From Luteolibacter rhizosphaerae (GTDB lineage Bacteria; Verrucomicrobiota; Verrucomicrobiia; Verrucomicrobiales; Akkermansiaceae), in assembly GCF_025950095.1 (NCBI RefSeq), contig NZ_JAPDDR010000003.1, positions 1-64,000 of the forward strand: a stretch of DNA of 64,000 nucleotides, written 5' to 3'. Of this stretch, positions 1 to 64,000 are shown one piece after another. Made by a program: the position numbers and the translations under genes. The notes under the pieces were generated by a model. That model saw nothing but the letters and a program-made list of their open reading frames with translations, did no database searches and was not told the DNA's origin. Position 1 is the first letter of the stretch; each line of letters starts with the position of its first letter.

Positions 1-89
1 TCGAAACCTTTTACAACCCGGTGCGCCTCCACAGCTCGCTGGGCTATCAATCGCCCGTGGAATACGAACAATCCCTCAACCACAGCTAA
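1..89 (+). CDS. IS3-family transposase OrfB, C-terminal fragment
   Basis: The frame open from the left edge encodes 28 residues ending at a TAA at 87-89. It contains YNPVRLHSSLGYQSPVEYE, the signature of the extreme C-terminus of IS3/IS150-type DDE integrases (rve domain). The last catalytic Glu lies upstream, outside the window. The protein would catalyse cut-and-copy transposition of its own element. The reading frame is intact as far as visible, so the element may be complete to the left. Confidence 0.85.
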   Translation, partial: ETFYNPVRLHSSLGYQSPVEYEQSLNHS

Positions 90-126
90 CCCCCGAAACC
101 GTGTCCGCGCTTTCAAAGTAAGATCA
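1..126 (+). mobile_element. 3' end of an IS3-family insertion sequence
   Basis: The window opens inside the transposase OrfB of an IS3-family element (see the CDS). About 37 bases follow the stop codon. The probable right terminal inverted repeat reads tgatcttactttgaaagcgc on the minus strand, starting at 126, and begins with the TGA expected of IS3-family ends. The left end lies outside the window, so neither target duplication nor completeness can be judged. The exact end is inferred. Confidence 0.7.
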
Positions 127-219
127 GTCATCCCCGCAAATGCATCGGTGCCCTGTAGGGGCACGAGGAGGTCACGGGCCCTATTACCGTCCCGAATCCT
201 TCGCCGTTTAACCCGCTCA

Positions 220-771
220 TCAATACCTCAAATTCCCACCAAACTCCGGGATCTTCCCGGCTTCCACCTCCTTCGCCCACCGATCGAGCTTCCCATCCTC
301 CATTTTCCAAAACTTCCGGCAGAGCTCGAAATATTCGAGCACCGTCTTCTTCTCCCCCTTCTTCAAGAGATCCAGAGCCAAACTCATGTTCGGCCCGAAG
401 CTGTCCATCTGCGGCGAACCCGGGCTCCGGCCCGCGGCTAACAGATGCTCCTTCGCCTTCTCCAACTTCCCATCCCGCACCGCCAGTCGCCCCAGAATCA
501 CATTCGAGTCCTGAATCGCATTGCCATAATTCCAATTGTCTTTGAAGCGCGGCGTCAGCCTTTCCAGCTCCAGAGCCAGCTTCTCCGCCTCCTCATATTT
601 TTTCTCCTTGAACGCCTTCGTCACCGCATCTCCGAGCGAATAGAATCTCTTCTCTTCCGCAGGAATCTTCTCCTCGGCCTCCTTGTCCTCCGCTCCCTGA
701 GGCTCCGCATAACCGCTCGGCGCACTGACCAAACCGGCGACCATCACAAGGACAAGCGTGGGAATCCTCAT
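220..771 (-). CDS. Secreted TPR-like protein of a conserved uncharacterised family
   Basis: 183 residues from the ATG at 771. That start was chosen because it opens with a signal peptide (MRIPTLVLVMVAGLVSAPSG) ending before YAEPQ; an upstream extension to 921 lacks one. The mature part is alpha-helical and charged, with TPR-like helices around residues 50-130 (KYEEAEKLALELERL, KLEKAKEHLLAAG). The C-terminal half carries the pattern GPNMSLALDLL, EYFELCRKFW, W and PEFGGNLRY, which I recall from small TPR-type proteins in Bacteroidetes and Verrucomicrobia. No enzymatic motif is visible, and a scaffold or binding role is inference. It lies between the IS end and a divergent FG-GAP gene. Confidence 0.75.
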   Translation of the reverse strand: MRIPTLVLVMVAGLVSAPSGYAEPQGAEDKEAEEKIPAEEKRFYSLGDAVTKAFKEKKYEEAEKLALELERLTPRFKDNWNYGNAIQDSNVILGRLAVRDGKLEKAKEHLLAAGRSPGSPQMDSFGPNMSLALDLLKKGEKKTVLEYFELCRKFWKMEDGKLDRWAKEVEAGKIPEFGGNLRY

Positions 772-947
772 AAGAGAATGGAACACACCAACCACGATCC
801 TGACGAGACAAAAGCGGCATCGTGCCCCTGCCGTCGCCGACAGCATTCCGCATTTCTTCCGATCATCCATGCTCCCCGAAATCTCCTCGACGACCGTTAC
901 GTCACTGATAGGGCAACCCATGTCATCCCTTCTTCTGCGCTTGTACC

Positions 948-3900
948 ATGACGTTCGCTAACCTCCGCTTCCGCCGCTTGCTCCTTCTCGGCAGGAAAGC
1001 GTTGCTTCCCGTCCTCCTGCTCCTCGGCATGGCAGACTTCTGGAATGACTCAGGCTCTCTATCGAAAAGCGAGCATTTGCCACCATCCGCGCATCAGCCC
1101 ACGCCCATTTCTCTATCTGACACCGCACCCGCACGCGGCTCAACAACCCTATCCACCCCGCCAACCCGCGGCGCCGGTGGCGAGCTACCCGGCACCAGCT
1201 TGGAGGTGGCATTGGATCGAGCCCGCCGTGAAATCGGCGCCCCGAACGAGGAGGAATCGGCACTGCGGCTGAATGAAGGTGTCACGCATTTCGCTTGGAA
1301 TCCCGGTCAGGACTTCACCGCACGCTTCCTTGCCGCGGGCAGTGTCCGCTTTGACTCTGGTGATAAAACCGGCGGATGGCAGGTCGGCTTCCGTTACTCC
1401 GGCGCGGGCACTACTTCCGCGGTCGCGGTGGAGGGCACACGTGCCGAGTTCCTCCATCGGGACGGCGTGCGCGAGTGGTTCGACAATGGCAGCTCCGGGA
1501 TCGAGCATGGCTTCACGCTCGACCGCCGGCCGCCGCAGGGGGCGCGTCTTGAGATTGCGCTGGATGGCATGATCGCGGTGCGGGAGAGCCCGGACAATAC
1601 CGCCAATCTGCTACTGCAGGATACGCACGGCAATGCCCGGCTCCGCTACGCCGGCCTTAAGGCATGGGATGCTGATGGTAAGGATCTGCTTGCAGCGATG
1701 GATGCCACTCCAATGGGACTCGCCATCACGGTGGATGACCGCGACGCTCGCTATCCGCTTACCATCGATCCCCTCATCACTGTACTGAGTCAGGAGTTGG
1801 ACCCGCTAATAACCGGTTCCGGATCACAGTATGACTTCTTCGGCTGCAGTGTCGCATTCGACGGCGATACCGCCTTGATCGGCGCGCCTCACGATCAAAG
1901 CGCCTCGGGGAAATCCGACTCGGGGAATGCCTACATCTTCATCCGCAGCGGCGAGGGCGTGGACGAAACATGGACACTCCAAGGCCGGCTCGGGACGGGC
2001 GGTGCAGCCGAAAACGATTGCTACGGCGCTGCAGTGGCTCTGCAGGGAGACATTGCCGTGATTGGCGTGCCGAACGAAGGCTCGCGCATCAGTCTGTCCC
2101 CCGGGACCGTGCGGGTGTGGGCCCGCAGCAATGGCCAATGGACGGAGCAAACCAGAATTGCTCAGCCCACCTTCCATGTCCCGTCGTCGTCGAGTGAAGG
2201 CACTCTTGGCTGGCAACTGGCGCTAAGCGGTGAGACGCTGGCGCTTGGCATCCCACGGGCAAACGTGGTGGAAGTCTACACCCGCAGCGGAACCCAGTGG
2301 AGCAAGGAACAGCGGATCCACTCGCCGTGGATGGGTGCCACAAACTTCGGCTCCTCCGTGGCGTTGGAGGGCAACGCCCTCGCGATCGGTGCCAATGGCG
2401 ACACGAGCGAGGGCCGCGTTTACTACTATACACGGAGTAGCGGCATCTGGAGTGGCGCGCAGATCCCCCTGCCTCCGGACCTCGAAAAGGGCGACTACTT
2501 CGGCAGCAAGGTCGCGCTATCCGGCGATACCATTCTCGCCACGGCCCCGGGCAGCGGAGGGGTTTATGCACTCCAGAAGACCGGCCAGAATTGGGATGCC
2601 GGCACGAAGCTCACCAGTAGCTCGCTGGGAGTGAGCGCACCCAACTTCGGTAGCACCTTGGCAATCGATGGAGATCACGCCTTGATCGGCGCGGCGAGAA
2701 TGGACCTTTCTCCTTTTCTACAAAGCAGTGGAAAGGTTTTCTCCGCTCGGCGGGTCAACGGGGTTTGGCAGCTTACCGGCATCCTCGCGAATGCCGGTCG
2801 TCAAGGCTTCGATAAGTTCGGCTGCTCGCTGGCGATCCGCGGCACGCGCGCGCTGGTGGGTGATATGGGCCGCACCACCGCAGGCGGCATGATGACGGGA
2901 GACGCCACCTTCTATCACCTCGCAAACGACATCTGGAATTCCGGTGCCACTGTGGATCTCGGTGATGATGGCGCGGGTTCCAGATACGGTCGAGCCGTCG
3001 CGGTAGACGGGGATACCCTTGCCTTCGGTGCCGGTGCGGAGAGCAATGCGAGCGGGCTCCGTCCTGAAGTGGTTCACATTTTCACGCGTGTCGGCACGGG
3101 CTGGACCCATCAGGCCCGCCTTGAGGATCCCTCTCCTATGGAGGATCCCTTTCTCACCACAGGCTTCGGCTCATCCCTCGCAATCAGCGGCGGCACTTTG
3201 GTCGCGGCCTCGCCGATCCGCAGTAACGGCACTTACCCCCCCGCCCAGGACGGCTCCGTGTACTTTTACGAGCGCTCGGGAGCACAATGGAATCTTGTCT
3301 CCGAACTTCCGGGCATCGGGCAGTTCGGCATCTCTTTGGCAGCGGAGGGAAATACCGTCGCCATCGGTGCCCCCTCTTTCCCGCTCCCCGGCGAGCCCCT
3401 CAAACAAGGCAAGGTCTTTATTTACACGCGAGGGGCCGCTTCTTGGACACAGACCGGAGAACTGCAAGCCACTGCTGATGCTGGCTACAATAACTTCGGC
3501 CGCTCGCTTGCACTCGACGGCGGAACTTTGCTGGTGGGTGCTCCCTACTCCTTGGGAGAAGAGTGGGATAATACCCCCCACGGTGCCGTGGTGTTCTTCC
3601 GCAACAGCGGAACCGAGTGGGAGCAGGAAACGGTCATCGGCAATCCTCTTGCCGAGGGCTTCTTCGGCTATTCGGTGGATATCAGCGGCGACCACGCGCT
3701 GGTCGCCGTACCGGGATACGAATACGCCTCCTACCTGTTCCTCAACCGCGATGGAAGCACATGGACCAGCGGCGATTTGCACTATCTTGAAGGCTTCCGG
3801 AGCCTGACGGGAAATCAAGTGGCACTGGATGGCCATGCCGCGGCTATCTCGGCGGATAATAGCACCTCGGCCCCTGGCGTCTGCAAGCTGCTGGAGTTCG

Positions 3901-4751
3901 CCGCCGGCCATTGGTTGCCTTCCCGGGACCTCGGCACCACCGGGACAGCGGTGGCAATGGATGGAAATACGCTGGTTGTGGGTGACTCGCTGGCACAAAG
4001 ATCAAATCCGGACATGCCGGATTTTTCCGCCCGAACCGGTCACGTTTGGATCTTCGGTCTATCCGGCGCGGAGAAGTTTTTGCTGCAAAGCTTCGATCAG
4101 AATCAGGATCTCCTGCTAAGCCTCGACGAATGGATGGCGGTCTACGGCACGTCCGCCCCGGAGACGGCTGCCGCAGTTCATGGCTTCATCGATGCCGATG
4201 AGAATGGACTGCTAACCGAGGAGGAGTTGGTGAAAGCAGCATCGGCTGCCGCCACTCCCAAGGACAAGACCGCCAGTGCCGCAGTCGCCCTGATGGCCCG
4301 CCTTCGCACCTTCGTGGAACTCGATGGCAGCGTGTCCGGCGGAGAAAGGGACGGCATCGTCAACCGCGCCGAAATCGCCTTGATGTGGAAGCCCGGCACC
4401 ACGGCCAAGCCAATCGATGCCTTCTGGAAGCGGGCTCAGGTTCCGGCAGGCTATGACCTGCGGTCTTGGTTGTTGGCAAAGAGCCTGCCCTCGCAAACAG
4501 CCTATGCCAGCGCCCGGCAGACCCGAAGCAGCCGCCGCGCGCTCGCCCTGCGCTATGATAGCAATCGCGACGGATTGATACTGTATCCGGAGTTCATCAA
4601 CATGCTCGAAGCGGAAACAGGGAGCACCAAGAAATCCTCATCTCTTTGGAAAGCACTTACGACTCCATCCGGGCGCACGCCGACCTACGAAATGAGCATC
4701 GATGGTTTCGTGGAAGCCCCTAAGTTCCCTAAAGGACTGGCTGGAAAGTAA
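948..4751 (+). CDS. Giant secreted FG-GAP repeat protein with C-terminal EF-hand-like region
   Basis: 1267 residues. The N-terminus is basic, then hydrophobic (LLLLGRKALLPVLLLLGMA), consistent with export. Residues about 295-1030 hold roughly fourteen imperfect repeats of the form (N/D)-x-FG-S-x-(V/L)-A-(L/I)-x-G-(D/N)-x-A-L-(I/V)-GAP, for example DFFGCSVAFDGDTALIGAP and NNFGRSLALDGGTLLVGAP. These are FG-GAP/integrin-alpha-type beta-propeller blades. The C-terminus (about 1040-1245) has EF-hand-like loops (DQNQDLLLSLDEW, DADENGLLTEEEL, YDSNRDGLILYPEF). There is no PEP-CTERM or other sorting tag. An adhesin-like or calcium-binding surface role is inferred. A second protein of similar design lies at 11417-15514. 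Confidence 0.85.
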   Translation: MTFANLRFRRLLLLGRKALLPVLLLLGMADFWNDSGSLSKSEHLPPSAHQPTPISLSDTAPARGSTTLSTPPTRGAGGELPGTSLEVALDRARREIGAPNEEESALRLNEGVTHFAWNPGQDFTARFLAAGSVRFDSGDKTGGWQVGFRYSGAGTTSAVAVEGTRAEFLHRDGVREWFDNGSSGIEHGFTLDRRPPQGARLEIALDGMIAVRESPDNTANLLLQDTHGNARLRYAGLKAWDADGKDLLAAMDATPMGLAITVDDRDARYPLTIDPLITVLSQELDPLITGSGSQYDFFGCSVAFDGDTALIGAPHDQSASGKSDSGNAYIFIRSGEGVDETWTLQGRLGTGGAAENDCYGAAVALQGDIAVIGVPNEGSRISLSPGTVRVWARSNGQWTEQTRIAQPTFHVPSSSSEGTLGWQLALSGETLALGIPRANVVEVYTRSGTQWSKEQRIHSPWMGATNFGSSVALEGNALAIGANGDTSEGRVYYYTRSSGIWSGAQIPLPPDLEKGDYFGSKVALSGDTILATAPGSGGVYALQKTGQNWDAGTKLTSSSLGVSAPNFGSTLAIDGDHALIGAARMDLSPFLQSSGKVFSARRVNGVWQLTGILANAGRQGFDKFGCSLAIRGTRALVGDMGRTTAGGMMTGDATFYHLANDIWNSGATVDLGDDGAGSRYGRAVAVDGDTLAFGAGAESNASGLRPEVVHIFTRVGTGWTHQARLEDPSPMEDPFLTTGFGSSLAISGGTLVAASPIRSNGTYPPAQDGSVYFYERSGAQWNLVSELPGIGQFGISLAAEGNTVAIGAPSFPLPGEPLKQGKVFIYTRGAASWTQTGELQATADAGYNNFGRSLALDGGTLLVGAPYSLGEEWDNTPHGAVVFFRNSGTEWEQETVIGNPLAEGFFGYSVDISGDHALVAVPGYEYASYLFLNRDGSTWTSGDLHYLEGFRSLTGNQVALDGHAAAISADNSTSAPGVCKLLEFAAGHWLPSRDLGTTGTAVAMDGNTLVVGDSLAQRSNPDMPDFSARTGHVWIFGLSGAEKFLLQSFDQNQDLLLSLDEWMAVYGTSAPETAAAVHGFIDADENGLLTEEELVKAASAAATPKDKTASAAVALMARLRTFVELDGSVSGGERDGIVNRAEIALMWKPGTTAKPIDAFWKRAQVPAGYDLRSWLLAKSLPSQTAYASARQTRSSRRALALRYDSNRDGLILYPEFINMLEAETGSTKKSSSLWKALTTPSGRTPTYEMSIDGFVEAPKFPKGLAGK

Positions 4752-4784
4752 AAGTAAGCCGGAACGGGCTAGGTCCAAAGGGCC

Positions 4785-5834
4785 TCACACCTCGCCATCT
4801 CCGCCCCCACCCTTCTCATCCAGACGCTTCGTCTTGAGACCGATCACCATCCCGAGAATCGCCGAGGGCACCAAGTAGCGCAGCGGACTGGCAGGCTTCG
4901 ATGGACCCGCCGCGGCAAATGCCCCCTCGATCTCCGGGCAATCCGGCACCGCCATCCGCAGGGCCTCCATCTGCGACTCGATCGAACGCCCCAAATCAAC
5001 TGCCACCAAACTGGGCATCTGCCCGAGATTCGCGATATGCGCCGTGAGTTGCGGGCCCAACCCCACCCGCAGATCCACCTCCAGGTGGGTCCCCTCCGAT
5101 GACTTCACCCCTTCAAGATGGAAGCCCACGAAGGCTCGGTCATGCCATGAGTAGATTGAGAAGCTCGGCAGGGAGTCGTAACAAAAGACCTCCAGCTTCC
5201 CCGGCGAGGCCGCCGGCTTGGCGAGCAAACCCGGCAGCACCGGTGCTGAAACACGAGCCTTCGCCGCAACACGGGCAAGATACTCCAGCGTGCCGCAGAT
5301 CGACTGACGGTTCTCCTCCGGCCCCTTCTTGTTTTCACGGTCGCGACCGCGACGCGTAACCGATGGCGAGAAGGGATTGAGAACATAGACCCGGATCCGC
5401 CGCGACTTGCCCAGCGACTCCAGCATCGCCGGTTCCAACCGCTCCAGGGTGCTGTCGTCGAGCCATGTCTCCACGATTACGGTCTCCGGTGAACTCGCAA
5501 TCCCCTTGGTCACCTCCTCGAAAGGCAGCCCCAAGCTCGAGGAACGCACGCCGCTCTTGTTCTTGGCATCAAGCTTCTCCACCAGACGCTCTTCCTTCTC
5601 CGCCTCCAGCGCCTCGCGATACTTCCACGTCGCGTAGCCGACTCCCACCGATACCACGTAGAGGATCGCCGCTCCCGCCAGACCACCGAAGATCTCGTCG
5701 GCCATCTCATCCCGCTGCGACTTCTCCATCCGGAAGTAGAGGAAGAACATCAACAGCAACATCGCCACACTCATGATCGCGGCATTGCGGAGCCCGCGTC
5801 TGCCGAGGTTGGAAGGAGGAGGAGATGAGCTCAT
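4785..5834 (-). CDS. Membrane protein with a PLD-like (HKD-less) cytoplasmic domain
   Basis: 349 residues. Two transmembrane segments occur near the N-terminus (about 18-35 and 50-68), followed by a charged coiled stretch (EALEAEKEERLVEKLDAKN). A globular part (about 100-290) includes IRVYVLNPFSPS, KLEVFCYDSLPSFSIYSWHD and AFVGFHLEGV. This strand order resembles phospholipase-D-like/DUF5919 folds, but no HxKxxxxD motif is present. A short hydrophobic stretch lies near 316-332. It is the last gene of the operon starting at 8650, and its ATG overlaps the preceding stop in an ATGA arrangement, so translation is probably coupled. Function is unknown, and the PLD-like resemblance is my inference from sequence texture. 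Confidence 0.6.
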   Translation of the reverse strand: MSSSPPPSNLGRRGLRNAAIMSVAMLLLMFFLYFRMEKSQRDEMADEIFGGLAGAAILYVVSVGVGYATWKYREALEAEKEERLVEKLDAKNKSGVRSSSLGLPFEEVTKGIASSPETVIVETWLDDSTLERLEPAMLESLGKSRRIRVYVLNPFSPSVTRRGRDRENKKGPEENRQSICGTLEYLARVAAKARVSAPVLPGLLAKPAASPGKLEVFCYDSLPSFSIYSWHDRAFVGFHLEGVKSSEGTHLEVDLRVGLGPQLTAHIANLGQMPSLVAVDLGRSIESQMEALRMAVPDCPEIEGAFAAAGPSKPASPLRYLVPSAILGMVIGLKTKRLDEKGGGGDGEV

Positions 5835-6763
5835 GGGAGGAGAGCGCGAAGCTTGGTGAAGTTCTCGTCCATCAGCTCCCCGATGCCCGCTTCATTTCCA
5901 TCGGCCCTCGAGCTGCTGGCCAAGATCAAAGCGGCATTCTGCAGGACCGTGTCCCTGAGAACCGCCTCGGCCCGGCCCTCCAGCAACCCGATAAACAGAT
6001 CCACCGCGGCATACGGTGAGGCCGCCTCCCGGATGCTCTCGATCTTCTCCGCCGGATAATCAGGCAGCAGCTGAAGCTCGGCATCGAAGCGCTGGATGCC
6101 CCGGTCAAACAAGGCGATGCGATTTCTGCCCGGCAGCAATTCATCCACCCCCGACTCCGCGCGGACGATACAAGAGGTCCTACCCAGAAGCTCGCAAAGC
6201 TCCGCGAAACGCTCGAAGTAGAGCGTCTTCGCGGCACCATTGATCTGGACCACCGGACCGGTGTAGTTCGCGAAGGGGAAGACGATCTTGTAGAGATCCG
6301 GAACACCTTCGCGGTGAATCCGGCGGCGCGCTTCGCGCAGTTCGTTCCGGTAGACGAAACCCGCTTCGCTCAGCCGGAGAAAACGGAACCGGCTCGCCTC
6401 GAGAACCTGCGCCAGCGTCGGCGAGTCCGCCTCGCGCTCCCGGAGCTCCGCCACGAAATCCGAACTGCCGATGTTCCCCGTAACCGCCCGCGTGCCCATC
6501 TTCACCACCGGCACGAAGCGTGCGGCGAGGATCGCGGCCATGGACGAAAGGTTCACCGTGCCGTCCCCGCCGGTGCCGAAGATGTTCACGTGCCGCGGGA
6601 GGTCCTCGCTCACCTGCTTGTTCGCCTCGATGAACCGCACGATCTCCGCAAGCTCCGACACCGCAAGCCGGTCAGGCCGGAGGGCGCACAGCAGGCGATA
6701 GTAATCTTTTTCGCTCGCCGCCTCGCGAGTTTTCCGGAACTGGGCAAGGACCTCTGTTTCCAC
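5831..6763 (-). CDS. TrpD-like (glycosyltransferase family 3) phosphoribosyltransferase
   Basis: 310 residues from a GTG at 6763, with a GGGAGG about 12 bases upstream. Longer starts would run into the upstream gene and add non-homologous sequence. The family signature is clear: GTGGDG at residues 63-68 and KMGTRAVTGNIGSSD at 88-102 match the anthranilate phosphoribosyltransferase loops that bind PRPP/Mg and the acceptor (usually KHGNRAVSSxSGSAD). Family enzymes transfer ribose phosphate to or from anthranilate or bases. No other trp genes are nearby, and the neighbours are membrane proteins, so this is probably a TrpD2-like paralog rather than the tryptophan enzyme. Its substrate cannot be read from sequence. 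Confidence 0.8.
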   Translation of the reverse strand: METEVLAQFRKTREAASEKDYYRLLCALRPDRLAVSELAEIVRFIEANKQVSEDLPRHVNIFGTGGDGTVNLSSMAAILAARFVPVVKMGTRAVTGNIGSSDFVAELREREADSPTLAQVLEASRFRFLRLSEAGFVYRNELREARRRIHREGVPDLYKIVFPFANYTGPVVQINGAAKTLYFERFAELCELLGRTSCIVRAESGVDELLPGRNRIALFDRGIQRFDAELQLLPDYPAEKIESIREAASPYAAVDLFIGLLEGRAEAVLRDTVLQNAALILASSSRADGNEAGIGELMDENFTKLRALLP

Positions 6764-6816
6764 GTTCGCCGTGATCCTCCCGACCGGCGAAGCCCAATGC
6801 AAGGCTCGAACAGGGC

Positions 6817-7716
6817 TCAAGGCTTCAAGATCACCCTCACTCGCGAGTGGTCCGAGCCATGGCGCGAATGCTCCACCCACTGCGCGTGCCAGCCGCTGCC
6901 GGTCCAGATCTGGTCGAGCGTGAGCAACGGCACACCGAAGGCCCAAGTCTCGCGGAAGCCCCGGCGCGGGGCATTGTTCGCGAGGGCGAGCTTGCCCTGC
7001 CAACGCTCGTACCACTTCGATTCCGGCGGGGTATTGAAATCACCGAGTACGACCACCTTCGGATCGTCACCCGCGGCTTGGAGCACACCGCTCATCGCCT
7101 GATCCCGGGAAAGCCACGGCTGCGATCGCACGTCCACCACGATCACCATGAACTCCCCGTGCTCCGGCAGGCTCACGCGAACCCGGTAGCAGCGGTAGCG
7201 GTTGTAGATGCCGAGCGATTCATGCCCGAGGATTTTGCCGCGCACCCCGAGCAGGGTGCCGCCGAAAGTCTTCCACTCCATGCCGGACCCGGCCGCCAGG
7301 AAACCCCGCCATGACTCTTCGGTGAAATCACCAGACTCCACCACGGCGCTAATGTCCGCCTCCGCCAGCGCGGACCAAGTCGCGGGATCGCTCTCCAAGG
7401 TACGGCCCGCATTGTAGATCGAGGCCCGCACGGACCCCGTCATCTCGGAGGGAACCGGATCGAGACGGAAGGAGTGCCAGCCCTCCAAGACCGAAAGAAG
7501 CAGGCAGGTTCCCGCCATCAGACGGAACCCCCAATGCCTCAAGACGATGACCGCCAACAGCCCGGCGAGCAACCGCAGCAACCAAGGCGTGCCGTAGTAA
7601 AGGGTCGCCGCGATCGCCGAGCCATCCCGCCCGCGGCATGCGAGCCCGAGCCAAGCCAGAATGAGGCCCGACAGCGCCACGCCGCGTAACAGCCGCATCC
7701 ACGGAACCCGCTTCAT
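6817..7716 (-). CDS. Membrane-anchored endonuclease/exonuclease/phosphatase (EEP) family protein
   Basis: 299 residues from the ATG at 7716, which overlaps the stop of the upstream regulator (ATGA). Three hydrophobic segments lie at about 11-27, 44-62 and 64-80. The C-terminal EEP fold shows the expected active-site positions: YNAGRT (Asn, about 101), VVESGD (Glu, about 127), VVVLGDFNTPP (Asp/Asn, about 230) and HGSDHSRV near the end. Members hydrolyse phosphodiesters or phosphomonoesters; the topology with N-terminal helices resembles YafD-type proteins. Here the catalytic domain would sit outside the membrane. Substrate unknown. Confidence 0.82.
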   Translation of the reverse strand: MKRVPWMRLLRGVALSGLILAWLGLACRGRDGSAIAATLYYGTPWLLRLLAGLLAVIVLRHWGFRLMAGTCLLLSVLEGWHSFRLDPVPSEMTGSVRASIYNAGRTLESDPATWSALAEADISAVVESGDFTEESWRGFLAAGSGMEWKTFGGTLLGVRGKILGHESLGIYNRYRCYRVRVSLPEHGEFMVIVVDVRSQPWLSRDQAMSGVLQAAGDDPKVVVLGDFNTPPESKWYERWQGKLALANNAPRRGFRETWAFGVPLLTLDQIWTGSGWHAQWVEHSRHGSDHSRVRVILKP

Positions 7717-8012
7717 TTCCCGAGATTCAGGATCTGCTCGAGGATCGCCAGATAGTCCTCGAAAGCCTTCCGGCCTTCCTTCGTGAGAATATAAAGTGTC
7801 TGCGGCCGTCCATCGCCCGTGAGCTTCTCCCCGCTGATGTAGCCGGCCTGCTCCAGCGTGCGCAGATGGGTGATCAGGTTGCCATCGCTCATCTCCAGCT
7901 CGAGCTTCAGATCCTGGAACGGCCACGCGTTGGTCCGCGACGCGAGCAAGGTCATGATGCCGAGCCGCGCCTTTTCGTGGATGGTCTTGTCCAGCTTGGA
8001 AAAGTCGATCAT
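7713..8012 (-). CDS. Winged-helix transcriptional regulator (HTH_34/MarR-like)
   Basis: 99 residues, the usual size of single-domain winged-helix regulators. The sequence has the typical order: IHEKARLGIMTLLASR (helix 1), FQDLKLELEMSDGNLITHLR (helix-turn-helix), then a beta wing GEKLTGDGRPQTLYILTKEG and a C-terminal dimerisation helix. This matches the PF13601 group, which often represses the membrane genes it sits with. It overlaps both neighbours by four bases, so the operon (8650 to 4785) is probably translated as a coupled unit. Autoregulation is likely but no operator was recognised. Confidence 0.88.
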   Translation of the reverse strand: MIDFSKLDKTIHEKARLGIMTLLASRTNAWPFQDLKLELEMSDGNLITHLRTLEQAGYISGEKLTGDGRPQTLYILTKEGRKAFEDYLAILEQILNLGK

Positions 8013-8650
8013 GCGCCCGGCTTGTCGCGGGGAGTGGTAGTGACGATGGCCGCCCCGTAAAGCAAGTGGAAGCCGCCGAAGGTGGCCGCCATCAACCCGG
8101 AAGGTCCTAAACGGTAAAGATGAGGCAACATCGATGTAATGAAGGTGCAGAAGGCGAAAGCCCCGATCCCGGTGACGAGGAAGGCAAGACCAAGCCAGAC
8201 CATCGACTTCGGAGCGAACTCGCGGATAGCCATCAAGGCCAGCCCGTAGTGCAGGATCCAGAAGGAAGCCGTGAAGAGCTCCGCCCGCGGATTCACCGAA
8301 TCACGGGCACCATATTTCAGATAAAGAAGACCTAGGAATCCTCCCGCCACCAGCGATGGCAGAGCCCCGCGCAATGCCACCTTCAAGCCATGCGACCAGA
8401 ACGGCCGCTCGTTCGCCCGGGAGATCCGGTGCAGTTGCCACGCCGCGAAAAACAGCACAACCACCAGGCCGCCGAGCCACACGCTACCCCAAGCCCAGCC
8501 GATCTTTGGTTCCGAAAGCCACCCCGCCAGCAGTGACATCGCCCCGCCGAGCAACGCCGCTTCCCCGGACAGCGCGCGAAAGATCGTCGCCCGCTCCATC
8601 ATCGTCCGGATCACCCGCAACTGCTCGGCGGCTTCCTGATGCATCGTCAT
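8009..8650 (-). CDS. Five- to six-helix membrane protein, unknown function
   Basis: 213 residues from the ATG at 8650; a second ATG two codons later is also possible. The N-terminus (MTMHQEAAEQLRVIRTMMER) is an amphipathic helix. Hydrophobic segments follow at about 30-47, 56-73, 95-112, 126-145, 150-172 and 185-205. The gene's stop overlaps the start of the winged-helix regulator, an arrangement common for PadR/HTH_34 regulators and their partner membrane proteins. It is the first gene of the minus-strand operon. No motif identifies a substrate. Confidence 0.75.
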   Translation of the reverse strand: MTMHQEAAEQLRVIRTMMERATIFRALSGEAALLGGAMSLLAGWLSEPKIGWAWGSVWLGGLVVVLFFAAWQLHRISRANERPFWSHGLKVALRGALPSLVAGGFLGLLYLKYGARDSVNPRAELFTASFWILHYGLALMAIREFAPKSMVWLGLAFLVTGIGAFAFCTFITSMLPHLYRLGPSGLMAATFGGFHLLYGAAIVTTTPRDKPGA

Positions 8651-8714
8651 GCCGGAACTTTGCGAAACAAAGCTCCAACTTCCAAGCCCGAACTTCTCCC
8701 CACAGGTTACAACT

Positions 8715-9968
8715 TCATACCAACCCGTCCTTCCGCGCCTGCTTCCAGTAAGCGTACTCGGAGCGGTTGAAATCGATATACTCCGGCGAGAGGTCGCTGG
8801 AGTACATGATGTAGTCCGCATCCCCCTGATTGAGGTGGATCTCGATCCGGAACTCCGGCTTCGCCGCGATCTCCCGCAACTCGTCCATCGCCGTCGGCGC
8901 CTGCAACCCGCCGAGACAGGCCGGCTTGCCATCGTAGAAAATGTCCACCAGCTCCTCACGGATGCGGGCCCGGGAATAGCCGACCGCGTGAAGCACCCGA
9001 CCCCAATTCGGATCCCCGCCATTCCACGAAGACTTCACCAGCGCGGACTTGCATACCGCTTCCGCGACCAGCTTGGCATCGGCATAAGTGCGCGCACCTT
9101 TCACCTCCACGGTGACGAACTTCGTGACCCGCTCGCCGTCGCGCACGATCGCTTGGGCGAGCTCCAGCATCACCCAGCGCAGCGCCTCGCGGAACTGCTT
9201 GCAGAGGGCACTGCCGCGGCGGATCGGAGGCATGCCGGAGCAGCCGTTCGCAAGCACGAGCACGGTGTCGTTCGTGCTCATGTCGCCGTCGATCGTGATA
9301 CGGTTGAAGCTTTCATCCACACCTTCCAGCACCGCCTTGCGCAGGGCCTCGCGCGGCACATTCGCATCCGTGGTGATGAAGCAGAGCATGGTCGCCATGC
9401 TCGGTGAAATCATGCCGGCTCCCTTCACGCAGCCACCGATGCGGACACGATGCCCGCCGAGATCGAAAGAGATCGCAACCTCCTTGTGGTGGGTGTCGCT
9501 GGTGATGATAGCTCTGGCGAAATCGGTTCCCTTGCCGGAATCGAGGCCTTCAACGAGTTGCTCGAAGCGCGGTTCTATGCGGACCATCGGCATCGGCAGC
9601 CCGATCACGCCGGTGGAGCAAACCCCGATCTCCGCACGCTTCAGGCCGAGCGGCTTGGCCACGCCCTTGCACATCAGCTTCGCGTCATTGATCCCTTGAA
9701 CGCCGGTGCAGGCGTTCGCGTTGCCGCTGTTCGCGATCACCGCGCGCAAGTCTCCCTGGCGCAGATGGGCTTGCGAAAGTTTCACGGGAGCAGCCTTCAC
9801 GCGGTTGGTCGTGAAGGTGCCGGCGGAAGTGCACGGATGGTCCGAATAGATCAGCGCGAGATCCAACCGCTCGGCTGCGGGATTCTTGATGCCGCAGGAG
9901 AGCGCGGAGCATCGGAAGCCGCGCGGCGCTCCTACGCCGCCTTTGATCCGGGTGACGGGAAAATCCAT
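8715..9968 (-). CDS. argJ: ArgJ: glutamate N-acetyltransferase / amino-acid acetyltransferase
   Basis: 417 residues from the ATG at 9968. ArgJ moves the acetyl group from N-acetylornithine to glutamate and, in bifunctional members, also uses acetyl-CoA, which recycles acetate in arginine synthesis. The autocleavage site is visible as KGAGMISPSMATML, where Thr193 would become the N-terminal nucleophile of the beta chain. Other family blocks are TSAGTFTTNRVKAAPV, ANSGNANACTG, STGVIG and SWNGGDPNWGR. Length is normal. It follows argC by 41 bases on the same strand, so the two are probably one operon. Confidence 0.96.
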   Translation of the reverse strand: MDFPVTRIKGGVGAPRGFRCSALSCGIKNPAAERLDLALIYSDHPCTSAGTFTTNRVKAAPVKLSQAHLRQGDLRAVIANSGNANACTGVQGINDAKLMCKGVAKPLGLKRAEIGVCSTGVIGLPMPMVRIEPRFEQLVEGLDSGKGTDFARAIITSDTHHKEVAISFDLGGHRVRIGGCVKGAGMISPSMATMLCFITTDANVPREALRKAVLEGVDESFNRITIDGDMSTNDTVLVLANGCSGMPPIRRGSALCKQFREALRWVMLELAQAIVRDGERVTKFVTVEVKGARTYADAKLVAEAVCKSALVKSSWNGGDPNWGRVLHAVGYSRARIREELVDIFYDGKPACLGGLQAPTAMDELREIAAKPEFRIEIHLNQGDADYIMYSSDLSPEYIDFNRSEYAYWKQARKDGLV

Positions 9969-10009
9969 GGCAGGGTTTGCAAGGGTGGGGCGTTGACGCT
10001 GCACAAAAC

Positions 10010-11053
10010 TCAGGCCGTTTGCAACCCGGCTGTCTCGCCGAGGCCGAAGATGAGGTTGAATGACTGTACCGCCTGCGAGCCGGCGCCCTTCCCGAGGTTA
10101 TCTTCCGCGCTGGTTAGGATAACCCTGCCGGTGCGGGCATCGAGGTGCCAGCCGATGTCGATAAAGTTGGTGCGGGTGACATTTTTCGTGTCCGCACAAA
10201 TGCCTGCACCGAGAAGGCGGACGAAAGGAGCATCCGCATAAGCGGCTTCCAGTGCCTGGCCGATGGCTTCCAGCGAGACACCGGCGCGAATCTTGGCCGT
10301 GGTGGTGGTGGCGATCCCGGAATTCACCGGAATGAGGTGCGGGATGAAGGTGATGATAACCTTGCCGCCCGCCGCCAGGGAGAGCTCCTGCTCGATCTCC
10401 GAGAGATGGCGGTGCTTCGGCAAGCCGTAGGCGCGGGCGCTTTCGTTGCACTCGCAGAAGAGCAGGGAAATATCCGCTTTCCGCCCGGCACCGCTCACGC
10501 CGCTCATCGAGTTCGCGACGATGGTGTCTGGATCCAGCAGGCCGGCTTTCACCAGCGGGATGAGAGGCAGGAGGATGCTGGTGGGATAGCAACCCGGCGA
10601 GGCGATGAGGCTGGCGGCCTTGATTTCCTCAGCACGGATCTCCGGCAGACCGTAGACAGCCTGATCCAATAGCGCGGGTGCAGGGTGCGGGTGATCGTAG
10701 AATTCTTGGTAGACGGCGGCATCCCGGAGGCGGAAGTCCGCGCTCAGGTCGATAACCTTCAGGCCGCGCTGGAGCAGGGCGCTGGCGATTTCCGCCGCCA
10801 CCCCGTGCGGGAGCGCGAGGAAGGCGGCCTGCGCACCGGTCGCGGCGATGGCATCGGGATCCGGCTCGATGAAGGCGAGGTCGGCACCGGGGAGCTTGCG
10901 GAATCGTGGGAAAACGGCGGAAAGCGGCTTCCCGGCCTCTTGGCGGGAGGTCGCGGCGACCAGGTCGACATTCGGATGGACGAGGAGGAGGCGCAGCAAT
11001 TCCTGGCCGGTGTATCCGCTCGCCCCCACAATGGCTGTTTTGATCCGCTGCAT
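10010..11053 (-). CDS. argC: ArgC: N-acetyl-gamma-glutamyl-phosphate reductase
   Basis: 347 residues from the ATG at 11053; the six-residue upstream extension is not conserved. The enzyme makes N-acetylglutamate semialdehyde with NADPH in arginine biosynthesis. The Rossmann motif VGASGYTGQELLRLL opens the protein, the catalytic Cys is C155 in SPGCYPTS, and the family blocks VIDLSADFRLRD, VYGLPE, KHRHLSEIEQEL and HLIPVNSGI are all present. Full length. It is transcribed with argJ downstream and diverges from the tRNA-Pro gene. Confidence 0.96.
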   Translation of the reverse strand: MQRIKTAIVGASGYTGQELLRLLLVHPNVDLVAATSRQEAGKPLSAVFPRFRKLPGADLAFIEPDPDAIAATGAQAAFLALPHGVAAEIASALLQRGLKVIDLSADFRLRDAAVYQEFYDHPHPAPALLDQAVYGLPEIRAEEIKAASLIASPGCYPTSILLPLIPLVKAGLLDPDTIVANSMSGVSGAGRKADISLLFCECNESARAYGLPKHRHLSEIEQELSLAAGGKVIITFIPHLIPVNSGIATTTTAKIRAGVSLEAIGQALEAAYADAPFVRLLGAGICADTKNVTRTNFIDIGWHLDARTGRVILTSAEDNLGKGAGSQAVQSFNLIFGLGETAGLQTA

Positions 11054-11138
11054 GGCGGGCGGAAAATGCACGATTTTCGGGGCTTGCCAACCGCGATCTC
11101 CCCTGATTGTCTGCCCGCCCGTCGCCGCAGAAGGTAAA

Positions 11139-11215
11139 CGGGCTGTAGCGCAGTCTGGTAGCGCACCTGCCTGGGGGGCAGGGGGTCGTGGGTTCGAATC
11201 CCGCCAGCCCGACCA
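11139..11215 (+). tRNA. tRNA-Pro (anticodon GGG)
   Basis: A 77-base cloverleaf with encoded CCA. The acceptor stem is cgggctg (11139-11145) with cagcccg (11205-11211), followed by discriminator A and CCA. The anticodon arm is cctgc-ctggggg-gcagg, giving GGG at 11173-11175. The T arm contains ggttcgaatcc. It reads Pro codons CCC/CCU. The gene stands alone, divergent from argC. Confidence 0.97.
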
Positions 11216-11416
11216 CTTCGGGGTTCCAAAGTCAGGAACTCCCTCTTTTCCACCTGATTGGGAGAGTCTTGTACCGGAAAGGTCTGGAAATGTCTGTGGT
11301 TTTGAGAAACGGAGTTATGGGCCGGAATGTGGCGTTTATGTGAAAAATTATGTCGCCGGGGATTGGGAGTTGACTTATCGCGCTAATGCTGGTTTTCCAG
11401 CACAACTCTTCCGACC

Positions 11417-14400
11417 ATGCTGCCCCGCCTCCTCACCCCTTTGTGTCTCGGTTTGTACCTTGGCCATGCTCATGGCGACGAATTGACCGCTTCCGGCGGG
11501 CAATGGTCGCGCTACAAGTCCGACAGCCAGCCCGGTAGCAATCTGGGCAACCTGGTCTCCCGCGGGGACGAGATCCAAGTCAACGGGATCTACCAGTTGA
11601 AGGTGAACCATGAAACGGGTGCAGCGGACCAGGCGGCGCGACCGTCCTTCAATCCGAACACCGATCTCATCGTGGCGGACGGGGATAGCCCGGTGTTCTG
11701 GACCCGCTCCTGGGCGGAGCCTTCCGGGGCGATCTCGGTGCGGGATTGGACGACCGGCGCGGTGATCGGGACGGCGGCGGTGCCTCAGGAGATGACGCAT
11801 GCGAGGTTCCACATCGACCAACACGGGGTGGTGATGATCGGCAACGGGAAGGTGGGGGTATGCGGTCATAACGGAGAAAATGCCCAAGTGGCGGCCGCAC
11901 CTATCTCGATGAGCGGCTTCCAGACGAGGATCGACGCGAGCAGCCAGGCGTTCGCGGTGTCCTTCGAGACCGCGAGCACCTTCAACCGCAGGATCGAAGT
12001 CTATGACCGCAGCACCCTGGCCTTCCAAGGCGGATGGGGAAACACGGGCTACCCGGTGGGACTGGAGGGGAACCTGCTGGCCTGCCAGACGGGGAACGCC
12101 GTGACGGTCCGCGAGCTGCCGAGCCTGAGCGTGCGGGCGAGTATCCCGCTGCAACCGAACGGCGGATTGCTCGACCTGCAGATGGTGGATGGCGGCCTCT
12201 GGTTGCTACAGCGGGCGGGAAACCCCTTCGAGAAGGAGTTCCGCTACTACGACCTTAGTAATCCTTCGGCTCCGGCAGCGGCGAACCGGCTGACACCGCC
12301 GGCCTGGAGCTCTTATCTTGGCGGGCTGCATGTGCCCCTGCTTGCGAGCGACGATTTCATCGCGTTCATCGCGGACGACAAGTCGGTCTGGGTGTGGAGC
12401 CAAGGCGAAGAAGGGCCGGTGGCGAGCATCGTGCCTTCCGGGGCAGGGCGCGAGGGTCAAGCCGCAGGTTTCAAAGTGAAGCTATCGCATGCCTCGGCCA
12501 CGGCGGCACAGGTGCAAGTGAGCGCGCAAAGCGCCAGCGCCATGGAGGGGCAGGACTTCCAGGCATTTTCGATGACCGTGACGATTCCCGCCGGGGCTCT
12601 CGAAAGTTCCGAGCAGCAGATCAACATCCTCGAGGACACCGTGCTGGAGCCGAATGAGTCGCTGATCCTAGCGAGCGGCACGACGAGCGGCTGCGTGGTG
12701 GAGGAAACCAAAGTGCCACTGAAGATCAAGGCGAACGGCTTCAACGCGACCGTGCACCGGAAGTTCCTGAACAACGGCAGCGTGCGGGTGTCGGATGTGT
12801 GGGGCGTCGAAGGCGGGAATCTGGTCGCGACGGTTTACGGTTTTCCGCAGATGGGGACCGACTACGGGCGGACGGTCACGATCGACGCCGCATCGGGCGC
12901 GATCACCAGCGAGATGGCGGGATCGACCGACTACTTGAGTAACGACACACGCGAGGTGGTGGACGGCATGTTGTTCCGCAACTCGACCCACACGGTGAGC
13001 GCGTGGCAGGTTCCAGGGTTTCAGTCGATTGCTTCGAACGTATCTTCGGGCGGCAAGGCTTTAGCCCCGATCAATTCGCAGCATCTTTTGGCAAGCGCAA
13101 GCGAGCCGCAGCGCATTCTGGTCACGAAGATCTCCGATGGTTCGGCGGTGGCAAGCAAGACGCTGGAAGCCTCCGGAGGCGACGCGGTGGTGGCGCAGAC
13201 CATGGCCGGAGTGAACGGGCGAGCAGTCGTGCTGGCCTACATCGGAACCCATCCGGAGGGCGGGAACGCCCTGTTTTTCCAGATCCTCCATCCCTCCACC
13301 TTGGAGGTAATCCGGACCTTCACGTGGCCCTACTATCATCCGAAGCTCGGGACTTCCCCAAAGCTCGTGAGCGCGGGCGGGCGCCATGCAATTTTCGCGT
13401 CGAACCATGCGATCTCCGCAATGGATACGATGACGGGCGAGTGGCTGTGGTCCACGTCGACCCGCCACCAGAGCAGCTTGGGGGTGGACTACTGCATCAG
13501 CGGGGATGTCCTGGCGGTCCGGGGGATCAGCCTGAATGACGCCTCGGACGAGTTCTCCCGCTTCCGCTTCTATGACCTCAAGAGCGGGGCGCTGCTGGAG
13601 GATCTCCGTTTCGAAGAGGTATCTGGCAAACCCTTGTTCGCGGTCTCCCGCACCGAGATCCAAGCTACCCCAACGGGATTCCTGCTGATGAACGGCGGCC
13701 AGGCCGTGAGCCTGACGACCACGCCGACGCGCCCGAATGTCGAGGTGCTGGCTGAAGCCTTTGAAGACAACCGCAGCGGCGAAGTGCGCATCGTGCCGAA
13801 AGAGAACTTCTCCGGCAGCCACACGCTGGTGATCGACGAGTATGCGGAGACACTTGAAGACCTGTCCACGAGCGGGCGTTTGATCGGAACGCTGCCGAGG
13901 CAGATCGAGCTCACCGCGGCAGGTGCAAGCATGCCGCTGGATTGCCGACGCCCGGCGAATGCGAGCGAGCTGGCAAGACTGCGGGCCATGTCCCCCGGGA
14001 GCATGGGAGCCGCCGCAGGCTTCGGCACCGCCACGGTGACAACCCATGTGGAGCCGATGGTGGAGCAGCTTTTCTTCACCGGAGCACCGGCTCGGCAGAC
14101 TCACTCGACCCCGCTGGCGACGGGTGCCCAAGTGCTGGCCGTGGGTTATCCCACCGAGCCGGATCAAGCGGGACGACCGACCGGCCTCGTCGATCTCTAC
14201 GACACGAGCACGGGTGCCTACCTGCGGACGATCAATGCTCCGGCCAATGCCGTGGCGATGTCCTTCGGCGCGTCGCTCGCGATCACCGGCAACCGCATCG
14301 TGATCGGTGCGCCGGGGAATAACACGGGCTATCCCTCGATGCCGGGTAAGGTCTTCGTCTTCGATCTGACCAGCGGAGCGATGCTGAAGGAGCTGAAGCT

Positions 14401-15514
14401 GGGCAAGACGATGGCCTTCGGCGCCTCGATCGCTGCGAACGAGTCTTGGATCGCGGTGGGGGCACCGGGAACGTACCGGGTGCTGCCGCCCACGGGACAG
14501 AGCGGGCGCAAGCTGGTGCCCGGCACGGTGGCCGTCTTCGACGCAACGACCTACAAGATGCGCTACAAGTCGACGACGAAGGGCGAGATGCTGGGATGGT
14601 CGGTGGCCCTGAAGGGAGACACCTTGTTCGCGGGCGCGCCGATGGCTTCACTGGCGCTGCCAAGTTTCACGGCCTTCGCGGGAATCGTGCGGCCCTATGC
14701 CCTGCCGAAGGGGAAGACCAAGGGCAAGGCCCTGCCGATCCTGGGCGCGCTGCGGCCGATGGAGCGCGGACGCTATGGCGAGAGAATCTCGGCCAGCTCC
14801 ACGCTGCTGGCGGTGTATGCCTCGCCCGGAGCCGATGGTCATGCCGGGTTGCAACTCCATGCGCAGGAGAACCTGCTGCAGGTAGCAGTCCTGGGGGTGC
14901 CCGGAGACGATCTGGAGGAAGAATGCGGACTGCACGTGACGGATAGCCTCGTCTTCAACGGCAGCCCGGGCGAGCCGCTGCGGATCTTCGATCTGGATGA
15001 TGCGCGTCCCGAGCTGAGTTACTCGCTGCCCTTCGTGCGGGACATCAAGACGGATGCCACACACTTTTACTGGGCGGACAAGCTTCCGCACCGCGCGCCG
15101 CTGCCTGCCGCAGCTGCCAGCGGAGCGAGCATGGCGAAATCGACCATTGCGAATCATGGCGACCAGAACCTGGACGGCCGGGTGGATGAGATCGACTTGC
15201 TGATCCAGACGCGGAGCACGAAGGGACTGCCGGTGAGCATCGAATCTTCGACCGCGGTGGCCGGGATGGAAGGCGTGCGGAGCTTCCGCTTCGCACTGGA
15301 TGCCGATATTCCCGAGGGTTCGGAGGTGGAGTTCGAGTACACGACGAACCTGTCGGATTGGTCGCCGCTGCTGAGCTGGGATTCAGCGAGCTCGCGCTGG
15401 CTGGATGCGAAGGGTGCGGCCATTGGTGCGGTCGGCGGGGAGAACTGGTTCTACGAGTGGCAAGCATCCGCAGGGAAGGTCTTCTTCCGCACCCGGGTGA
15501 ACGACGGGGAATGA
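11417..15514 (+). CDS. Giant secreted protein with Calx-beta and FG-GAP/propeller repeats
   Basis: 1365 residues with a clear signal peptide (MLPRLLTPLCLGLYLGHAHG). A Calx-beta-like segment lies at about 340-440 (MEGQDFQAFSMTVTIPAGA, then NILEDTVLEPNESLIL). Propeller-like sequence surrounds it, and FG-GAP-type blades occur at about 900-1150 (ASLAITGNRIVIGAPGN, ASIAANESWIAVGAPG, SVALKGDTLFAGAP). Near the end NHGDQNLDGRVDEIDLL looks like a calcium-binding dockerin or EF loop, followed by a beta-rich tail (FEYTTNLSDWSPL). A surface or secreted binding role is inferred. The design parallels the protein at 948-4751, but the domain order differs, so they are not simple duplicates. Confidence 0.85.
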   Translation: MLPRLLTPLCLGLYLGHAHGDELTASGGQWSRYKSDSQPGSNLGNLVSRGDEIQVNGIYQLKVNHETGAADQAARPSFNPNTDLIVADGDSPVFWTRSWAEPSGAISVRDWTTGAVIGTAAVPQEMTHARFHIDQHGVVMIGNGKVGVCGHNGENAQVAAAPISMSGFQTRIDASSQAFAVSFETASTFNRRIEVYDRSTLAFQGGWGNTGYPVGLEGNLLACQTGNAVTVRELPSLSVRASIPLQPNGGLLDLQMVDGGLWLLQRAGNPFEKEFRYYDLSNPSAPAAANRLTPPAWSSYLGGLHVPLLASDDFIAFIADDKSVWVWSQGEEGPVASIVPSGAGREGQAAGFKVKLSHASATAAQVQVSAQSASAMEGQDFQAFSMTVTIPAGALESSEQQINILEDTVLEPNESLILASGTTSGCVVEETKVPLKIKANGFNATVHRKFLNNGSVRVSDVWGVEGGNLVATVYGFPQMGTDYGRTVTIDAASGAITSEMAGSTDYLSNDTREVVDGMLFRNSTHTVSAWQVPGFQSIASNVSSGGKALAPINSQHLLASASEPQRILVTKISDGSAVASKTLEASGGDAVVAQTMAGVNGRAVVLAYIGTHPEGGNALFFQILHPSTLEVIRTFTWPYYHPKLGTSPKLVSAGGRHAIFASNHAISAMDTMTGEWLWSTSTRHQSSLGVDYCISGDVLAVRGISLNDASDEFSRFRFYDLKSGALLEDLRFEEVSGKPLFAVSRTEIQATPTGFLLMNGGQAVSLTTTPTRPNVEVLAEAFEDNRSGEVRIVPKENFSGSHTLVIDEYAETLEDLSTSGRLIGTLPRQIELTAAGASMPLDCRRPANASELARLRAMSPGSMGAAAGFGTATVTTHVEPMVEQLFFTGAPARQTHSTPLATGAQVLAVGYPTEPDQAGRPTGLVDLYDTSTGAYLRTINAPANAVAMSFGASLAITGNRIVIGAPGNNTGYPSMPGKVFVFDLTSGAMLKELKLGKTMAFGASIAANESWIAVGAPGTYRVLPPTGQSGRKLVPGTVAVFDATTYKMRYKSTTKGEMLGWSVALKGDTLFAGAPMASLALPSFTAFAGIVRPYALPKGKTKGKALPILGALRPMERGRYGERISASSTLLAVYASPGADGHAGLQLHAQENLLQVAVLGVPGDDLEEECGLHVTDSLVFNGSPGEPLRIFDLDDARPELSYSLPFVRDIKTDATHFYWADKLPHRAPLPAAAASGASMAKSTIANHGDQNLDGRVDEIDLLIQTRSTKGLPVSIESSTAVAGMEGVRSFRFALDADIPEGSEVEFEYTTNLSDWSPLLSWDSASSRWLDAKGAAIGAVGGENWFYEWQASAGKVFFRTRVNDGE

Positions 15515-15532
15515 GATCTTGATTGATAGTCG

Positions 15533-15660
15533 ATGCGTGCATCCGTGAGGATCAACCACGGATGCACGCCGATTCACACGGATATAAAGGTGACGGCGAT
15601 CTTGCCCTGGAGGGTGGGAGGTTCGCGACCGCGGATGACGCGGATAGCGCGGATGGGAAG
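15533..15660. repeat. Intergenic degenerate GCGGAT / CACGGAT repeat cluster (copy A)
   Basis: This gap between two plus-strand genes holds short degenerate repeats: ccacggatgcacgccgattc and cacacggata near 15551-15581, and ccgcggatgacgcggatagc at 15629-15648, continuing to 15656. The same words recur at 30031-30110 and, more weakly, at 18533-18570. No gene is visible. Confidence 0.7.
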
Positions 15661-15746
15661 ACAAGATCTTACCGCGGTTCCAATTGATGCAGGTCAAGGT
15701 TCCTTGGCGATTTGCTTGCGTTGCTTGAAGAGGGATACTGCATCGC

Positions 15747-16794
15747 ATGTCCATGGAGTTGCCGCACAAGACCCTGGTTGCACGGCTGACAGAGCACAGC
15801 CGAGCGCTGGCCCTGCCGAACGGACGACGGGTGGGACAGCCGGGTCATGACGTGGCACGCGACTACCTGCTCGCGGAGATGCGAAGGATCGGTCTGGAGC
15901 CATTCAGAAGCGAAGGCTTCGGGCTGACCTATGAGCTGCCCCATCCGAATCACGGGCGACTTCAGGAATTCACGAATCTCGCGGGCGTGATCCATGGTCG
16001 TGACCGAAGCCTCCCGCCGATCCTGTTAGGCGCTCACTACGACAGCGTGATCGATGCCCCCTGCGTGGACGACAATGCAACCTCGGTGGCTCACAATCTG
16101 GTCTTGGCGGAACACTTCGTGCAGCATCCTCTGGATCGCGATCTGATCATCGGAAGAACCGCCATTCTTCCTAGGAGAAACGATGGGATCGCGGCGCTTC
16201 TGCGAGGACTACTGCGGGGATATCGACTTCGCGGCGGTGATCGTGACCGACCTGGTGGGCCACGATGCCACGGATGGCGGCCTGCCCGTGCCGGGGCCGG
16301 TGACGCTCTTGCTCCCGCATCTCAAGCGACTGGTGGGAGTGATGGGCACGGAAAGCGACGGAACTTTTCCGGCGATCGTGGAGGCCGCCGCGAAGAACGC
16401 GGCAGAACTGCGCGTGATCCCGGTGCTCCACCGGTATGTTGGGCCGATGTCCGACCATGCGTCCTTCGCCGAAGCAGGCCAACCCTTCCTCTTCCTGAGC
16501 TGCGGCATGGGAACGCACTATCACACTCCGCAGGACACCATGGACTGGATCAATTTCGACAAGCTGGCCCACATTACCCGCTTCATCGCGGATATCGTGG
16601 TAAGAATCGATCACGTGCCGGCTGATGCCGAACATGCAGCGGCGGACCCCTTCGACACCGATCTACGAATGCTCAGGAAAGCGCTCGGCCCGGTGGCGAT
16701 CGCCGGGCTGCGGGCGGTCGGAATCAAGATGCCGGAATCCCGCAAGGAACTGGACGGCTTCCTCGGTGCTCTCGTCGACGGACAGATGCACTAG
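15747..16794 (+). pseudogene. M28-family metallopeptidase, frameshifted
   Basis: Two frames together make an M28 (aminopeptidase-like) peptidase of about 340 residues. The first runs from the ATG at 15747 through GAHYDSV and the metal-binding Asp in DDNATSVAHNLVLAEHF to DLII near 16151. The second frame picks up at 16153 with EEPPFFLGETMGSRRFCED, which contains the catalytic and metal-ligand Glu pair. It continues through VTDLVGHD and the final ligand His in HYHTPQDTMDWINFD to the stop at 16794. Related proteins have about four residues (a strand before EEPP) that are missing here, so the lesion is a small deletion plus frameshift at about 16148-16153. All other active-site residues survive, implying a recent lesion or a sequencing error. 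No signal peptide is seen. Confidence 0.8.
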
Positions 16795-16842
16795 CGCTGT
16801 TTCAAGTTGCCCCTTCGGGCTGCGGAGTCTATCCCCGCCTTG

Positions 16843-18411
16843 ATGACCCGAACCCTGCTATTCTCAGCTCTCTTGCTCTCCGGCGCGCTGGCCGACACTT
16901 TCGTCAATCCGATTGCTGAAGGTGCGGACCCTTGCGTGATCAAGCACGGGGACAAGTACATCTGGTGCCAATCGGCAGGGAACCAGGGCGTGGCGCTGTG
17001 GGTTTCGGATCGCCTGACCTCGCTGGGGACGCCGCACGTGGTGTGGCAGGCGCCGGCAACGGGGCCTTACTCGAAGGAGGTGTGGGCGCCGGAGCTGCAG
17101 TTCATCGACGGCAAGTTCTACATCTACGTTGCGGCCTCCGACGGGAAGAACGCGAACCATCTGGCCTATGCGCTGGAATCCGAAGGCGTCGATCCGCTGG
17201 GCCCTTACAAGCTTCACGGCCCCTTCGCCACCGGCGAGGGCAAGGATGGCAAGTCGCCTAACATCTGGGCGATCGACATGTATGTCTTCAAGTCCGGCGG
17301 CAAGCTGTATGCGGTGTGGTCCGGCTGGGACAAGCCGGGCAGCGACCAGCAGTACCTCTACATCGCGCCGATGAAATCGCCGGTGGAGCTGGCGGGCCCG
17401 CGCGTGCTGCTGGCGAAGAACGACACCTACCTGTGGGAGCGCACGGAGGAGAAGGAGGGCACCCGCGGTCTGGCGGAAGGCCCGCAGATCCTGGAGCACG
17501 AGGGGCGCACCTTCCTGATCTACTCGACGGCGGCTTCCTGGCTGCCGACCTACAAGCTGGGGCTGCTGGAACTGACGGGCAAGGATCCGCTGGATCCAGC
17601 CTCTTGGAAGAAGCATGAGGAGCCGGTCTTCCGCAGCACGGACAAGACCTTCGGCACAGGCCACGGCGGCTTCGTGCAGAGCCCGGATGGCAAGGAGTGG
17701 TGGCACATCTTCCACGCGAAGCGCGACCGCGGCGGCAACTGGAAGCGCTCGATCTTCGTGCAGCCCTTCACATTCAAGGATGGCTTCCCGGACTTCGGCC
17801 AGCCGGTGGCGCCGGGTTCATCGATCGAGCGGCCTTCCGGTGAGAGGCTGCCCTCTCCCAAGCTGCCGGTGGCGCTCGATCTCCGCGGCGGGAAGGACTT
17901 CGGTGCGCTGTCCTATTACGGCCACCAGCAGTTCCTAGTGCTAGGGAAGCAAGGTGTGGAGCTGGGCGCGGCGCCGAAGGATCCGGTAAACGATTACCGG
18001 ACCGGCGAGAAGCTGGTGCTGGATGGCGGGGAGTTCACGGATTTCACGGCGAGCACCACGATCGAGTTCCTCAAGGGCGAGCGCGATGCGGGGCTGCTGC
18101 TGCGGGTGACCGATCCCTCGGTGGGATTCGATGCGCAGCGCGGTTACTTCGCGGGGGTGATTCCGGGTTCGAAGAGCGTCGTATTTGGCAAGACGGACGG
18201 AACGAATTGGAAGGAAATCGCGCGCGCGGAGGTGGATGTGGACAAGTCCAAGCCGATCGAGCTGAGCGTGACGGCGAAGGGACAGGACTTCACGATCGCG
18301 GTGGGCGGGAAGACGGTGCTGAGCGCGAAGGATGATACCTATGCGAAAGGCAGCGTGGGACTGCGCGTGGTGGACACGCACGTGCGATTCGAGACGCTGG
18401 AGGTGAAGTAG
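16843..18411 (+). CDS. Secreted glycoside hydrolase family 43 protein with C-terminal beta-sandwich domain
   Basis: 522 residues from the ATG at 16843, chosen because it begins the signal peptide MTRTLLFSALLLSGALA. The five-bladed GH43 domain (about 20-340) shows the catalytic triad: Asp29 (EGADPCVIK, general base), Asp145 (SPNIWAIDMYVF, pKa modulator) and Glu212 (GLAEGPQIL, general acid). GH43 enzymes release arabinose or xylose from plant polysaccharides. A C-terminal LamG/DUF1961-like beta sandwich (about 350-522, DAGLLLRVTDPS, GSVGLRVVDTHVRFETLEV) may bind carbohydrate. The exact substrate cannot be told. A strong terminator follows. GH35 lies 1.4 kb downstream on the same strand, consistent with hemicellulose or pectin side-chain breakdown. 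Confidence 0.92.
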   Translation: MTRTLLFSALLLSGALADTFVNPIAEGADPCVIKHGDKYIWCQSAGNQGVALWVSDRLTSLGTPHVVWQAPATGPYSKEVWAPELQFIDGKFYIYVAASDGKNANHLAYALESEGVDPLGPYKLHGPFATGEGKDGKSPNIWAIDMYVFKSGGKLYAVWSGWDKPGSDQQYLYIAPMKSPVELAGPRVLLAKNDTYLWERTEEKEGTRGLAEGPQILEHEGRTFLIYSTAASWLPTYKLGLLELTGKDPLDPASWKKHEEPVFRSTDKTFGTGHGGFVQSPDGKEWWHIFHAKRDRGGNWKRSIFVQPFTFKDGFPDFGQPVAPGSSIERPSGERLPSPKLPVALDLRGGKDFGALSYYGHQQFLVLGKQGVELGAAPKDPVNDYRTGEKLVLDGGEFTDFTASTTIEFLKGERDAGLLLRVTDPSVGFDAQRGYFAGVIPGSKSVVFGKTDGTNWKEIARAEVDVDKSKPIELSVTAKGQDFTIAVGGKTVLSAKDDTYAKGSVGLRVVDTHVRFETLEVK

Positions 18412-18440
18412 GGAGATGGCTTAGGATCTCCATCGCTTTG

Positions 18441-18476
18441 AAGCCCGGGGTCGTGATGAGCGGCCCCGGGCTTTGT
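18441..18476 (+). terminator. Intrinsic terminator after the GH43 gene
   Basis: A perfect 10-bp stem, aagcccgggg (18441-18450) with ccccgggctt (18464-18473), closes a 13-base loop and runs into ttgtgtcttac. It lies 30 bases after the GH43 stop. The T tract is short. Confidence 0.75.
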
Positions 18477-18713
18477 GTCTTACACCCGTTGAGATAGAGG
18501 GCTTCTCTGGAGAAGCTCCGAAGCAGCCGTTCAACCGCAGATTAGCGGGATAGACGCAGATGAAGAGGATTGGGACCGGGATGGATCCGGTGGATGAGAT
18601 AGGGATGAAGGTGGGTTTTCTCGCTTCGAGGGATTCGTGCTCTTGGGGGCTCTATGAAGGGCGCGAGACGCACCCTCTCCTTGTGCAGGCAGTGTCGGAC
18701 CCTTCAAGGCGAT
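18477..18713. repeat. Intergenic stretch with one degenerate repeat (copy B)
   Basis: This gap between the terminator and the GIY-YIG stop holds caaccgcagattagcgggat at 18533-18552 and agacgcagatgaagagg at 18554-18570. These are a weaker relative of the intergenic repeats at 15533-15660 and 30031-30110. I see no gene or RNA in the rest. Confidence 0.5.
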
Positions 18714-19532
18714 TCAGAGAGAGAGTTCCAAGGGGAGAAGGGATGGGTCGGGGGCGAGAGCACTGGGAGGAAGGAGGACTCGGGTGGCCTTAGCGGCGTA
18801 GCTTTGGAGCTGGTCGCGTTGGTCGGTCCAGAATTCCTGCTCGGGGAGGGAGGCGGCGGGAGGGATGGCGTCGAGGAGGGCGAGAAGATCGGCGGCATCA
18901 CCGCGGGCGGCGCTGGCCAAGGTTTGCCATGCCCATGCGGGATCGGGCAGGACGAGAGAGAGGCTGAGCGGCGCGGAGGGGCGGATGAGTCCGCAGGGGT
19001 AGCGGTGGATGGGTGTATCCGGACAGGCGGCGCGATAGACGCAGCGGGCGAGGACGCCGAAGAGATGACGGAAGCCGGGCGAAAGCGGGCCGATCTCGCC
19101 CTGCTGCCGCTGGACCTGAAGCCGGAGGCGGCCGGAGACCACGCCACCATCGAGCCACCACGGCTGACCGATCCAAACGCCGGCACGATTGAAGGGGGGG
19201 CGGTGCTGGAGGAGAAGTTCGCTCTCGCGAGCGATGGCGCAAGCCGGGGATTCGCAGATCTCCCAATCGATGCGATGGATGCGAGCAACGAGCCTGAGGG
19301 TGCGGCGGGGGTGGCGGCCTTCGACGACATGGCGGTAACTGCCCAAGCGTCCGCGGAGGCTGGCCGATTGGCCGATGTAGAGAAGCTTATCGGTCCGATC
19401 GGTGAAGAAGTAGACGCCCGGGAGCTCCGGGAGATTGAGGAAGAAGTCCCGGCCAAAGCGCTGGGTGAGAACATTCTCCAAGGAGAATAGCCCGGGCTGC
19501 TTGGATCGGGTGATGACGGGACTCTCCGGCAT
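18714..19532 (-). CDS. GIY-YIG nuclease-domain protein (UvrC-N-terminal-like)
   Basis: 272 residues from the ATG at 19532; a TTG at 19571 is an alternative start. The GIY-YIG fold is at about 30-110: LPGVYFFTDRTDKLLYIGQS, then Arg in LRGRLGSY, and a Glu in ARESELLLQHRPPFN that fits the metal-binding Glu plus the KPPYN-like tail of UvrC and Cho. The helix-hairpin-helix and UvrBC-interaction modules of UvrC are absent, so it resembles Cho-type or stand-alone excision nucleases. The C-terminal half (about 130-272, with ARCVYRAACPDTPIHRYPCG holding three Cys) matches nothing I recognise. A DNA repair role is inferred from the family. Confidence 0.8.
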   Translation of the reverse strand: MPESPVITRSKQPGLFSLENVLTQRFGRDFFLNLPELPGVYFFTDRTDKLLYIGQSASLRGRLGSYRHVVEGRHPRRTLRLVARIHRIDWEICESPACAIARESELLLQHRPPFNRAGVWIGQPWWLDGGVVSGRLRLQVQRQQGEIGPLSPGFRHLFGVLARCVYRAACPDTPIHRYPCGLIRPSAPLSLSLVLPDPAWAWQTLASAARGDAADLLALLDAIPPAASLPEQEFWTDQRDQLQSYAAKATRVLLPPSALAPDPSLLPLELSL

Positions 19533-19785
19533 GCAAGGAGGCGAGAATAACAGAGCGGTAGAAGGGGCCAATCCCCTTCCCTGCGCATTTCGCGGTCCAA
19601 GCTATCCGGTATCATTACGTCATCATGACTAGAACATACACGCCACCTGGAGCGAAGGCCGACGATTGTCGAGATCGGGCTTTATCTTCGGTCAATGGCG
19701 GGATTCCGGCTGGACCTCTCAGGAAAAGAGAGGCTTCCCAAAGCGGTGCGGTGATTTGTATGATTCCCAAACCGCTGATCCTACC

Positions 19786-22134
19786 ATGAAAGCCCATCCG
19801 ATCCTCGCACTGGCGTTCGGCCTGGCGGCGCTTCAGCCGCTCGCTTCGCTCGCCCAAGCTCCTGCCGCAGCGAAGCACCGCTTTGAAATCGGGGAGACGG
19901 AGCTGCTGCTGGACGGCAAGCGGATGCAGATCCGCTGCGGTGAGCTGCACTTCGCGCGGGTGCCCAAGGAGTATTGGAGGCATCGCCTGCAGCTCTGCAA
20001 GGCGATGGGGCTGAATACGGTGTGTGCCTATCTATTCTGGAACCTGCATGAATTCGAGAAGGGGAAATACAACTGGGAAGGTCAGGCGGATGCGGCGGAA
20101 TTCTGCCGGTTGGCACAAGAGGAAGGGCTGTGGGTGATCCTGAGGCCGGGGCCCTATGCTTGTGCGGAGTGGGACGGTGGAGGCCTGCCATGGTGGCTGC
20201 TGAAGAAGCCGGACATCGCGCTGCGATCGCAGGACCCGGACTTCATGGCGGCGAGCAAGGCATGGCTGGCAGAGGTGGGCCGGGTGCTGGGGCCGCTGCA
20301 GGTGACCAAAGGCGGGCCGATCCTGATGGCGCAGGTGGAGAACGAGTACGGCTTCTACGGCAAGGATGCCGAGTATATGGGGCGGATGCGGCAGGCGACG
20401 ATCGACGCGGGATTCGATATCCCGCTCTTCGCGTGCAATCCGACGGGCAGCCTGTGGAACGGCAAGCGGGATGATCTCTTCAACGTGGTGAACTTCGGCA
20501 GCGATCCGGCGACGGGCTTCAAGAAGCTGCGCGAGGTGCAGCCGAAGGGGCCGCTGATGTGCGGGGAGTTCTATCCGGGATGGTTCGATACCTGGGGCGC
20601 GCCGCATCATCTGGGCAAGACGGAGACCTACTTGGCGGATCTGGATTACATGCTGAACGCGGGGGCTTCCTTCAGCATCTATATGGCGCACGGGGGAACC
20701 TCCTTCGGGCTATGGGCAGGGGCGGACCGTCCCTTCAAACCGGACACGAGCAGCTACGACTACGATGCACCGATCAGCGAGGCGGGATGGATCGGCGACA
20801 AATTCGAGCGGACGCGTCAACTAATGTCCCGCTATCTGCTGCCGGGCGAGAAGCTGAGCGATCCACCGGCGCCGAAGCCGGTGATCGAGATCCCGGCATT
20901 CCAGCTCACGGAGACGGCGGCGGTGCTCGCGAACCTGCCGGAGGCGATCAAGGACAGCGCGCCGCGCCATATGGAGGCCTACGACCAAGGGCACGGGTGC
21001 ACGGTGTATCGTACTACACTTCCAGTAGGTCCGGCGGCGAAGCTGCAGCTCGATCAAGTGCACGACTTCGCATGGGTATATCTGGACGGGAAGGAAGTCG
21101 GTGTGATGGACCGGCGTTCGCGGCGCTTCCACGTGAACCTGCCGGAACGAAAGGAGGAGGCTCGGCTGGACATCCTGGTGGAAGCGATGGGTCACGTGAA
21201 CTTCGGCGTGGAGATCCACGACCGGAAGGGAATCCACGGCAAGGTGCAACTGGTGGAGGCTGCGAAGACGAGCGAGCTGAAGGGTGCGTGGGAGATCTTC
21301 CCGCTGAAGCTGGATGCGCCACTGCTTGCGGGACTGAAGTGGAAGCCGGCGGACAAGGATGAGAGCGGGCCAAGATTCTGGCGCGGCGGATTCACGCTGG
21401 CGAAGGCTGAGGATACCTTCCTGGACATGCGGAGCTGGGGGAAGGGCGTGATCTGGGTGAACGGCCACTGCCTGGCGCGGCACTGGAACATCGGGCCGAC
21501 ACAGACGGCCTACATGCCGGGAGCCTGGCTGAAGGAGGGCAAGAACGAGGTGATCGTGCTGGATCTAACAGGACCGACGGAGGCGACGATGGCAGGGCTG
21601 AGCAAGCCGATCCTGGACGAGCTGCGGCCTGAGCTGGACTTCGCCCGCAAGGGGACGAAGAAGAGCACGCTGGAGTTGGGCGACCATGTGGCGGACTTGA
21701 GCGCGAGCTTCAGCGCGGGAGCCGACGCGCAAGACGTGAAGTTCGCGACGCCGCTGGAGGGATCGCAATTCGTGCTGGAGGCGCTGAGCGCGCATGATGG
21801 CAAGCCTTACGCGGCGATCGCGGAGCTGGATCTACTGGATCCGGCTGGGAACTCGATCTCCCATGCGAGCTGGACGATCGCGTATGTGGATAGCGAGGAA
21901 CTGGTGGGTGAGGATGGCTCCGCCTCCAATGCGATCAACGGGCAGACGGCGGACTTCTGGCACTCCGAGTGGAAGACCGTGCAACCGGGCTATCCGCACC
22001 GGCTGGTGATCGACTTGGGGGCGAAGACGGCGATCGGTGGATTCCGATATACGCCGCGTGCGGGGAACAATCCGGGACGGATCAAGGACTACCGGGTGCA
22101 CGTGGGGAGCGGCTTCGTGAAGGAAGCGAAGTGA
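19786..22134 (+). CDS. Secreted beta-galactosidase, glycoside hydrolase family 35
   Basis: 782 residues from the ATG at 19786 with a signal peptide ([20 protein letters not shown], then SLAQA). GH35 catalytic residues are visible: acid/base Glu187 in [11 protein letters not shown] and nucleophile Glu261 in [14 protein letters not shown]. The family entrance motif [16 protein letters not shown] and [20 protein letters not shown] are intact. Middle beta domains follow ([31 protein letters not shown]). The last 110 residues look like an F5/8 type C (discoidin) carbohydrate-binding domain ([20 protein letters not shown]) that ends early. The enzyme removes terminal beta-galactose from oligo- or polysaccharides outside the cytoplasm. 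Confidence 0.94.
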
Positions 22135-22192
22135 GCGGCGTTTTCCGGGCATCGCGGGTTGCGGGGATGGCATCCCGATCCACTGTGCCCGG

Positions 22193-23206
22193 ATGATGAA
22201 GCTCGCTGTCTCCGCCTTGCTCGCGCCCATTTGTCTGATCGCACCGGCACTGGCGCAAGATTCCTCGCTTGAGAAAGTACCGGCTCTGGATGCGGAGTTG
22301 AGCGGCTATGCTTATCCCTTCGAGGAACAGAAGCTGGCGCTGACCGAGCAGGGGCAGGCGCTGACGATGGTCTACATGGACCTGAAGCCGGAGGGAACGG
22401 CGAACGGGAGGACTGCGCTGCTGCTGCACGGGAAGAATTTCTCCGGAGCGTACTGGGAGCGCACGGCGAAGGAGCTTTCGCAGCGCGGCTTCCGCGTGGT
22501 GATGCCGGACCAGATCGGCTTCGGGAAATCGAGCAAGCCGGTGAATCTCCAATACAGCTTCCAGATGATGGCGGCGCACACGAAGGTGCTGCTGGAGCAT
22601 CTGAAGATCGAGAAGGCGGAGGTGATCGGCCACTCGATGGGCGGGATGGTGGCGACGCGATTCGCGCTGATGTATCCGGCCGCGACGGGGAAACTGGTGC
22701 TGGTGAACCCGATCGGGCTGGAGGACTGGAAGCGCAAGGTGCCCTACCAGAGCATCGATGCGGCGACGGCATCGGAGATGAAGAAGGAGCCGAAGGATGT
22801 GAAGGAATACATGCGGACGGTGTACTTCGACGGGAAATGGAAGGAGGAGTATGATGCGCTGATCACGATCCAGGCCGGATGGATGAAGGGCCCGGACAAG
22901 GAGAAGATGGCCCGGGTGAGTGCGATGACTTCCGACATGGTGATAACGCAGCCGGTGCTCTACGAGTTCCCGGATGTGACGGCGCCAACGCTGCTGATCA
23001 TCGGGGAGCGGGATCGCACCGCGATCGGGAAGAACCTCGTATCGAAGGAAGTGGCCGCAACGATGGGGCAGTATCAGGTGCTGGGAAAAGCGGCGGCGGA
23101 GGCGATCCCGGGCGCGAAGCTGGTGGCGCTGGAAGGAGTAGGGCACGCCCCGCAGGCGGAGGTGTTCGAGGATTACCTGAAGGCTCTGTTAGATTTCCTG
23201 AAGTGA
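22193..23206 (+). CDS. Secreted alpha/beta hydrolase
   Basis: 337 residues with a signal peptide ending at PALAQ. The full catalytic triad is visible: nucleophile Ser148 in VIGHSMGGM, Asp274 in IIGERDRT and His318 in EGVGHAP. The oxyanion region is [14 protein letters not shown] lid of about 70 residues separates the core strands. The nearest named relatives are epoxide-hydrolase or esterase-like fold members, but the substrate cannot be assigned. It starts 58 bases after the GH35 stop on the same strand, so it may share that transcript. It converges with PPK2, with only three bases between the stops. Confidence 0.88.
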
Positions 23207-23209
23207 CGT

Positions 23210-24130
23210 CTATTCGGCGGGCTTGGCCTTGGTGAGGAGCTTGCGAGCCTCTTCGAGAACGGCGCGCTGCGAATCGTCGATCTGCGGGAAGTGCAGTTCG
23301 ACGGAGGCGAGGGCATCGACGATGGCGGCGGCGACGACGACGCGGGTGTACCATTTGTTATCCGCGGGCACGACGAACCATGGCGCGTCTTCGGTGGAGG
23401 TGTTGCGGATGGTCTTCTCGTAGGCTTCCTGATATTCCTTCCAGTGCTCGCGCTCCTCGACATCGCCCATGCGGAACTTCCAGTTCTTCTCGGGTTCATC
23501 GAGCCGGGAGAGCAGTCGTTTGCGTTGCTCGCCCTTCGAGACATGGAGGAAGAATTTGCGGACGATGGTGCCGTTGCGGACGAGATGCTTCTCGAAGTTG
23601 CGGATGTCGTCGAAGCGTTCCTTCCAAATGTTGTCGGTGAAGAGCGGGTCGGGGAGCTTTTGGGCTTTCAGGATCTCCGGATGGACGCGGGCGACGAGAG
23701 TTTCCTCATAGTAAGAGCGATTGAAGATGCCGATGCGGCCGCGCTCGGGGAGCTCGAGCATGCAGCGCCAGAGCCAGGTGTGGTCCTGCTCGCGCGAGCT
23801 GGGCACGCCGAAGGAGGTGACCTGGCAGCCCTGCGGATTGATGCCGGACATGACGTGCTTGATCGCGCCGTCCTTGCCCGCGGCATCCATGGCCTGGAAG
23901 ATGAGGAGCACGGACCAGCGGTCCTGGGCGTAGAGGCGCTCTTGCATTTCGGAGAGGGCGTCGCGGCCCTCGGCTAGGGCCTGCTCCGCGCTTTCCTTGC
24001 CGTCCTTCGGGAAGGGGCCGGTATCGCCGGGGTCGATGTCCTTCAGGCGGAAGTCCTTCCCGTCATCGATGCGGTAGCGCTTCGAGATGTCGCGGGCGTG
24101 GCGGAGGAGTTCCTTGGTTTTCTCGTTCAT
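23210..24130 (-). CDS. PPK2-family polyphosphate kinase
   Basis: 306 residues, full length for a single-domain PPK2. The Walker A is AMDAAGKDGAIKHVM (Lys86); in this family the usual residue after KDG is G or A. The lid and Walker B region are GIFNRSYYEETLVARVH and RFDDIRNFEKHLV. The R/K-rich lid (KGEQRKRLLSRLDEPEKNWKF) is typical. PPK2 enzymes transfer phosphate between polyphosphate and nucleotides; the FNRSYYE-type lid points to the PPK2 class I/III cluster that makes ADP or ATP from polyphosphate. It follows chrA by 62 bases and may be cotranscribed. Confidence 0.92.
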   Translation of the reverse strand: MNEKTKELLRHARDISKRYRIDDGKDFRLKDIDPGDTGPFPKDGKESAEQALAEGRDALSEMQERLYAQDRWSVLLIFQAMDAAGKDGAIKHVMSGINPQGCQVTSFGVPSSREQDHTWLWRCMLELPERGRIGIFNRSYYEETLVARVHPEILKAQKLPDPLFTDNIWKERFDDIRNFEKHLVRNGTIVRKFFLHVSKGEQRKRLLSRLDEPEKNWKFRMGDVEEREHWKEYQEAYEKTIRNTSTEDAPWFVVPADNKWYTRVVVAAAIVDALASVELHFPQIDDSQRAVLEEARKLLTKAKPAE

Positions 24131-24192
24131 GATGGAGCTACGGCATCATGCTTTAGCATGGGTGCGGTGCCCCGTCATGCAACAATCGCGGC

Positions 24193-25500
24193 TCAGGCGA
24201 GCAGCTTCGCGGCAGCACCGAGGATGGCGCAAACGCTCAGGACGGGGATGACGCCGATCTTGAAGCGCTCCATGGCGATCAAGGAGACGACGGCGGCGAC
24301 GACGACAAAGAGATCGAAGCGGCCGGATTCCGGCCAGAGGGCATGGATGGAGAAGCCGATGGCAAGATCCAGGATCACGCCGACGACGGCGGCGGTGATG
24401 GCGGTGAGGGCTGAAGCCAAGGCGGGCTTCTCGCGCAGGCCCTCGACATGCGGTGCGCCGAGGAAGACGAAAAGGAAGCAGGGCAGGAAGGTGACCCAGG
24501 TGGTGATCGCGGCTCCGAGCGTGGCGGCGAGCAGCGGTGGCAGATCGCCGGGGTGCTGCCATGCGGCGACGAAGCCGACAAACTGCAGCACCATGATGAG
24601 GGGACCGGGAGTGGTTTCCGCGAGGCCTAGGCCGGCCATCATCTGGCGCTGACCGAGCCAGCCATAGTGTTCAACGACCATTTGCGAGACGTAGGGCAGG
24701 ACGGCATAGGCACCGCCGACGGTGACGAGGGCAGCCTTGCTGAAGAAGAGTCCTTCCTGGAAAGGAACGCTCTGCCAGCCTAGCCACTGTCCGCATAGTA
24801 GCACCGGCAGCCACCAGAGGGTCAGGCAGAGGAGGCTGATCTTGGCGCTGCGTGCCCAGGTGGCGGGAGCACCGGGAGGGAGCGCGACGACCAGATGATC
24901 CTCATGGCCGGACTTGCCGTGGCCTTTGCCGGCGGGGAACTGCTTCGGGAAACGCTTGCCGCCGAGATAGCCGATGAGCACGGCGGCGAGGATGATGATG
25001 ACAAAGGAGACCTTGAAGAAGTGGATCGCGACGAAGGAAAGCAGCGCGAGAGTCCATAGGGAGGGCGAGCGGAGAGCCTTCGAGCCGATGCGTTTCACGG
25101 CGGAGAAGACGATCGCGATGACGGCGGGAATCAGGCCGTAGAAGAGACCTTGAATCCAATTCACCTCGCCGCCGGCCATGTAGAGCCAGCTCAGGCCCCA
25201 GAGGATGAAGACGGAGGGCAGCACAAATAGCGCTCCGGCCGCGATGCCGCCGCGAGAGCCGTGAAGGCGCCAGCCCAGGTAGGTGGCGAGCTGCTGTGCC
25301 TCCGGGCCAGGGAGGAGCATGCAGAAATTCAGCGCGTGCAGGAAATGATCCTCGGAGAGCCAGCGGCGGCGCTCGACGAGTTCCTTGTGCATGATGGCGA
25401 TCTGGCCGGCAGGGCCGCCGAAGCTGATCCAGCCGAGCTTGATCCAGAAGCGCAGGGCCTCCCGGAAGGAGGGAATGGGCGGCGCTTCGTCGGGATTCAT
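24193..25500 (-). CDS. chrA: Chromate transporter ChrA (two-domain CHR family)
   Basis: 435 residues from the ATG at 25500, about twelve transmembrane segments. Both homologous CHR halves are present. Half 1 carries FGGPAGQIAIMHKELVE and LLPGPEAQQLATYLGW; half 2 carries VTVGGAYAVLPYV and GLGLAETTPGPLIMVLQFVG. These are the conserved motifs of long-chain ChrA transporters, which export chromate or related oxyanions from the cytoplasm. The gene begins 8 bases after the aminotransferase stop, so they share a transcript. No chrB regulator is nearby. Confidence 0.93.
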   Translation of the reverse strand: MNPDEAPPIPSFREALRFWIKLGWISFGGPAGQIAIMHKELVERRRWLSEDHFLHALNFCMLLPGPEAQQLATYLGWRLHGSRGGIAAGALFVLPSVFILWGLSWLYMAGGEVNWIQGLFYGLIPAVIAIVFSAVKRIGSKALRSPSLWTLALLSFVAIHFFKVSFVIIILAAVLIGYLGGKRFPKQFPAGKGHGKSGHEDHLVVALPPGAPATWARSAKISLLCLTLWWLPVLLCGQWLGWQSVPFQEGLFFSKAALVTVGGAYAVLPYVSQMVVEHYGWLGQRQMMAGLGLAETTPGPLIMVLQFVGFVAAWQHPGDLPPLLAATLGAAITTWVTFLPCFLFVFLGAPHVEGLREKPALASALTAITAAVVGVILDLAIGFSIHALWPESGRFDLFVVVAAVVSLIAMERFKIGVIPVLSVCAILGAAAKLLA

Positions 25501-25508
25501 TCGTGCTA

Positions 25509-26663
25509 CTATCGGTTCCGTAGTTTCAACAGGCGTTCGCCCGCGGCATGCAGGGTATCCTCGCCCTTGGCGAAATGGAAGCGGATGAGATGATTCACCG
25601 GCTCGCGGAAGAAGCTCGATCCTGCAACACCTGCGACACCGAGTTCCTTGATGAACCACTCGGAGGCGGCGGTGTCATCGGCGAAACCGAGCGAGGAGAT
25701 GTCGAGCATCACGAAGTAGGTACCCTGCGGTTCGGTGAAGGGCAGGCCGAGCTGGCGGAGGTAGGCGAGCAGCACCTCCTTCTTCTTCGCATACTGGTCG
25801 CGCAGGGCGGTGTAGTAGCTATCCGGCAATTCCAGGCCGGCGACTGCGGCTTCCTGCAGCGGAGCGGCGGCACCGACGGTGAGGAAGTCATGGACCTTCC
25901 GCGCTTCCGCGATCACGCGCTCGGAAGCTTGGACATAGCCCAAGCGCCAGCCGGTGATGGAGTAGGTCTTGGAGAGCGAGTTGCAGGTGATGGTGCGCTC
26001 GAAGGCTCCGGGCAGTGCGGCGACATGAACGTGCTCGTGGGGATCGAAGACGATGTGCTCGTACGGTTCGTCCGTGATGATGAAGGTGTCGTGCTTCTCG
26101 GCGAGCTCGAGGATGAACAGGAGCTCCTCACGGGTGAAGACCTTGCCGGTGGGGTTCGAGGGATTGCAGACCACGATGGCCTTCGGCTTCTGCTCGAAGG
26201 CCTTGGCGAGTTCCTCGCGATCGAAGGCGAAGTCGGGCGGGCGCAGGGCGACGTAGATCGGCTCGGCCCCGGAGAGGATCGCATCCGCGGCGTAGTTCTC
26301 GTAGAAGGGTGAGAAGACGATGACTTTGTCACCCGGATTGCAGGCGGTCATCATGGCCACCATCATGGCCTCCGTGCTGCCGCAGGTGACGACGAGGTGA
26401 AGATCCGGGTCGAGGGGCAGGCCGCTGAAGCGGGTGATTTTCCGCGCCAAGGCCTCGCGAAAGCGCGGAGCTCCCCAAGTGACGGCGTATTGGTGATGCG
26501 AACCCCGGGTGGCGCGCTCCAGCGCGGCGAGCAATTCCTCCGGCGGATCGAAGTCGGGGAAACCCTGAGCCAGATTGATGGCTCCATGGCGGGCGGCCAG
26601 CCGGGAGGTGCCCCGGATCACGGACTCGGTGAAAGCGCTGAGACGGGTGGCGGTCGCGGGCAT
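25509..26663 (-). CDS. PLP-dependent aminotransferase class I/II (methionine/kynurenine type)
   Basis: 384 residues from the ATG at 26663; a TTG ten codons upstream (26693) is possible but has no support. Fold type I signatures: INLAQGFPDFDPPEEL at the N-terminus, VVCNPSNPTGKVF, and the PLP lysine in NSLSKTYSITGWRLGY, with Arg in LIRFHFAK for the substrate carboxylate. The pattern IN(L)xQGFPDFDxP is characteristic of the YbdL/kynurenine aminotransferase cluster, which uses methionine or aromatic amino acids. Full length. It leads a transcript with chrA. Confidence 0.88.
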   Translation of the reverse strand: MPATATRLSAFTESVIRGTSRLAARHGAINLAQGFPDFDPPEELLAALERATRGSHHQYAVTWGAPRFREALARKITRFSGLPLDPDLHLVVTCGSTEAMMVAMMTACNPGDKVIVFSPFYENYAADAILSGAEPIYVALRPPDFAFDREELAKAFEQKPKAIVVCNPSNPTGKVFTREELLFILELAEKHDTFIITDEPYEHIVFDPHEHVHVAALPGAFERTITCNSLSKTYSITGWRLGYVQASERVIAEARKVHDFLTVGAAAPLQEAAVAGLELPDSYYTALRDQYAKKKEVLLAYLRQLGLPFTEPQGTYFVMLDISSLGFADDTAASEWFIKELGVAGVAGSSFFREPVNHLIRFHFAKGEDTLHAAGERLLKLRNR

Positions 26664-26829
26664 CGGTTCGCGGAGGTTTTGGCTTTCCACCAAGGCTTTG
26701 AACAGTCCGGAGTCCCACCACCCCGGCCGTGACCGGGGGAGCCAGAGGCGCTCAGATCACCCTGCCAATACCCCGAAACTCCGCAGTATTCCGGCGTTTT
26801 CGGCACCAAACCGATCTATGCAAAAAGCT

Positions 26830-26980
26830 GCAAAAAATAAATTAAACCGGTCGTTGGTTTCCTGACATCTCCAGGATGAACATTGTCCAATGGCCCAAAG
26901 AGCCGGAGGTCACTGCCCTCTCCTCCGACCCTTCCCCGGGCCCCGTCCGCTTCCAATACAGGCGGACGGGGCTTTTCGTT
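26830..26980 (+). ncRNA. Possible short plus-strand transcript (sRNA or 44-codon ORF)
   Basis: An AT-rich stretch (26819-26845, gcaaaaaataaattaaacc) precedes about 100 bases that end in a strong intrinsic terminator. Between them an ATG at 26876 opens 44 codons (MNIVQWPKEPEVTALSSDPS...) ending at 27010. The terminator hairpin lies inside that frame, which argues for an untranslated RNA rather than a protein. Neither the promoter nor the RNA is proven. Confidence 0.3.
26941..26980 (+). terminator. Intrinsic terminator, 10-bp perfect stem
   Basis: Stem ccccgtccgc (26941-26950) with gcggacgggg (26962-26971), followed by cttttcgttt on the plus strand. On the minus strand the side after the stem is GC-rich with no T tract, so it points rightward, against the lipoprotein gene that ends at 26997. 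Confidence 0.75.
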
Positions 26981-26996
26981 TCCGGGGACGAAGGTA

Positions 26997-28283
26997 TCAG
27001 CGGCTGGTAATGTCCTCGATGAAGAGGCGGGTGCGCTCTTTCAGGATGGGATCGCTGAAGTACTGGAGGATGCCGAGGGCGAGGTCCTTCTTCCGGGCGT
27101 GAGAAGCGCGGGCACAGATGGAGCGCAGGGCTTCATCGCGATGGGTACCGGAGGGCAAGGAAGGAAGGAGGGCGAGCGCTTCCTGCGGCTCTTGGTCGTA
27201 GATAGAAAGCATGGCCTTCGCCGCCTCCGGCCGACCCTGCTCCACGGCCCAATCGAAGGCCGGACGGGGCTGCCGTTCGGCCCAAGCTGAAACGAGTTGG
27301 CCGACTTGCTCTGAAGAAAGCGCGGCGACAGCCGGCTGATCGAGGCTGGCCGCGTAGGCGGCGGGATCGCGTTGGATCGCGGCATCCCGGACGAGATCGG
27401 CGATGGCAGGGTCCACGTCCGAGAGCTCGGCGAGAAGAGGCGCGGGAGGAGCATCGCCTGCGGCGGCGAGGGCTTGGCGGGCAAGGAAGGCACGGGCTGC
27501 TGGAGTGGTGGCGGCGCGGAGGGTAAGCAGCCAGTCCTCTGACTTCAGCACGGGCCTGGCCTCGGAGTAGTGGCTGAAGTAACTGCCGGATTTCCCCAGA
27601 AGGGCGAGCTCATCAGCGCTCAACTCTTGCGAGAGTTCGTCAAGCCATGCTGCGGCGGCCCGGGGATCCTGCCTGAGATAGTCAACCACGAAATCGGCAA
27701 GAATCGCGAGCTTCCCGGTGCTTTCCGGAATCTGGTCGAGATAGGCGAGACGCTGGTCGGGAGGAATCTCCAGCAGGCTGAGGCCCCACACGCCCACCTG
27801 CAGGGATCGCGGAATCTCCGTGGTCACAAAGCTCGCGAGCGTTTCAGGATCCTGTTTCGCGAGGTTGCATGCGATTGCCTCCGCGGCGCTCATCCGAGCA
27901 CTCATCAAACCGTCCCGCCACTCCGCGAGCAGCTTGCGGGCATAGGCGGGATCGGTCTTCGAGAGCTGGATGAGCAACAGCGAGATCGCACTATCCCGGT
28001 TACTCGCCGGCGGCAACTTGCGGATCTCTTTCAGGCTCTCCTCGGCATCGGCAGCCGTGATTCCCTCCTGCGGGATGATTTCTCCGCTAGCAAGAATCGA
28101 GAGCTTCGGGGTGCGAAGCATGAAGCCCTGCTGAGTTTGGCCGAACTGGGTGGATATCGCCGGGTCGGAGGTGGGGGCAGGAGGATTTCCGGGAAGCGGG
28201 TCCGATGAAGCATTTGCCGCGGGCTTATCGTCCCGACAGGCCACGAGCACGCAGACGAGTGGAATGAGGATGAAACGCTTCAT
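26997..28283 (-). CDS. Lipoprotein with alpha-helical repeat domain, partner of the sigma factor
   Basis: 428 residues. The N-terminus MKRFILIPLVCVLVAC is a lipoprotein signal with lipobox LVAC (Cys16), followed by a low-complexity linker rich in P, S and A. The rest is all-helical, built from irregular 30-40-residue repeats (DPRAAAAWLDELSQEL, DPAAYAASLDQPAVAA, QPRPAFDWAVEQGRPEA). No catalytic motif is visible. Its ATG overlaps the stop of the sigma-factor gene (ATGA), so the two are translationally coupled. The similar helical texture of the sigma factor's C-terminal part suggests the two meet in the periplasm; that is inference. Confidence 0.75.
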   Translation of the reverse strand: MKRFILIPLVCVLVACRDDKPAANASSDPLPGNPPAPTSDPAISTQFGQTQQGFMLRTPKLSILASGEIIPQEGITAADAEESLKEIRKLPPASNRDSAISLLLIQLSKTDPAYARKLLAEWRDGLMSARMSAAEAIACNLAKQDPETLASFVTTEIPRSLQVGVWGLSLLEIPPDQRLAYLDQIPESTGKLAILADFVVDYLRQDPRAAAAWLDELSQELSADELALLGKSGSYFSHYSEARPVLKSEDWLLTLRAATTPAARAFLARQALAAAGDAPPAPLLAELSDVDPAIADLVRDAAIQRDPAAYAASLDQPAVAALSSEQVGQLVSAWAERQPRPAFDWAVEQGRPEAAKAMLSIYDQEPQEALALLPSLPSGTHRDEALRSICARASHARKKDLALGILQYFSDPILKERTRLFIEDITSR

Positions 28284-29932
28284 GGCATGCTCATGAGGCG
28301 TTTCGTTACCGGATCGTGCGGGGTCAGGGTGACACCGGCAGCGCCGCCATGACGATTCTTCTCAATGGCCCAAGCTGCAGCGGCCTCGGCGTCCACGGCT
28401 GACCAATGCTTCCACAGATTGTATACGAGGCTGTGCCGCGGCGCGCCGTCCTTCTGAGCGGTGATCCAGTCGAGAAATCGGGTGGGATCCCCGAGCACCC
28501 TTCCCATGGAGGGGAAGATCTCCAAGGACTCGTCGAATTTGATCTCATTGAGGATCCGGAAGGCCCGGGTTTCATCACCACGCTGGAGGCAGGTCATCGC
28601 TTGTTCGGCGAGTGCATAGCGGCGATCCTCACCCCGCAATTGATCGGGAAGATCCGCGACCATTCGTTCATCGGTCGCGCGGGCCTGCGTGTAGGTCTCC
28701 CGGATCAGCCAACGCCTGACTTCCGGCGAGCGGGCGACGCGGAGTGCGCCAGCGTAGTCGCCATCCAGCTTCCGGTCGCGCAAACTAAAGAAGTAGGACT
28801 GCGAGTAGAGAACGCTGCGGCGCTCGGACACCTTCGGGAAGGCGTCTACCCAGACAATGGCAGCATCAAAGTTTCCTTCAGCGCGGGCATCAAAGATTCC
28901 GGCGATGATGCGAATGCGTTCGGACTCACCCTCCACCACATCGAGCAAGCGCTCCGCTGCCGACATGTCGCGGTCGGCAAGATGGCGGACCGAGTCCTTG
29001 AGGAATCCATCGGCCCCTTGCGGCCTCAGCCGGACCCATTCCCAAGCGTCCTTGGAATCGGCCTTCGCGCGGGCGATGAACTCGCGGAGCTCGTCACTGA
29101 GCTTCTCATCGGCGAGGACGGGGCGGAGCTTGCGGGCTTCCGCCCGCGTAGGGGCGGGTGAAGGCTCCGGTGCTTTCACGATGGCCGGGGCGGGCTCTGC
29201 TTTCTTCTGAGCAACTGCAAGAACCGCGCCGCCGATGAGCACGGAGGCGAGGACAGGCACCCATGGCAAGGTGAAAGCAGCGGGCTTCTTGAGCGCGACG
29301 GTGCGGCTGAGGAAGGTGGCAGGCACTTCGATCTCCCGCGGGACGAGCCCGGCGGCAAGCCACATGGCGCAGGCGGCCTCATCCTTCGTGCCGCCTTTCA
29401 GCAGGCGGGCAAGCCGCTCCATAGCACGGTGGCCGCGGCGCTGGGCGGCGGCGGCGGTGATGCCCATGCGCTGGGCGATCTGCTCGTAGCGCAGCTTTTC
29501 GAAATGATGAAGAAGGAGGATCTGCCGGTCCGGTGACGGGAGGGAGGCCAAAGCCTGATCGATATCCGCGCCTTGGGCGGAAGCCTCTTCAGGAGAATCG
29601 AGCTCACTCGACTGGAGGGCCCGGCGGCGCTGGCGGGCCTCTCTGCGCAGGATCGTAGCGGACTCGTAGACCGCAGCTTTCTGCAACCATGCGGGGAGGC
29701 AGGGGATGGCACGTAGCCGCCGGGAGCGGCGGGAAAGCGCGATGAAGACCTGCTGGGCAGCGTCCTCCGCAAAGCCGGAGTTCCCCATGCGGCGGCGGGT
29801 GATCGCGAGAACAAGCGGCGAGTGGCGGCGGACGATCTCGGAGAAGGCGGCTTCATCCGCGCTGCGGGCGTAGCGGTCCAGCAGCTCCGCATCCGTGGCG
29901 TCCGCTGCGGGGGTGTCCCAGGTTGCTTGCAT
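28280..29932 (-). CDS. ECF-type sigma factor fused to a membrane anchor and extracytoplasmic helical domain
   Basis: 550 residues from the ATG at 29932, which has AGGA six bases upstream; a GTG at 29947 is the alternative start. Region 2 spans about 12-75 (DEAAFSEIVRRHSPLVLAIT, FAEDAAQQVFIALSRRSRR). Region 4 spans about 125-180 (LPSPDRQILLLHHFEKLRYE, GITAAAAQRRGHRAMERLAR). One transmembrane segment (about 227-246, LPWVPVLASVLIGGAVLAVA) follows. About 300 residues of P/A-rich linker and TPR-like helices come after. Fusions of this kind occur in Planctomycetes and Verrucomicrobia and replace a separate anti-sigma factor. Here the polymerase-binding part would be held at the membrane. Confidence 0.88.
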   Translation of the reverse strand: MQATWDTPAADATDAELLDRYARSADEAAFSEIVRRHSPLVLAITRRRMGNSGFAEDAAQQVFIALSRRSRRLRAIPCLPAWLQKAAVYESATILRREARQRRRALQSSELDSPEEASAQGADIDQALASLPSPDRQILLLHHFEKLRYEQIAQRMGITAAAAQRRGHRAMERLARLLKGGTKDEAACAMWLAAGLVPREIEVPATFLSRTVALKKPAAFTLPWVPVLASVLIGGAVLAVAQKKAEPAPAIVKAPEPSPAPTRAEARKLRPVLADEKLSDELREFIARAKADSKDAWEWVRLRPQGADGFLKDSVRHLADRDMSAAERLLDVVEGESERIRIIAGIFDARAEGNFDAAIVWVDAFPKVSERRSVLYSQSYFFSLRDRKLDGDYAGALRVARSPEVRRWLIRETYTQARATDERMVADLPDQLRGEDRRYALAEQAMTCLQRGDETRAFRILNEIKFDESLEIFPSMGRVLGDPTRFLDWITAQKDGAPRHSLVYNLWKHWSAVDAEAAAAWAIEKNRHGGAAGVTLTPHDPVTKRLMSMP

Positions 29933-29947
29933 GTTTTTCCTACTCAC

Positions 29948-30309
29948 CGCTGCTGGAGATCAGGATCAGACAGCAGGGGAGGAAAAAACAGGAAGTTTTC
30001 GGGAAGGAGGGAAGACCGGGGAAAGAAAAGAACCACGGAATACACGGAACACACGGAAGTCCTCCCAAGGATGGGGAGTTGAACCGCGGATAGCGCGGAT
30101 GACGCGGATCCGGAACATGATGAGAGTCGGGGCGTTGTCGCTCTGCCTTCTCATCCGTGGAAAGAACGTGGGCCGTGCGAGCGGTAGAAAGGGCGTCCTT
30201 TCAAGGGCGACTTTATCGCTCTCCACACCGCGTGATCGTTCGCAGCTCGCTCGAAAGCGGCGATGCTCGCCGCAGTCCGAAAGAGCCTGCGGCTCCAAGG
30301 GGGACACTT
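29948..30309. repeat. Intergenic repeat cluster (copy C), no gene seen
   Basis: The region upstream of the sigma-factor gene contains aaccacggaatacacggaac at 30031-30050, running on to 30059. It also contains ccgcggatagcgcggatgac at 30084-30103 plus gcggatc. Both share words with the repeats at 15533-15660. The remainder (30120-30309) shows no credible coding frame; open frames there have atypical composition. The sigma-factor promoter probably lies within 29933-30030. Confidence 0.65.
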
Positions 30310-31776
30310 CTAGGCGATGACTTCCTTCACGACGCGGGAGGGCTTGGTGACGTTCGAGAGACGCTGCTCCAAGCCTTGGAAAGGGTAGGTGAGCTTCTTG
30401 TGGTCGTAGCCGAGGAGGGTCATGAGCGTGGCGTGGAAATCGTGGGCGCTGACCTTATCGATGGTGGCTTCATAGCCAACCGGATCGGTCTCGCCATGGG
30501 AGTAGCCGGGCTTCACGCCGCCGCCAGCCATCCAGAGGGTGAAGGCACCGGTGTGGTGATCGCGGCCGACGTACGGCATTTCGACACCGCCGCGGTTCTC
30601 GCGCATGGGGGTGCGGCCGAACTCACCGCTCCAGACGACGAGGGTTTCTTCCAAGAGGCCGCGTTGCTCGAGATCCTTGAGGAGCGCGGCGATCGGCTTG
30701 TCAATTTCGTTGCACTTGTCGACGAAGCCTTGCTTGAGGTCGGTGCCCTTGTCGGTGCCGTGGGAATCCCAGCCCCAGTCGAAGAGCTGGATGAAGCGGA
30801 CACCGCGCTCCGCTAGGCGACGGGCGAGCAGGCAGTTGTTCGCGAAGGATTCCTGTCCGGGCTTGGTGCCGTAGAGTTCGTGCGTGGCGGCGGATTCCTG
30901 TTTCAGATCGAAGGCATCCGAGGCGTGAATCTGCATGCGGAAGGCCATCTCGTATTGCGCGATGCGGGTGACGGTTTCCGGATCGCCGACTTCGGTGGCG
31001 ACGCGTTGATTCAGATCGTTCAGGGCATCAAGCGTGCGACGGCGGAGTGCTTGGGAGACGCCATCGGGGTTCGAGAGATAGAGGACGGGCTCGCCTTGGG
31101 AGCGGCATTGAACGCCCTGATAAACGCTGGGGAGGTAACCTGCACCCCACACCGACTTGCCCGCGTCCGGATTCTTGCCGCCGGAGGTGAGGACGATGAA
31201 GCCGGGCAGATTCGAGTTCTCCGAGCCAAGCCCGTAGGTGGCCCATGCCCCGGCAGAAGGGGAGCCGGGGATCTGGCTGCCGGTATGCAGCAAGAGCTGC
31301 GCGGGGCCGTGATTGAACTGATCCGTCCACATCGATTTGATGAAGCAGACCTCATCGATCATCTTCTCAAAATGCGGCAGGCGATCGGAGATCCACTGGC
31401 CGCTCTGCCCCGCCTGATGGAAGGGAAACTGCGAGCCGAGCATCTTCGGAACGCCTTGGATGAAGGCAAACTGCTTACCCTCCAAGAACTCCTTCGGGCA
31501 CTCCTTGCCGTCGAGCTTCACCAGCTCCGGCTTGTGATCGAAGAGCTCGAGTTGGCTCGGCGCACCGGCCATGTGGAGATAGATCACGCGCTTCGCCTTC
31601 GGGGCGAAGTGCGGGAGATCCGGCAGCAAGGGATTGGCTGGATCCTTCGCCAGGGTCGATCCCGAGGCCTGTGAGGCAAGCCACATACCACCGAGACCGA
31701 TTGAAGAGTCCCGCAGGAAGTGGCGCCGAGTTACGAACTGGGCGCGATCGTGGCGGAGCTGCTGGAAGAGATTCAT
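30310..31776 (-). CDS. DUF1501 (sulfatase-like fold) secreted protein
   Basis: 488 residues. The N-terminus carries a Tat-like signal (TRRHFLRDSSIGLGGMWLAS) typical of DUF1501 proteins. Conserved family elements are RVIYLHMAGAPSQLELFDHK, QFNHGPAQLLLHTG, WGWDSHGTD, VVWSGEFGRTP, GRDHHTGAFTLWMAGGG and the late Asp/His pair DFHATLMTLLG. The fold belongs to the alkaline phosphatase/sulfatase superfamily. Family members occur almost always beside PSD1 cytochrome proteins, as here (164 bases downstream of that gene), and probably act with them in the periplasm. The biochemical reaction of the pair is unknown. Confidence 0.9.
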   Translation of the reverse strand: MNLFQQLRHDRAQFVTRRHFLRDSSIGLGGMWLASQASGSTLAKDPANPLLPDLPHFAPKAKRVIYLHMAGAPSQLELFDHKPELVKLDGKECPKEFLEGKQFAFIQGVPKMLGSQFPFHQAGQSGQWISDRLPHFEKMIDEVCFIKSMWTDQFNHGPAQLLLHTGSQIPGSPSAGAWATYGLGSENSNLPGFIVLTSGGKNPDAGKSVWGAGYLPSVYQGVQCRSQGEPVLYLSNPDGVSQALRRRTLDALNDLNQRVATEVGDPETVTRIAQYEMAFRMQIHASDAFDLKQESAATHELYGTKPGQESFANNCLLARRLAERGVRFIQLFDWGWDSHGTDKGTDLKQGFVDKCNEIDKPIAALLKDLEQRGLLEETLVVWSGEFGRTPMRENRGGVEMPYVGRDHHTGAFTLWMAGGGVKPGYSHGETDPVGYEATIDKVSAHDFHATLMTLLGYDHKKLTYPFQGLEQRLSNVTKPSRVVKEVIA

Positions 31777-31939
31777 GAGAAATGACGAATGCAGAGGGTT
31801 TCAAGGGCAGGGACCTTTCTCCGAAAGATCCGGCGGGGAGCGTCGCTCCCATCGTCCGACCGATTGATCTCAGTTCGGGCCGCCATAAGCCTGACGTCTC
31901 GGAGAGACGTCCCTGCTTTCTGATGGGGTGTCTCTTTCA

Positions 31940-34804
31940 TTAGCGGTTCAACGCGATGTCGGAGTTCAGGAGCGTATTCGCGACGAGAACCATCGCGGCT
32001 TCGTCCGGGGTAGCGGCGAGCTTGGCGGATTGGGCGGGTGTCTTTTCGTAATCGGCACGGGCTTCCGCATGGAGCTTGGCAAGCGTGGCGACGACCGGCG
32101 CGGGCGCATCCTCAAGCTTGAGCATTCGATAACCGGCCGCGATGCGCTCTTCCGGAGTCGATCCGGCCATGCGCTTGGCAAAGGCCTGGGCGAACTCGAT
32201 GTAGGCGGGGTCATTGAGGGTGACGAGAGCCTGCAGGGGCGTATTTGTCGCGATGCGGCGGGCGGAGCAGACATCACGGGTGGGGGCATCGAATGTGAGG
32301 AAGGCGGGGTAGCCGCTAGTGCGCTTCGAATAGGTGTAGAGGGCGCGGCGGTAGCGGTCCTCGCCTTCCGAAGTCTTCCAAGAGGCACCGCTATAGACGG
32401 AGCGCCACACGCCCTCCGGCTGCGGCGGGAAGACCGGCGGGCCGAAGGACTTCGGCGAGAGCAGGCCGGATACAAGTAGAGCCTGGTCGCGGACCATCTC
32501 CGCGGAGAGGCGCTGGCGCGGACCGCGAGAGGCCCACTGGTTCTTGGGATCGGCACTGGCAGCGACGGGCGACACCTTGGACGATTGCCGGTACGATGCG
32601 GATAGTACCAGCTCGCGCAGGAAAGGCTTGATGTGCCACTGGTGATGATCGCGCAGGCGCAGCGCGAGGTGATCGAGCAAGGGCTGATTCGCCGGCGGCA
32701 GGCCGGAGCTGCCGAAATCTTCCTGGGTCTCCACAATACCGATCCCGAAAAGTTCGGCCCAGAGACGGTTCGCCAAGACGCGTGCGGCCAAGGGATTCTC
32801 CTTCCCGACCAGCCACTGCGCCATATCGAGGCGGGTGAGGCGACCCTCCTTCGGCGGAGGTGCCGCGGTGATGGCGGGGATGGCAGGCGCGACCGACTGG
32901 TCCTTCGTCATGCGATTGCCCCGGATGAAGAGGCGGGTATCACGGGTGGCCTCGCCATGGCGTTCCTGCATGACCGGCATCATGGTGCCCGGGACGGCTT
33001 GATAGGCCTGCTGGAGTTCCCCATGCTTGGTCCACACGGCGGCGCGTTCGGGACTCATCACGAAGGCGGGCAATTGCTCGTCCGAGGATAGCGACAGGCG
33101 GAACTTCCGCAGTACGCAGCCCTGGGTCTCGTTGCAAGTCACGCCGTGCTTGAGACGGATCTCGAAGCGGGCATCCGCCGGAGAATCCTCGACGGTCTCC
33201 ACGACGAAGAAGCCGTGCCGGGGGCCGCGCAGCACCGGGTAATCCCCGAAGCCTCCTCCCCCACCCTGCACCGTAACATTCGGCTCGAAGGGGCCGGCCA
33301 TGAAGTCGCTGACCACTTCCTTCAGTTTCACGGGCTGGCGTGTGCCATCCGCCAGCACGCGGTCGATCTCGAGCTTGGTGATCACCGCGCCGAACTCGGT
33401 CCACTTCGCCGGATCATCGCTGCCGGGGAGGATATCGACGCGCAGCACACCGAGCCGCATGGCGGGCACCTCGATGGTGAAAACCGTGTTGGTGGGATTG
33501 GTGCCGCCGGCAACGAAGGTGCCGTCTTCCTGCTGCCGGAGTGTTCCGGTTCCGGCGGAAGCCTTCGATGAGGTGGCCTTCACCGGAGTCCAGCCGCTGA
33601 TCTTGTTCGCGATGGCGAGCGCGGCCTTGTTGATGTCATCCCGGTTCTTGCGGATCTCGACTTCCAGTCGCTGGGTGGCGGCATGTTGCGCCGGATCGGA
33701 GGCCACCTTGGTCCGTGGGAAGTCCCCGTTCAGGTCCGAGTCTTCGGTGTTATCGAAGAAGGCCATGAACTTGTAATAGTCCGCATGCGGGAAGGGATCG
33801 TAGGGGTGCGCGTGGCACTGCACACAGGCGAAGGTGGTGGCATTCCACGCCGTCCAAGTAGTGCTGGTGCGGTCCATGACCGCGGCGAGGCGATACTCCT
33901 CATCGTCGCTGCCGCCCTCGGTATTGTTCTGCGTGTTCCGATGGAAGCCGGTGGCGACGAGGTCGTCCGGCGCCGGATTCTCCAACAAATCGCCCGCGAG
34001 CTGCTTGATGGTGAACTGATCAAAGGGCATGTCCGCATTGAAGGCGCGGATGACCCAGTCCCTGAAGGGCCAGATATCACGGTGCGGATCCTTCTCGAAG
34101 CCGGTGGTGTCCGAGTAGCGGGCTAGATCCAACCACATGGCGGCCCAGCGCTCGCCGAAGCGAGGCGAGGCGAGCAGGCGGTCAGCGGTCGCCTCCATGG
34201 CGGCCTGCGGATTGGCCGCAGCAGCCTGGTGGAAAGCGTCCCATTCCTCGAGCGAAGGAGGGAGGCCGGTCAGATCGAGCGAGACGCGGCGAAACCACTC
34301 GGCAGGCGTGGCTTCCGGCGCGGGCGAGAGCCGCTCGGCCTCCAGCTTGGCGAGCACGTGCTTGTCCAACTCGGCCTTCGGCCACTCCGCCTGCTTGAGC
34401 GCGGGGGCGGGCGGTTCCTCCGGCTGCTGGAAGGACCAGTGCTCGCCCCACTTCGCGCCTTCCTTGATCCAGCGTTCGAGCAGGGCGATCTGGTCGGGCT
34501 CCAAGCCGTGCGGGTGGTCGTCCGGAGGCGGCATCTTCTCATCCGGATCACTGCTCTTGATCCGGCGCATCATTTCCGATGCGGCGGGATCGCCCGGAAC
34601 CACCACGGTCTTGCCGGACTCCCCCTTCCCCAGCGCTTCTTCCCGGAAGATGAAGGAGACTTCCCCGGCCTGCTTCACTCCGCCGTGGCAGATGGTGCAG
34701 TTCTTGTTCAGCAGCGGGCGGACGTCGCGGTTGAAATCCACCGGCTCTTCGGCCCCTTGGAGGGACAGGTTCGACAGGACAAGAAATTGGAGAATCCGGT
34801 GCAT
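31940..34804 (-). CDS. PSD1 / planctomycete-type cytochrome c domain protein (DUF1549-DUF1553)
   Basis: 954 residues from the ATG at 34804, which begins a signal peptide (MHRILQFLVLSNLSLQGAEE); the upstream frame lacks one. The heme-binding motif NCTICHGG is in an N-terminal cytochrome c-like domain (about 20-110, with MPPPDDHPHG as probable axial Met region). The DUF1549 domain follows (RFGERWAAMWLDLARYSDT), a second CVQCH motif lies in FACVQCHAHPYDPFPHADYY, a beta domain is in the middle, and DUF1553 closes the protein (LARYS, FSSSGLPPANQPLL-like block, TNTPLQALVTLNDPAYIEFA). It probably acts as a periplasmic redox or binding protein with DUF1501. The AraC gene diverges 117 bases upstream. 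Confidence 0.9.
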   Translation of the reverse strand: MHRILQFLVLSNLSLQGAEEPVDFNRDVRPLLNKNCTICHGGVKQAGEVSFIFREEALGKGESGKTVVVPGDPAASEMMRRIKSSDPDEKMPPPDDHPHGLEPDQIALLERWIKEGAKWGEHWSFQQPEEPPAPALKQAEWPKAELDKHVLAKLEAERLSPAPEATPAEWFRRVSLDLTGLPPSLEEWDAFHQAAAANPQAAMEATADRLLASPRFGERWAAMWLDLARYSDTTGFEKDPHRDIWPFRDWVIRAFNADMPFDQFTIKQLAGDLLENPAPDDLVATGFHRNTQNNTEGGSDDEEYRLAAVMDRTSTTWTAWNATTFACVQCHAHPYDPFPHADYYKFMAFFDNTEDSDLNGDFPRTKVASDPAQHAATQRLEVEIRKNRDDINKAALAIANKISGWTPVKATSSKASAGTGTLRQQEDGTFVAGGTNPTNTVFTIEVPAMRLGVLRVDILPGSDDPAKWTEFGAVITKLEIDRVLADGTRQPVKLKEVVSDFMAGPFEPNVTVQGGGGGFGDYPVLRGPRHGFFVVETVEDSPADARFEIRLKHGVTCNETQGCVLRKFRLSLSSDEQLPAFVMSPERAAVWTKHGELQQAYQAVPGTMMPVMQERHGEATRDTRLFIRGNRMTKDQSVAPAIPAITAAPPPKEGRLTRLDMAQWLVGKENPLAARVLANRLWAELFGIGIVETQEDFGSSGLPPANQPLLDHLALRLRDHHQWHIKPFLRELVLSASYRQSSKVSPVAASADPKNQWASRGPRQRLSAEMVRDQALLVSGLLSPKSFGPPVFPPQPEGVWRSVYSGASWKTSEGEDRYRRALYTYSKRTSGYPAFLTFDAPTRDVCSARRIATNTPLQALVTLNDPAYIEFAQAFAKRMAGSTPEERIAAGYRMLKLEDAPAPVVATLAKLHAEARADYEKTPAQSAKLAATPDEAAMVLVANTLLNSDIALNR

Positions 34805-34885
34805 CTCGTAGTGCGATGATACGCGGGAAGTCCTTGGCTTTTCACTCCTCCCGCTTGAACGATCACGGTAATACTTGTGCTTTTT

Positions 34886-34913
34886 GGTCAGTAAGTCACC
34901 AAAACGGGTGACC
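34886..34913. promoter_or_regulatory. Nested inverted repeat in the araC/PSD1 divergent promoter region
   Basis: The 117-base gap between divergent genes holds gtcacc (34895-34900), six bases, then ggtgac (34907-34912), a perfect 6-bp inverted repeat. An outer pair, ggtca (34886-34890) and tgacc (34909-34913), partly overlaps it. It lies 10 bases before the AraC start. An autoregulatory operator is plausible but unproven. Confidence 0.4.
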
Positions 34914-34921
34914 CTTTTCCC

Positions 34922-35755
34922 ATGAGTGAACGGCAATGGAACATCTGGTCGCAGCAGGTGAAGTCCCGTTTGGGTAGCCTCGTCGAGATCGGCGAGGTGC
35001 TCTATTCGACCGGGCGGATGACGCGCTACCGCTACCTGCGGCGACATGCGCTGGTGGTAGTGACGCGCGGGGAAGGGCACTACGAGGACGAACGCGGGAG
35101 GAACGTGAGCCTGAGCGCGGGTGACTGGGTGCTGGTCTTCCCGGAGCTAGGACACTGCTACGGACCGCAGGTCACCGGAGGCTGGGACGAGGTTTACGTG
35201 ATGTTCGAGGGACCGGTCTTTGAAATCTGGCGGCAGCAAGGACTGCTCGATCCGAACCAGCCGACGGGGCGGCTCGCAGAGCCGAAGCGCTGGCTGGAGG
35301 AATTCCGCGGGACGGTGCTGGATGAAAGAGCCGCGCCCCTGACGCGGATGTGTTCGTTCCAATCGCTACTGGCGGCGGCGGTGGAGGGATCCAACCCCGA
35401 CATGGAATCCCGCCACAGCGGACCGGCATGGTTTGCGGATGCCTGCCGTCTGCTCGCGAGGCCGGGCACGGATGCCGAGCAGGTGGCGAAGGAATTGGGA
35501 ATCGCCTACGAAAGCTTCCGCCGGCAGTTCCGCGATCATGCCGGGGTACCGCCGCACCGCTACCACCGGCAGCAACTGGTGAATCTGGCAGCACGGATGC
35601 TGGACTCCACGGACATGAAAGCCGCGGAGATCGCCCGGACGCTGGGCTTCTGCGACGAGGCCTACTTCTCGCGGGTCTTCAAGAAGCTGACGGGGCGCTC
35701 GCCGCGGGCCTACCGGAAACGTCAGGAGATGCGGGAGAAGTCGAGGCCTTCGTAG
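34922..35755 (+). CDS. AraC-family transcriptional regulator
   Basis: 277 residues. An N-terminal cupin-like sensor (about 20-100: HALVVVTRGEGHYEDERG, LSAGDWVLVFPELGHCYGP) binds a small effector. The C-terminal double helix-turn-helix (about 180-270: VAKELGIAYESFRRQFRDHA, then AEIARTLGFCDEAYFSRVFK and KLTGRSPRAYRK) is the AraC/XylS DNA-binding domain. Such regulators usually control sugar or envelope genes nearby. It diverges from the PSD1-DUF1501 pair, the likeliest target. Its last 34 bases overlap the 3' end of the convergent Uma2 gene. Confidence 0.93.
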   Translation: MSERQWNIWSQQVKSRLGSLVEIGEVLYSTGRMTRYRYLRRHALVVVTRGEGHYEDERGRNVSLSAGDWVLVFPELGHCYGPQVTGGWDEVYVMFEGPVFEIWRQQGLLDPNQPTGRLAEPKRWLEEFRGTVLDERAAPLTRMCSFQSLLAAAVEGSNPDMESRHSGPAWFADACRLLARPGTDAEQVAKELGIAYESFRRQFRDHAGVPPHRYHRQQLVNLAARMLDSTDMKAAEIARTLGFCDEAYFSRVFKKLTGRSPRAYRKRQEMREKSRPS

Positions 35756-36303
35756 AGATCGGCGAGGGGAAGCGCGGCTTCGATTTCAGGCAGGGGGAGT
35801 ATCGCGCCTGAATCTGAATACTCTTCGACCTCGAACCCACCCTGAGGACGGCGGCGGTAAACCAGAACGTAGGGTCGATCCGATTCGGCGATGAGAAGTA
35901 CCTTGAGACTGGGAATGGCGAGGTAGGCCTCGCGCTTCTCGCCTAGATCGGTGCGGCGGGTCGATTCGCTCAGGACCTCAAGCACGAGCGTCGGGTTCTC
36001 TTGAAAGCGCTCTCCGCCAGGGCCGGGTCTGCACACAACCTGCGCATCCGGATAGTAGAAGCGGGTTTGATCGGCGAGCTCGATGCGGACCTTGGCATCG
36101 CTGGTGAAGGGGCGGCAGGACTTGCCTCGAAGCGCCGCTCCCAGCGAGACGATGGCATTCGCGGCAATGGCCGCATGGTCATTGGTGCCGCCGGCCATGG
36201 CATGGACGGCCCCGCCGATGTACTCGTGCTTCACTTCCGAAAGGTCTTCCCCGTCGAGGTATTCCTCAACGCTGACTGGGGCCAACTGGAGAAGCGCGGT
36301 CAC
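35722..36303 (-). CDS. Uma2-family (DUF820) PD-(D/E)XK nuclease-fold protein
   Basis: 193 residues from a GTG at 36303; no ATG is nearby. Family landmarks are visible: SVEEYLDGEDLSEVKHEYIG near the N-terminus, the catalytic Asp in RFYYPDAQVVC, Glu/Ser in NPTLVLEVLSEST and Lys in DLGEKREAYLAIPSLK. Uma2 proteins have a restriction-endonuclease-like fold and are common in multicopy in cyanobacteria and in Planctomycetes/Verrucomicrobia; their role is unclear. The 3' end overlaps the araC gene on the opposite strand, so the two transcripts are antisense at their ends. Confidence 0.87.
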   Translation of the reverse strand: MTALLQLAPVSVEEYLDGEDLSEVKHEYIGGAVHAMAGGTNDHAAIAANAIVSLGAALRGKSCRPFTSDAKVRIELADQTRFYYPDAQVVCRPGPGGERFQENPTLVLEVLSESTRRTDLGEKREAYLAIPSLKVLLIAESDRPYVLVYRRRPQGGFEVEEYSDSGAILPLPEIEAALPLADLYEGLDFSRIS

Positions 36304-36370
36304 ACCTCAGGCTAGCAAGCCAAGCGGTGCTTGCAAGAAGTGCAGCAAGGGGGTCGGACATCAGAGCACG

Positions 36371-36400
36371 AAAAAGGCCGGACCCTTGCAAGGTCCGGCC
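36371..36400 (-). terminator. Intrinsic terminator after the coiled-coil gene
   Basis: On the minus strand ggccggacc (36400-36392 complement) pairs with ggtccggcc in a 9-bp stem with a 7-base loop, followed by a run of five T (complement of 36371-36375). It lies 28 bases after the stop at 36429. Confidence 0.85.
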
Positions 36401-36428
36401 TCGGGGAAATCAATGCGTGGGGCGGAGA

Positions 36429-37601
36429 TCAGAGCCCGGCACTCTCGTGCTTGGCTTCTTCCTTCTGCTTGTTGGCAGCGGTCTTCTCCATCTCCTCGAT
36501 CTTCTTGCGGAGACCGTCGACTTCCTGGGTCTTGGTGGCGACTTGCTGCTTCAGGCCGCTCTGCTGGTCGAGGGCGGCAGCGAGTTGGCCGTTCACTTCC
36601 TTGAGCTGGCTTTCCATCGCGGCGCGGGCCTGCTCGGACTTGTCGCGGGCGGAGGAGACTTCCTGGATCATGGCGGTGGCCTTGGTGGCTTGGTCCTTCA
36701 CGGCCTGAATCTCGGCGCTGAGCGGCTCCATGGTGGAGCGGAGTTCGGCGGACTGCTTCTGCAGATTCGCGAGGGCATCGCGGGTGGCGGCGAGTTCACC
36801 GCGGGTCGCGTCGAGGTTCTTCTCGGCGACTGCCTTGGCGTCCTTCAGGCCGTTCGACTCGTTGCGGGCGGCTTGGAGATACTCGTTGGAGACGGCGAGG
36901 TTGCGGGCGATGGCATCGCGCTCTTGCCGGGCCTTGTCGAGTTCGGCGAGCTGCTGCTTGGCGCTGGCTTTCAGTTGCTCGTAACCCTTCTTGAGCTCTT
37001 TCACGAGGCCTTCGCTGGCCGAGAGGAGACGCTTGCTTTCCACGTGGGCTTTTGCCTCGGCGGCGAGCTTGCCCTGCACTTCGGCTTGGGCTCCTTGCAA
37101 GGTGGCGATCTCCTTCTTGAGCTCGACGCGTTCGGCGGGAGCCTGCAGCTCGCCGCGCACTTTGTTGAGGTCGGACTTGATGGCGCCGAATTCCTGCATG
37201 GCGACGCTCATCTCATCGCGGAAGGCGGCGAGCTTCTGGAAGGCCTGCTCCCCGGCACCGAGCTTGCGCTCGAGCACGGTGGCCTTGTCTTTCCATTGCC
37301 AGACTTCGTGGTTCGAACTCTCAAGCTGCTTACGCAGGGCGGAGAGTTGTCCCTCGAGTTGTTGTTTTGCTTGGCGAACGGCCTCGGTCTCCTTCACGGC
37401 GGCATCGCGCTGGCCGGCCACATCGGCGGCCTCCTTGCGTGCATCGGTGATGGCGGAGTTCATGGCCTCGAAATGCTTCTGCAGGCCGGTGAAGGCGTCA
37501 GCGGCCGCCGGGGCAGGGGCGGCAGGCTTCTCTTCGCCTTTGACGATGGGGCTCATGGCCACGGCGAGACTCATCCAAATCGGTGTCGGAATGCGCTTCA
37601 T
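36429..37601 (-). CDS. Secreted long coiled-coil protein
   Basis: 390 residues. The N-terminus MKRIPTPIWMSLAVAMSPIV is a signal peptide, followed by an A/P-rich linker (EEKPAAPAPAAADAF). From about residue 40 to the end the protein is one continuous coiled coil with heptads, for example REAADVAGQRDAAVKETEAV and LKDAKAVAEKNLDATRGELA, and lacks a globular or membrane domain. The composition is rich in A, E, K and Q. A structural or spacer role in the periplasm is inferred. It is a single-gene unit with its own terminator. Confidence 0.8.
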   Translation of the reverse strand: MKRIPTPIWMSLAVAMSPIVKGEEKPAAPAPAAADAFTGLQKHFEAMNSAITDARKEAADVAGQRDAAVKETEAVRQAKQQLEGQLSALRKQLESSNHEVWQWKDKATVLERKLGAGEQAFQKLAAFRDEMSVAMQEFGAIKSDLNKVRGELQAPAERVELKKEIATLQGAQAEVQGKLAAEAKAHVESKRLLSASEGLVKELKKGYEQLKASAKQQLAELDKARQERDAIARNLAVSNEYLQAARNESNGLKDAKAVAEKNLDATRGELAATRDALANLQKQSAELRSTMEPLSAEIQAVKDQATKATAMIQEVSSARDKSEQARAAMESQLKEVNGQLAAALDQQSGLKQQVATKTQEVDGLRKKIEEMEKTAANKQKEEAKHESAGL

Positions 37602-37753
37602 TGTAAAAGGTGAGTTCAGGTTCGTTGCGAGTCGTAACGCAACAACTACTCAGGACAAAGCGATATTTAATCAGACTTAAGCAATTTCGTCCGCTTTGTT
37701 TCTACTCATGCAGAATGCCCCTGCATGCGTGACGAATCCTTCACCGGGGGCGC

Positions 37754-38428
37754 CTACTCGCCGAGTAGGTCGGGACGATTCGCGCGCGTGCGTTCGAGGG
37801 CTTTCTCCTGCTTCCACTTGATTATCTTCGCATGGTGACCGGAGGTCAGAACCTCAGGGACTTTCATGCCGCGGAAGTCGATCGGGCGGGTGTAGGCGGG
37901 TGCTTCGAGGAGATTCGGATCCGAGAAGGATTCATCCTGGTGCGAGCGTTCATCGCCGAGAGCACCGGGGAGAAGGCGCACGATGGCATCGGTGACAACG
38001 GCAGCGGCGATGGCTCCATTTGTGAGGACGTAATCGCCGATGGAGAGTTCGAGATCGACGAGGCTTTCGATGACGCGGTGGTCCACTCCTTCGTAGTGAC
38101 CGCAGAGGAGGATGAGGTGCTGCGCTTCCGAGAGTTCGCGCGCGATGGCCTGCTTGAAGACGCGGCCCTGCGGGGTCATCAGGATGATCTTAGTCTCGGG
38201 CCTGCGGAGTTCTTCGATGGCGGCGAAGATTGGTCCCGGCATCATCAGCATACCTTGGCCTCCGCCGCAGAGCGTGTCGTCCGTGCGGCGGTGCTTGTCG
38301 GTGGACCAGTCGCGGATGTTGTGCGCATGGATCTCCACCAAGCCTGCGGCACGGGCGCGCTGGATGATGCTCTCACTCAGGGGAGCCAGCGCGATCTCGG
38401 GGAAGAGGGTGAGGATGTCGATGCGCAA
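37754..38428 (-). CDS. trmD: TrmD: tRNA (guanine37-N1)-methyltransferase
   Basis: 224 residues, normal for TrmD, starting at TTG (38428) since no ATG fits the conserved N-terminus RIDILTLFPE. The SPOUT knot is clear: GGGQGMLMMPGPI, LLCGHYEGVDHRV, LSIGDYVLTNGAIAA, and the C-terminal VPEVLTSGHHAKIIKWK. It methylates G37 of tRNAs using S-adenosylmethionine to prevent frameshifting. In many bacteria it lies in rpsP-rimM-trmD-rplS, but here it stands alone between a coiled-coil gene and a zinc-ribbon membrane protein. Confidence 0.96.
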   Translation of the reverse strand: MRIDILTLFPEIALAPLSESIIQRARAAGLVEIHAHNIRDWSTDKHRRTDDTLCGGGQGMLMMPGPIFAAIEELRRPETKIILMTPQGRVFKQAIARELSEAQHLILLCGHYEGVDHRVIESLVDLELSIGDYVLTNGAIAAAVVTDAIVRLLPGALGDERSHQDESFSDPNLLEAPAYTRPIDFRGMKVPEVLTSGHHAKIIKWKQEKALERTRANRPDLLGE

Positions 38429-38480
38429 GACCTTGCAAAGGTGCGGTCGCTTGGCGGGGGCGACAAGCCTTGAGGGCTGA

Positions 38481-39683
38481 CTATCGTCCGCCTGCGACCA
38501 AGACGATCACCGCGATCACCAGAATCACCAGCAAGGTGACGAAGGCGATCTTCCACGGGCTGAGGGGGAAGCGGGCGTGGGTGGTGCCGGTGACGGCGTT
38601 CACGGCTCCCTGCCAAGTCTTGCCGCGATATTGGTAGGCGAGCAACCAGATGGGCACGAGGATGTGCTTGAAGGTCTTGTCGCTGAAGGACGGGCGGATC
38701 TGGAGATTGCGATAGGTGTCGCCCGGGACTTCGCGGCCGCACATCTCGCGGAGGATCCCTTCCATGGTGCCGAAGCCGAGGCGCGCGGCATCGAGCAAGG
38801 GGACCTGATAATGCTCCACCTGCCAGCCGGAAACATAGCGCGTTTCGTAGGGCACGAGGTCCTTGGTCGGGAAGGGCTCGAGGCGGCGGAGCAGATCGAT
38901 ATCGAGACCGCGGGAGCCGGAGACGACGATGTCATCGAACCAGGTGGAAACATGGCCGCTGGCAGGCCGCCAGCGGATGCGGCGTTCCTGGCGCGTGACC
39001 GTATTGCCATTCGCATCCCGGTCGCGGACGGTGACGTAATAGTAGGTGCCGCTATCCGCGGTCCACGGGCACTCGGCAGAGGAATCGAAGGTCCAATAGG
39101 GCAGGTAGACCCGATGGATGCGATCGATCAGATTGCGGCGCTTGAGGTCGTTCGGGGCGAACCATCGCTCGCCGAGGAACTTCTTCAGCGAGTGATAGGC
39201 GGTCTCCTTCGAGACGACGGCGGGCAGCAGGGACTCCGGCGTGATCGGGCTGTCGATGTCCTGGTAGTCGAGAAGCTCGGGGGAGCCGCAGAAGTCGCAA
39301 TGCTGGGCCACGGTCTCGGCGCTACGGACGAGCACGGCGTGGCAGTTGTTGCACTGCACGCGGCGGGTGGAAGTGTCCACGCTGCGGCCCTTATCGCCCA
39401 AGTCAACGAGGGCTTGGTCGAGGTCGTGCTCGACGATGGCATCCGGCAGCGGCGGCGGGCCGAGGCGCGGGAAATGGGTGCCGCAGTAAGGGCATACCAG
39501 CTCAGCCTTGCCCGGATCCCACTCCGCCTTGCCACCGCATTCCGGGCAGACGTGGCGCTCCATCGAACGCACCTCCGCCGCCACACCGCGCTGTTCGGGC
39601 ATGGCGGGGGGTATGCGCTTCGGCGGCACCTCGATCGGCGCGGCGCTTTCGTCCGGAGATTCCGGTGACTCGGGATGTTCCAT
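38481..39683 (-). CDS. Zinc-ribbon membrane protein, partner of the SPFH protein
   Basis: 400 residues. After a P/E-rich N-terminus come two zinc ribbons: CPECGG with CPYCG (about 46-68) and CNNCH with CDFCG (about 108-130). A domain of about 220 residues follows (WFAPNDLKRRNLIDRIHRVY, YLPYWTFDSSAECPW, ERRIRWRPASGHVSTWFDDI). One transmembrane helix at the C-terminus (about 377-397, IAFVTLLVILVIAVIVLVAG) anchors it. TFIIB-type zinc-ribbon membrane proteins of this type occur beside SPFH/YdjI-like genes, and here the SPFH gene precedes by 41 bases in the same direction. A membrane-associated stress or scaffolding complex is inferred by comparison with Bacillus YdjGHI. Confidence 0.8.
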   Translation of the reverse strand: MEHPESPESPDESAAPIEVPPKRIPPAMPEQRGVAAEVRSMERHVCPECGGKAEWDPGKAELVCPYCGTHFPRLGPPPLPDAIVEHDLDQALVDLGDKGRSVDTSTRRVQCNNCHAVLVRSAETVAQHCDFCGSPELLDYQDIDSPITPESLLPAVVSKETAYHSLKKFLGERWFAPNDLKRRNLIDRIHRVYLPYWTFDSSAECPWTADSGTYYYVTVRDRDANGNTVTRQERRIRWRPASGHVSTWFDDIVVSGSRGLDIDLLRRLEPFPTKDLVPYETRYVSGWQVEHYQVPLLDAARLGFGTMEGILREMCGREVPGDTYRNLQIRPSFSDKTFKHILVPIWLLAYQYRGKTWQGAVNAVTGTTHARFPLSPWKIAFVTLLVILVIAVIVLVAGGR

Positions 39684-39724
39684 GTCACGATGCCGGGGCG
39701 GATCGCCCCCGCGCGGCCACGATT

Positions 39725-40804
39725 TCAGTGGGCGAGGAAGGCATCGAGCGCGGCGCGGGTGACGCGATAGCTGGAGCCGATCTTCTTGGCGGCCAGGCTG
39801 CCGGATTCGATCTCCGCCATCACGTCCGCCTCGGAGACCCCGAGCATGCGGGCGACCGTGGCGGGATCCAGCACGTCAGGATTCACCGGGGCTGCCGCCA
39901 CTGCTGCGGGTGCGGCCCCCGGAAGCGGCGGCGGAGCACCGCCGGAAAGACCGCCCTGCTGCATGAGTTCCTTCGCGACGGCGAATCCGACGGCGAGTTC
40001 GCTGGCCATGCCGGCGGCACCACCACCGGCTCCGCCGCCCGCGGCCATCCCCTGCCCCATCTGGTACTTCACGTAGTCGTTCAGATTACCGATGGCGGAC
40101 ATCGCGGAGCGCTTATCGATCGCTTCCTCCACTTCGGGCGGGACGCTGACGTTCTCGACAATGAAGGAGGCCACCTCGATGCCGTACTTGGCTGAGATCA
40201 CCGGGTTGATCAGAGGTAGTAGCGCATCGCCGAGCTCGGTGTAGCGGGTGGCCACGTCGAAGACCGGCACGTGCGCGTTCGCCAGCGCATCCGAGAAAAT
40301 GCTGACCACGCGGGAGCGCATGGTGTCCGCGAATTCATCCACGCGGAAGTCATGGTCGGAGCCGGCCACTTCCTTCAGGAAGGTCTGCACGTTCACCACC
40401 TTGAAATCGTAGGTGCCGTAGGCGCGGGCGCGGACGATGCCCAGATCGGCATCGCGCAGCATGATCGGGTTCGCGGTGCCCCACTTGTTGCCGGTGAAGA
40501 GGCGGGTGTTGACGAAATAGACGTCCGCCTTGAAGGGGCTCTGGAAGCCATACTTCCAGCCCTTGATGCGGGTGAGAACGGGAATGTTATCCGTGACCAG
40601 CGTGTGCTTGCCCGGACCGAAGGTATCCCCGAACTGCCCGAGATAGAGGAACTGCGCGGTCTGGCTCTCGCGCACGATGAGCTGGGCGCCGTTCTTGATC
40701 GCCTTGTCATCATCCGGGAAACGCCATGCGATGGTGTCCCGCGAATCGTCCTGCCACTCGATGATTTCGAGAAGCTCGCCCTTGATGAAATCCATGAGTC
40801 CCAT
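39725..40804 (-). CDS. SPFH (YdjI-like) protein with C-terminal excisionase-type HTH
   Basis: 359 residues. The first 230 residues form an SPFH/virion-core-like domain (GPGKHTLVTDNIPVLTRIKG, YGTYDFKVVNVQTFLKEVAG, RYTELGDALLPLINPVISAK). A G/A/P-rich linker (about 245-305) follows. The last 50 residues (LDPATVARMLGVSEADVMAE, IGSSYRVTRAALDAFLAH) match the excisionase/HTH_17 pattern, where relatives usually carry a zinc ribbon or GYF-like domain. SPFH proteins organise membrane microdomains. The HTH may be a protein-binding rather than DNA-binding adaptor. It heads a two-gene unit with the zinc-ribbon protein. Confidence 0.85.
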   Translation of the reverse strand: MGLMDFIKGELLEIIEWQDDSRDTIAWRFPDDDKAIKNGAQLIVRESQTAQFLYLGQFGDTFGPGKHTLVTDNIPVLTRIKGWKYGFQSPFKADVYFVNTRLFTGNKWGTANPIMLRDADLGIVRARAYGTYDFKVVNVQTFLKEVAGSDHDFRVDEFADTMRSRVVSIFSDALANAHVPVFDVATRYTELGDALLPLINPVISAKYGIEVASFIVENVSVPPEVEEAIDKRSAMSAIGNLNDYVKYQMGQGMAAGGGAGGGAAGMASELAVGFAVAKELMQQGGLSGGAPPPLPGAAPAAVAAAPVNPDVLDPATVARMLGVSEADVMAEIESGSLAAKKIGSSYRVTRAALDAFLAH

Positions 40805-40891
40805 AGCCCGGTGATAGTTGGTTCCCTATCAGGTTGAAGGCAAGGACGGGCGGGATTCAATGAGAATCCGGCGGCGATTTCGGAACGGCTC

Positions 40892-42472
40892 TCAGTCCAG
40901 GAACTTGCCGGGATTGAGCAGGCCTTGGGGATCAAGCGCATCCTTGAGCGCGAGATGGACATCGAAAGAGACCTCACCGAGGGCTTGCTTGATCCATGGC
41001 TTCTTGGCGATGCCGACGCCGTGCTCGCCGGTGATGGCGCCGCCGTGGTCGAGGATCCAGGCGAAGAGCTGGTCGAGCGCGTGTTCCGCCTTCTCCCGCA
41101 CCGGCGGGTCATCGAAATTCGCGACCATGAGATTCACATGGATGTTCCCGTCTCCCGCGTGGCCGAAGCAGGCAACCGGGATGCCGGTGTCCTCTTCCAT
41201 GCGTCGCGCGAAATCCACCAGATCGACCAAGGCGGAACGGGGAACGACGATGTCCTCGTTGAGCTTGGTGAGCCCGGTATCGCGGAGAGAGAAGGAGAAC
41301 TCGCGGCGGAGCTGCCAGAGGGCTTCGCACTGCTGCTCGGTGGTAGCGCGGTCCACGCGGGTGGCACCAAGCTCGTGAAGAAGTGTATCAAGCTCCGCCG
41401 ACTCGCTCTCCACGGCGACGGGGCGACCATCGACCTCCACCATCAGGTGGGCCTGGCCTTCCGGAAGGGAATCCGGCCCGAGCTTGCGACGCGCGGCGGC
41501 CAGGGTGAAGCCATCGGTAATCTCCAGCGCGGAGGGAAGGTGCCCGCGATTCAGTATCCGCTGCACGGCGGCGGCGGCGGCGGGAAAATCCGGGAAGACC
41601 GCGGCGAGCATCGCCCGCGCGGGAGGCTTGGGAATCAGGCGCAGGGTCACTTCCGTGACGACGCCGAGCATGCCCTCCGAGCCGGTGAAAAGGCCGCAGA
41701 GATCGAAGCCGGTCTTATTCTTGTGGACGCGGCCGCCGCAGCGCAGCACACGGCCATCCGCCAGCACGACCTCCAGGCCGAGGACGTAGTGGCGGGTGAC
41801 GCCGTACTTGAGGCAGCGGGGACCGCCGGCATTCGTGGCGACGTTACCCCCGATCGAGCAATCCTTCAGCGAGGCCGGGTCCGGTGGGTAGTCCCAGCCG
41901 ACAGCATGCGCCGCCTGCTGGAGATCTCCGGTGATGACGCCGGGCTGCACCACCGCCACGCCATCGGCGGGGTTCAGCTCGATGATCTTTTTCATCCGCG
42001 CCACCGAGAGGGCGATGCCGCCCTCCACCGGGACGCAGCCGCCCACATAACCGTAGCCGGCACCGCGCGTGGTGACCGGGATGCTGAGCTTGGAAGCGAA
42101 GCGCAGGGTCTTCGAGACATCCTGCGTGGATTCGGCGAAGACGACGATATCCGGCAACTGGCGCGCATACCATTTATCCGCGGCGTGGGCCTCCAGATCG
42201 GCAGGGCGGATGGAGACCTTGCCCGGCCCGAGCAAGCTGGTGAGCTCGGCGGCGATCTTCTCGATCGAGCTGTCCGCGCCGGTATTTGCGCTGGATCGCG
42301 AGGGCGCCTGATAGGCCGGCAATGTAGGGCCATCGGGCTTTGGCGGGACGGCCTGCGGGCTATCCAAGTCGCTGAAAACCTCTTCCTCGTTCGCGCTGCC
42401 TTGGGCATTCTTCTCGCCCTTGGTCGAGCCGGTGCGGGAGATCCAAGAAGAGCGCTTGGGTGGAAGGTTCAT
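40892..42472 (-). CDS. glcD: FAD-linked oxidase, glycolate oxidase GlcD type
   Basis: 526 residues from the ATG at 42472; the longer frame to 42658 runs into the tandem repeats and is rejected. The PCMH-type FAD domain has TRGAGYGYVGGCVPVEGGIA and SIGGNVATNAGGPRCLKYG. The C-terminal FAD-oxidase domain has CFGHAGDGNIHVNLM and GAITGEHGVGIAKKPW, the metal- and substrate-binding His residues. Such enzymes oxidise glycolate or D-lactate to keto acids. The first 65 residues (KGEKNAQGSANEEEVFSDLD) are an unusual polar extension. The partners glcE and glcF are absent, so a stand-alone D-lactate/glycolate dehydrogenase is possible. Confidence 0.9.
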   Translation of the reverse strand: MNLPPKRSSWISRTGSTKGEKNAQGSANEEEVFSDLDSPQAVPPKPDGPTLPAYQAPSRSSANTGADSSIEKIAAELTSLLGPGKVSIRPADLEAHAADKWYARQLPDIVVFAESTQDVSKTLRFASKLSIPVTTRGAGYGYVGGCVPVEGGIALSVARMKKIIELNPADGVAVVQPGVITGDLQQAAHAVGWDYPPDPASLKDCSIGGNVATNAGGPRCLKYGVTRHYVLGLEVVLADGRVLRCGGRVHKNKTGFDLCGLFTGSEGMLGVVTEVTLRLIPKPPARAMLAAVFPDFPAAAAAVQRILNRGHLPSALEITDGFTLAAARRKLGPDSLPEGQAHLMVEVDGRPVAVESESAELDTLLHELGATRVDRATTEQQCEALWQLRREFSFSLRDTGLTKLNEDIVVPRSALVDLVDFARRMEEDTGIPVACFGHAGDGNIHVNLMVANFDDPPVREKAEHALDQLFAWILDHGGAITGEHGVGIAKKPWIKQALGEVSFDVHLALKDALDPQGLLNPGKFLD

Positions 42473-42621
42473 CGGAATGAGAATCGCCCGTTCCGGCAGG
42501 ACGGTCAATTCACGAGGATGTAAGGCCTGCTCCGGAGCCCTATCTCCGGAAACCCGCTCTCGAGTTGCACGGAACCCCTTGTTAGAGAGTGCCCTACGAG
42601 GCCTTCGCGCTTCGTCCGCGC

Positions 42622-42752
42622 AAACGAAAGGGGCCGCACACTCGTGCGGCCCCATCATTTCGTCATGAAATCAGTCGAGGGTTACCAGCCCGCCGACAGG
42701 TGTAGGTATGGCAGAATCCGGCAAGTCTGTCTTGTCCCTAAGATTTGGGACA
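42622..42752 (-). ncRNA. Repeat unit 1: candidate structured RNA
   Basis: Read on the minus strand: 5' hairpin tgtcccaaatcttagggaca, a linker with ggcgggctggtaacc, a small hairpin atttc-atgac-gaaat, and the 3' hairpin ggggccgcac-gagt-gtgcggcccc (42653-42630) followed by tttcgttt. No convincing ORF is seen; the longest frame in one unit, TTG-started at about 42721, is 17 codons and is not kept in frame in the other units. Whether it is an independent sRNA, a leader element of glcD or a mobile repeat is unknown. Confidence 0.35.
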
Positions 42753-42774
42753 CCCCGGGAAAGCCTTCTCCCGG

Positions 42775-42909
42775 AAACGAAGCGGGGCCGTGCACTCGCA
42801 CGGCCCCGATCATTTCGTCATGAAATCAGTTTCGGGGGTTACCAGCCCGCCGACGGGTATAGGTATGGCAGGATCCGGCAATCCTGTCTTGTCCCCAAGA
42901 TTTGGGACA
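42775..42909 (-). ncRNA. Repeat unit 2: candidate structured RNA with covarying terminator stem
   Basis: Same layout as unit 1. The 3' stem is ggggccgtgc-actc-gcacggcccc on the plus strand (42784-42807). Compared with units 1 and 3, stem pairs 8 and 9 change from C-G and A-T to T-A and G-C, with both strands changing so pairing is kept. The 5' hairpin is extended to an 8-bp stem (cttgtccc / gggacaag). Downstream tail is weaker (gcttcgttt). Confidence 0.38.
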
Positions 42910-42933
42910 AGCCCCGGGGGAGGACCTCCCGGC

Positions 42934-43063
42934 AAACGAAAAGGGCCGCACACTCGTGCGGCCCCATCATTTCGTCATGAAATCGGTCGAGGGTTACCAG
43001 CCCGCGGACAATGAAGGAATCGCACAATCGGCGGGATTTGTCTTGTCCCTAAGATTTGGGACA
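42934..43063 (-). ncRNA. Repeat unit 3: candidate structured RNA, promoter-proximal copy
   Basis: First copy in the minus direction, directly after the response-regulator gene. It keeps the 5' hairpin (43063-43044), the atttc-gaaat hairpin and the GC hairpin (42965-42942, outermost pair mismatched) but has a diverged middle (gacaatgaaggaatcgcaca). The tail is ttttcgttt. Its terminator may also end the two-component transcript. Confidence 0.38.
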
Positions 43064-43075
43064 CAGACCTAACCC

Positions 43076-43089
43076 ATTGATTAATCAAT
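43076..43089. promoter_or_regulatory. Perfect 14-base palindrome attgattaatcaat
   Basis: The sequence attgattaatcaat equals its own reverse complement. It lies in the AT-rich 40-base gap between the response-regulator stop (43107) and repeat unit 3, the only AT-rich spot in this area. It could be a regulator binding site upstream of the array, or part of a promoter. Confidence 0.35.
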
Positions 43090-43106
43090 AAAATCACCCC
43101 GAAAAC

Positions 43107-43799
43107 TCAGGACAAATCGAGCAATCCGCGGCGAATTGCCTCACTCACGGCGGCCGGAAGGTTGCGCACGTGAAGCTTATCGAAGCAGCGCTTGATGTAT
43201 TCCGTGACCGAATGCTGGCTGAGGCCGAGCTTGTCCGCGACCTCCTGGCGGGTGAGGCCCTTGGCGGAAAGCTGGAGCACCTCCGACTCGCGGGCGGACA
43301 GCGTTTCGGCGGCAGGAATCGGGCTGAGCTGGCGGAAAGTCTGCAGGATCATTCCCGCGATCTTCGGGTCCAAGGGGGTGCCTCCGGCCAAGACTTCCTC
43401 CAGCGTCGCGATCAGGCGGGTGGCGCTGCCGGCTTTCACCAAGTAGCCGTGGGCCCCCGCTTCAAGAGCGGCGAAAACCTTCGCCTTGTCGGTGAAGGCG
43501 GTCAGCACGAGCACCTGCACGAGAGGAAGAAGTTCGCGCACTTTCTTGATCCCCTCCACGCCGCTCATGCCGGGCAGACCGAGATCGGAAAGAACAAGAT
43601 CCGCCTCCAAGCCGCCACGGATCGCCTCGATGGCGTCCTCCATGGTGGAGAACTCCCCGACGCAGCTATAGCCGCGCTCGGTCAGCACCATGGACACGGA
43701 CTCGCGGAAGTCGGCGTGGTCCTCGATCAGGATCAGGCGGATCGCCTTCTTGTCGGTGGCGGCTTTGGTCTGGAGGTCTCCGGTCAACGGGTCACTCAT
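43107..43799 (-). CDS. NarL/FixJ-type response regulator
   Basis: 230 residues from the ATG at 43799; an eight-residue upstream extension is unsupported. The receiver domain (about 20-140) has acidic pair ED at 26-27, the phospho-acceptor Asp72 in VLSDLGLPGMSG, Thr in VLVLTAFTD and Lys in GYLVKAG. The LuxR-type helix-turn-helix is LSARESEVLQLSAKGLTRQE plus DKLGLSQHSVTEYIKRCFDK. The gene starts 24 bases after the kinase stop, so the pair forms one transcript. It is immediately upstream of the tandem repeat array. Confidence 0.95.
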   Translation of the reverse strand: MSDPLTGDLQTKAATDKKAIRLILIEDHADFRESVSMVLTERGYSCVGEFSTMEDAIEAIRGGLEADLVLSDLGLPGMSGVEGIKKVRELLPLVQVLVLTAFTDKAKVFAALEAGAHGYLVKAGSATRLIATLEEVLAGGTPLDPKIAGMILQTFRQLSPIPAAETLSARESEVLQLSAKGLTRQEVADKLGLSQHSVTEYIKRCFDKLHVRNLPAAVSEAIRRGLLDLS

Positions 43800-43823
43800 A
43801 CGACCAATCCGGCAGCACCGCAA

Positions 43824-45878
43824 TCACGGCTTCGGCTTGGCGAGCCGCCCGGTTTTCTTGCCACCCAAGGGGATGTCCAGATCGAGCACGGTGCCTTTTC
43901 CCGGCTCGCTGTTGACCTCGAAGCCAGCGCCCAAGGCCTCCACGCGCTTTCGGAGCGCCCGCAGCGTGGAGGGCCGCGCCATCTTCTCCGGGGTGATCCC
44001 ACTGCCGTCATCACTCACGCGGAGGCGGAAGTGCGCCGGATCGCACTCGATGTGGATGGCGACCTGCGAGGCATTCGCATGGCGCAGGATATTGTGCAGG
44101 GCCTCGCGGAAGAAGAGGAAGAGGTGGCGATTGGCATCGTCCGACATCTCGCACTGCCATGCCGCCTCGTTCGCGGTGAACTTCCAATCGTGCGGCTCCA
44201 GCATGATCGAGCAAGTCTCCCGCAGGTGCTCGACGGTGGCGATGCGGTGATCGCCCTGCGGACGGAGCAGCCACACGATGTCCCGCACCGCGCTGACGGT
44301 CTCCGCGGCGATGCGCTGGATCCGCTTCAGCTCCTTCGAAGGACCGGCATGGCTTTCCGCGAGGTCCGCGAACATCTGGATGCTGCCAAGGTTACTGCCC
44401 ACCTCGTCATGCAGGTCGCCGGCGATGCGCTCCCGCACTTCGACCAACTGGCGCTTCTCCCGCAGGCGGTAGCGGATCGGCAGGGCCACCAGCAGGACGA
44501 GCCCGAGGCCGCCGAAGATCCCGGCAACGATCAACCCGCCGCGCCGCCACAGGGCAACGGTCTCGCGGATCTCCTCACGCAGGGCATGCTGCCGCTGCTC
44601 CAGGGAGAGACGGTGGCCTAGGGCGAGAAGCCACTCGCGCTGCGAGACGATCTTCCCATCCGGGCCGAAGCCATCGGTCAAGCTGGCGGCGCTCCAATAT
44701 TGCGAGCCAGAGCCGAAGACCGTGCCCATGCCGCCAGCCGCCCGGACGGGCGCACCAATGGCGATATTCTTCTCTCCATCCAACACCTCCACCTCGCTAA
44801 GCGCGGCGAAGGCCGGGTAGTTTTCAAAGGCCTTCCAGAGCTGGGTAACCTCGACCCTCACCCGCTGGCCGCTGCGGCGATCGAAGGATACGACCACGGG
44901 GTTGTGTCCCGGGTTCCCGATCTCCATGGGGGTCTTGGCCCCCGGTTCGGTAGCGGCGGGAGAGCTGGCGGATACCGTGAAGCGCCGGGGGAAGCCGAAG
45001 CCGCTCGGCAGGTCGGACATCGGCCGCTTGGCCGGGAAGAAGCGCAGGCCATCGAACTCACGCACCTGGCCGAGATCGACCTCGATCCAAACCCCTTCGT
45101 TCGCGGTATCCTTCGGCTCGGACATCCAGCCGACATTTTGGTGAGCACCGGCGGGGAGTTCCGGGAGGCCGAGCGTGGTGAGACCATCGACGAGAAATTC
45201 ATTCGCCCACTGCCAGGGAGCCGGCAGTGGGGAGCCGCCGAAGAGCTCGACCACGCTGCCTTGGGCGAGATTCCTGTCTCCGGAGAACGCAAACGCCTCC
45301 GCCCAAGCGTGGACGAAGCTATTCGATACCTCCGGGCTATCCGAGATATCGGGCGCCGGCTTCAGGCTCCGGGCGGAGATCCGGAGTCCTGCCGCCTCCA
45401 TCGGGGGATTCACCGGGAAGATGAAGGGGTGACCGGCTCGGACAGGATCCGCCCAAAGATTTGTCTCATCCGCAATGCGGGCGATCGGCTTGTCCTCGGC
45501 ATCGAGGAGATCCACCGCGAAAGAATCCGGCATGCCGAATTGGGGTTCCAAACCCTGAACCGCGTAACGTCGAGCCGGGACCAGCGCCACGAGGTCGACC
45601 GGCGACGGAGTGGCAAAACGGATCGTGACCGAGTGGCCCGCCTCCTGATCGGGCTCCGCCTTCAGGTGCAGACTGGCGAAGCCGCCGGTGCCACCCTGAT
45701 CCGCCACCGGAACGAAGGGCAGGGCAGGCAAGGCGGCGCGGATCTCCTCCAGCGACTTCTCCGCCTCCCCCACCCGGCCCGAGAACTGACGGGCGAGCCG
45801 GTAGTCCCAACCGGCCTCCTCTGCTGATAGCCATGATGCCGGGAGCAGGGAGAAAAGCAGGGCAACCAGCTTGCGCAT
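43824..45878 (-). CDS. NarX/DegS-type sensor histidine kinase with large periplasmic domain
   Basis: 684 residues with signal peptide (MRKLVALLFSLLPASWLSAE). A periplasmic region of about 440 residues includes a discoidin/F5_F8-like module (GVWIEVDLGQVREFDGLRFF, NPVVVSFDRRSGQRVRVEVT). One transmembrane helix lies at about 452-475. HisKA_3 follows with His490 in RIAGDLHDEVGSNLGSIQMF, then a HATPase_c domain with N box FREALHNILRHANAS and G box SDDGSGI. Discoidin-like sensing suggests carbohydrate or surface ligands. It is cotranscribed with the response regulator. Confidence 0.92.
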   Translation of the reverse strand: MRKLVALLFSLLPASWLSAEEAGWDYRLARQFSGRVGEAEKSLEEIRAALPALPFVPVADQGGTGGFASLHLKAEPDQEAGHSVTIRFATPSPVDLVALVPARRYAVQGLEPQFGMPDSFAVDLLDAEDKPIARIADETNLWADPVRAGHPFIFPVNPPMEAAGLRISARSLKPAPDISDSPEVSNSFVHAWAEAFAFSGDRNLAQGSVVELFGGSPLPAPWQWANEFLVDGLTTLGLPELPAGAHQNVGWMSEPKDTANEGVWIEVDLGQVREFDGLRFFPAKRPMSDLPSGFGFPRRFTVSASSPAATEPGAKTPMEIGNPGHNPVVVSFDRRSGQRVRVEVTQLWKAFENYPAFAALSEVEVLDGEKNIAIGAPVRAAGGMGTVFGSGSQYWSAASLTDGFGPDGKIVSQREWLLALGHRLSLEQRQHALREEIRETVALWRRGGLIVAGIFGGLGLVLLVALPIRYRLREKRQLVEVRERIAGDLHDEVGSNLGSIQMFADLAESHAGPSKELKRIQRIAAETVSAVRDIVWLLRPQGDHRIATVEHLRETCSIMLEPHDWKFTANEAAWQCEMSDDANRHLFLFFREALHNILRHANASQVAIHIECDPAHFRLRVSDDGSGITPEKMARPSTLRALRKRVEALGAGFEVNSEPGKGTVLDLDIPLGGKKTGRLAKPKP

Positions 45879-46174
45879 GGGCGGAGACTGGGAGATCCGA
45901 AGACCGCGATCCAGCCTTCTAAGCGCCTACCTCGATCAGCCGGTATCGAGAGAGCTTGGGCAGCGGGCCGCTGAGTCATGTCGAAGGCATCAGCAAAAGT
46001 GCCTACGGCAATATGGTAGTCGCCCTCCACCATACGCGGGATACGGCAATCGTCGCTGCGCGGATAGAATCGATGGGAAAGGCCAACCCCATAACAGAGG
46101 ATAGGAAAAGCGGGGTTTTCACCCTTCTTGCTTTGCCTGGAGATGCAACACGAGGCGATACGAAGAGAAGCGGT
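45879..46174. other. Intergenic region upstream of the kinase; no gene seen
   Basis: About 300 bases between the kinase start and the end of the PEP-CTERM pseudogene. No coding frame looks genuine. An inverted repeat aaccccat...gcggggtt (46087-46117) with a long loop could be a weak terminator for the pseudogene transcript. The kinase promoter should lie near 45880-45960, but no clear -35/-10 pair was found. Confidence 0.4.
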
Positions 46175-46625
46175 TAGCGAAGGCGGATGAGGCCGATCGC
46201 ACCGAGAAGACCCAAGAGAACCACGGTTGAGGGTTCAGAAACTCCCAAGATCGAAGTGTTGCCTACGACTTGGCCAGAAGTCCCTAGCACCGAAATCGCG
46301 GCACCGTCTGGAATGCTTGCTATCGAAGAGCTTGCAGCTGCCATGTTCGCGGGAAAACTATTCGAGCTCAGTTTGAAAATCGCGATCTGACCCGAGTTTG
46401 CGATGGTATCCCGGTCGCCACCATGAAGTAGATCGGCTTGAGGTTAAAGACACTCGGATCCACCCTATCGCCACAACATAGCCACCATCCGAGAAAGGCC
46501 TGCTGTCAGGAGGCTGCCGATTCACCCGGATTGCCTGAACTCAAAATCACGGTGATCGTGGCCGCTTGGATAGAGCTGGCGGCGAGAGCGATGATTGCAG
46601 CAAGCAACCCGAGTAGCGCTCTCAG
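46175..46625 (-). pseudogene. Decayed PEP-CTERM protein, paralog of the neighbouring gene
   Basis: On the minus strand the sequence aligns in pieces with the intact gene at 46765-47382. RALLGLLAAIIALAASSIQA with ATITVILSSGNPGES matches its signal peptide and ATIAVIRGTGNPG. VDPSVFNLKPIYFMV matches ADPNVFNLKPIYFLV. FPANMAAASSSIASIPDGAA leads to a C-terminal EPSTVVLLGLLGAIGLIRLR. The expected start codon is CTG, a TGA follows GESAAS, about 70 residues are deleted before DPSVFN, and a one-base frameshift follows FMV. The tail is still recognisable, so decay is recent. Confidence 0.85.
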
Positions 46626-46700
46626 TATAAGGAGGGCGTTTCAGGTGAAGACAGAGAAACTGGACACTAGCGGCCTCCTTTATGACTCCGTTATCCACAC

Positions 46701-46736
46701 AAAAGAAAACGGGTGAAGCCCAAAGAGCTTCACCCG
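46701..46736 (-). terminator. Intrinsic terminator after the PEP-CTERM gene
   Basis: On the minus strand cgggtgaagc (46736-46727) pairs with gcttcacccg (46719-46710) in a 10-bp stem with a 7-base loop, followed by ttttctttt. It begins 29 bases after the stop of the intact PEP-CTERM gene and separates it from its decayed paralog. Confidence 0.88.
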
Positions 46737-46764
46737 CTTATTGAACTGCTCTAGCTGCTAGCAA

Positions 46765-47382
46765 TTAGCGACGGCGGCGGATCAGACCCGCCACACCAAG
46801 CAGGCCCAAGAGCACCGAAGCGGACGGCTCCGGAACAGCTACAAGGCCGAGGTTATTGCCATTAACAACGCCAGCGGTGCCCACCACCGTGATTGCCGCC
46901 CCGTTCGCGATCGTGGCGTTCGTGCTACCTGCAGCAGCAACGTTTGCAGGGAAGGCAGTAGGAGTGGTCAGCCTAAAAATCGAGACATGAGTGGATGTAG
47001 CAATAGTAGCACCGTTACCAACCAAGAAGTAAATGGGCTTCAGGTTGAACACGTTCGGATCTGCACCACCCAAGGAGGTGAACTGACCGGTGATCGTGCC
47101 CTGAGTTGCACCAGAGGTGGGGGCAGTAAGCGTAGCGAAGGTATCAAAAGATGCGATCGCAGCCTGTAGAGACTCAGTGCTGGTGATCAGAGGCTCCTCC
47201 GTCGCTCCCAAAGTATTTGTGAACGTGCCGATGGAGATCGAGTAGCCACCAGCGCTGAGGGCAGTGCCTTCCACCGCGGCGATTACGCCGGGGTTGCCAG
47301 TGCCTCGGATTACGGCAATGGTTGCAGCCTGAGCCGAAGCGATAAGCGACGCGACGCCGATGATTAATGCAAGTGCTTTCAT
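46765..47382 (-). CDS. PEP-CTERM sorting-domain protein
   Basis: 205 residues with signal peptide (MKALALIIGVASLIASAQAA) and a C-terminal PEP-CTERM tail: VPEPSASVLLGLLGVAGLIR followed by RRR, i.e. the Pro-Glu-Pro motif, a transmembrane helix and a basic end. Such tails are recognised by exosortase and send proteins to the extracellular matrix or surface. The middle is a low-complexity, T/A/G-rich beta domain without recognisable activity. The exosortase gene is not in this window. It sits 37 bases after the TIGR02597-type gene and has a close, decayed copy downstream. Confidence 0.9.
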   Translation of the reverse strand: MKALALIIGVASLIASAQAATIAVIRGTGNPGVIAAVEGTALSAGGYSISIGTFTNTLGATEEPLITSTESLQAAIASFDTFATLTAPTSGATQGTITGQFTSLGGADPNVFNLKPIYFLVGNGATIATSTHVSIFRLTTPTAFPANVAAAGSTNATIANGAAITVVGTAGVVNGNNLGLVAVPEPSASVLLGLLGVAGLIRRRR

Positions 47383-47419
47383 AAGTTAGGTTAGACGGAG
47401 GGAATAATACAGAACTAGA

Positions 47420-48394
47420 TCACTGGGCGATAAGCTGAGCAGGAATGGTGATGGTCGATGCAGCATCGGCCGGCAGACGGCGCAGAACATAGCCACTTCC
47501 TTCAACAACCGGCTCACTGTCTGATGGCTCTTCCGTCACAGCATTATACATCGTGCCCGCGACGGCAACAAATGTATCGGTCGGCTGGCCAGTGCCCGGG
47601 TCGGGGCGGGTGAGCAAGACGTTGTCGTTAGTAAGGATCTGGGGCGCAAGCGTCAGCGTGCCGAGAGTGCCACCGGTCGGATTCGGTTGTCCGAGCCAGT
47701 TGTCGGATGGATATACGTCAACTTGGGTCTTCGTGGTCTTGACACTACCGGAGGTCACCAAGGAAAGAGCCGTGTTAGCGTGATGAATCACCAGAACGGA
47801 AGTCCCGGGGTGAATGATCGCGGAGCCAGAAGGCTCTTCCGTCACAATGTTGGTCCAAGCGCCACCAACATAGATGTAAGCAGTAGCGGCTTGAGTCACC
47901 GGATCGAGGATCTGGATTTCATCGGCCGGAGTAGTGCCATTAAAAGGAGTCAGGCCAGCGGAGTTGTTAGCACCAAAGACGCTGTCGAGAGTGTTGAACT
48001 TGCGAACCGCAACAGAGGTATTGGCCGCGAGACCAGCAGGGAAGGCGTCAGCAACCGTGATAGTGGTTGCGGTGGAACTCACAACCGTGGTCCACCATCC
48101 TTCCGATGCCCCGGAAGTAATCTCAAGCATGGAAGCACCGTCCAGACCCACAGGAACACCGCTTGCGAAAGTAATAGTGGTGCCACCAGAAGGCGACGCG
48201 GTCGAAGCGCCAGCGAAATCAGACGGGGCAACCAGCGACGGCGCCACGAAGGTCGCGGAACCTGCGGGAGTGCCGCTGACGTTCGCGTTGATGGTCGTAG
48301 TGATGTAACCCACCGGGTCGGTGGCGGCGGCATTAGCTGCGCCGATGGTAGCGGCGATTGCAGCAAGAAGCGCAAAAGAGGTAATTGGTTTCAT
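47420..48394 (-). CDS. TIGR02597-family secreted protein
   Basis: 324 residues from the ATG at 48394, starting a signal peptide (MKPITSFALLAAIAATIGAA, then NAAATDPVGY). The mature protein is beta-rich and T/A/S/G-rich. The opening DPVGYITTTI and two partial repeats (AAATAYIYVGGAWTNIVTEEP-like and TFVAVAGTMYNAVTEEPSDS) fit the Verrucomicrobia-associated TIGR02597 family, from memory. Function is unknown. Association with PEP-CTERM genes suggests a surface role. It heads a two-gene transcript that ends at the terminator near 46710. Confidence 0.75.
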   Translation of the reverse strand: MKPITSFALLAAIAATIGAANAAATDPVGYITTTINANVSGTPAGSATFVAPSLVAPSDFAGASTASPSGGTTITFASGVPVGLDGASMLEITSGASEGWWTTVVSSTATTITVADAFPAGLAANTSVAVRKFNTLDSVFGANNSAGLTPFNGTTPADEIQILDPVTQAATAYIYVGGAWTNIVTEEPSGSAIIHPGTSVLVIHHANTALSLVTSGSVKTTKTQVDVYPSDNWLGQPNPTGGTLGTLTLAPQILTNDNVLLTRPDPGTGQPTDTFVAVAGTMYNAVTEEPSDSEPVVEGSGYVLRRLPADAASTITIPAQLIAQ

Positions 48395-48744
48395 GACGAG
48401 TCTGGGTTTAGGTTCGGTTTTCGGTTCCGTCGAGAAAAAAACCGCAGTCGATCGTGACATCCCCGTGACGGGGCGCACTTCTTCCGAGGCTTTTTCACTC
48501 ATTCATGGCATTCACGTTCATTGCCGGGGTCTCAGCAAGGAAATTCTGGTGGAGTCGTCAATCTGCGTAACTCCGAGCATTCTCAGCAAGTAAGACTACG
48601 CAGCCAATGGTGAGGGAGCCGGATATATCGGCCTCAAAATCCGCCATTGAAGGTGATTCCAAAAAAATCATCCGCATTTTAAGGGTTTGGCCATTTCTGC
48701 GGCTTCCATCCGTAAAAAAAACGCTAACCCGGGCCGGAGCCCCT
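48395..48744. other. Intergenic region with promoter side and possible terminator
   Basis: 350 bases between the TIGR02597-type gene and the pfkB-type gene. Near the latter, on the minus strand, gggctccggcccgggttagc precedes a run of eight T (48721-48714), a plausible but weak-stemmed terminator for the accB-accC-thiE-pfkB unit. A nine-base direct repeat ttgctgaga occurs twice about 55 bases apart on the minus strand (near 48535 and 48590). No gene seen. Confidence 0.4.
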
Positions 48745-49674
48745 TCACCAAACGGTGACGCTGCGGAAGTGCTCCATACGCCCGGCGAGCGCCTGCGCAT
48801 CAAGCGCTTCGAGGCGACGGGTGGAGAAGGCCTCGCAAGTGAACGAAGCCAACACCGAGCCGTGGACAACGGCATCGCGCAAGGTCGCAAAATCGGGCGT
48901 CACGGAGCCCTTGGCCGCCAAGTAGCCTGCAAGCGCGCCAAGGAAGCTGTCCCCCGCCCCGGTAGGATCGAGGACCTCCTCCAGAGGATAGGCATGCGAG
49001 CGGAAGAACTGCTGGCCCCCGCCGGAGAAGAGCATGGCACCATACTCGCCGAGCTTGATCACCACGTGCTCGGGTCCCTTTTCCAACATCATGCGCCCGG
49101 CTTGGAGCAGGTTATTGGTGCGGGTAAACTCGCGGGCCTCGCTGTCGTTGATGACGAAAAGGTCGATCTGCTTGAGGACGTCGTGGAGGCGCTCGTTCGC
49201 GATCTCGATCCAGAGGTCCATGGTGTCCGCGATGACGAAGCGGCTGGTGGATTGGCACTGGGCCAGCATCTCGAGCTGGTTGTCCGGGGACATGTTCGCC
49301 AGCACCACGAAGTTCGATTCGTTGATCGGTGCGGGCACCTTGACCTGCCAGCTCTCCAGCACGTTCAGGCCGACGCGATGCGTGACCCGCTGGTTCATGT
49401 TGTTGAAGTACTCGCCGGACCAGGTGAAGGAGTCGCCTTCCGAGCGCTCGACGCCATCCAAGGTGATGCCGCGCGACTCCAGCATGGCGAGGTGTTCCGG
49501 CGGGAAGTCCTTCCCGACGATACCCACCAGGTGGACCGGAGCGTGGTAGAAGGAAGCCGCGAGTGCCGCATAAGCCGCGGAGCCGCCGAGGAGGTTCACC
49601 TCGTCCGAGACGGGGGTCTTTACATTATCGATGGCGATGGTTCCTCCGACGACGATGGGCAGCGGTGCAGACAT
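48745..49674 (-). CDS. PfkB-family carbohydrate/nucleoside kinase
   Basis: 309 residues from the ATG at 49674. PfkB/ribokinase signatures: NLLGGSAAYAALAASFYHAP near the N-terminus (sugar-binding GG), NDSEAREF, and the ATP/catalytic motif LDPTGAGDSFLGALAGYLA with base Asp. The family phosphorylates sugars or nucleosides; this subgroup (VGGTIAIDNVKTP start) is one I do not recognise by substrate. It follows thiE by 49 bases and may be the last gene of the transcript. Confidence 0.9.
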   Translation of the reverse strand: MSAPLPIVVGGTIAIDNVKTPVSDEVNLLGGSAAYAALAASFYHAPVHLVGIVGKDFPPEHLAMLESRGITLDGVERSEGDSFTWSGEYFNNMNQRVTHRVGLNVLESWQVKVPAPINESNFVVLANMSPDNQLEMLAQCQSTSRFVIADTMDLWIEIANERLHDVLKQIDLFVINDSEAREFTRTNNLLQAGRMMLEKGPEHVVIKLGEYGAMLFSGGGQQFFRSHAYPLEEVLDPTGAGDSFLGALAGYLAAKGSVTPDFATLRDAVVHGSVLASFTCEAFSTRRLEALDAQALAGRMEHFRSVTVW

Positions 49675-49723
49675 GGTGGTAATGATTCGAGAGGGGTGGG
49701 GCTGGGCCAGAAAAAACGCGGCA

Positions 49724-50352
49724 TCAATGCGCTGCAAGCACGGTGGCGAGCTCGCGGGTGGCAGCTTCAACATCCGGAGCTTGCAGGAGATCCGAGACGA
49801 TCACGAGGTTCCGGGCCCCGGCCGCGAGGACCTCTGGCAGGTTCGAGCGCTTGATGCCGCCGATGCAGAAAACGGGAATCCGGGAGCCTACGGCCTCCAT
49901 GACGCCGGGGATATTCTCCATGCCGATGCCGGGACGGCCGAGCTTGGTCGGTGTGGGGAAGAGCGGCCCGAAGCCGATGTAATCGAAGCCTTCCTCAAGG
50001 GCGGCACGTGCCTGCTCCGGAGAGTGGGTGGAGCGCCCGACAATCATGTCCGGCCCGACGATGGCGCGGGCGTCCGCAAGGCTGCCGTCGTCTTGGCCGA
50101 TGTGAATGCCATCGGCCCCGACCGACGCGGCGATGGCCGGAAAATCGTTCACGATGAAAGGCACGCCCGCCTCACGGCAGAGCGGCAGGAGCTGGCGGGC
50201 GAGCGCCTCGATCTCCGGCTCGGCATGTCCCTTGGCACGGAGTTGCAGCAAGGACGCGCCGCCCGCCAGAAGCGAGCGGGTGACGGGGACGGCATCCTCC
50301 GCGCGGACGTATCCGAGATCGAGGATGGCGTAGAGCTGGCCGTGCAGGGTCA

Positions 50353-50353
<1 letters not shown>
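49724..50353 (-). CDS. thiE: ThiE: thiamine-phosphate synthase
   Basis: 209 residues from the ATG at 50353, which shares its A with the accC stop (TGATG), so translation is coupled. TIM-barrel ThiE motifs: LLQLRAKGHAEPEI (substrate Arg/Lys), VNDFPAIAASVGADGIHIGQ, GRSTHSPEQA and the phosphate loop VFCIGGIKRSNL. It joins HMP-PP and HET-P to thiamine phosphate. No TPP riboswitch is present since it lies inside an operon. Full length. Confidence 0.93.
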
Positions 50354-51705
<1,352 letters not shown>

Positions 51706-51752
51706 GGACAGGCGATGGCGGTTTCAAGTGGCGGCGCTCCCGGGCGGGAGGC

Positions 51753-52211
51753 TCACTTGATGCGGAAGAGAATGTCCCCGAATTGGACGGGATTGCCGTC
51801 TTCGGCGATGACGGCGGAAATGGTGCCGGACTTCTCGGCCTTGATCTCGTTCATCACCTTCATGGCCTCGATGATGCAGAGGGTCTGGCCCTCGCTCACG
51901 GCATCGCCCACGTTCACAAAGGGAGGCGCATCCGGAGACGACTTGCGGTAGAAGGTGCCGACCATCGGCGAGGTGATCGCTTCACCTTCCGCGGCGGGGG
52001 CAGCAGCAGCGGCTGCGGGGGCCGCGGCGGCAGCAGGAGCTGGGGCCGCGTAGACCGGGGCGGCGGGCGCGGCGGCCATCATGCCGCGCAAGGCATCGAG
52101 ATCCGGGCCCTTGCGGAGCTTCAGGTGGAAGCCCTCCTTCGACATGTCGAAGACGGTAAGGCCATGCTCGTTCATGAGCTCGACGATCTTGCGGATTTCC
52201 TTGAGGTCCAC
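51753..52211 (-). CDS. accB: AccB: biotin carboxyl carrier protein
   Basis: 152 residues from a GTG at 52211, chosen because the conserved N-terminus (DLKEIRKIVELMNEHGL) begins directly there; no Shine-Dalgarno is visible in the ccaccacacactctctctca leader. An A/P-rich linker (APVYAAPAPAAAAAPAAAAA) joins the N-terminal segment to the biotinyl domain, which has the lysine acceptor in IIEAMKVMNEIKAEKSG. It carries carboxybiotin between AccC and the transferase. The operon continues with accC. Confidence 0.95.
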   Translation of the reverse strand: MDLKEIRKIVELMNEHGLTVFDMSKEGFHLKLRKGPDLDALRGMMAAAPAAPVYAAPAPAAAAAPAAAAAAPAAEGEAITSPMVGTFYRKSSPDAPPFVNVGDAVSEGQTLCIIEAMKVMNEIKAEKSGTISAVIAEDGNPVQFGDILFRIK

Positions 52212-52404
52212 GGTGTGAGAGAGAGTGTGTGGTGGCGAAAATGTGCGGGCGGCCCCGGGTAGCGGCGCCACGGATGCGCTAGCTAGCGACCCGCGGGAAA
52301 GCGCGTCAAGCGGGAACGGGACGGGAAGAAGACCCAAGTTAGAAGTTCCGCGTTCCAAATGAAGGCTTGCCACCCGGCGGGCTGGACGCTGGAAAGCGGC
52401 ACCG

Positions 52405-53022
52405 ATGGAAGAAACACGGCTGGCACGGGTTCCGGAACGATACGAGTTCACCCCGGCGGATTATTTCCGCCGCATGGAGCGGGAGGAGATCCTGCGCCCG
52501 GATCGCCCCTTGGAGATCGATCTCGGCTGCGGCGATGGCAAGTTCCTGCTGGAGATGGCGGAACACTATCCGGAGCGGGATTTCCTGGGAGTGGAGCGCC
52601 TGCTGGGCCGGGTGCGCAAGGTGTGCAAGAACATCGGCAAGCGCGGGCTGGAAAATGCCCGGGTGCTGCGCTTGGAAAGCCGCTACACGGCGGAGTGGCT
52701 GCTGCCGCTCGCCTCGGTATCACGGCTGCACCTGCTCTGCCCGGATCCGTGGCCGAAGCTGCGGCACCACCGCCGGCGGCTGATCCAAGAGGAGTTCCTG
52801 CAAGCGGTCTGGGAGATTCTGGAACCGGGCGGGGAATTCCTCTTCAAGACGGACCACCCGGAGTACTTCGAGTGGGCGGAGGAGAAGGTAGCGACATTCG
52901 GGAAGTTCGAGAGCCTCGATTGGCCGGAGGACGCGTTCTTCTACCCGAAGACCGATTTCCAGCTCCTGTGGGAAAGCCAAGGGAAGACCTTGCAAGGACT
53001 GAGGCTGAAGAAGCAGGGGTGA
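52405..53022 (+). CDS. trmB: TrmB: tRNA (guanine46-N7)-methyltransferase
   Basis: 205 residues. The SAM motif is LEIDLGCGDGKFLLEMAEHY, with FLGVER for the ribose. The family motif DPWPKLRHHRRRLIQEEFLQ and the C-terminal FKTDHPEYFEWAEE and YPKTDFQ are present. It forms m7G46 in tRNA variable loops. The N-terminus is short for the family, which is normal for single-domain bacterial TrmB. It diverges from accB and converges with comEC, whose stop is ten bases away. Confidence 0.95.
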   Translation: MEETRLARVPERYEFTPADYFRRMEREEILRPDRPLEIDLGCGDGKFLLEMAEHYPERDFLGVERLLGRVRKVCKNIGKRGLENARVLRLESRYTAEWLLPLASVSRLHLLCPDPWPKLRHHRRRLIQEEFLQAVWEILEPGGEFLFKTDHPEYFEWAEEKVATFGKFESLDWPEDAFFYPKTDFQLLWESQGKTLQGLRLKKQG

Positions 53023-53031
53023 TTTCCTTCC

Positions 53032-55278
53032 TCACTTCTCCAGATGCAGTTCCTGACCGTTCAGGAAACCGCGGAGGTCGAGGCTCTTGTCCTCGCCCAG
53101 GCCGATGGTAACGGCACCCGTCTGGCCTTGGTGGAAGAGGCGGATGCCGAGTTCCTCGCAGTGGGCGGCCCAGCGCGGCGGGATGCGTTCCTCCGAAGGG
53201 AAATCCGAGTGGCTGGCGATGATCGCCTTCGGTTTCACGGCGGCGAGGAAGTCATCGCCCATGGAAGAGTCATGGCGGTTCCGCCCGGCGACGATGATGT
53301 CCGCGGAGAGATCCTTGCCGCTCTCGATCATGTTCCGCTCGGTGGACCATCCGGCATCGCCAAGGAAAAGGATGCGCCAGCCCTGCCAGTGGAGGCGCAG
53401 GATCATGACGCGTTCATCGGCCACGGTGTTCATGTCATCCGGCGGGGGCTGGTGGAGCACTTCCAGCCAGGTATCCCGGTTGACGGGATAGGTCTTCCCC
53501 GGCACGCCGAGGAGCACGGGAAGATGCTTGGCTTCCGCCGCCTTGTTCAGTTCCCGGAAGACCGAGCTCCGTGCGCGGCTGACCGGGCCGAGGATCTGCC
53601 GGACCGGATAGAGCTCCAAGGAATCAAGCGCACCGCCGATATGGCCGCCGTCCGGATGGGTCAGCGCGATGCTATCGGGCTGGAGCCCGAGGTAGCGAAG
53701 CGAGGGGCTCAGAACGCTCCGGAAGGAGGCGCGGCTGCCGGCATCGATCAGCACGGTCGATCCGTCCTGATGCAGCACGGAAGCACCGCCGCCGTAGCCG
53801 GGATCGAAGACGACCATGAAATTCTCCGCCGGACGCCCACGCGGCAGAGTTGAGTTCCCGCCTTGAACGCCCGCGAAGAAGGCGGCCATGCGGGTGCAGC
53901 CATTCGCCACGTGCCCGTTCGCTTTGTTCACCGTCATCTGCAGCGCCGGGAAGGGGCTGAAAACCACCGCCACCAAGGCCAGTGCCATCAAGCCCAGCAC
54001 CAGCACACCGACCAAGGGGCTGGCCAGAATCGAAACCGGTGCCACGAAACCGAAATGCCAAAGCGTTAACGGCACCGAGCCGATGCTTGCCGCGGTCGAG
54101 GCCGCGAGTGCGGAAGCCGTCCACTCCCGCACCCAAAGCCAGAGCGCCCGTGCCTTGCCGTAGAGCGGACGCGGCAGATAGGGCTCGCGCTTCTCGATCC
54201 ACGTGAACAGGCGCGCCGCCACCGCCGTGCCGATGCCGATCACAAAGACCACCCCGAAGGAGAGCTGCACGCCGATCTGGAAGATCAGATGCCCGTTGGT
54301 GAGCACCGCGGCCAGCAATGCGAACCCAAGCGCGTTCAAAAGATCCGGGCGACGGCGAACGAGGAAAGCCCCGAGCAAGGCCGCCGCCATGATGACCGAG
54401 CGCACCGCTGGCGGCTTCATGCCGGTGACCCAGGCGTAGGCAAGCATCCCGGTGAGCAGGATCAGCACGGCCCCGCGCCGTGGCACCCCGAGCAGCTTCA
54501 ACACGAACCAGCCGATCAGGCCGACCATGGCAACGTGCATCCCGCTGACGGAGAAGGCGTGAAGCGTGCCGCTCGCCCGGTACACTTCCACCAGGCTCTC
54601 CGCACCCTCCGGATAATCGCCAAGGACCATCGCACGGATCACGGCGGCCTCCGGCCCGGCCGGGTCCAGTCCCTTGGTCACGGAGTGACGGAAATTCTCC
54701 CGCAGCCCCTCCTGCATCCGGATGAGAGGCGGCGGCGGCTTGGCCTCGAAGGCCTCCGAGGTCGCATCGAAGCTGCCCCATGCCCCCTGCCGATAGAGCC
54801 AGGAGGCGACATCGAAGGTCCCGGGATTCCGCTGCTGGGGGAATGGCAGGAAGCGTCCCTTCGCCGAGATGGTCGCACCCCTCGGAGGAGCGGTGCCCTC
54901 GCCACGGAACCAAACCAAGCCCTCCCCTCCCCTTTCCACCTCGACCAGAGCCGCCCAACCGCGCCCCGAAGATCGGGGGTCCGATTCGATCCGGGCTGTG
55001 ATCTCCGCCGAGCGCACCCGCTCGCGTTCGATCGCCGAACGCTCCTTGATCTGGGTGGCCCAGCGCAGGCCGTAAAGTTGACACGCCAGAAGCGCGAAGG
55101 CCAAGGCGGCAAGGGCAATCCGCCACTGCCGGGCCAGAAGGATCAGGCCGGTGAAAAGCGCCAGACCAATCAGGCCCTGGAGCGGGCGGCCGTCCACGGC
55201 GACGACCGCCGAAGCCGCGACGAGAGCCACCCACAGCAGCGGGTGGCGCTCCACCGTGCGGCGGAGCCGTCCGGCCAT
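53032..55278 (-). CDS. comEC: ComEC/Rec2-type DNA uptake channel with metallo-beta-lactamase domain
   Basis: 748 residues from the ATG at 55278; a TTG at 55290 would overlap the upstream gene by eight bases. The order is as in ComEC: N-terminal DUF4131-like OB region (ITARIESDPRSSGRGWAALV), competence domain of about eight helices with the signature SGTLHAFSVSGMHVAMVGLI, then a metallo-beta-lactamase-like domain from about 500. The zinc motif there reads THPDGGHIGG rather than HxDxDH, losing the second Asp. RILFLGDAGW and IIASHSDF follow. ComEC carries single-stranded DNA across the inner membrane. No other competence genes are nearby. Confidence 0.9.
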   Translation of the reverse strand: MAGRLRRTVERHPLLWVALVAASAVVAVDGRPLQGLIGLALFTGLILLARQWRIALAALAFALLACQLYGLRWATQIKERSAIERERVRSAEITARIESDPRSSGRGWAALVEVERGGEGLVWFRGEGTAPPRGATISAKGRFLPFPQQRNPGTFDVASWLYRQGAWGSFDATSEAFEAKPPPPLIRMQEGLRENFRHSVTKGLDPAGPEAAVIRAMVLGDYPEGAESLVEVYRASGTLHAFSVSGMHVAMVGLIGWFVLKLLGVPRRGAVLILLTGMLAYAWVTGMKPPAVRSVIMAAALLGAFLVRRRPDLLNALGFALLAAVLTNGHLIFQIGVQLSFGVVFVIGIGTAVAARLFTWIEKREPYLPRPLYGKARALWLWVREWTASALAASTAASIGSVPLTLWHFGFVAPVSILASPLVGVLVLGLMALALVAVVFSPFPALQMTVNKANGHVANGCTRMAAFFAGVQGGNSTLPRGRPAENFMVVFDPGYGGGASVLHQDGSTVLIDAGSRASFRSVLSPSLRYLGLQPDSIALTHPDGGHIGGALDSLELYPVRQILGPVSRARSSVFRELNKAAEAKHLPVLLGVPGKTYPVNRDTWLEVLHQPPPDDMNTVADERVMILRLHWQGWRILFLGDAGWSTERNMIESGKDLSADIIVAGRNRHDSSMGDDFLAAVKPKAIIASHSDFPSEERIPPRWAAHCEELGIRLFHQGQTGAVTIGLGEDKSLDLRGFLNGQELHLEK

Positions 55279-55282
55279 GGGA

Positions 55283-55969
55283 TCAGACAAGCCCCCACTC
55301 GTGGAGCTTGTGGCGGGCGTTCGCGGAGTGGCGGGTTTCCGGGAATTGCTCCATCACTTGTTGGAGCGTGGTGGCGGCGGAGCTGCGGTCATGCAGTTCC
55401 TTGTCGTAGATCTCCGCGAGGCGGAACATGAGGTAAGCGGCATCGTTTTCCTCCCACTCCTGGCCTTCGATCGCAGTGCGCAGGGTCGTGACGGCGGAAC
55501 CTGCATCCTCCAGGTGGTCGATCTGGATCTTCGCGATTTCCACCCAAGGCAGACGGTTGAGCGGCTCGGCGACTGCGGCGGCGCGGAAGGCTTCGATAGC
55601 ACCTTCCCAATCGCCTTGGGCGACCTTCGCACGCGCATCGTGCATCGGGTCTTTTTCGACCATCTCGGCGCTGTCGTAAACCGCATGGGTGAAGCGCTGG
55701 GCGATCGCCGGCAGGACGTGGATGACGAAGACGATGCCGACCAGACCGGCGGTGAGGAAGGCGAGCAGGATCCCGGAGAAAGTCTTCTCGCTCTCCTTGC
55801 CCTCGATCTTGTTTTCCAGCGTGTTGATCTCCTCATCGAGATCCTCGCCGGTATTCTTCATCTCGATCAGCTCCTGCTTCTGTTTTTCGATCTCCTTCTC
55901 CGCCCCTGCGAACTTCATCCACATGAAAGCAACGCAAAGGACCAGAACGGCATACACACCCCACTTCAT
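55283..55969 (-). CDS. Membrane-anchored TPR protein with coiled coil
   Basis: 228 residues. One transmembrane segment at about 3-18 (WGVYAVLVLCVAFMWM) leads to a coiled coil (EKEIEKQKQELIEMKNTGED, LENKIEGKE) and a second helix at about 66-88 (SGILLAFLTAGLVGIVFVIH). A soluble TPR-like part follows (ARAKVAQGDWEGAIEAFRAA, LAEIYDKELHDRSSAATTLQ). The gene is four bases before the comEC ATG, so the two probably share translation. A scaffold function near the membrane is inferred. Confidence 0.8.
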   Translation of the reverse strand: MKWGVYAVLVLCVAFMWMKFAGAEKEIEKQKQELIEMKNTGEDLDEEINTLENKIEGKESEKTFSGILLAFLTAGLVGIVFVIHVLPAIAQRFTHAVYDSAEMVEKDPMHDARAKVAQGDWEGAIEAFRAAAVAEPLNRLPWVEIAKIQIDHLEDAGSAVTTLRTAIEGQEWEENDAAYLMFRLAEIYDKELHDRSSAATTLQQVMEQFPETRHSANARHKLHEWGLV

Positions 55970-56063
55970 ATGCCGGGAACCATTCCGTCGGGTTTGCCCG
56001 ACGCAAAGTACAAAATCCGCGGACCTCGGCTGATTTGCGGTGGAGTTTGATCGCCCTCCAGTC

Positions 56064-57521
56064 TCAAAGCTGGTCGGCCACGGCTTCGGCGATTGGGGCG
56101 ATCGGCGAGGCGGTTTCCTCCACGCGGATGGTCTTGGAGGCGCGGAAGTCCGGGAGGAAGACCCGGTTCTCCAGCGCTTTCACGGTGGCCGGATCGGAGA
56201 AGGCGAGGTTCAGCTCGCGGTTGATCCGCATGCTGAGGGTATCGAGGTTCGCGGAGCCGACCTGAGCCCAGCCGTCGCAGATCATGACCTTCATGTGGGT
56301 CATACGCGGGTAGCGGTAGATCTTCGCCCCGGCGTTGATCAGGTCGCGGGCGGTGGCAAGATTCCCCACGTCCATGATGGTGGAGTCACCGCGGGCCGGG
56401 AGAATCACGCGGACATCCACACCGCGACGTGCCGCTGCCGCGAGGGCGAGGGCCGTCTCATCGTGGGCGAAGTAGGGATTCTCGATCCAGATGCGCTTCC
56501 GCGCCGCCCGGATGGCGAGGAGGGAGGCATTCAGGATGTGCCTCTGCCCGCGGGCGGCATCGGTGCGCATCAGACGGACGGGAATGCCATCCGGGATCTT
56601 CTCCGGTCGCTGGACCTCGCCCGGTTTGCGGAAAAGGGCGAAGTCCCCGAAGGGGCCGGCCTTTCGCCATGCACGGTTGAACTGTTTCGTCAGCGACCCG
56701 ACGGCGGGCCCCTCGACCTTCACCATCAGGTCGTGCCACTCGGAATAGTATTCCCGGCCGATGTTCATGCCGCCGAGAATCGCGGTGCGGCGGTCGAAGA
56801 TCAGCAGCTTGGTGTGATCGCAGATCAACCAAGGGTTCATCGTGCGGCGCACGCGTACCTCCGAACCGCTCTTGAGATAGGAGGCGATGTCCGCAGGCGG
56901 CGTGAATCCGGCGGGAGCGGGAGTCTCCGGCGCGGCGCGGTGGGCGAAGGTGCTACCGAGATCGTCGAAAAGCACGCGGACCTTCGCCTCCTGCGACTTC
57001 TGCTTGAAGAGATCCGAATAGCGGACGGCGATGTCGTCGTTGTCGTAGATGAAGACCTGCACATCCACGGTCTTCTTGGTGCTGGCGAGCTGCCGGTCCA
57101 CCTCCCCGAAGAATTCCCGGCCATCCACAAGGAAGGAGACCTTACCCTGCTCCTGCAGGGGGATGCCCTTACTGTCGAGCAGCTTGTCGAACTCCGGCGT
57201 GCCGGGAATCTCCGTGGGCTGCGGCTGCGGGATGATCTCCGCCGGAACATTTCCGGTGACGATCTCGCGGGGCCGATGCCAGAGCACGGCGAGGCCGGTG
57301 CGGATGGTGGTGAAAGGTTGGCGAACCGCCGCCATCCCGGTGGAGCGGAAAGCACTCACCGCCAGTTGCCCGGTGCCCGTGAGCGGATCGACCGCCTGCG
57401 GGCGCATCTCGTCGGACTGATCGGCATTCCGGTGCAGGGAAGCACAGGACGCGCAAAGCAGCGCCAGAGGCGGGACGACCAGCGTCGGGAGCGAGGCGAT
57501 CCGGTGGCGGAGGGGCGGCAT
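56064..57521 (-). CDS. Phospholipase D-family lipoprotein (cardiolipin synthase-like)
   Basis: 485 residues from the ATG at 57521, chosen because it starts a lipoprotein signal (PTLVVPPLALLCASCASL, lipobox ASC). Both HKD motifs are complete: DHTKLLIFDRRTAILGGMN and THMKVMICDGWAQVGSANLD. The SGSEVRVRRTMNPW and RIWIENPYFAHDETAL segments fit cardiolipin synthases and related PLDs. It would form phosphatidyl or phosphodiester bonds at the outer face of the membrane, but the lipoprotein form is unusual for cardiolipin synthase, so another phosphodiester substrate is possible. Confidence 0.85.
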   Translation of the reverse strand: MPPLRHRIASLPTLVVPPLALLCASCASLHRNADQSDEMRPQAVDPLTGTGQLAVSAFRSTGMAAVRQPFTTIRTGLAVLWHRPREIVTGNVPAEIIPQPQPTEIPGTPEFDKLLDSKGIPLQEQGKVSFLVDGREFFGEVDRQLASTKKTVDVQVFIYDNDDIAVRYSDLFKQKSQEAKVRVLFDDLGSTFAHRAAPETPAPAGFTPPADIASYLKSGSEVRVRRTMNPWLICDHTKLLIFDRRTAILGGMNIGREYYSEWHDLMVKVEGPAVGSLTKQFNRAWRKAGPFGDFALFRKPGEVQRPEKIPDGIPVRLMRTDAARGQRHILNASLLAIRAARKRIWIENPYFAHDETALALAAAARRGVDVRVILPARGDSTIMDVGNLATARDLINAGAKIYRYPRMTHMKVMICDGWAQVGSANLDTLSMRINRELNLAFSDPATVKALENRVFLPDFRASKTIRVEETASPIAPIAEAVADQL

Positions 57522-57634
57522 GCCGACACTCAAGCGCGCAGGAGCGATCTGGCAAGCGAGGCTTTGCCCGCGCGGACCTGCACTGCAGAATTGCGGATTA
57601 GGCATGACGGCAAGCCTTTGGTATGAGCCCAGCC

Positions 57635-58147
57635 ATGAAACCTCTCCTGATCGCGCTTTTCGGAGTCGCCAGTGCGTCCCCGGCCATAGGCGGCGATGCC
57701 ACCGCGTTTCAATCTCAGCCAAGCGTTCTCAGCAAGGTCATCGACAGCTTGAACGAGGCGAAAATCGATCACCTCACTCCGAAGATCTATGAGGACGATG
57801 GCCGCAGCTATTCATATTATGTGCAGTCCGCAACCTGGCTAGGGACCTTGGTGCGTGGAGAGGAAGAGTTTCTCCTGGCGACGGCTACCTTCATGCGATC
57901 CAAGGCCAAAGGAGGGGAGCAGGCGATGGCACGCAGCCACGGTTTCCTGCTCTGCCTTTCGAAGGACTTCAAGTTGCTCCATCACTGTCGTCTCGATCCC
58001 GGAGCCGTTCTCGACGGGGACAAATTGGTGCGCGAGGGAAAAGTTATCGCGGATTTCTCTGCCGATGATGAGGCCACAAGGACCCGCGGCTACCTGATCG
58101 ATGGCAGCGACTTCCTGCCTTATCCCTTTTCAAACGAAGAGCGATAG
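57635..58147 (+). CDS. Small secreted protein, unknown function
   Basis: 170 residues from the ATG at 57635, the start that gives a clean signal peptide (MKPLLIALFGVASASPAIGG); an ATG 12 bases earlier is equally possible. The mature part is compact with one visible pair of Cys (FLLCLSKDFKLLHHC) and acidic clusters, and has no motif I recognise. The conserved-looking core is ATWLGTLVRGEEEFLLATAT and SHGFLLCLSKDF. It converges with the metallopeptidase gene, stops six bases apart. Confidence 0.65.
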   Translation: MKPLLIALFGVASASPAIGGDATAFQSQPSVLSKVIDSLNEAKIDHLTPKIYEDDGRSYSYYVQSATWLGTLVRGEEEFLLATATFMRSKAKGGEQAMARSHGFLLCLSKDFKLLHHCRLDPGAVLDGDKLVREGKVIADFSADDEATRTRGYLIDGSDFLPYPFSNEER

Positions 58148-58153
58148 GCTGCA

Positions 58154-58906
58154 TCAATCAATACCCATGTCCTTCCGCATGGCGGCGACCATGAGGACAT
58201 GGCGGAGGTCGTTCTCCTTGCTGGACTCGTTGTCGAAGTTCAGGCCGTAGGGCCAGAAGTGCATGCGGTCGGCGTGGAGCACCGCGTCCTTGCCATCGAA
58301 CTGGCGGACCTGCTCCAGCGCATGCTTGCCGGTCCACTTGCCGTCCTTGATGTTCGCCTGCCAATTCGAGTGGGTGCCGATGCCCAGGGTATGGCCGATC
58401 TCATGCAGCGCGACGCGGCGGTTGATGCTGCCGCCGAAGTTGATCCAGCCATCGTAGTTCGCATCCGCGGTGGGAGTGCCCGGGCTGTTGTTCGCGGTGA
58501 GCTCCTTCTTGAAAACGCCGGTTTTGTTGTAGAGCTCCACGGCGGCATCCATGGCATCGGTGATGCGTTTGCGCCGTTCTTCAGGCCATTTCTCGGAACC
58601 GCCAGAGAGCTTGTACTTGAGATGGGTGCGGACTTTCTCTTCCGGCGCGCTCGACGCGGTCTCGCTGGCAAGCTTGAGCTGCACCCACTCTCGGTCGGCG
58701 GCACTAAGGAAGCGTAGGGGTAGCGCGACTTCCTTGCCATCGCCGCGCTTGATGACCACCGCTTGTGAGTTCGCACGCAAGTAGAGACCCTCGATGGGTC
58801 GGCCGTCGTTCGAGACCCAGGTGCGTGGCTTTGAGCCGTCGTCTGCCTCGCTGGCGATAAGCACGCCAGCAAGGAGGAAAGAAGAGAGCAAGACCTTGGT
58901 CTTCAT
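58154..58906 (-). CDS. Secreted metallopeptidase with N-terminal SHD1-like domain
   Basis: 250 residues from the ATG at 58906, with signal peptide (MKTKVLLSSFLLAGVLIASE). An SHD1-like domain (about 27-80: RTWVSNDGRPIEGLYLRANS, LRFLSAADREWV) is shared by many secreted planctomycete and verrucomicrobial proteins. The zincin part has HEIGHTLGIGTH, an HExxH motif with the metzincin-like Gly at position 8 but the third His at position 12, not 11. The mature part has no Cys. A secreted protease is likely. The exact family is not one I can name. Confidence 0.8.
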   Translation of the reverse strand: MKTKVLLSSFLLAGVLIASEADDGSKPRTWVSNDGRPIEGLYLRANSQAVVIKRGDGKEVALPLRFLSAADREWVQLKLASETASSAPEEKVRTHLKYKLSGGSEKWPEERRKRITDAMDAAVELYNKTGVFKKELTANNSPGTPTADANYDGWINFGGSINRRVALHEIGHTLGIGTHSNWQANIKDGKWTGKHALEQVRQFDGKDAVLHADRMHFWPYGLNFDNESSKENDLRHVLMVAAMRKDMGID

Positions 58907-59031
58907 CGGATGGAGGATGCGGGACGAAAACCCGCAGCCGCCATGATGTTTCGGACATCCCCGTGCATTTCCGCCGCCCGTGCCGAATTGGCAGGGAAGG
59001 CTGGGGAAGAGGTATGGAGGAAGCGCCTCGA

Positions 59032-60759
59032 TCAACCTCTGTTCCCGCCGTCCTTCGGTCCGCGATCGTAATCGAGGATGAAGTTCCGGCCGCGGAGGTT
59101 CGCCCCCTTCGAGATCTGGATCAGCCGCTCGGCGCAGTCCTTGCGCACGTCGATGCAGCTATGTTTCGCGAAGAGCTTCACGTGACCGACGGCGCCATCC
59201 GGCAGGCCGGCTTCGCCATAGAGCATGCCGATGATCTCGCCGACCTTCACGCCGTGGAATTTCCCGAGCGAGAAGAAGAGCGGCACCATCTCCGCATTGT
59301 CGTGCGGGCCTTCGCGGCGCTCACGCGGACCGCGGTCTTCACGCGGGCCACGCTCGTTGAAATTCCCGCGCGGCTCGCGCTCGCGGAATTCACGCGGCTC
59401 GCGGCGTTCGCGGCGCTGGCGATCACGCGGATCCTCGCGGTCTTCCTGAATCTCGCCGAACTCGCGGCCACGCGATTCGCGCAGCAGCGTGAAGAGCACG
59501 CTGGCAACATCCGTGGGGGTATAGCCCTGCTCCAACAAGCGGTCCATCTGGCTTTCGTGGGACTGGAACTCGCCCTTCTCCAGGCGCTCCTTAACCTCCT
59601 CGAAGGCGAGGTCGGCCAGACGGCCTTCCACCTGCTCTTGAGACGGCACCTTCTCGCGGCGGATGACTTGGCGCGTGTAGCGCTCGATCATCTCCAAACG
59701 GTGGATCTCACGGCCGAAGACGAAGCTGACGGCACGACCGCTGCGACCGGCACGACCGGTACGGCCGATACGGTGCACGTAGTCTTCCGGGTCTTGGGGC
59801 AGGTCGTAGTTGAAGACCACATCGATGTTCTCCACATCCAGGCCGCGGGCGGCCACATCGGTGGCGACGAGCAGTTCGATGGTCCCTTCGCGGAAGCGGC
59901 GCAGCACTCGCTCGCGCATCTGCTGGGTGATATCCCCGTGCAGGCGGTCCGCAGTGTAGCCGCGGGCGAGCAGGGCTTCCGTGCACTCGTCCACGGAGCG
60001 CTTGGTATTGCAGAAGATGATGGCGAGGCGGGCCTGCTCCATGTCGAGCAAGCGGGAGAGCACTTCCACCTTCGAGCGCTCGCGCACTTCGAAGTAGCTT
60101 TGGTCGATGGTCGAGACCGTCTTGGCCTTCTGCTCGATCTGGATCGTCTGCGGATCCTTGCCGAAGCGGCCGATGAGGTGGGCAACGCCACGGCTCATGG
60201 TCGCGGAGAAGAACATCGACTGGCGCTCCGGCGGGAGCTGGCCGAGTAGCTCTTCCATCTCCTCGCGGAAGCCGAGGTCGAGCATGCGGTCCGCCTCATC
60301 GAGCACGATGGTAGCGATGCCGCTGACATCGAAGGACCCGCGGCGCACGTGATCCATCACGCGGCCGGGAGTGCCGACCACGACTTGCACGCCATCGCGC
60401 AGGGCGCGGAGCTGGCGGTCCATCGGCGCGCCGCCATAGACGGGCACGGCGCGCAGGGCACCGAGCTTCGAGCCAAGGCGGTGGACTTCCTCGCACACCT
60501 GCACCGCAAGCTCGCGGGTGGGGCAGAGGATCAGGGCCTGCGGTAGGCGCTTCTTGAAATCGAGGCGGGCCAGCAGCGGCAACGTGAACGCGGCGGTCTT
60601 ACCGGACCCGGTGTGCGAAAGGCCGAGGATATCGCGACCGGTCAGCGCGACCGGGATGGCCATGGCTTGGATCGGCGAGGGACGCTCGAAACCCAGGGAT
60701 TCGACGGCGGCGAGCAATTCGGGCGTAAGCCCCAGTTCGGAGAATGGAGGTGTTTCCAT
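59032..60759 (-). CDS. deaD: DEAD-box RNA helicase (DeaD/CsdA-like) with DbpA-type RNA-binding domain
   Basis: 575 residues. All helicase motifs are intact: Q motif [13 protein letters not shown], Walker [26 protein letters not shown] as [12 protein letters not shown] in FFSATMS, and [19 protein letters not shown]. After residue 430 an R/E/G/P-rich linker ([17 protein letters not shown]) leads to a DbpA-like domain ([37 protein letters not shown]). Such helicases remodel ribosomal RNA and mRNA, often in the cold. The stop overlaps only discarded upstream sequence of the metallopeptidase frame. Confidence 0.95.
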
Positions 60760-60912
60760 AAGACAATGTCGGGTGGTTCAAGGACGGATGATCCTGGAAA
60801 CCACGACAAAGACGTCTCCTGGATCGCACAACCCGCAACGGCGGGGCGCGGACACTGGCCGCTTTTTCCCGGCTGGCAAGAAGGATTTTTCGCGGATGCG
60901 GGATAGAGAGTC

Positions 60913-62190
60913 TTAGCGCAGCGTCTTCACGTTCACGAATTCGCGGATGCCTTCCTCACCGAGTTCACGGCCCCAGCCGCTGTCCTTCACGCCCCCGAAG
61001 GGGAAGCGCGGATCGGAAACGACTTGCGTATTGATGGCCACGGTGCCGCTCTCAATCCGCTCCGCAATCGCGCGGGCACGTGCCGGATCGGAAGAGAAAA
61101 CGGCCGCACCAAGGCCGAAGGGCGTGAGGTTCGCGAGCCAGACAGCTTCCTCGTCACCCGATACCTTCACCACCGCGGCCACGGGGCCGAAGGTCTCCTC
61201 ATCGAAAGCGCGGATGCCGGGCTTCACATCCGTTAGAAGCGTGGCCGGATAGTACGACTTATCTCGTAGTTCCGGGATTTCCCCGCCGAGTACGAGGGTG
61301 GCGCCGGCCGCCACGCTATCCTTTACCTGCGCGTGGATTTCATCGCGGAGATCCTCGCGCGCCATCGGGCCGAGCAGCGTGGCCTCGTTCAAGGGATCTC
61401 CCGGCACAAAAACCGCGAGTTCCTTCGCGAGAAGATCGACGAATTCGTCGTGGACGGTCGCGGCGACGAGGAAGCGTTTGGCCGCGATGCAGCTCTGCCC
61501 GCCATTGACCATGCGGGCGGCGGCGCAGGTCTTCGCGGCAGCGGCCAGATCCGCATCGTGGAGGATGAGGTAGGGATCACTGCCGCCAAGCTCGAGCACT
61601 GACTTCTTCAAGTGCTTGCCCGCGGCAGCGGCGACCTTCCGGCCCGCCTCGGTGCTACCGGTGAAGGTGACAGCGCGCACGCGCGGATCCGCAATGAGAG
61701 GCTCGACCTCCTTCCCCGGGATGAACACGGCATGGATCAGATCCCCACGCCCGAAGGCTTCCGCGACCAACGCGACAATCGCCTTCGCGCAGCCGGGGAC
61801 ATTCGTGGCGTGCTTGAGCAGGATGGTATTCCCGGCCATGAGCGCAGGCGCAGCGAAGCGGAATGCCTGCCACAAGGGGAAGTTCCAAGGCATGATGGCT
61901 AGCACGGTGCCGAGCGGCTGATAGATGATGGTGGCACCCTCCCGCTCCTGCGGGGCGAGCATGGCCGCGCCGTGCTCGGCGTAGTAGCGGCAGGCACTGG
62001 CGCACTTCACCGCTTCCGCCCTACCCTGCTTCACCGGCTTGCCCATTTCCTCCGCCATCAGCCGGGCGAGCTCATCCTGTCGGGCTTCCAAGAGATCGGC
62101 GAGACGCTGCAGACCCGCGGCCCGATCCTGATAGGACATCTCCTTCAGCGCGCCGAAGCCCGCCGTCAGTTCGCTCAATGCATCCGCCAT
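60913..62190 (-). CDS. Aldehyde dehydrogenase, succinate-semialdehyde type
   Basis: 425 residues, short for the family (usually 450-490), since the N-terminal oligomerisation strand is reduced. The NAD-binding and catalytic blocks are intact: PWNFPLWQAFRFAAPALMAG, TFTGSTEAGRKVAAAAGKHL, catalytic Glu in VLELGGSDPYLIL, catalytic Cys in NGGQSCIAAKR, and EETFGPVAAVVKV. PFGGVKDSGWGRELGEEGIR is the C-terminal signature. It oxidises an aldehyde (often succinate semialdehyde) with NAD(P). No GABA genes are nearby, so gabD is not asserted. Confidence 0.88.
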   Translation of the reverse strand: MADALSELTAGFGALKEMSYQDRAAGLQRLADLLEARQDELARLMAEEMGKPVKQGRAEAVKCASACRYYAEHGAAMLAPQEREGATIIYQPLGTVLAIMPWNFPLWQAFRFAAPALMAGNTILLKHATNVPGCAKAIVALVAEAFGRGDLIHAVFIPGKEVEPLIADPRVRAVTFTGSTEAGRKVAAAAGKHLKKSVLELGGSDPYLILHDADLAAAAKTCAAARMVNGGQSCIAAKRFLVAATVHDEFVDLLAKELAVFVPGDPLNEATLLGPMAREDLRDEIHAQVKDSVAAGATLVLGGEIPELRDKSYYPATLLTDVKPGIRAFDEETFGPVAAVVKVSGDEEAVWLANLTPFGLGAAVFSSDPARARAIAERIESGTVAINTQVVSDPRFPFGGVKDSGWGRELGEEGIREFVNVKTLR

Positions 62191-62231
62191 GCGCTACCTT
62201 GGACTTGATCGGGGAGCTTCACAAGGAAGAC

Positions 62232-62266
62232 AAAAAAGGCCCCGGCCGCTTGTAGCAGCCGGGGCC
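62232..62266 (-). terminator. Intrinsic terminator after the beta-strand-repeat gene
   Basis: On the minus strand ggccccggc (62266-62258) pairs with gccggggcc (62246-62238) in a 9-bp stem with an 11-base loop, followed by six T (62237-62232). It begins 21 bases after the stop of the gene at 62288 and ends that transcript. Confidence 0.9.
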
Positions 62267-62287
62267 CATGGAGTGGCTCAAGCCGGA

Positions 62288-64000
62288 TCAGGGCGTGACG
62301 GTCACGCGCAGGAAGCCCTTGCCCGGAAGCCCGTTCGAGGCCGTCAGGCTGAAGGTGCGGTAGGTGTAACCGGACGGAGCCGCAGGCAGGCCGGTGACGA
62401 CCGGAGTGGCCACGGCGACGGCGCTGTTGAAGTTCGCCAGATCCAGCGAACCCTGCACGGTGTAGGTGTAGCCCTCATGCGTCGCGGTGGGCGAGGGGCT
62501 GCCGCTGAAAGCCGGCGTGCCATTGCGCACCGCGATGGTCAGGAGGAGCTCGTTGTTCGAATCCCCATCCGCATCGCTATCACCCGAGAGCCGGTAGACC
62601 TTCGCGTTGTCGCTGCCGCTGACCGGGGAGCCGCCGAGCGCGAACTCCACGCTGTTCACCTGGCCGTCGCCATCCTTGTCGAAACCCGGGGCTCCATCCG
62701 TGAGCGGATCGAGACCGAAGCTCTGCGCCCATGCGCCATACGGCGTGGTCGACTGGACAAGGGCGATATTGGTCGAGGTGAGGCCGTCGTTGTAGGCATA
62801 GTTCACCGTGTAACCGGCCGGCAGGTTGTTCACCGCAGCGAATGGCGCCGGAACGCCTCCCGTGTAGCTGGCGATGATCAGGGCCGGAGCGGTGGGTGCA
62901 CCGAGGACCGCGAGATCCAGCGTGGCGGCACTGACATTGAGAGCACCGTTCACTACCAGCTTGTCGGCGGTGATGCCGTTGATCTCGCAATCATACTCAC
63001 CGGTGATGGTCGTGGCTCCCGCCGCGAAAGTGCCGACCGCCGCCGCACCCGGGGCCACCGAGGCTCCGGCCGAAACCGCCAGCGGACCCGCGACCGATCC
63101 GGTGCCGCCGAGCGAGCCGGCGGAGACCGTGGTGGTCCCGGTATAAGTGTTCGTGCCATTCAGTTGCAGCACGCCGGTGCCGGTCTTGGTCAGGCCGCCG
63201 CCACCCGTGCCATCGAGCAGGGCTTGGGCGATCGCGATGTTCTGGCCGTTGCTGTCGATGTTCGCACCGTTCGCCAGCACGTTCGCGGCATTCAGGCCTT
63301 CCATGAAGGCGGCATTCGCACTCGCGCCGGCCTTGAGCAGACCGCCGTTGAAGTTGAAAGTGCCGCTGCCACCGCCACCGCCGTTCTCGCTCACCCGCTT
63401 GGCGGTGATCGTGCCGCCGTTCAGGTTCACCGTGCCGGTGCCCAGGTTGGCGCCGACCACGTTCGAGAGGTAAAGCGCCGGGCCATTCGCATTGACCGCG
63501 CCCGTGCCGGAAACGGTCAGCGTGCCGACTCCTTCCTCACCCACGTAGAAGGCCTGCGTGGTGCCGTTCTGGTTGATGGTGCCGCCGCTGATGTTGACGG
63601 TGCCGGAGCTGCCGGTGAAGCGTCCGATGGTGATCCATCCGGCCGCATTGAAGGTGCCGCCGGTCTGCGTGATCGTGCCCGCGGTGCCCGTGTTCTTGGC
63701 GACGAAGACCGTGCCGCCCGCCGTGATCAAGCCCGTATCCTGCAGGTTGAGCGTGCCCTGCGAGGTGCCCACGTCACCCACGTTGAAGTCGCCCACCGGG
63801 TTGTTGAAGTGGCCGCTGTCCTTCACCGTCACCGAGCCCGTGCCGTTCACGCCGATCGACAGGTAGCTGCCGGTCCGGTTGAATACCGCGTTGTTCGCCA
63901 CCGTGAGCGAGCCGCTCGCGCCAGCCACGTTGCCAAACAGCACGCGGTTGGCCGTGTTGAAGACCGAGGTGCCGTTCATCAGCACCGCACCCACGGAGGT
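62288..64000 (-). CDS. Autotransporter-type beta-strand repeat protein, 5' end outside the window
   Basis: At least 570 residues; the frame stays open to the window edge, so the start lies beyond 64000. Repeats of about 25-30 residues rich in G, N, T, S and V recur (VLFGNVAGASGSLTVANNAV, GTFNFNGGLLKAG, LTKTGTGVLQLNGTNTYTGT). These are PATR-type autotransporter-associated beta-helix strands. The last part (LDPLTDGAPGFDKDGDGQVN) is a DKDGDG calcium-binding loop before a beta-rich tail ending FLRVTVTP, with no PEP-CTERM. A surface-exposed beta-helix adhesin or matrix protein is inferred. Confidence 0.85.
   Translation of the reverse strand, partial: TSVGAVLMNGTSVFNTANRVLFGNVAGASGSLTVANNAVFNRTGSYLSIGVNGTGSVTVKDSGHFNNPVGDFNVGDVGTSQGTLNLQDTGLITAGGTVFVAKNTGTAGTITQTGGTFNAAGWITIGRFTGSSGTVNISGGTINQNGTTQAFYVGEEGVGTLTVSGTGAVNANGPALYLSNVVGANLGTGTVNLNGGTITAKRVSENGGGGGSGTFNFNGGLLKAGASANAAFMEGLNAANVLANGANIDSNGQNIAIAQALLDGTGGGGLTKTGTGVLQLNGTNTYTGTTTVSAGSLGGTGSVAGPLAVSAGASVAPGAAAVGTFAAGATTITGEYDCEINGITADKLVVNGALNVSAATLDLAVLGAPTAPALIIASYTGGVPAPFAAVNNLPAGYTVNYAYNDGLTSTNIALVQSTTPYGAWAQSFGLDPLTDGAPGFDKDGDGQVNSVEFALGGSPVSGSDNAKVYRLSGDSDADGDSNNELLLTIAVRNGTPAFSGSPSPTATHEGYTYTVQGSLDLANFNSAVAVATPVVTGLPAAPSGYTYRTFSLTASNGLPGKGFLRVTVTP

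Follow-up and report, generated by a model that had tools for sequence, protein, structure and literature searches.

A tandem array in Luteolibacter rhizosphaerae that very probably encodes three copies of a new small RNA, with a neighbouring response regulator as likely activator

The genome of Luteolibacter rhizosphaerae carries three direct repeats (positions 42620-43064 of the window, the whole 64,000-nucleotide stretch that we analysed; TRF period 157, 2.9 copies), flanked by two minus-strand genes, one for an FAD-linked oxidase and one for a response regulator. What do these repeats encode, and what might control them? An initial annotation had described three tandem 130-base repeats and offered a multicopy small RNA, a tandem leader element or a mobile repeat as readings. 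The building blocks that it listed are all present: a 10-bp GC hairpin, an ATTTC/GAAAT block, the block GGTTACCAGCCCGC and the palindrome TGTCCC-N8-GGGACA. The repeats are indeed three and in tandem, spaced by 157 and by 154 or 155 bases, and thus by about 155 rather than 130; the unit itself, by model match, is 132-136 bases long and reads as a compact unit of transcription, about 135 bp in all. We conclude that the array very probably consists of three tandem genes of a new small RNA (sRNA) family on the minus strand. The fuller model, in which these genes are switched on by the neighboring NarL/LuxR-type regulator, is likely on the sequence evidence.

Read on the minus strand, each repeat holds the palindrome TGTCCC-N8-GGGACA, AGACA, a variable 17-base stretch, a -10-like hexamer, a hairpin, GATTTCATGACGAAAT, a GC-rich stem-loop and a run of T's, in that order. 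The features of the array and of the adjoining regulatory genes, all on the minus strand, are as follows.

43044-43063, minus: unit 3, putative operator palindrome TGTCCCAAATCTTAGGGACA, from sequence and position profile
43039-43044, minus: unit 3, -35-like AAGACA directly after the palindrome
43016-43021, minus: unit 3, -10-like GATTCC, 17 bp after AAGACA; first and last base differ from CAnnnT
42932-43009, minus: unit 3, predicted small RNA, its start inferred 7 nt past the -10-like box; terminator stem-loop 42942-42965
42890-42909, minus: unit 2, putative operator palindrome TGTCCCAAATCTTGGGGACA; AAGACA at 42885-42890
42862-42867, minus: unit 2, -10-like CATACC; last base differs from CAnnnT
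42774-42855, minus: unit 2, predicted small RNA; terminator stem-loop 42783-42808
42733-42752, minus: unit 1, putative operator palindrome TGTCCCAAATCTTAGGGACA; AAGACA at 42728-42733
42705-42710, minus: unit 1, -10-like CATACC; last base differs from CAnnnT
42620-42698, minus: unit 1, predicted small RNA; terminator stem-loop 42630-42653
43107-43823, minus: response regulator of 238 amino acids with receiver and GerE/LuxR-type HTH domains (Pfam PF00072, PF00196), proposed activator of the three units
43824-45878, minus: histidine kinase (HisKA_3, HATPase_c), proposed partner of the regulator from Pfam matches and abutting gene order

The kinase also has an F5/8 type C match in Pfam, below the cut-off of that family. 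Upstream of the kinase gene lies a gene for a small secreted protein (46765-47382, minus strand), whose C-terminus resembles, by eye, a PEP-CTERM sorting signal.

Three terminators lie in the array, all on the minus strand, and a terminator scan that found four where 0.9 were expected in shuffles placed the fourth, a weaker one, at the regulator stop codon. Each unit thus ends in a GC hairpin followed by a T run on the sense strand, as in an intrinsically terminated sRNA gene, and its possession of its own terminator argues against a tandem leader element. The weak terminator-like stem (43094-43115, minus strand) overlaps the stop codon of the regulator, which may mean that the regulator and the first sRNA are transcribed separately. 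For the window, the predicted RNAs measure 78-82 nt, about 80 nt, and their segments fold with z-scores of -2.75, -4.62 and -4.55; the plus strand of the same segments scores lower still (-3.04, -5.41 and -6.29), so that the strand assignment rests on terminators and promoter and not on folding.

Conservation of pairing across relatives argues for selection on RNA structure, as first proposed from a double stem change between unit 2 and units 1 and 3. That change is visible in the sequence, and the same stem, the Rho-independent terminator, varies on both sides at several pairs across relatives. In 20 rows from one clade, seven pairs of the RNA part changed on both sides, and the covariation score, for a structure derived from the very sequences scored, was 0.205, a value that no shuffle out of 500 attained (0.096 in shuffles); 'further pair types', one of five covariation measures, stood at 12 versus 13.0 in shuffles, with 492 of 500 as high. 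Covariation and the units' own minus-strand terminators together support a multicopy small RNA. The 5' hairpin has a clade-specific sequence and loop, with compensatory changes present. Leaving the terminator aside, the RNA is most constant in UUUCAUGAC, most of which is unpaired in the window RNAs; one group of the second genus in which the RNA occurs carries UUUCAUAAGGGAUUGUGA in its place. A small peptide encoded by the RNA was rejected on inspection by eye, as the frame of ATG ACG AAA closes after a few codons in many units and is not preserved from clade to clade.

How widespread is this RNA? Rfam 15 gave no match above its gathering score over the array and only a tRNA in the window, the sole match over the array at E <= 1 being a plus-strand one of 15.1 bits, where the gathering score is 39; the statement that the repeats belong to no known family holds to that extent. 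By DNA similarity the array's one match in its home genome was itself, and 21 of 144 genomes, home included, held at least a piece. From the fetched loci we cut 31 units, 30 of which were aligned into a covariance model, R1. Searching relatives with it, as had been proposed, did find homologs beyond the locus. In a sample of 195 family genomes R1 matched 45 with a threshold of E <= 0.01, and 40 with E < 1e-6; these 40 fall into two genera only. Of the home genus, 17 of 18 genomes are among them, the remaining one being 61% complete. Among 288 genomes of the order, 26 matched at E <= 1e-5, in those same two of 50 genera. The RNA family was thus found only in the Luteolibacter/Haloferula group and relatives, two genera of one Verrucomicrobiota family, and the records that carry both units and the palindrome pattern include, by name, Luteolibacter marinus, Haloferula luteola and Haloferula sp. 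BvORR071, besides numerous MAGs under the title Akkermansiaceae. In the literature on sRNAs of Luteolibacter and of Verrucomicrobia or Akkermansia, and on response regulators of Akkermansiaceae, this RNA was not described among the matches listed, from a coverage that leaves out most subscription journals.

Upstream of the predicted RNA, the units share a consensus layout in which the palindrome is followed by a -35-like (A/T)GACA, a spacer of exactly 17 bp and a -10-like CAnnnT. Across 78 distinct full units (96 matches gave 79 distinct units, one of them incomplete and dropped), CAnnnT lies at 17 bases in 63, and at any other single offset in at most 5 of 78; by linker clusters, it lies at 17 bases in 52 of 63. 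The start expected 7 bases past the -10-like box is a purine in 47 of the 63 clusters. Two checks on the geometry were made since many units had been picked by palindrome motifs and R1 had seen all columns. Of 99 places found by the model without the palindrome pattern, 97 were re-read from the genomes; 95 of these start with the palindrome, 75 of the 95 exactly as TGTCCC...GGGACA, a conservation that is partly due to how units were chosen, as the first unit sets were picked with palindrome motifs and the model was trained on those. CAnnnT stands exactly 17 bp after (A/T)GACA at 78 of the 95 places, and at any other offset in at most 7. Conversely, sites were found by palindrome pattern only, without the model, in genomes largely shared with the other sets: CAnnnT occupies the offset in 51 of 55 sites from records titled Akkermansiaceae, Verrucomicrobia or member genera versus 0 of 16 from other records, and perfect-stem terminators lie downstream of 46 of 51 full-length sites versus 1 of 14 controls.

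The promoter-like boxes of the home clade depart from this consensus. A sigma-70 consensus scan of the window array found no promoter, and its -10-like boxes (CATACC, CATACC and GATTCC) end in C; the boxes of the two nearest relatives likewise lack the final T. Boxes of this kind would suit a weak promoter that depends on an activator. Given the predicted start, the palindrome would be centered near -44.5, touching the -35 box.

Does the palindrome belong to the RNA or to the DNA? The initial annotation took it for a terminal RNA hairpin, a claim that fares poorly: an operator beside a promoter explains it better, because pair 5-16 is broken in 17 of the 95 model-found places re-read from genomes, both-sided changes occur in 2 of the 95, both copies of a single genome (G014), and promoter-like boxes follow downstream. 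A hand-picked set of 38 rows has one pair broken in 9 and a both-sided change in 1, again G014. We rejected the RNA hairpin as main reading on these broken pairs and the near lack of covariation; the 20-bp palindrome is probably a DNA site. The two copies in G014 (contig C33, L256, L272) read TGCCCC...GGGGCA and CGCCCC...GGGGCA, symmetric changes that would also allow RNA pairing. In the 78 distinct full units the flank before TGTCCC is near random and conservation starts sharply at the palindrome. The 6.2-Mb home genome holds exactly three exact copies, all in the array, and none of a reversed control pattern; this count and the folding scores of the RNA segments set the array apart from chance.

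The copies are dispersed, and tandem in 12 of 53 genomes, as might be expected of a mobile repeat, which the initial annotation had also considered, in this case a non-autonomous one of the MITE or REP kind. Such an origin is highly implausible: a genome carries 1-4 copies only, and in most genomes a unit sits at a constant position next to one gene; both genera share one order of parts; the palindrome stands at one end only, and no inverted ends were seen in a search by eye. Plasmids and phages gave no match, and we rejected an origin in either. The palindrome pattern does recur 11 times on viral contigs (L178-L188), in one shared protein-coding context and without the RNA; this context resembles a gene for a phage DNA cytosine methyltransferase, and the recurrence looks like a coincidence of coding sequence. 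The model matches these stretches at E values of 9e-5 to 6e-4, so hits near E 1e-4 can arise from the palindrome alone, and five weak family hits (E 0.002-0.009; G051, G059, G167, G182 and G245) were therefore left out of the counts.

What, then, would bind the palindrome? Orthologs of the neighboring regulator (at least 80% identity and at least 370 bits) occur in 38 of the 195 family genomes; within the second genus, 34 of 73 have one. Pooled, these make 51 genomes, of which 17 come from the home genus and 34 from the second, and all 51 are RNA-positive. Within the second genus 34 genomes have both, none the regulator only, 2 the RNA only and 37 neither (Fisher 8.5e-19, shared ancestry ignored). 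The RNA lies 6-267 bases downstream of the regulator gene, on the same strand, in 40 of the 51 genomes. Such a copy directly after the gene, with a palindrome able to fold, could be read as the transcribed 3' UTR and terminator of the regulator mRNA, TGTCCC hairpin included, duplicated by chance and lacking a promoter of its own. We consider this very unlikely, since copies elsewhere share the same 5' boundary, the 17-bp geometry is exact, the palindrome hardly covaries and genome G230 keeps the RNA body and terminator with no palindrome, no promoter and no regulator ortholog. Loss of palindrome and promoter in G230 is as expected if the regulator is gone. Genome G258 (contig C75, 4406-5262) has its RNA unit on the other side of the regulator gene, a short way upstream.

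In 10 of the 51 genomes the stretch beside the regulator lacks a unit and the RNA is present nonetheless (in G002, only 357 bases downstream were readable). This separation, and genome G244, which has RNA and palindrome with no regulator ortholog found in its 570-contig assembly, would suit the same sRNA genes under a different transcription factor, the regulator gene being merely a stable neighbor. We judge that arrangement unlikely: every regulator-positive genome has the RNA, even where the two are apart, G230 lacks regulator and palindrome together, and a 20-bp palindrome beside a -35 box is typical of LuxR-type sites. Conservation of the recognition helix, sought as a sign of binding, was no higher than that of the rest of the regulator. 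Paralogs of the regulator occur at 62-64% identity in G002, G013, G014 and G240 (with no closer one in G240) and at 55-56% in G265 and G267.

Taken together, the sequence and the genome comparisons show that four parts are conserved as one unit (the palindrome, a promoter-like segment of fixed geometry, a predicted structured RNA of some 80 nt and a terminator) and that this unit accompanies a NarL/LuxR-type regulator. The best reading, from sequence and by analogy with known systems, would be a two-component system with a multicopy sRNA as its main direct output. We suggest that the adjacent kinase would phosphorylate the regulator, and that the phosphorylated regulator would bind the palindrome as a dimer centered near -44.5 and overlapping -35, a class II activator position, turning on all copies together. 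Multiple copies would give a high dose of a trans-acting RNA, which may pair through UUUCAUGAC, complementary to AUGAAA start regions, or bind a protein via its 5' hairpin. The regulator transcript may in addition use the copy adjoining its gene as its 3' end.

Because UUUCAUGAC is mostly unpaired and complementary to AUGAAA starts, blocking of translation starts through it is plausible. Duplex scores of one RNA's segment against the start regions of the 46 predicted window genes placed a DUF1501 gene first (30309-31776, minus strand; z -3.9, 30 shuffles). We rejected it as a target: of 24 ortholog loci (L189-L212) 14 were used, the window's included, a start was located in 9 (L190, L192, L194, L196 and L201 gave no usable start), and the paired region is kept in 0 of 8 relatives. 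The start regions of kinase and regulator scored no better than shuffles, and no conserved target was found among the 46 window genes and the orthologs of the top candidate.

Three folded units carry a doubled 5' hairpin (L177, of G215, at 1174-1338 and 2338-2502; L115 at 7825-7978), and the two hairpins of one RNA share a loop, GAGG in G215 and GAUG in L115. Such doubling with equal loops hints at a protein partner, and a variant that overlaps our preferred reading would have the RNA act as a protein sponge, its 5' hairpin binding an RNA-binding protein, rather than as an antisense RNA. This variant is possible, if doubtful, given that the hairpin loop differs between clades and that UUUCAUGAC is more conserved in most units, though altered in one group of the second genus. 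CsrA (PF02599) was found neither in the home genome nor in any of the 195 family genomes, with controls positive in 3 of 14 genomes, and we rejected a CsrA sponge on that ground. Hfq (PF17209) was not found in the home genome, the one genome searched for it, with controls positive in 5 of 14.

The regulator, palindrome and sRNA layout has parallels in three known systems. Lux-box promoters carry a 20-bp inverted repeat that overlaps the edge of the -35 and is read by a LuxR-type HTH, and the array has such a repeat and, in its proposed activator, such an HTH; the lux-box system differs in its autoinducer-binding LuxR and protein-coding output. The Qrr sRNAs of Vibrio use Hfq and a sigma-54 regulator; the array resembles them in placing several near-identical sRNAs under one proposed response regulator, and departs from them in its sigma-70-like layout and in a home genome without an Hfq match. 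PMC7911923 counts five Qrr sRNAs in V. harveyi, and describes rsmX-1 and rsmX-2 as tandem sRNA copies. The array shares tandem copies, and the proposed logic of regulator, palindrome and sRNA, with this Gac/Rsm system of the gammaproteobacteria, where, according to PMC4682653 and PMC4950607, the strongest direct sites of GacA/UvrY are palindromes upstream of the sRNA genes RsmX/Y/Z and CsrB/C. The site itself differs, TGTCCC-N8-GGGACA in the array and TGTAAG-N6-CTTACA for GacA/UvrY (as given in PMC4950607), as does its position, further upstream in Gac/Rsm and abutting the -35 in the array. The sRNA sequence is unrelated, the home genome is without a detected CsrA, the three predicted window RNAs contain no GGA motif (some relatives contain GGA), and the array family usually has an sRNA copy beside the regulator gene. 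Given the other palindrome and position, window RNAs without GGA and no CsrA, the array family is not a member of Gac/Rsm, though it would work like it, and very probably represents a new sRNA family.

Small-RNA control has hardly been studied in the bacteria that carry this family. A bolder proposal is that the array belongs to a second, independently evolved global switch from a two-component system to a multicopy sRNA, in a branch of the phylum that lacks CsrA and a detected Hfq; the sRNA genes would be the regulator's only direct genomic sites, and a new RNA-binding protein would recognise the 5' hairpin, which some species double with shared loops. We regard this combination as somewhat unlikely. 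Were our preferred model of regulator and sRNA right, a dedicated kinase-regulator pair would feed almost wholly into one RNA family, bacteria lacking CsrA and a detected Hfq would become open to work on sRNA regulation, and Verrucomicrobiota would hold a convergent counterpart of Gac/Rsm, with regulator, site and RNA set at hand.
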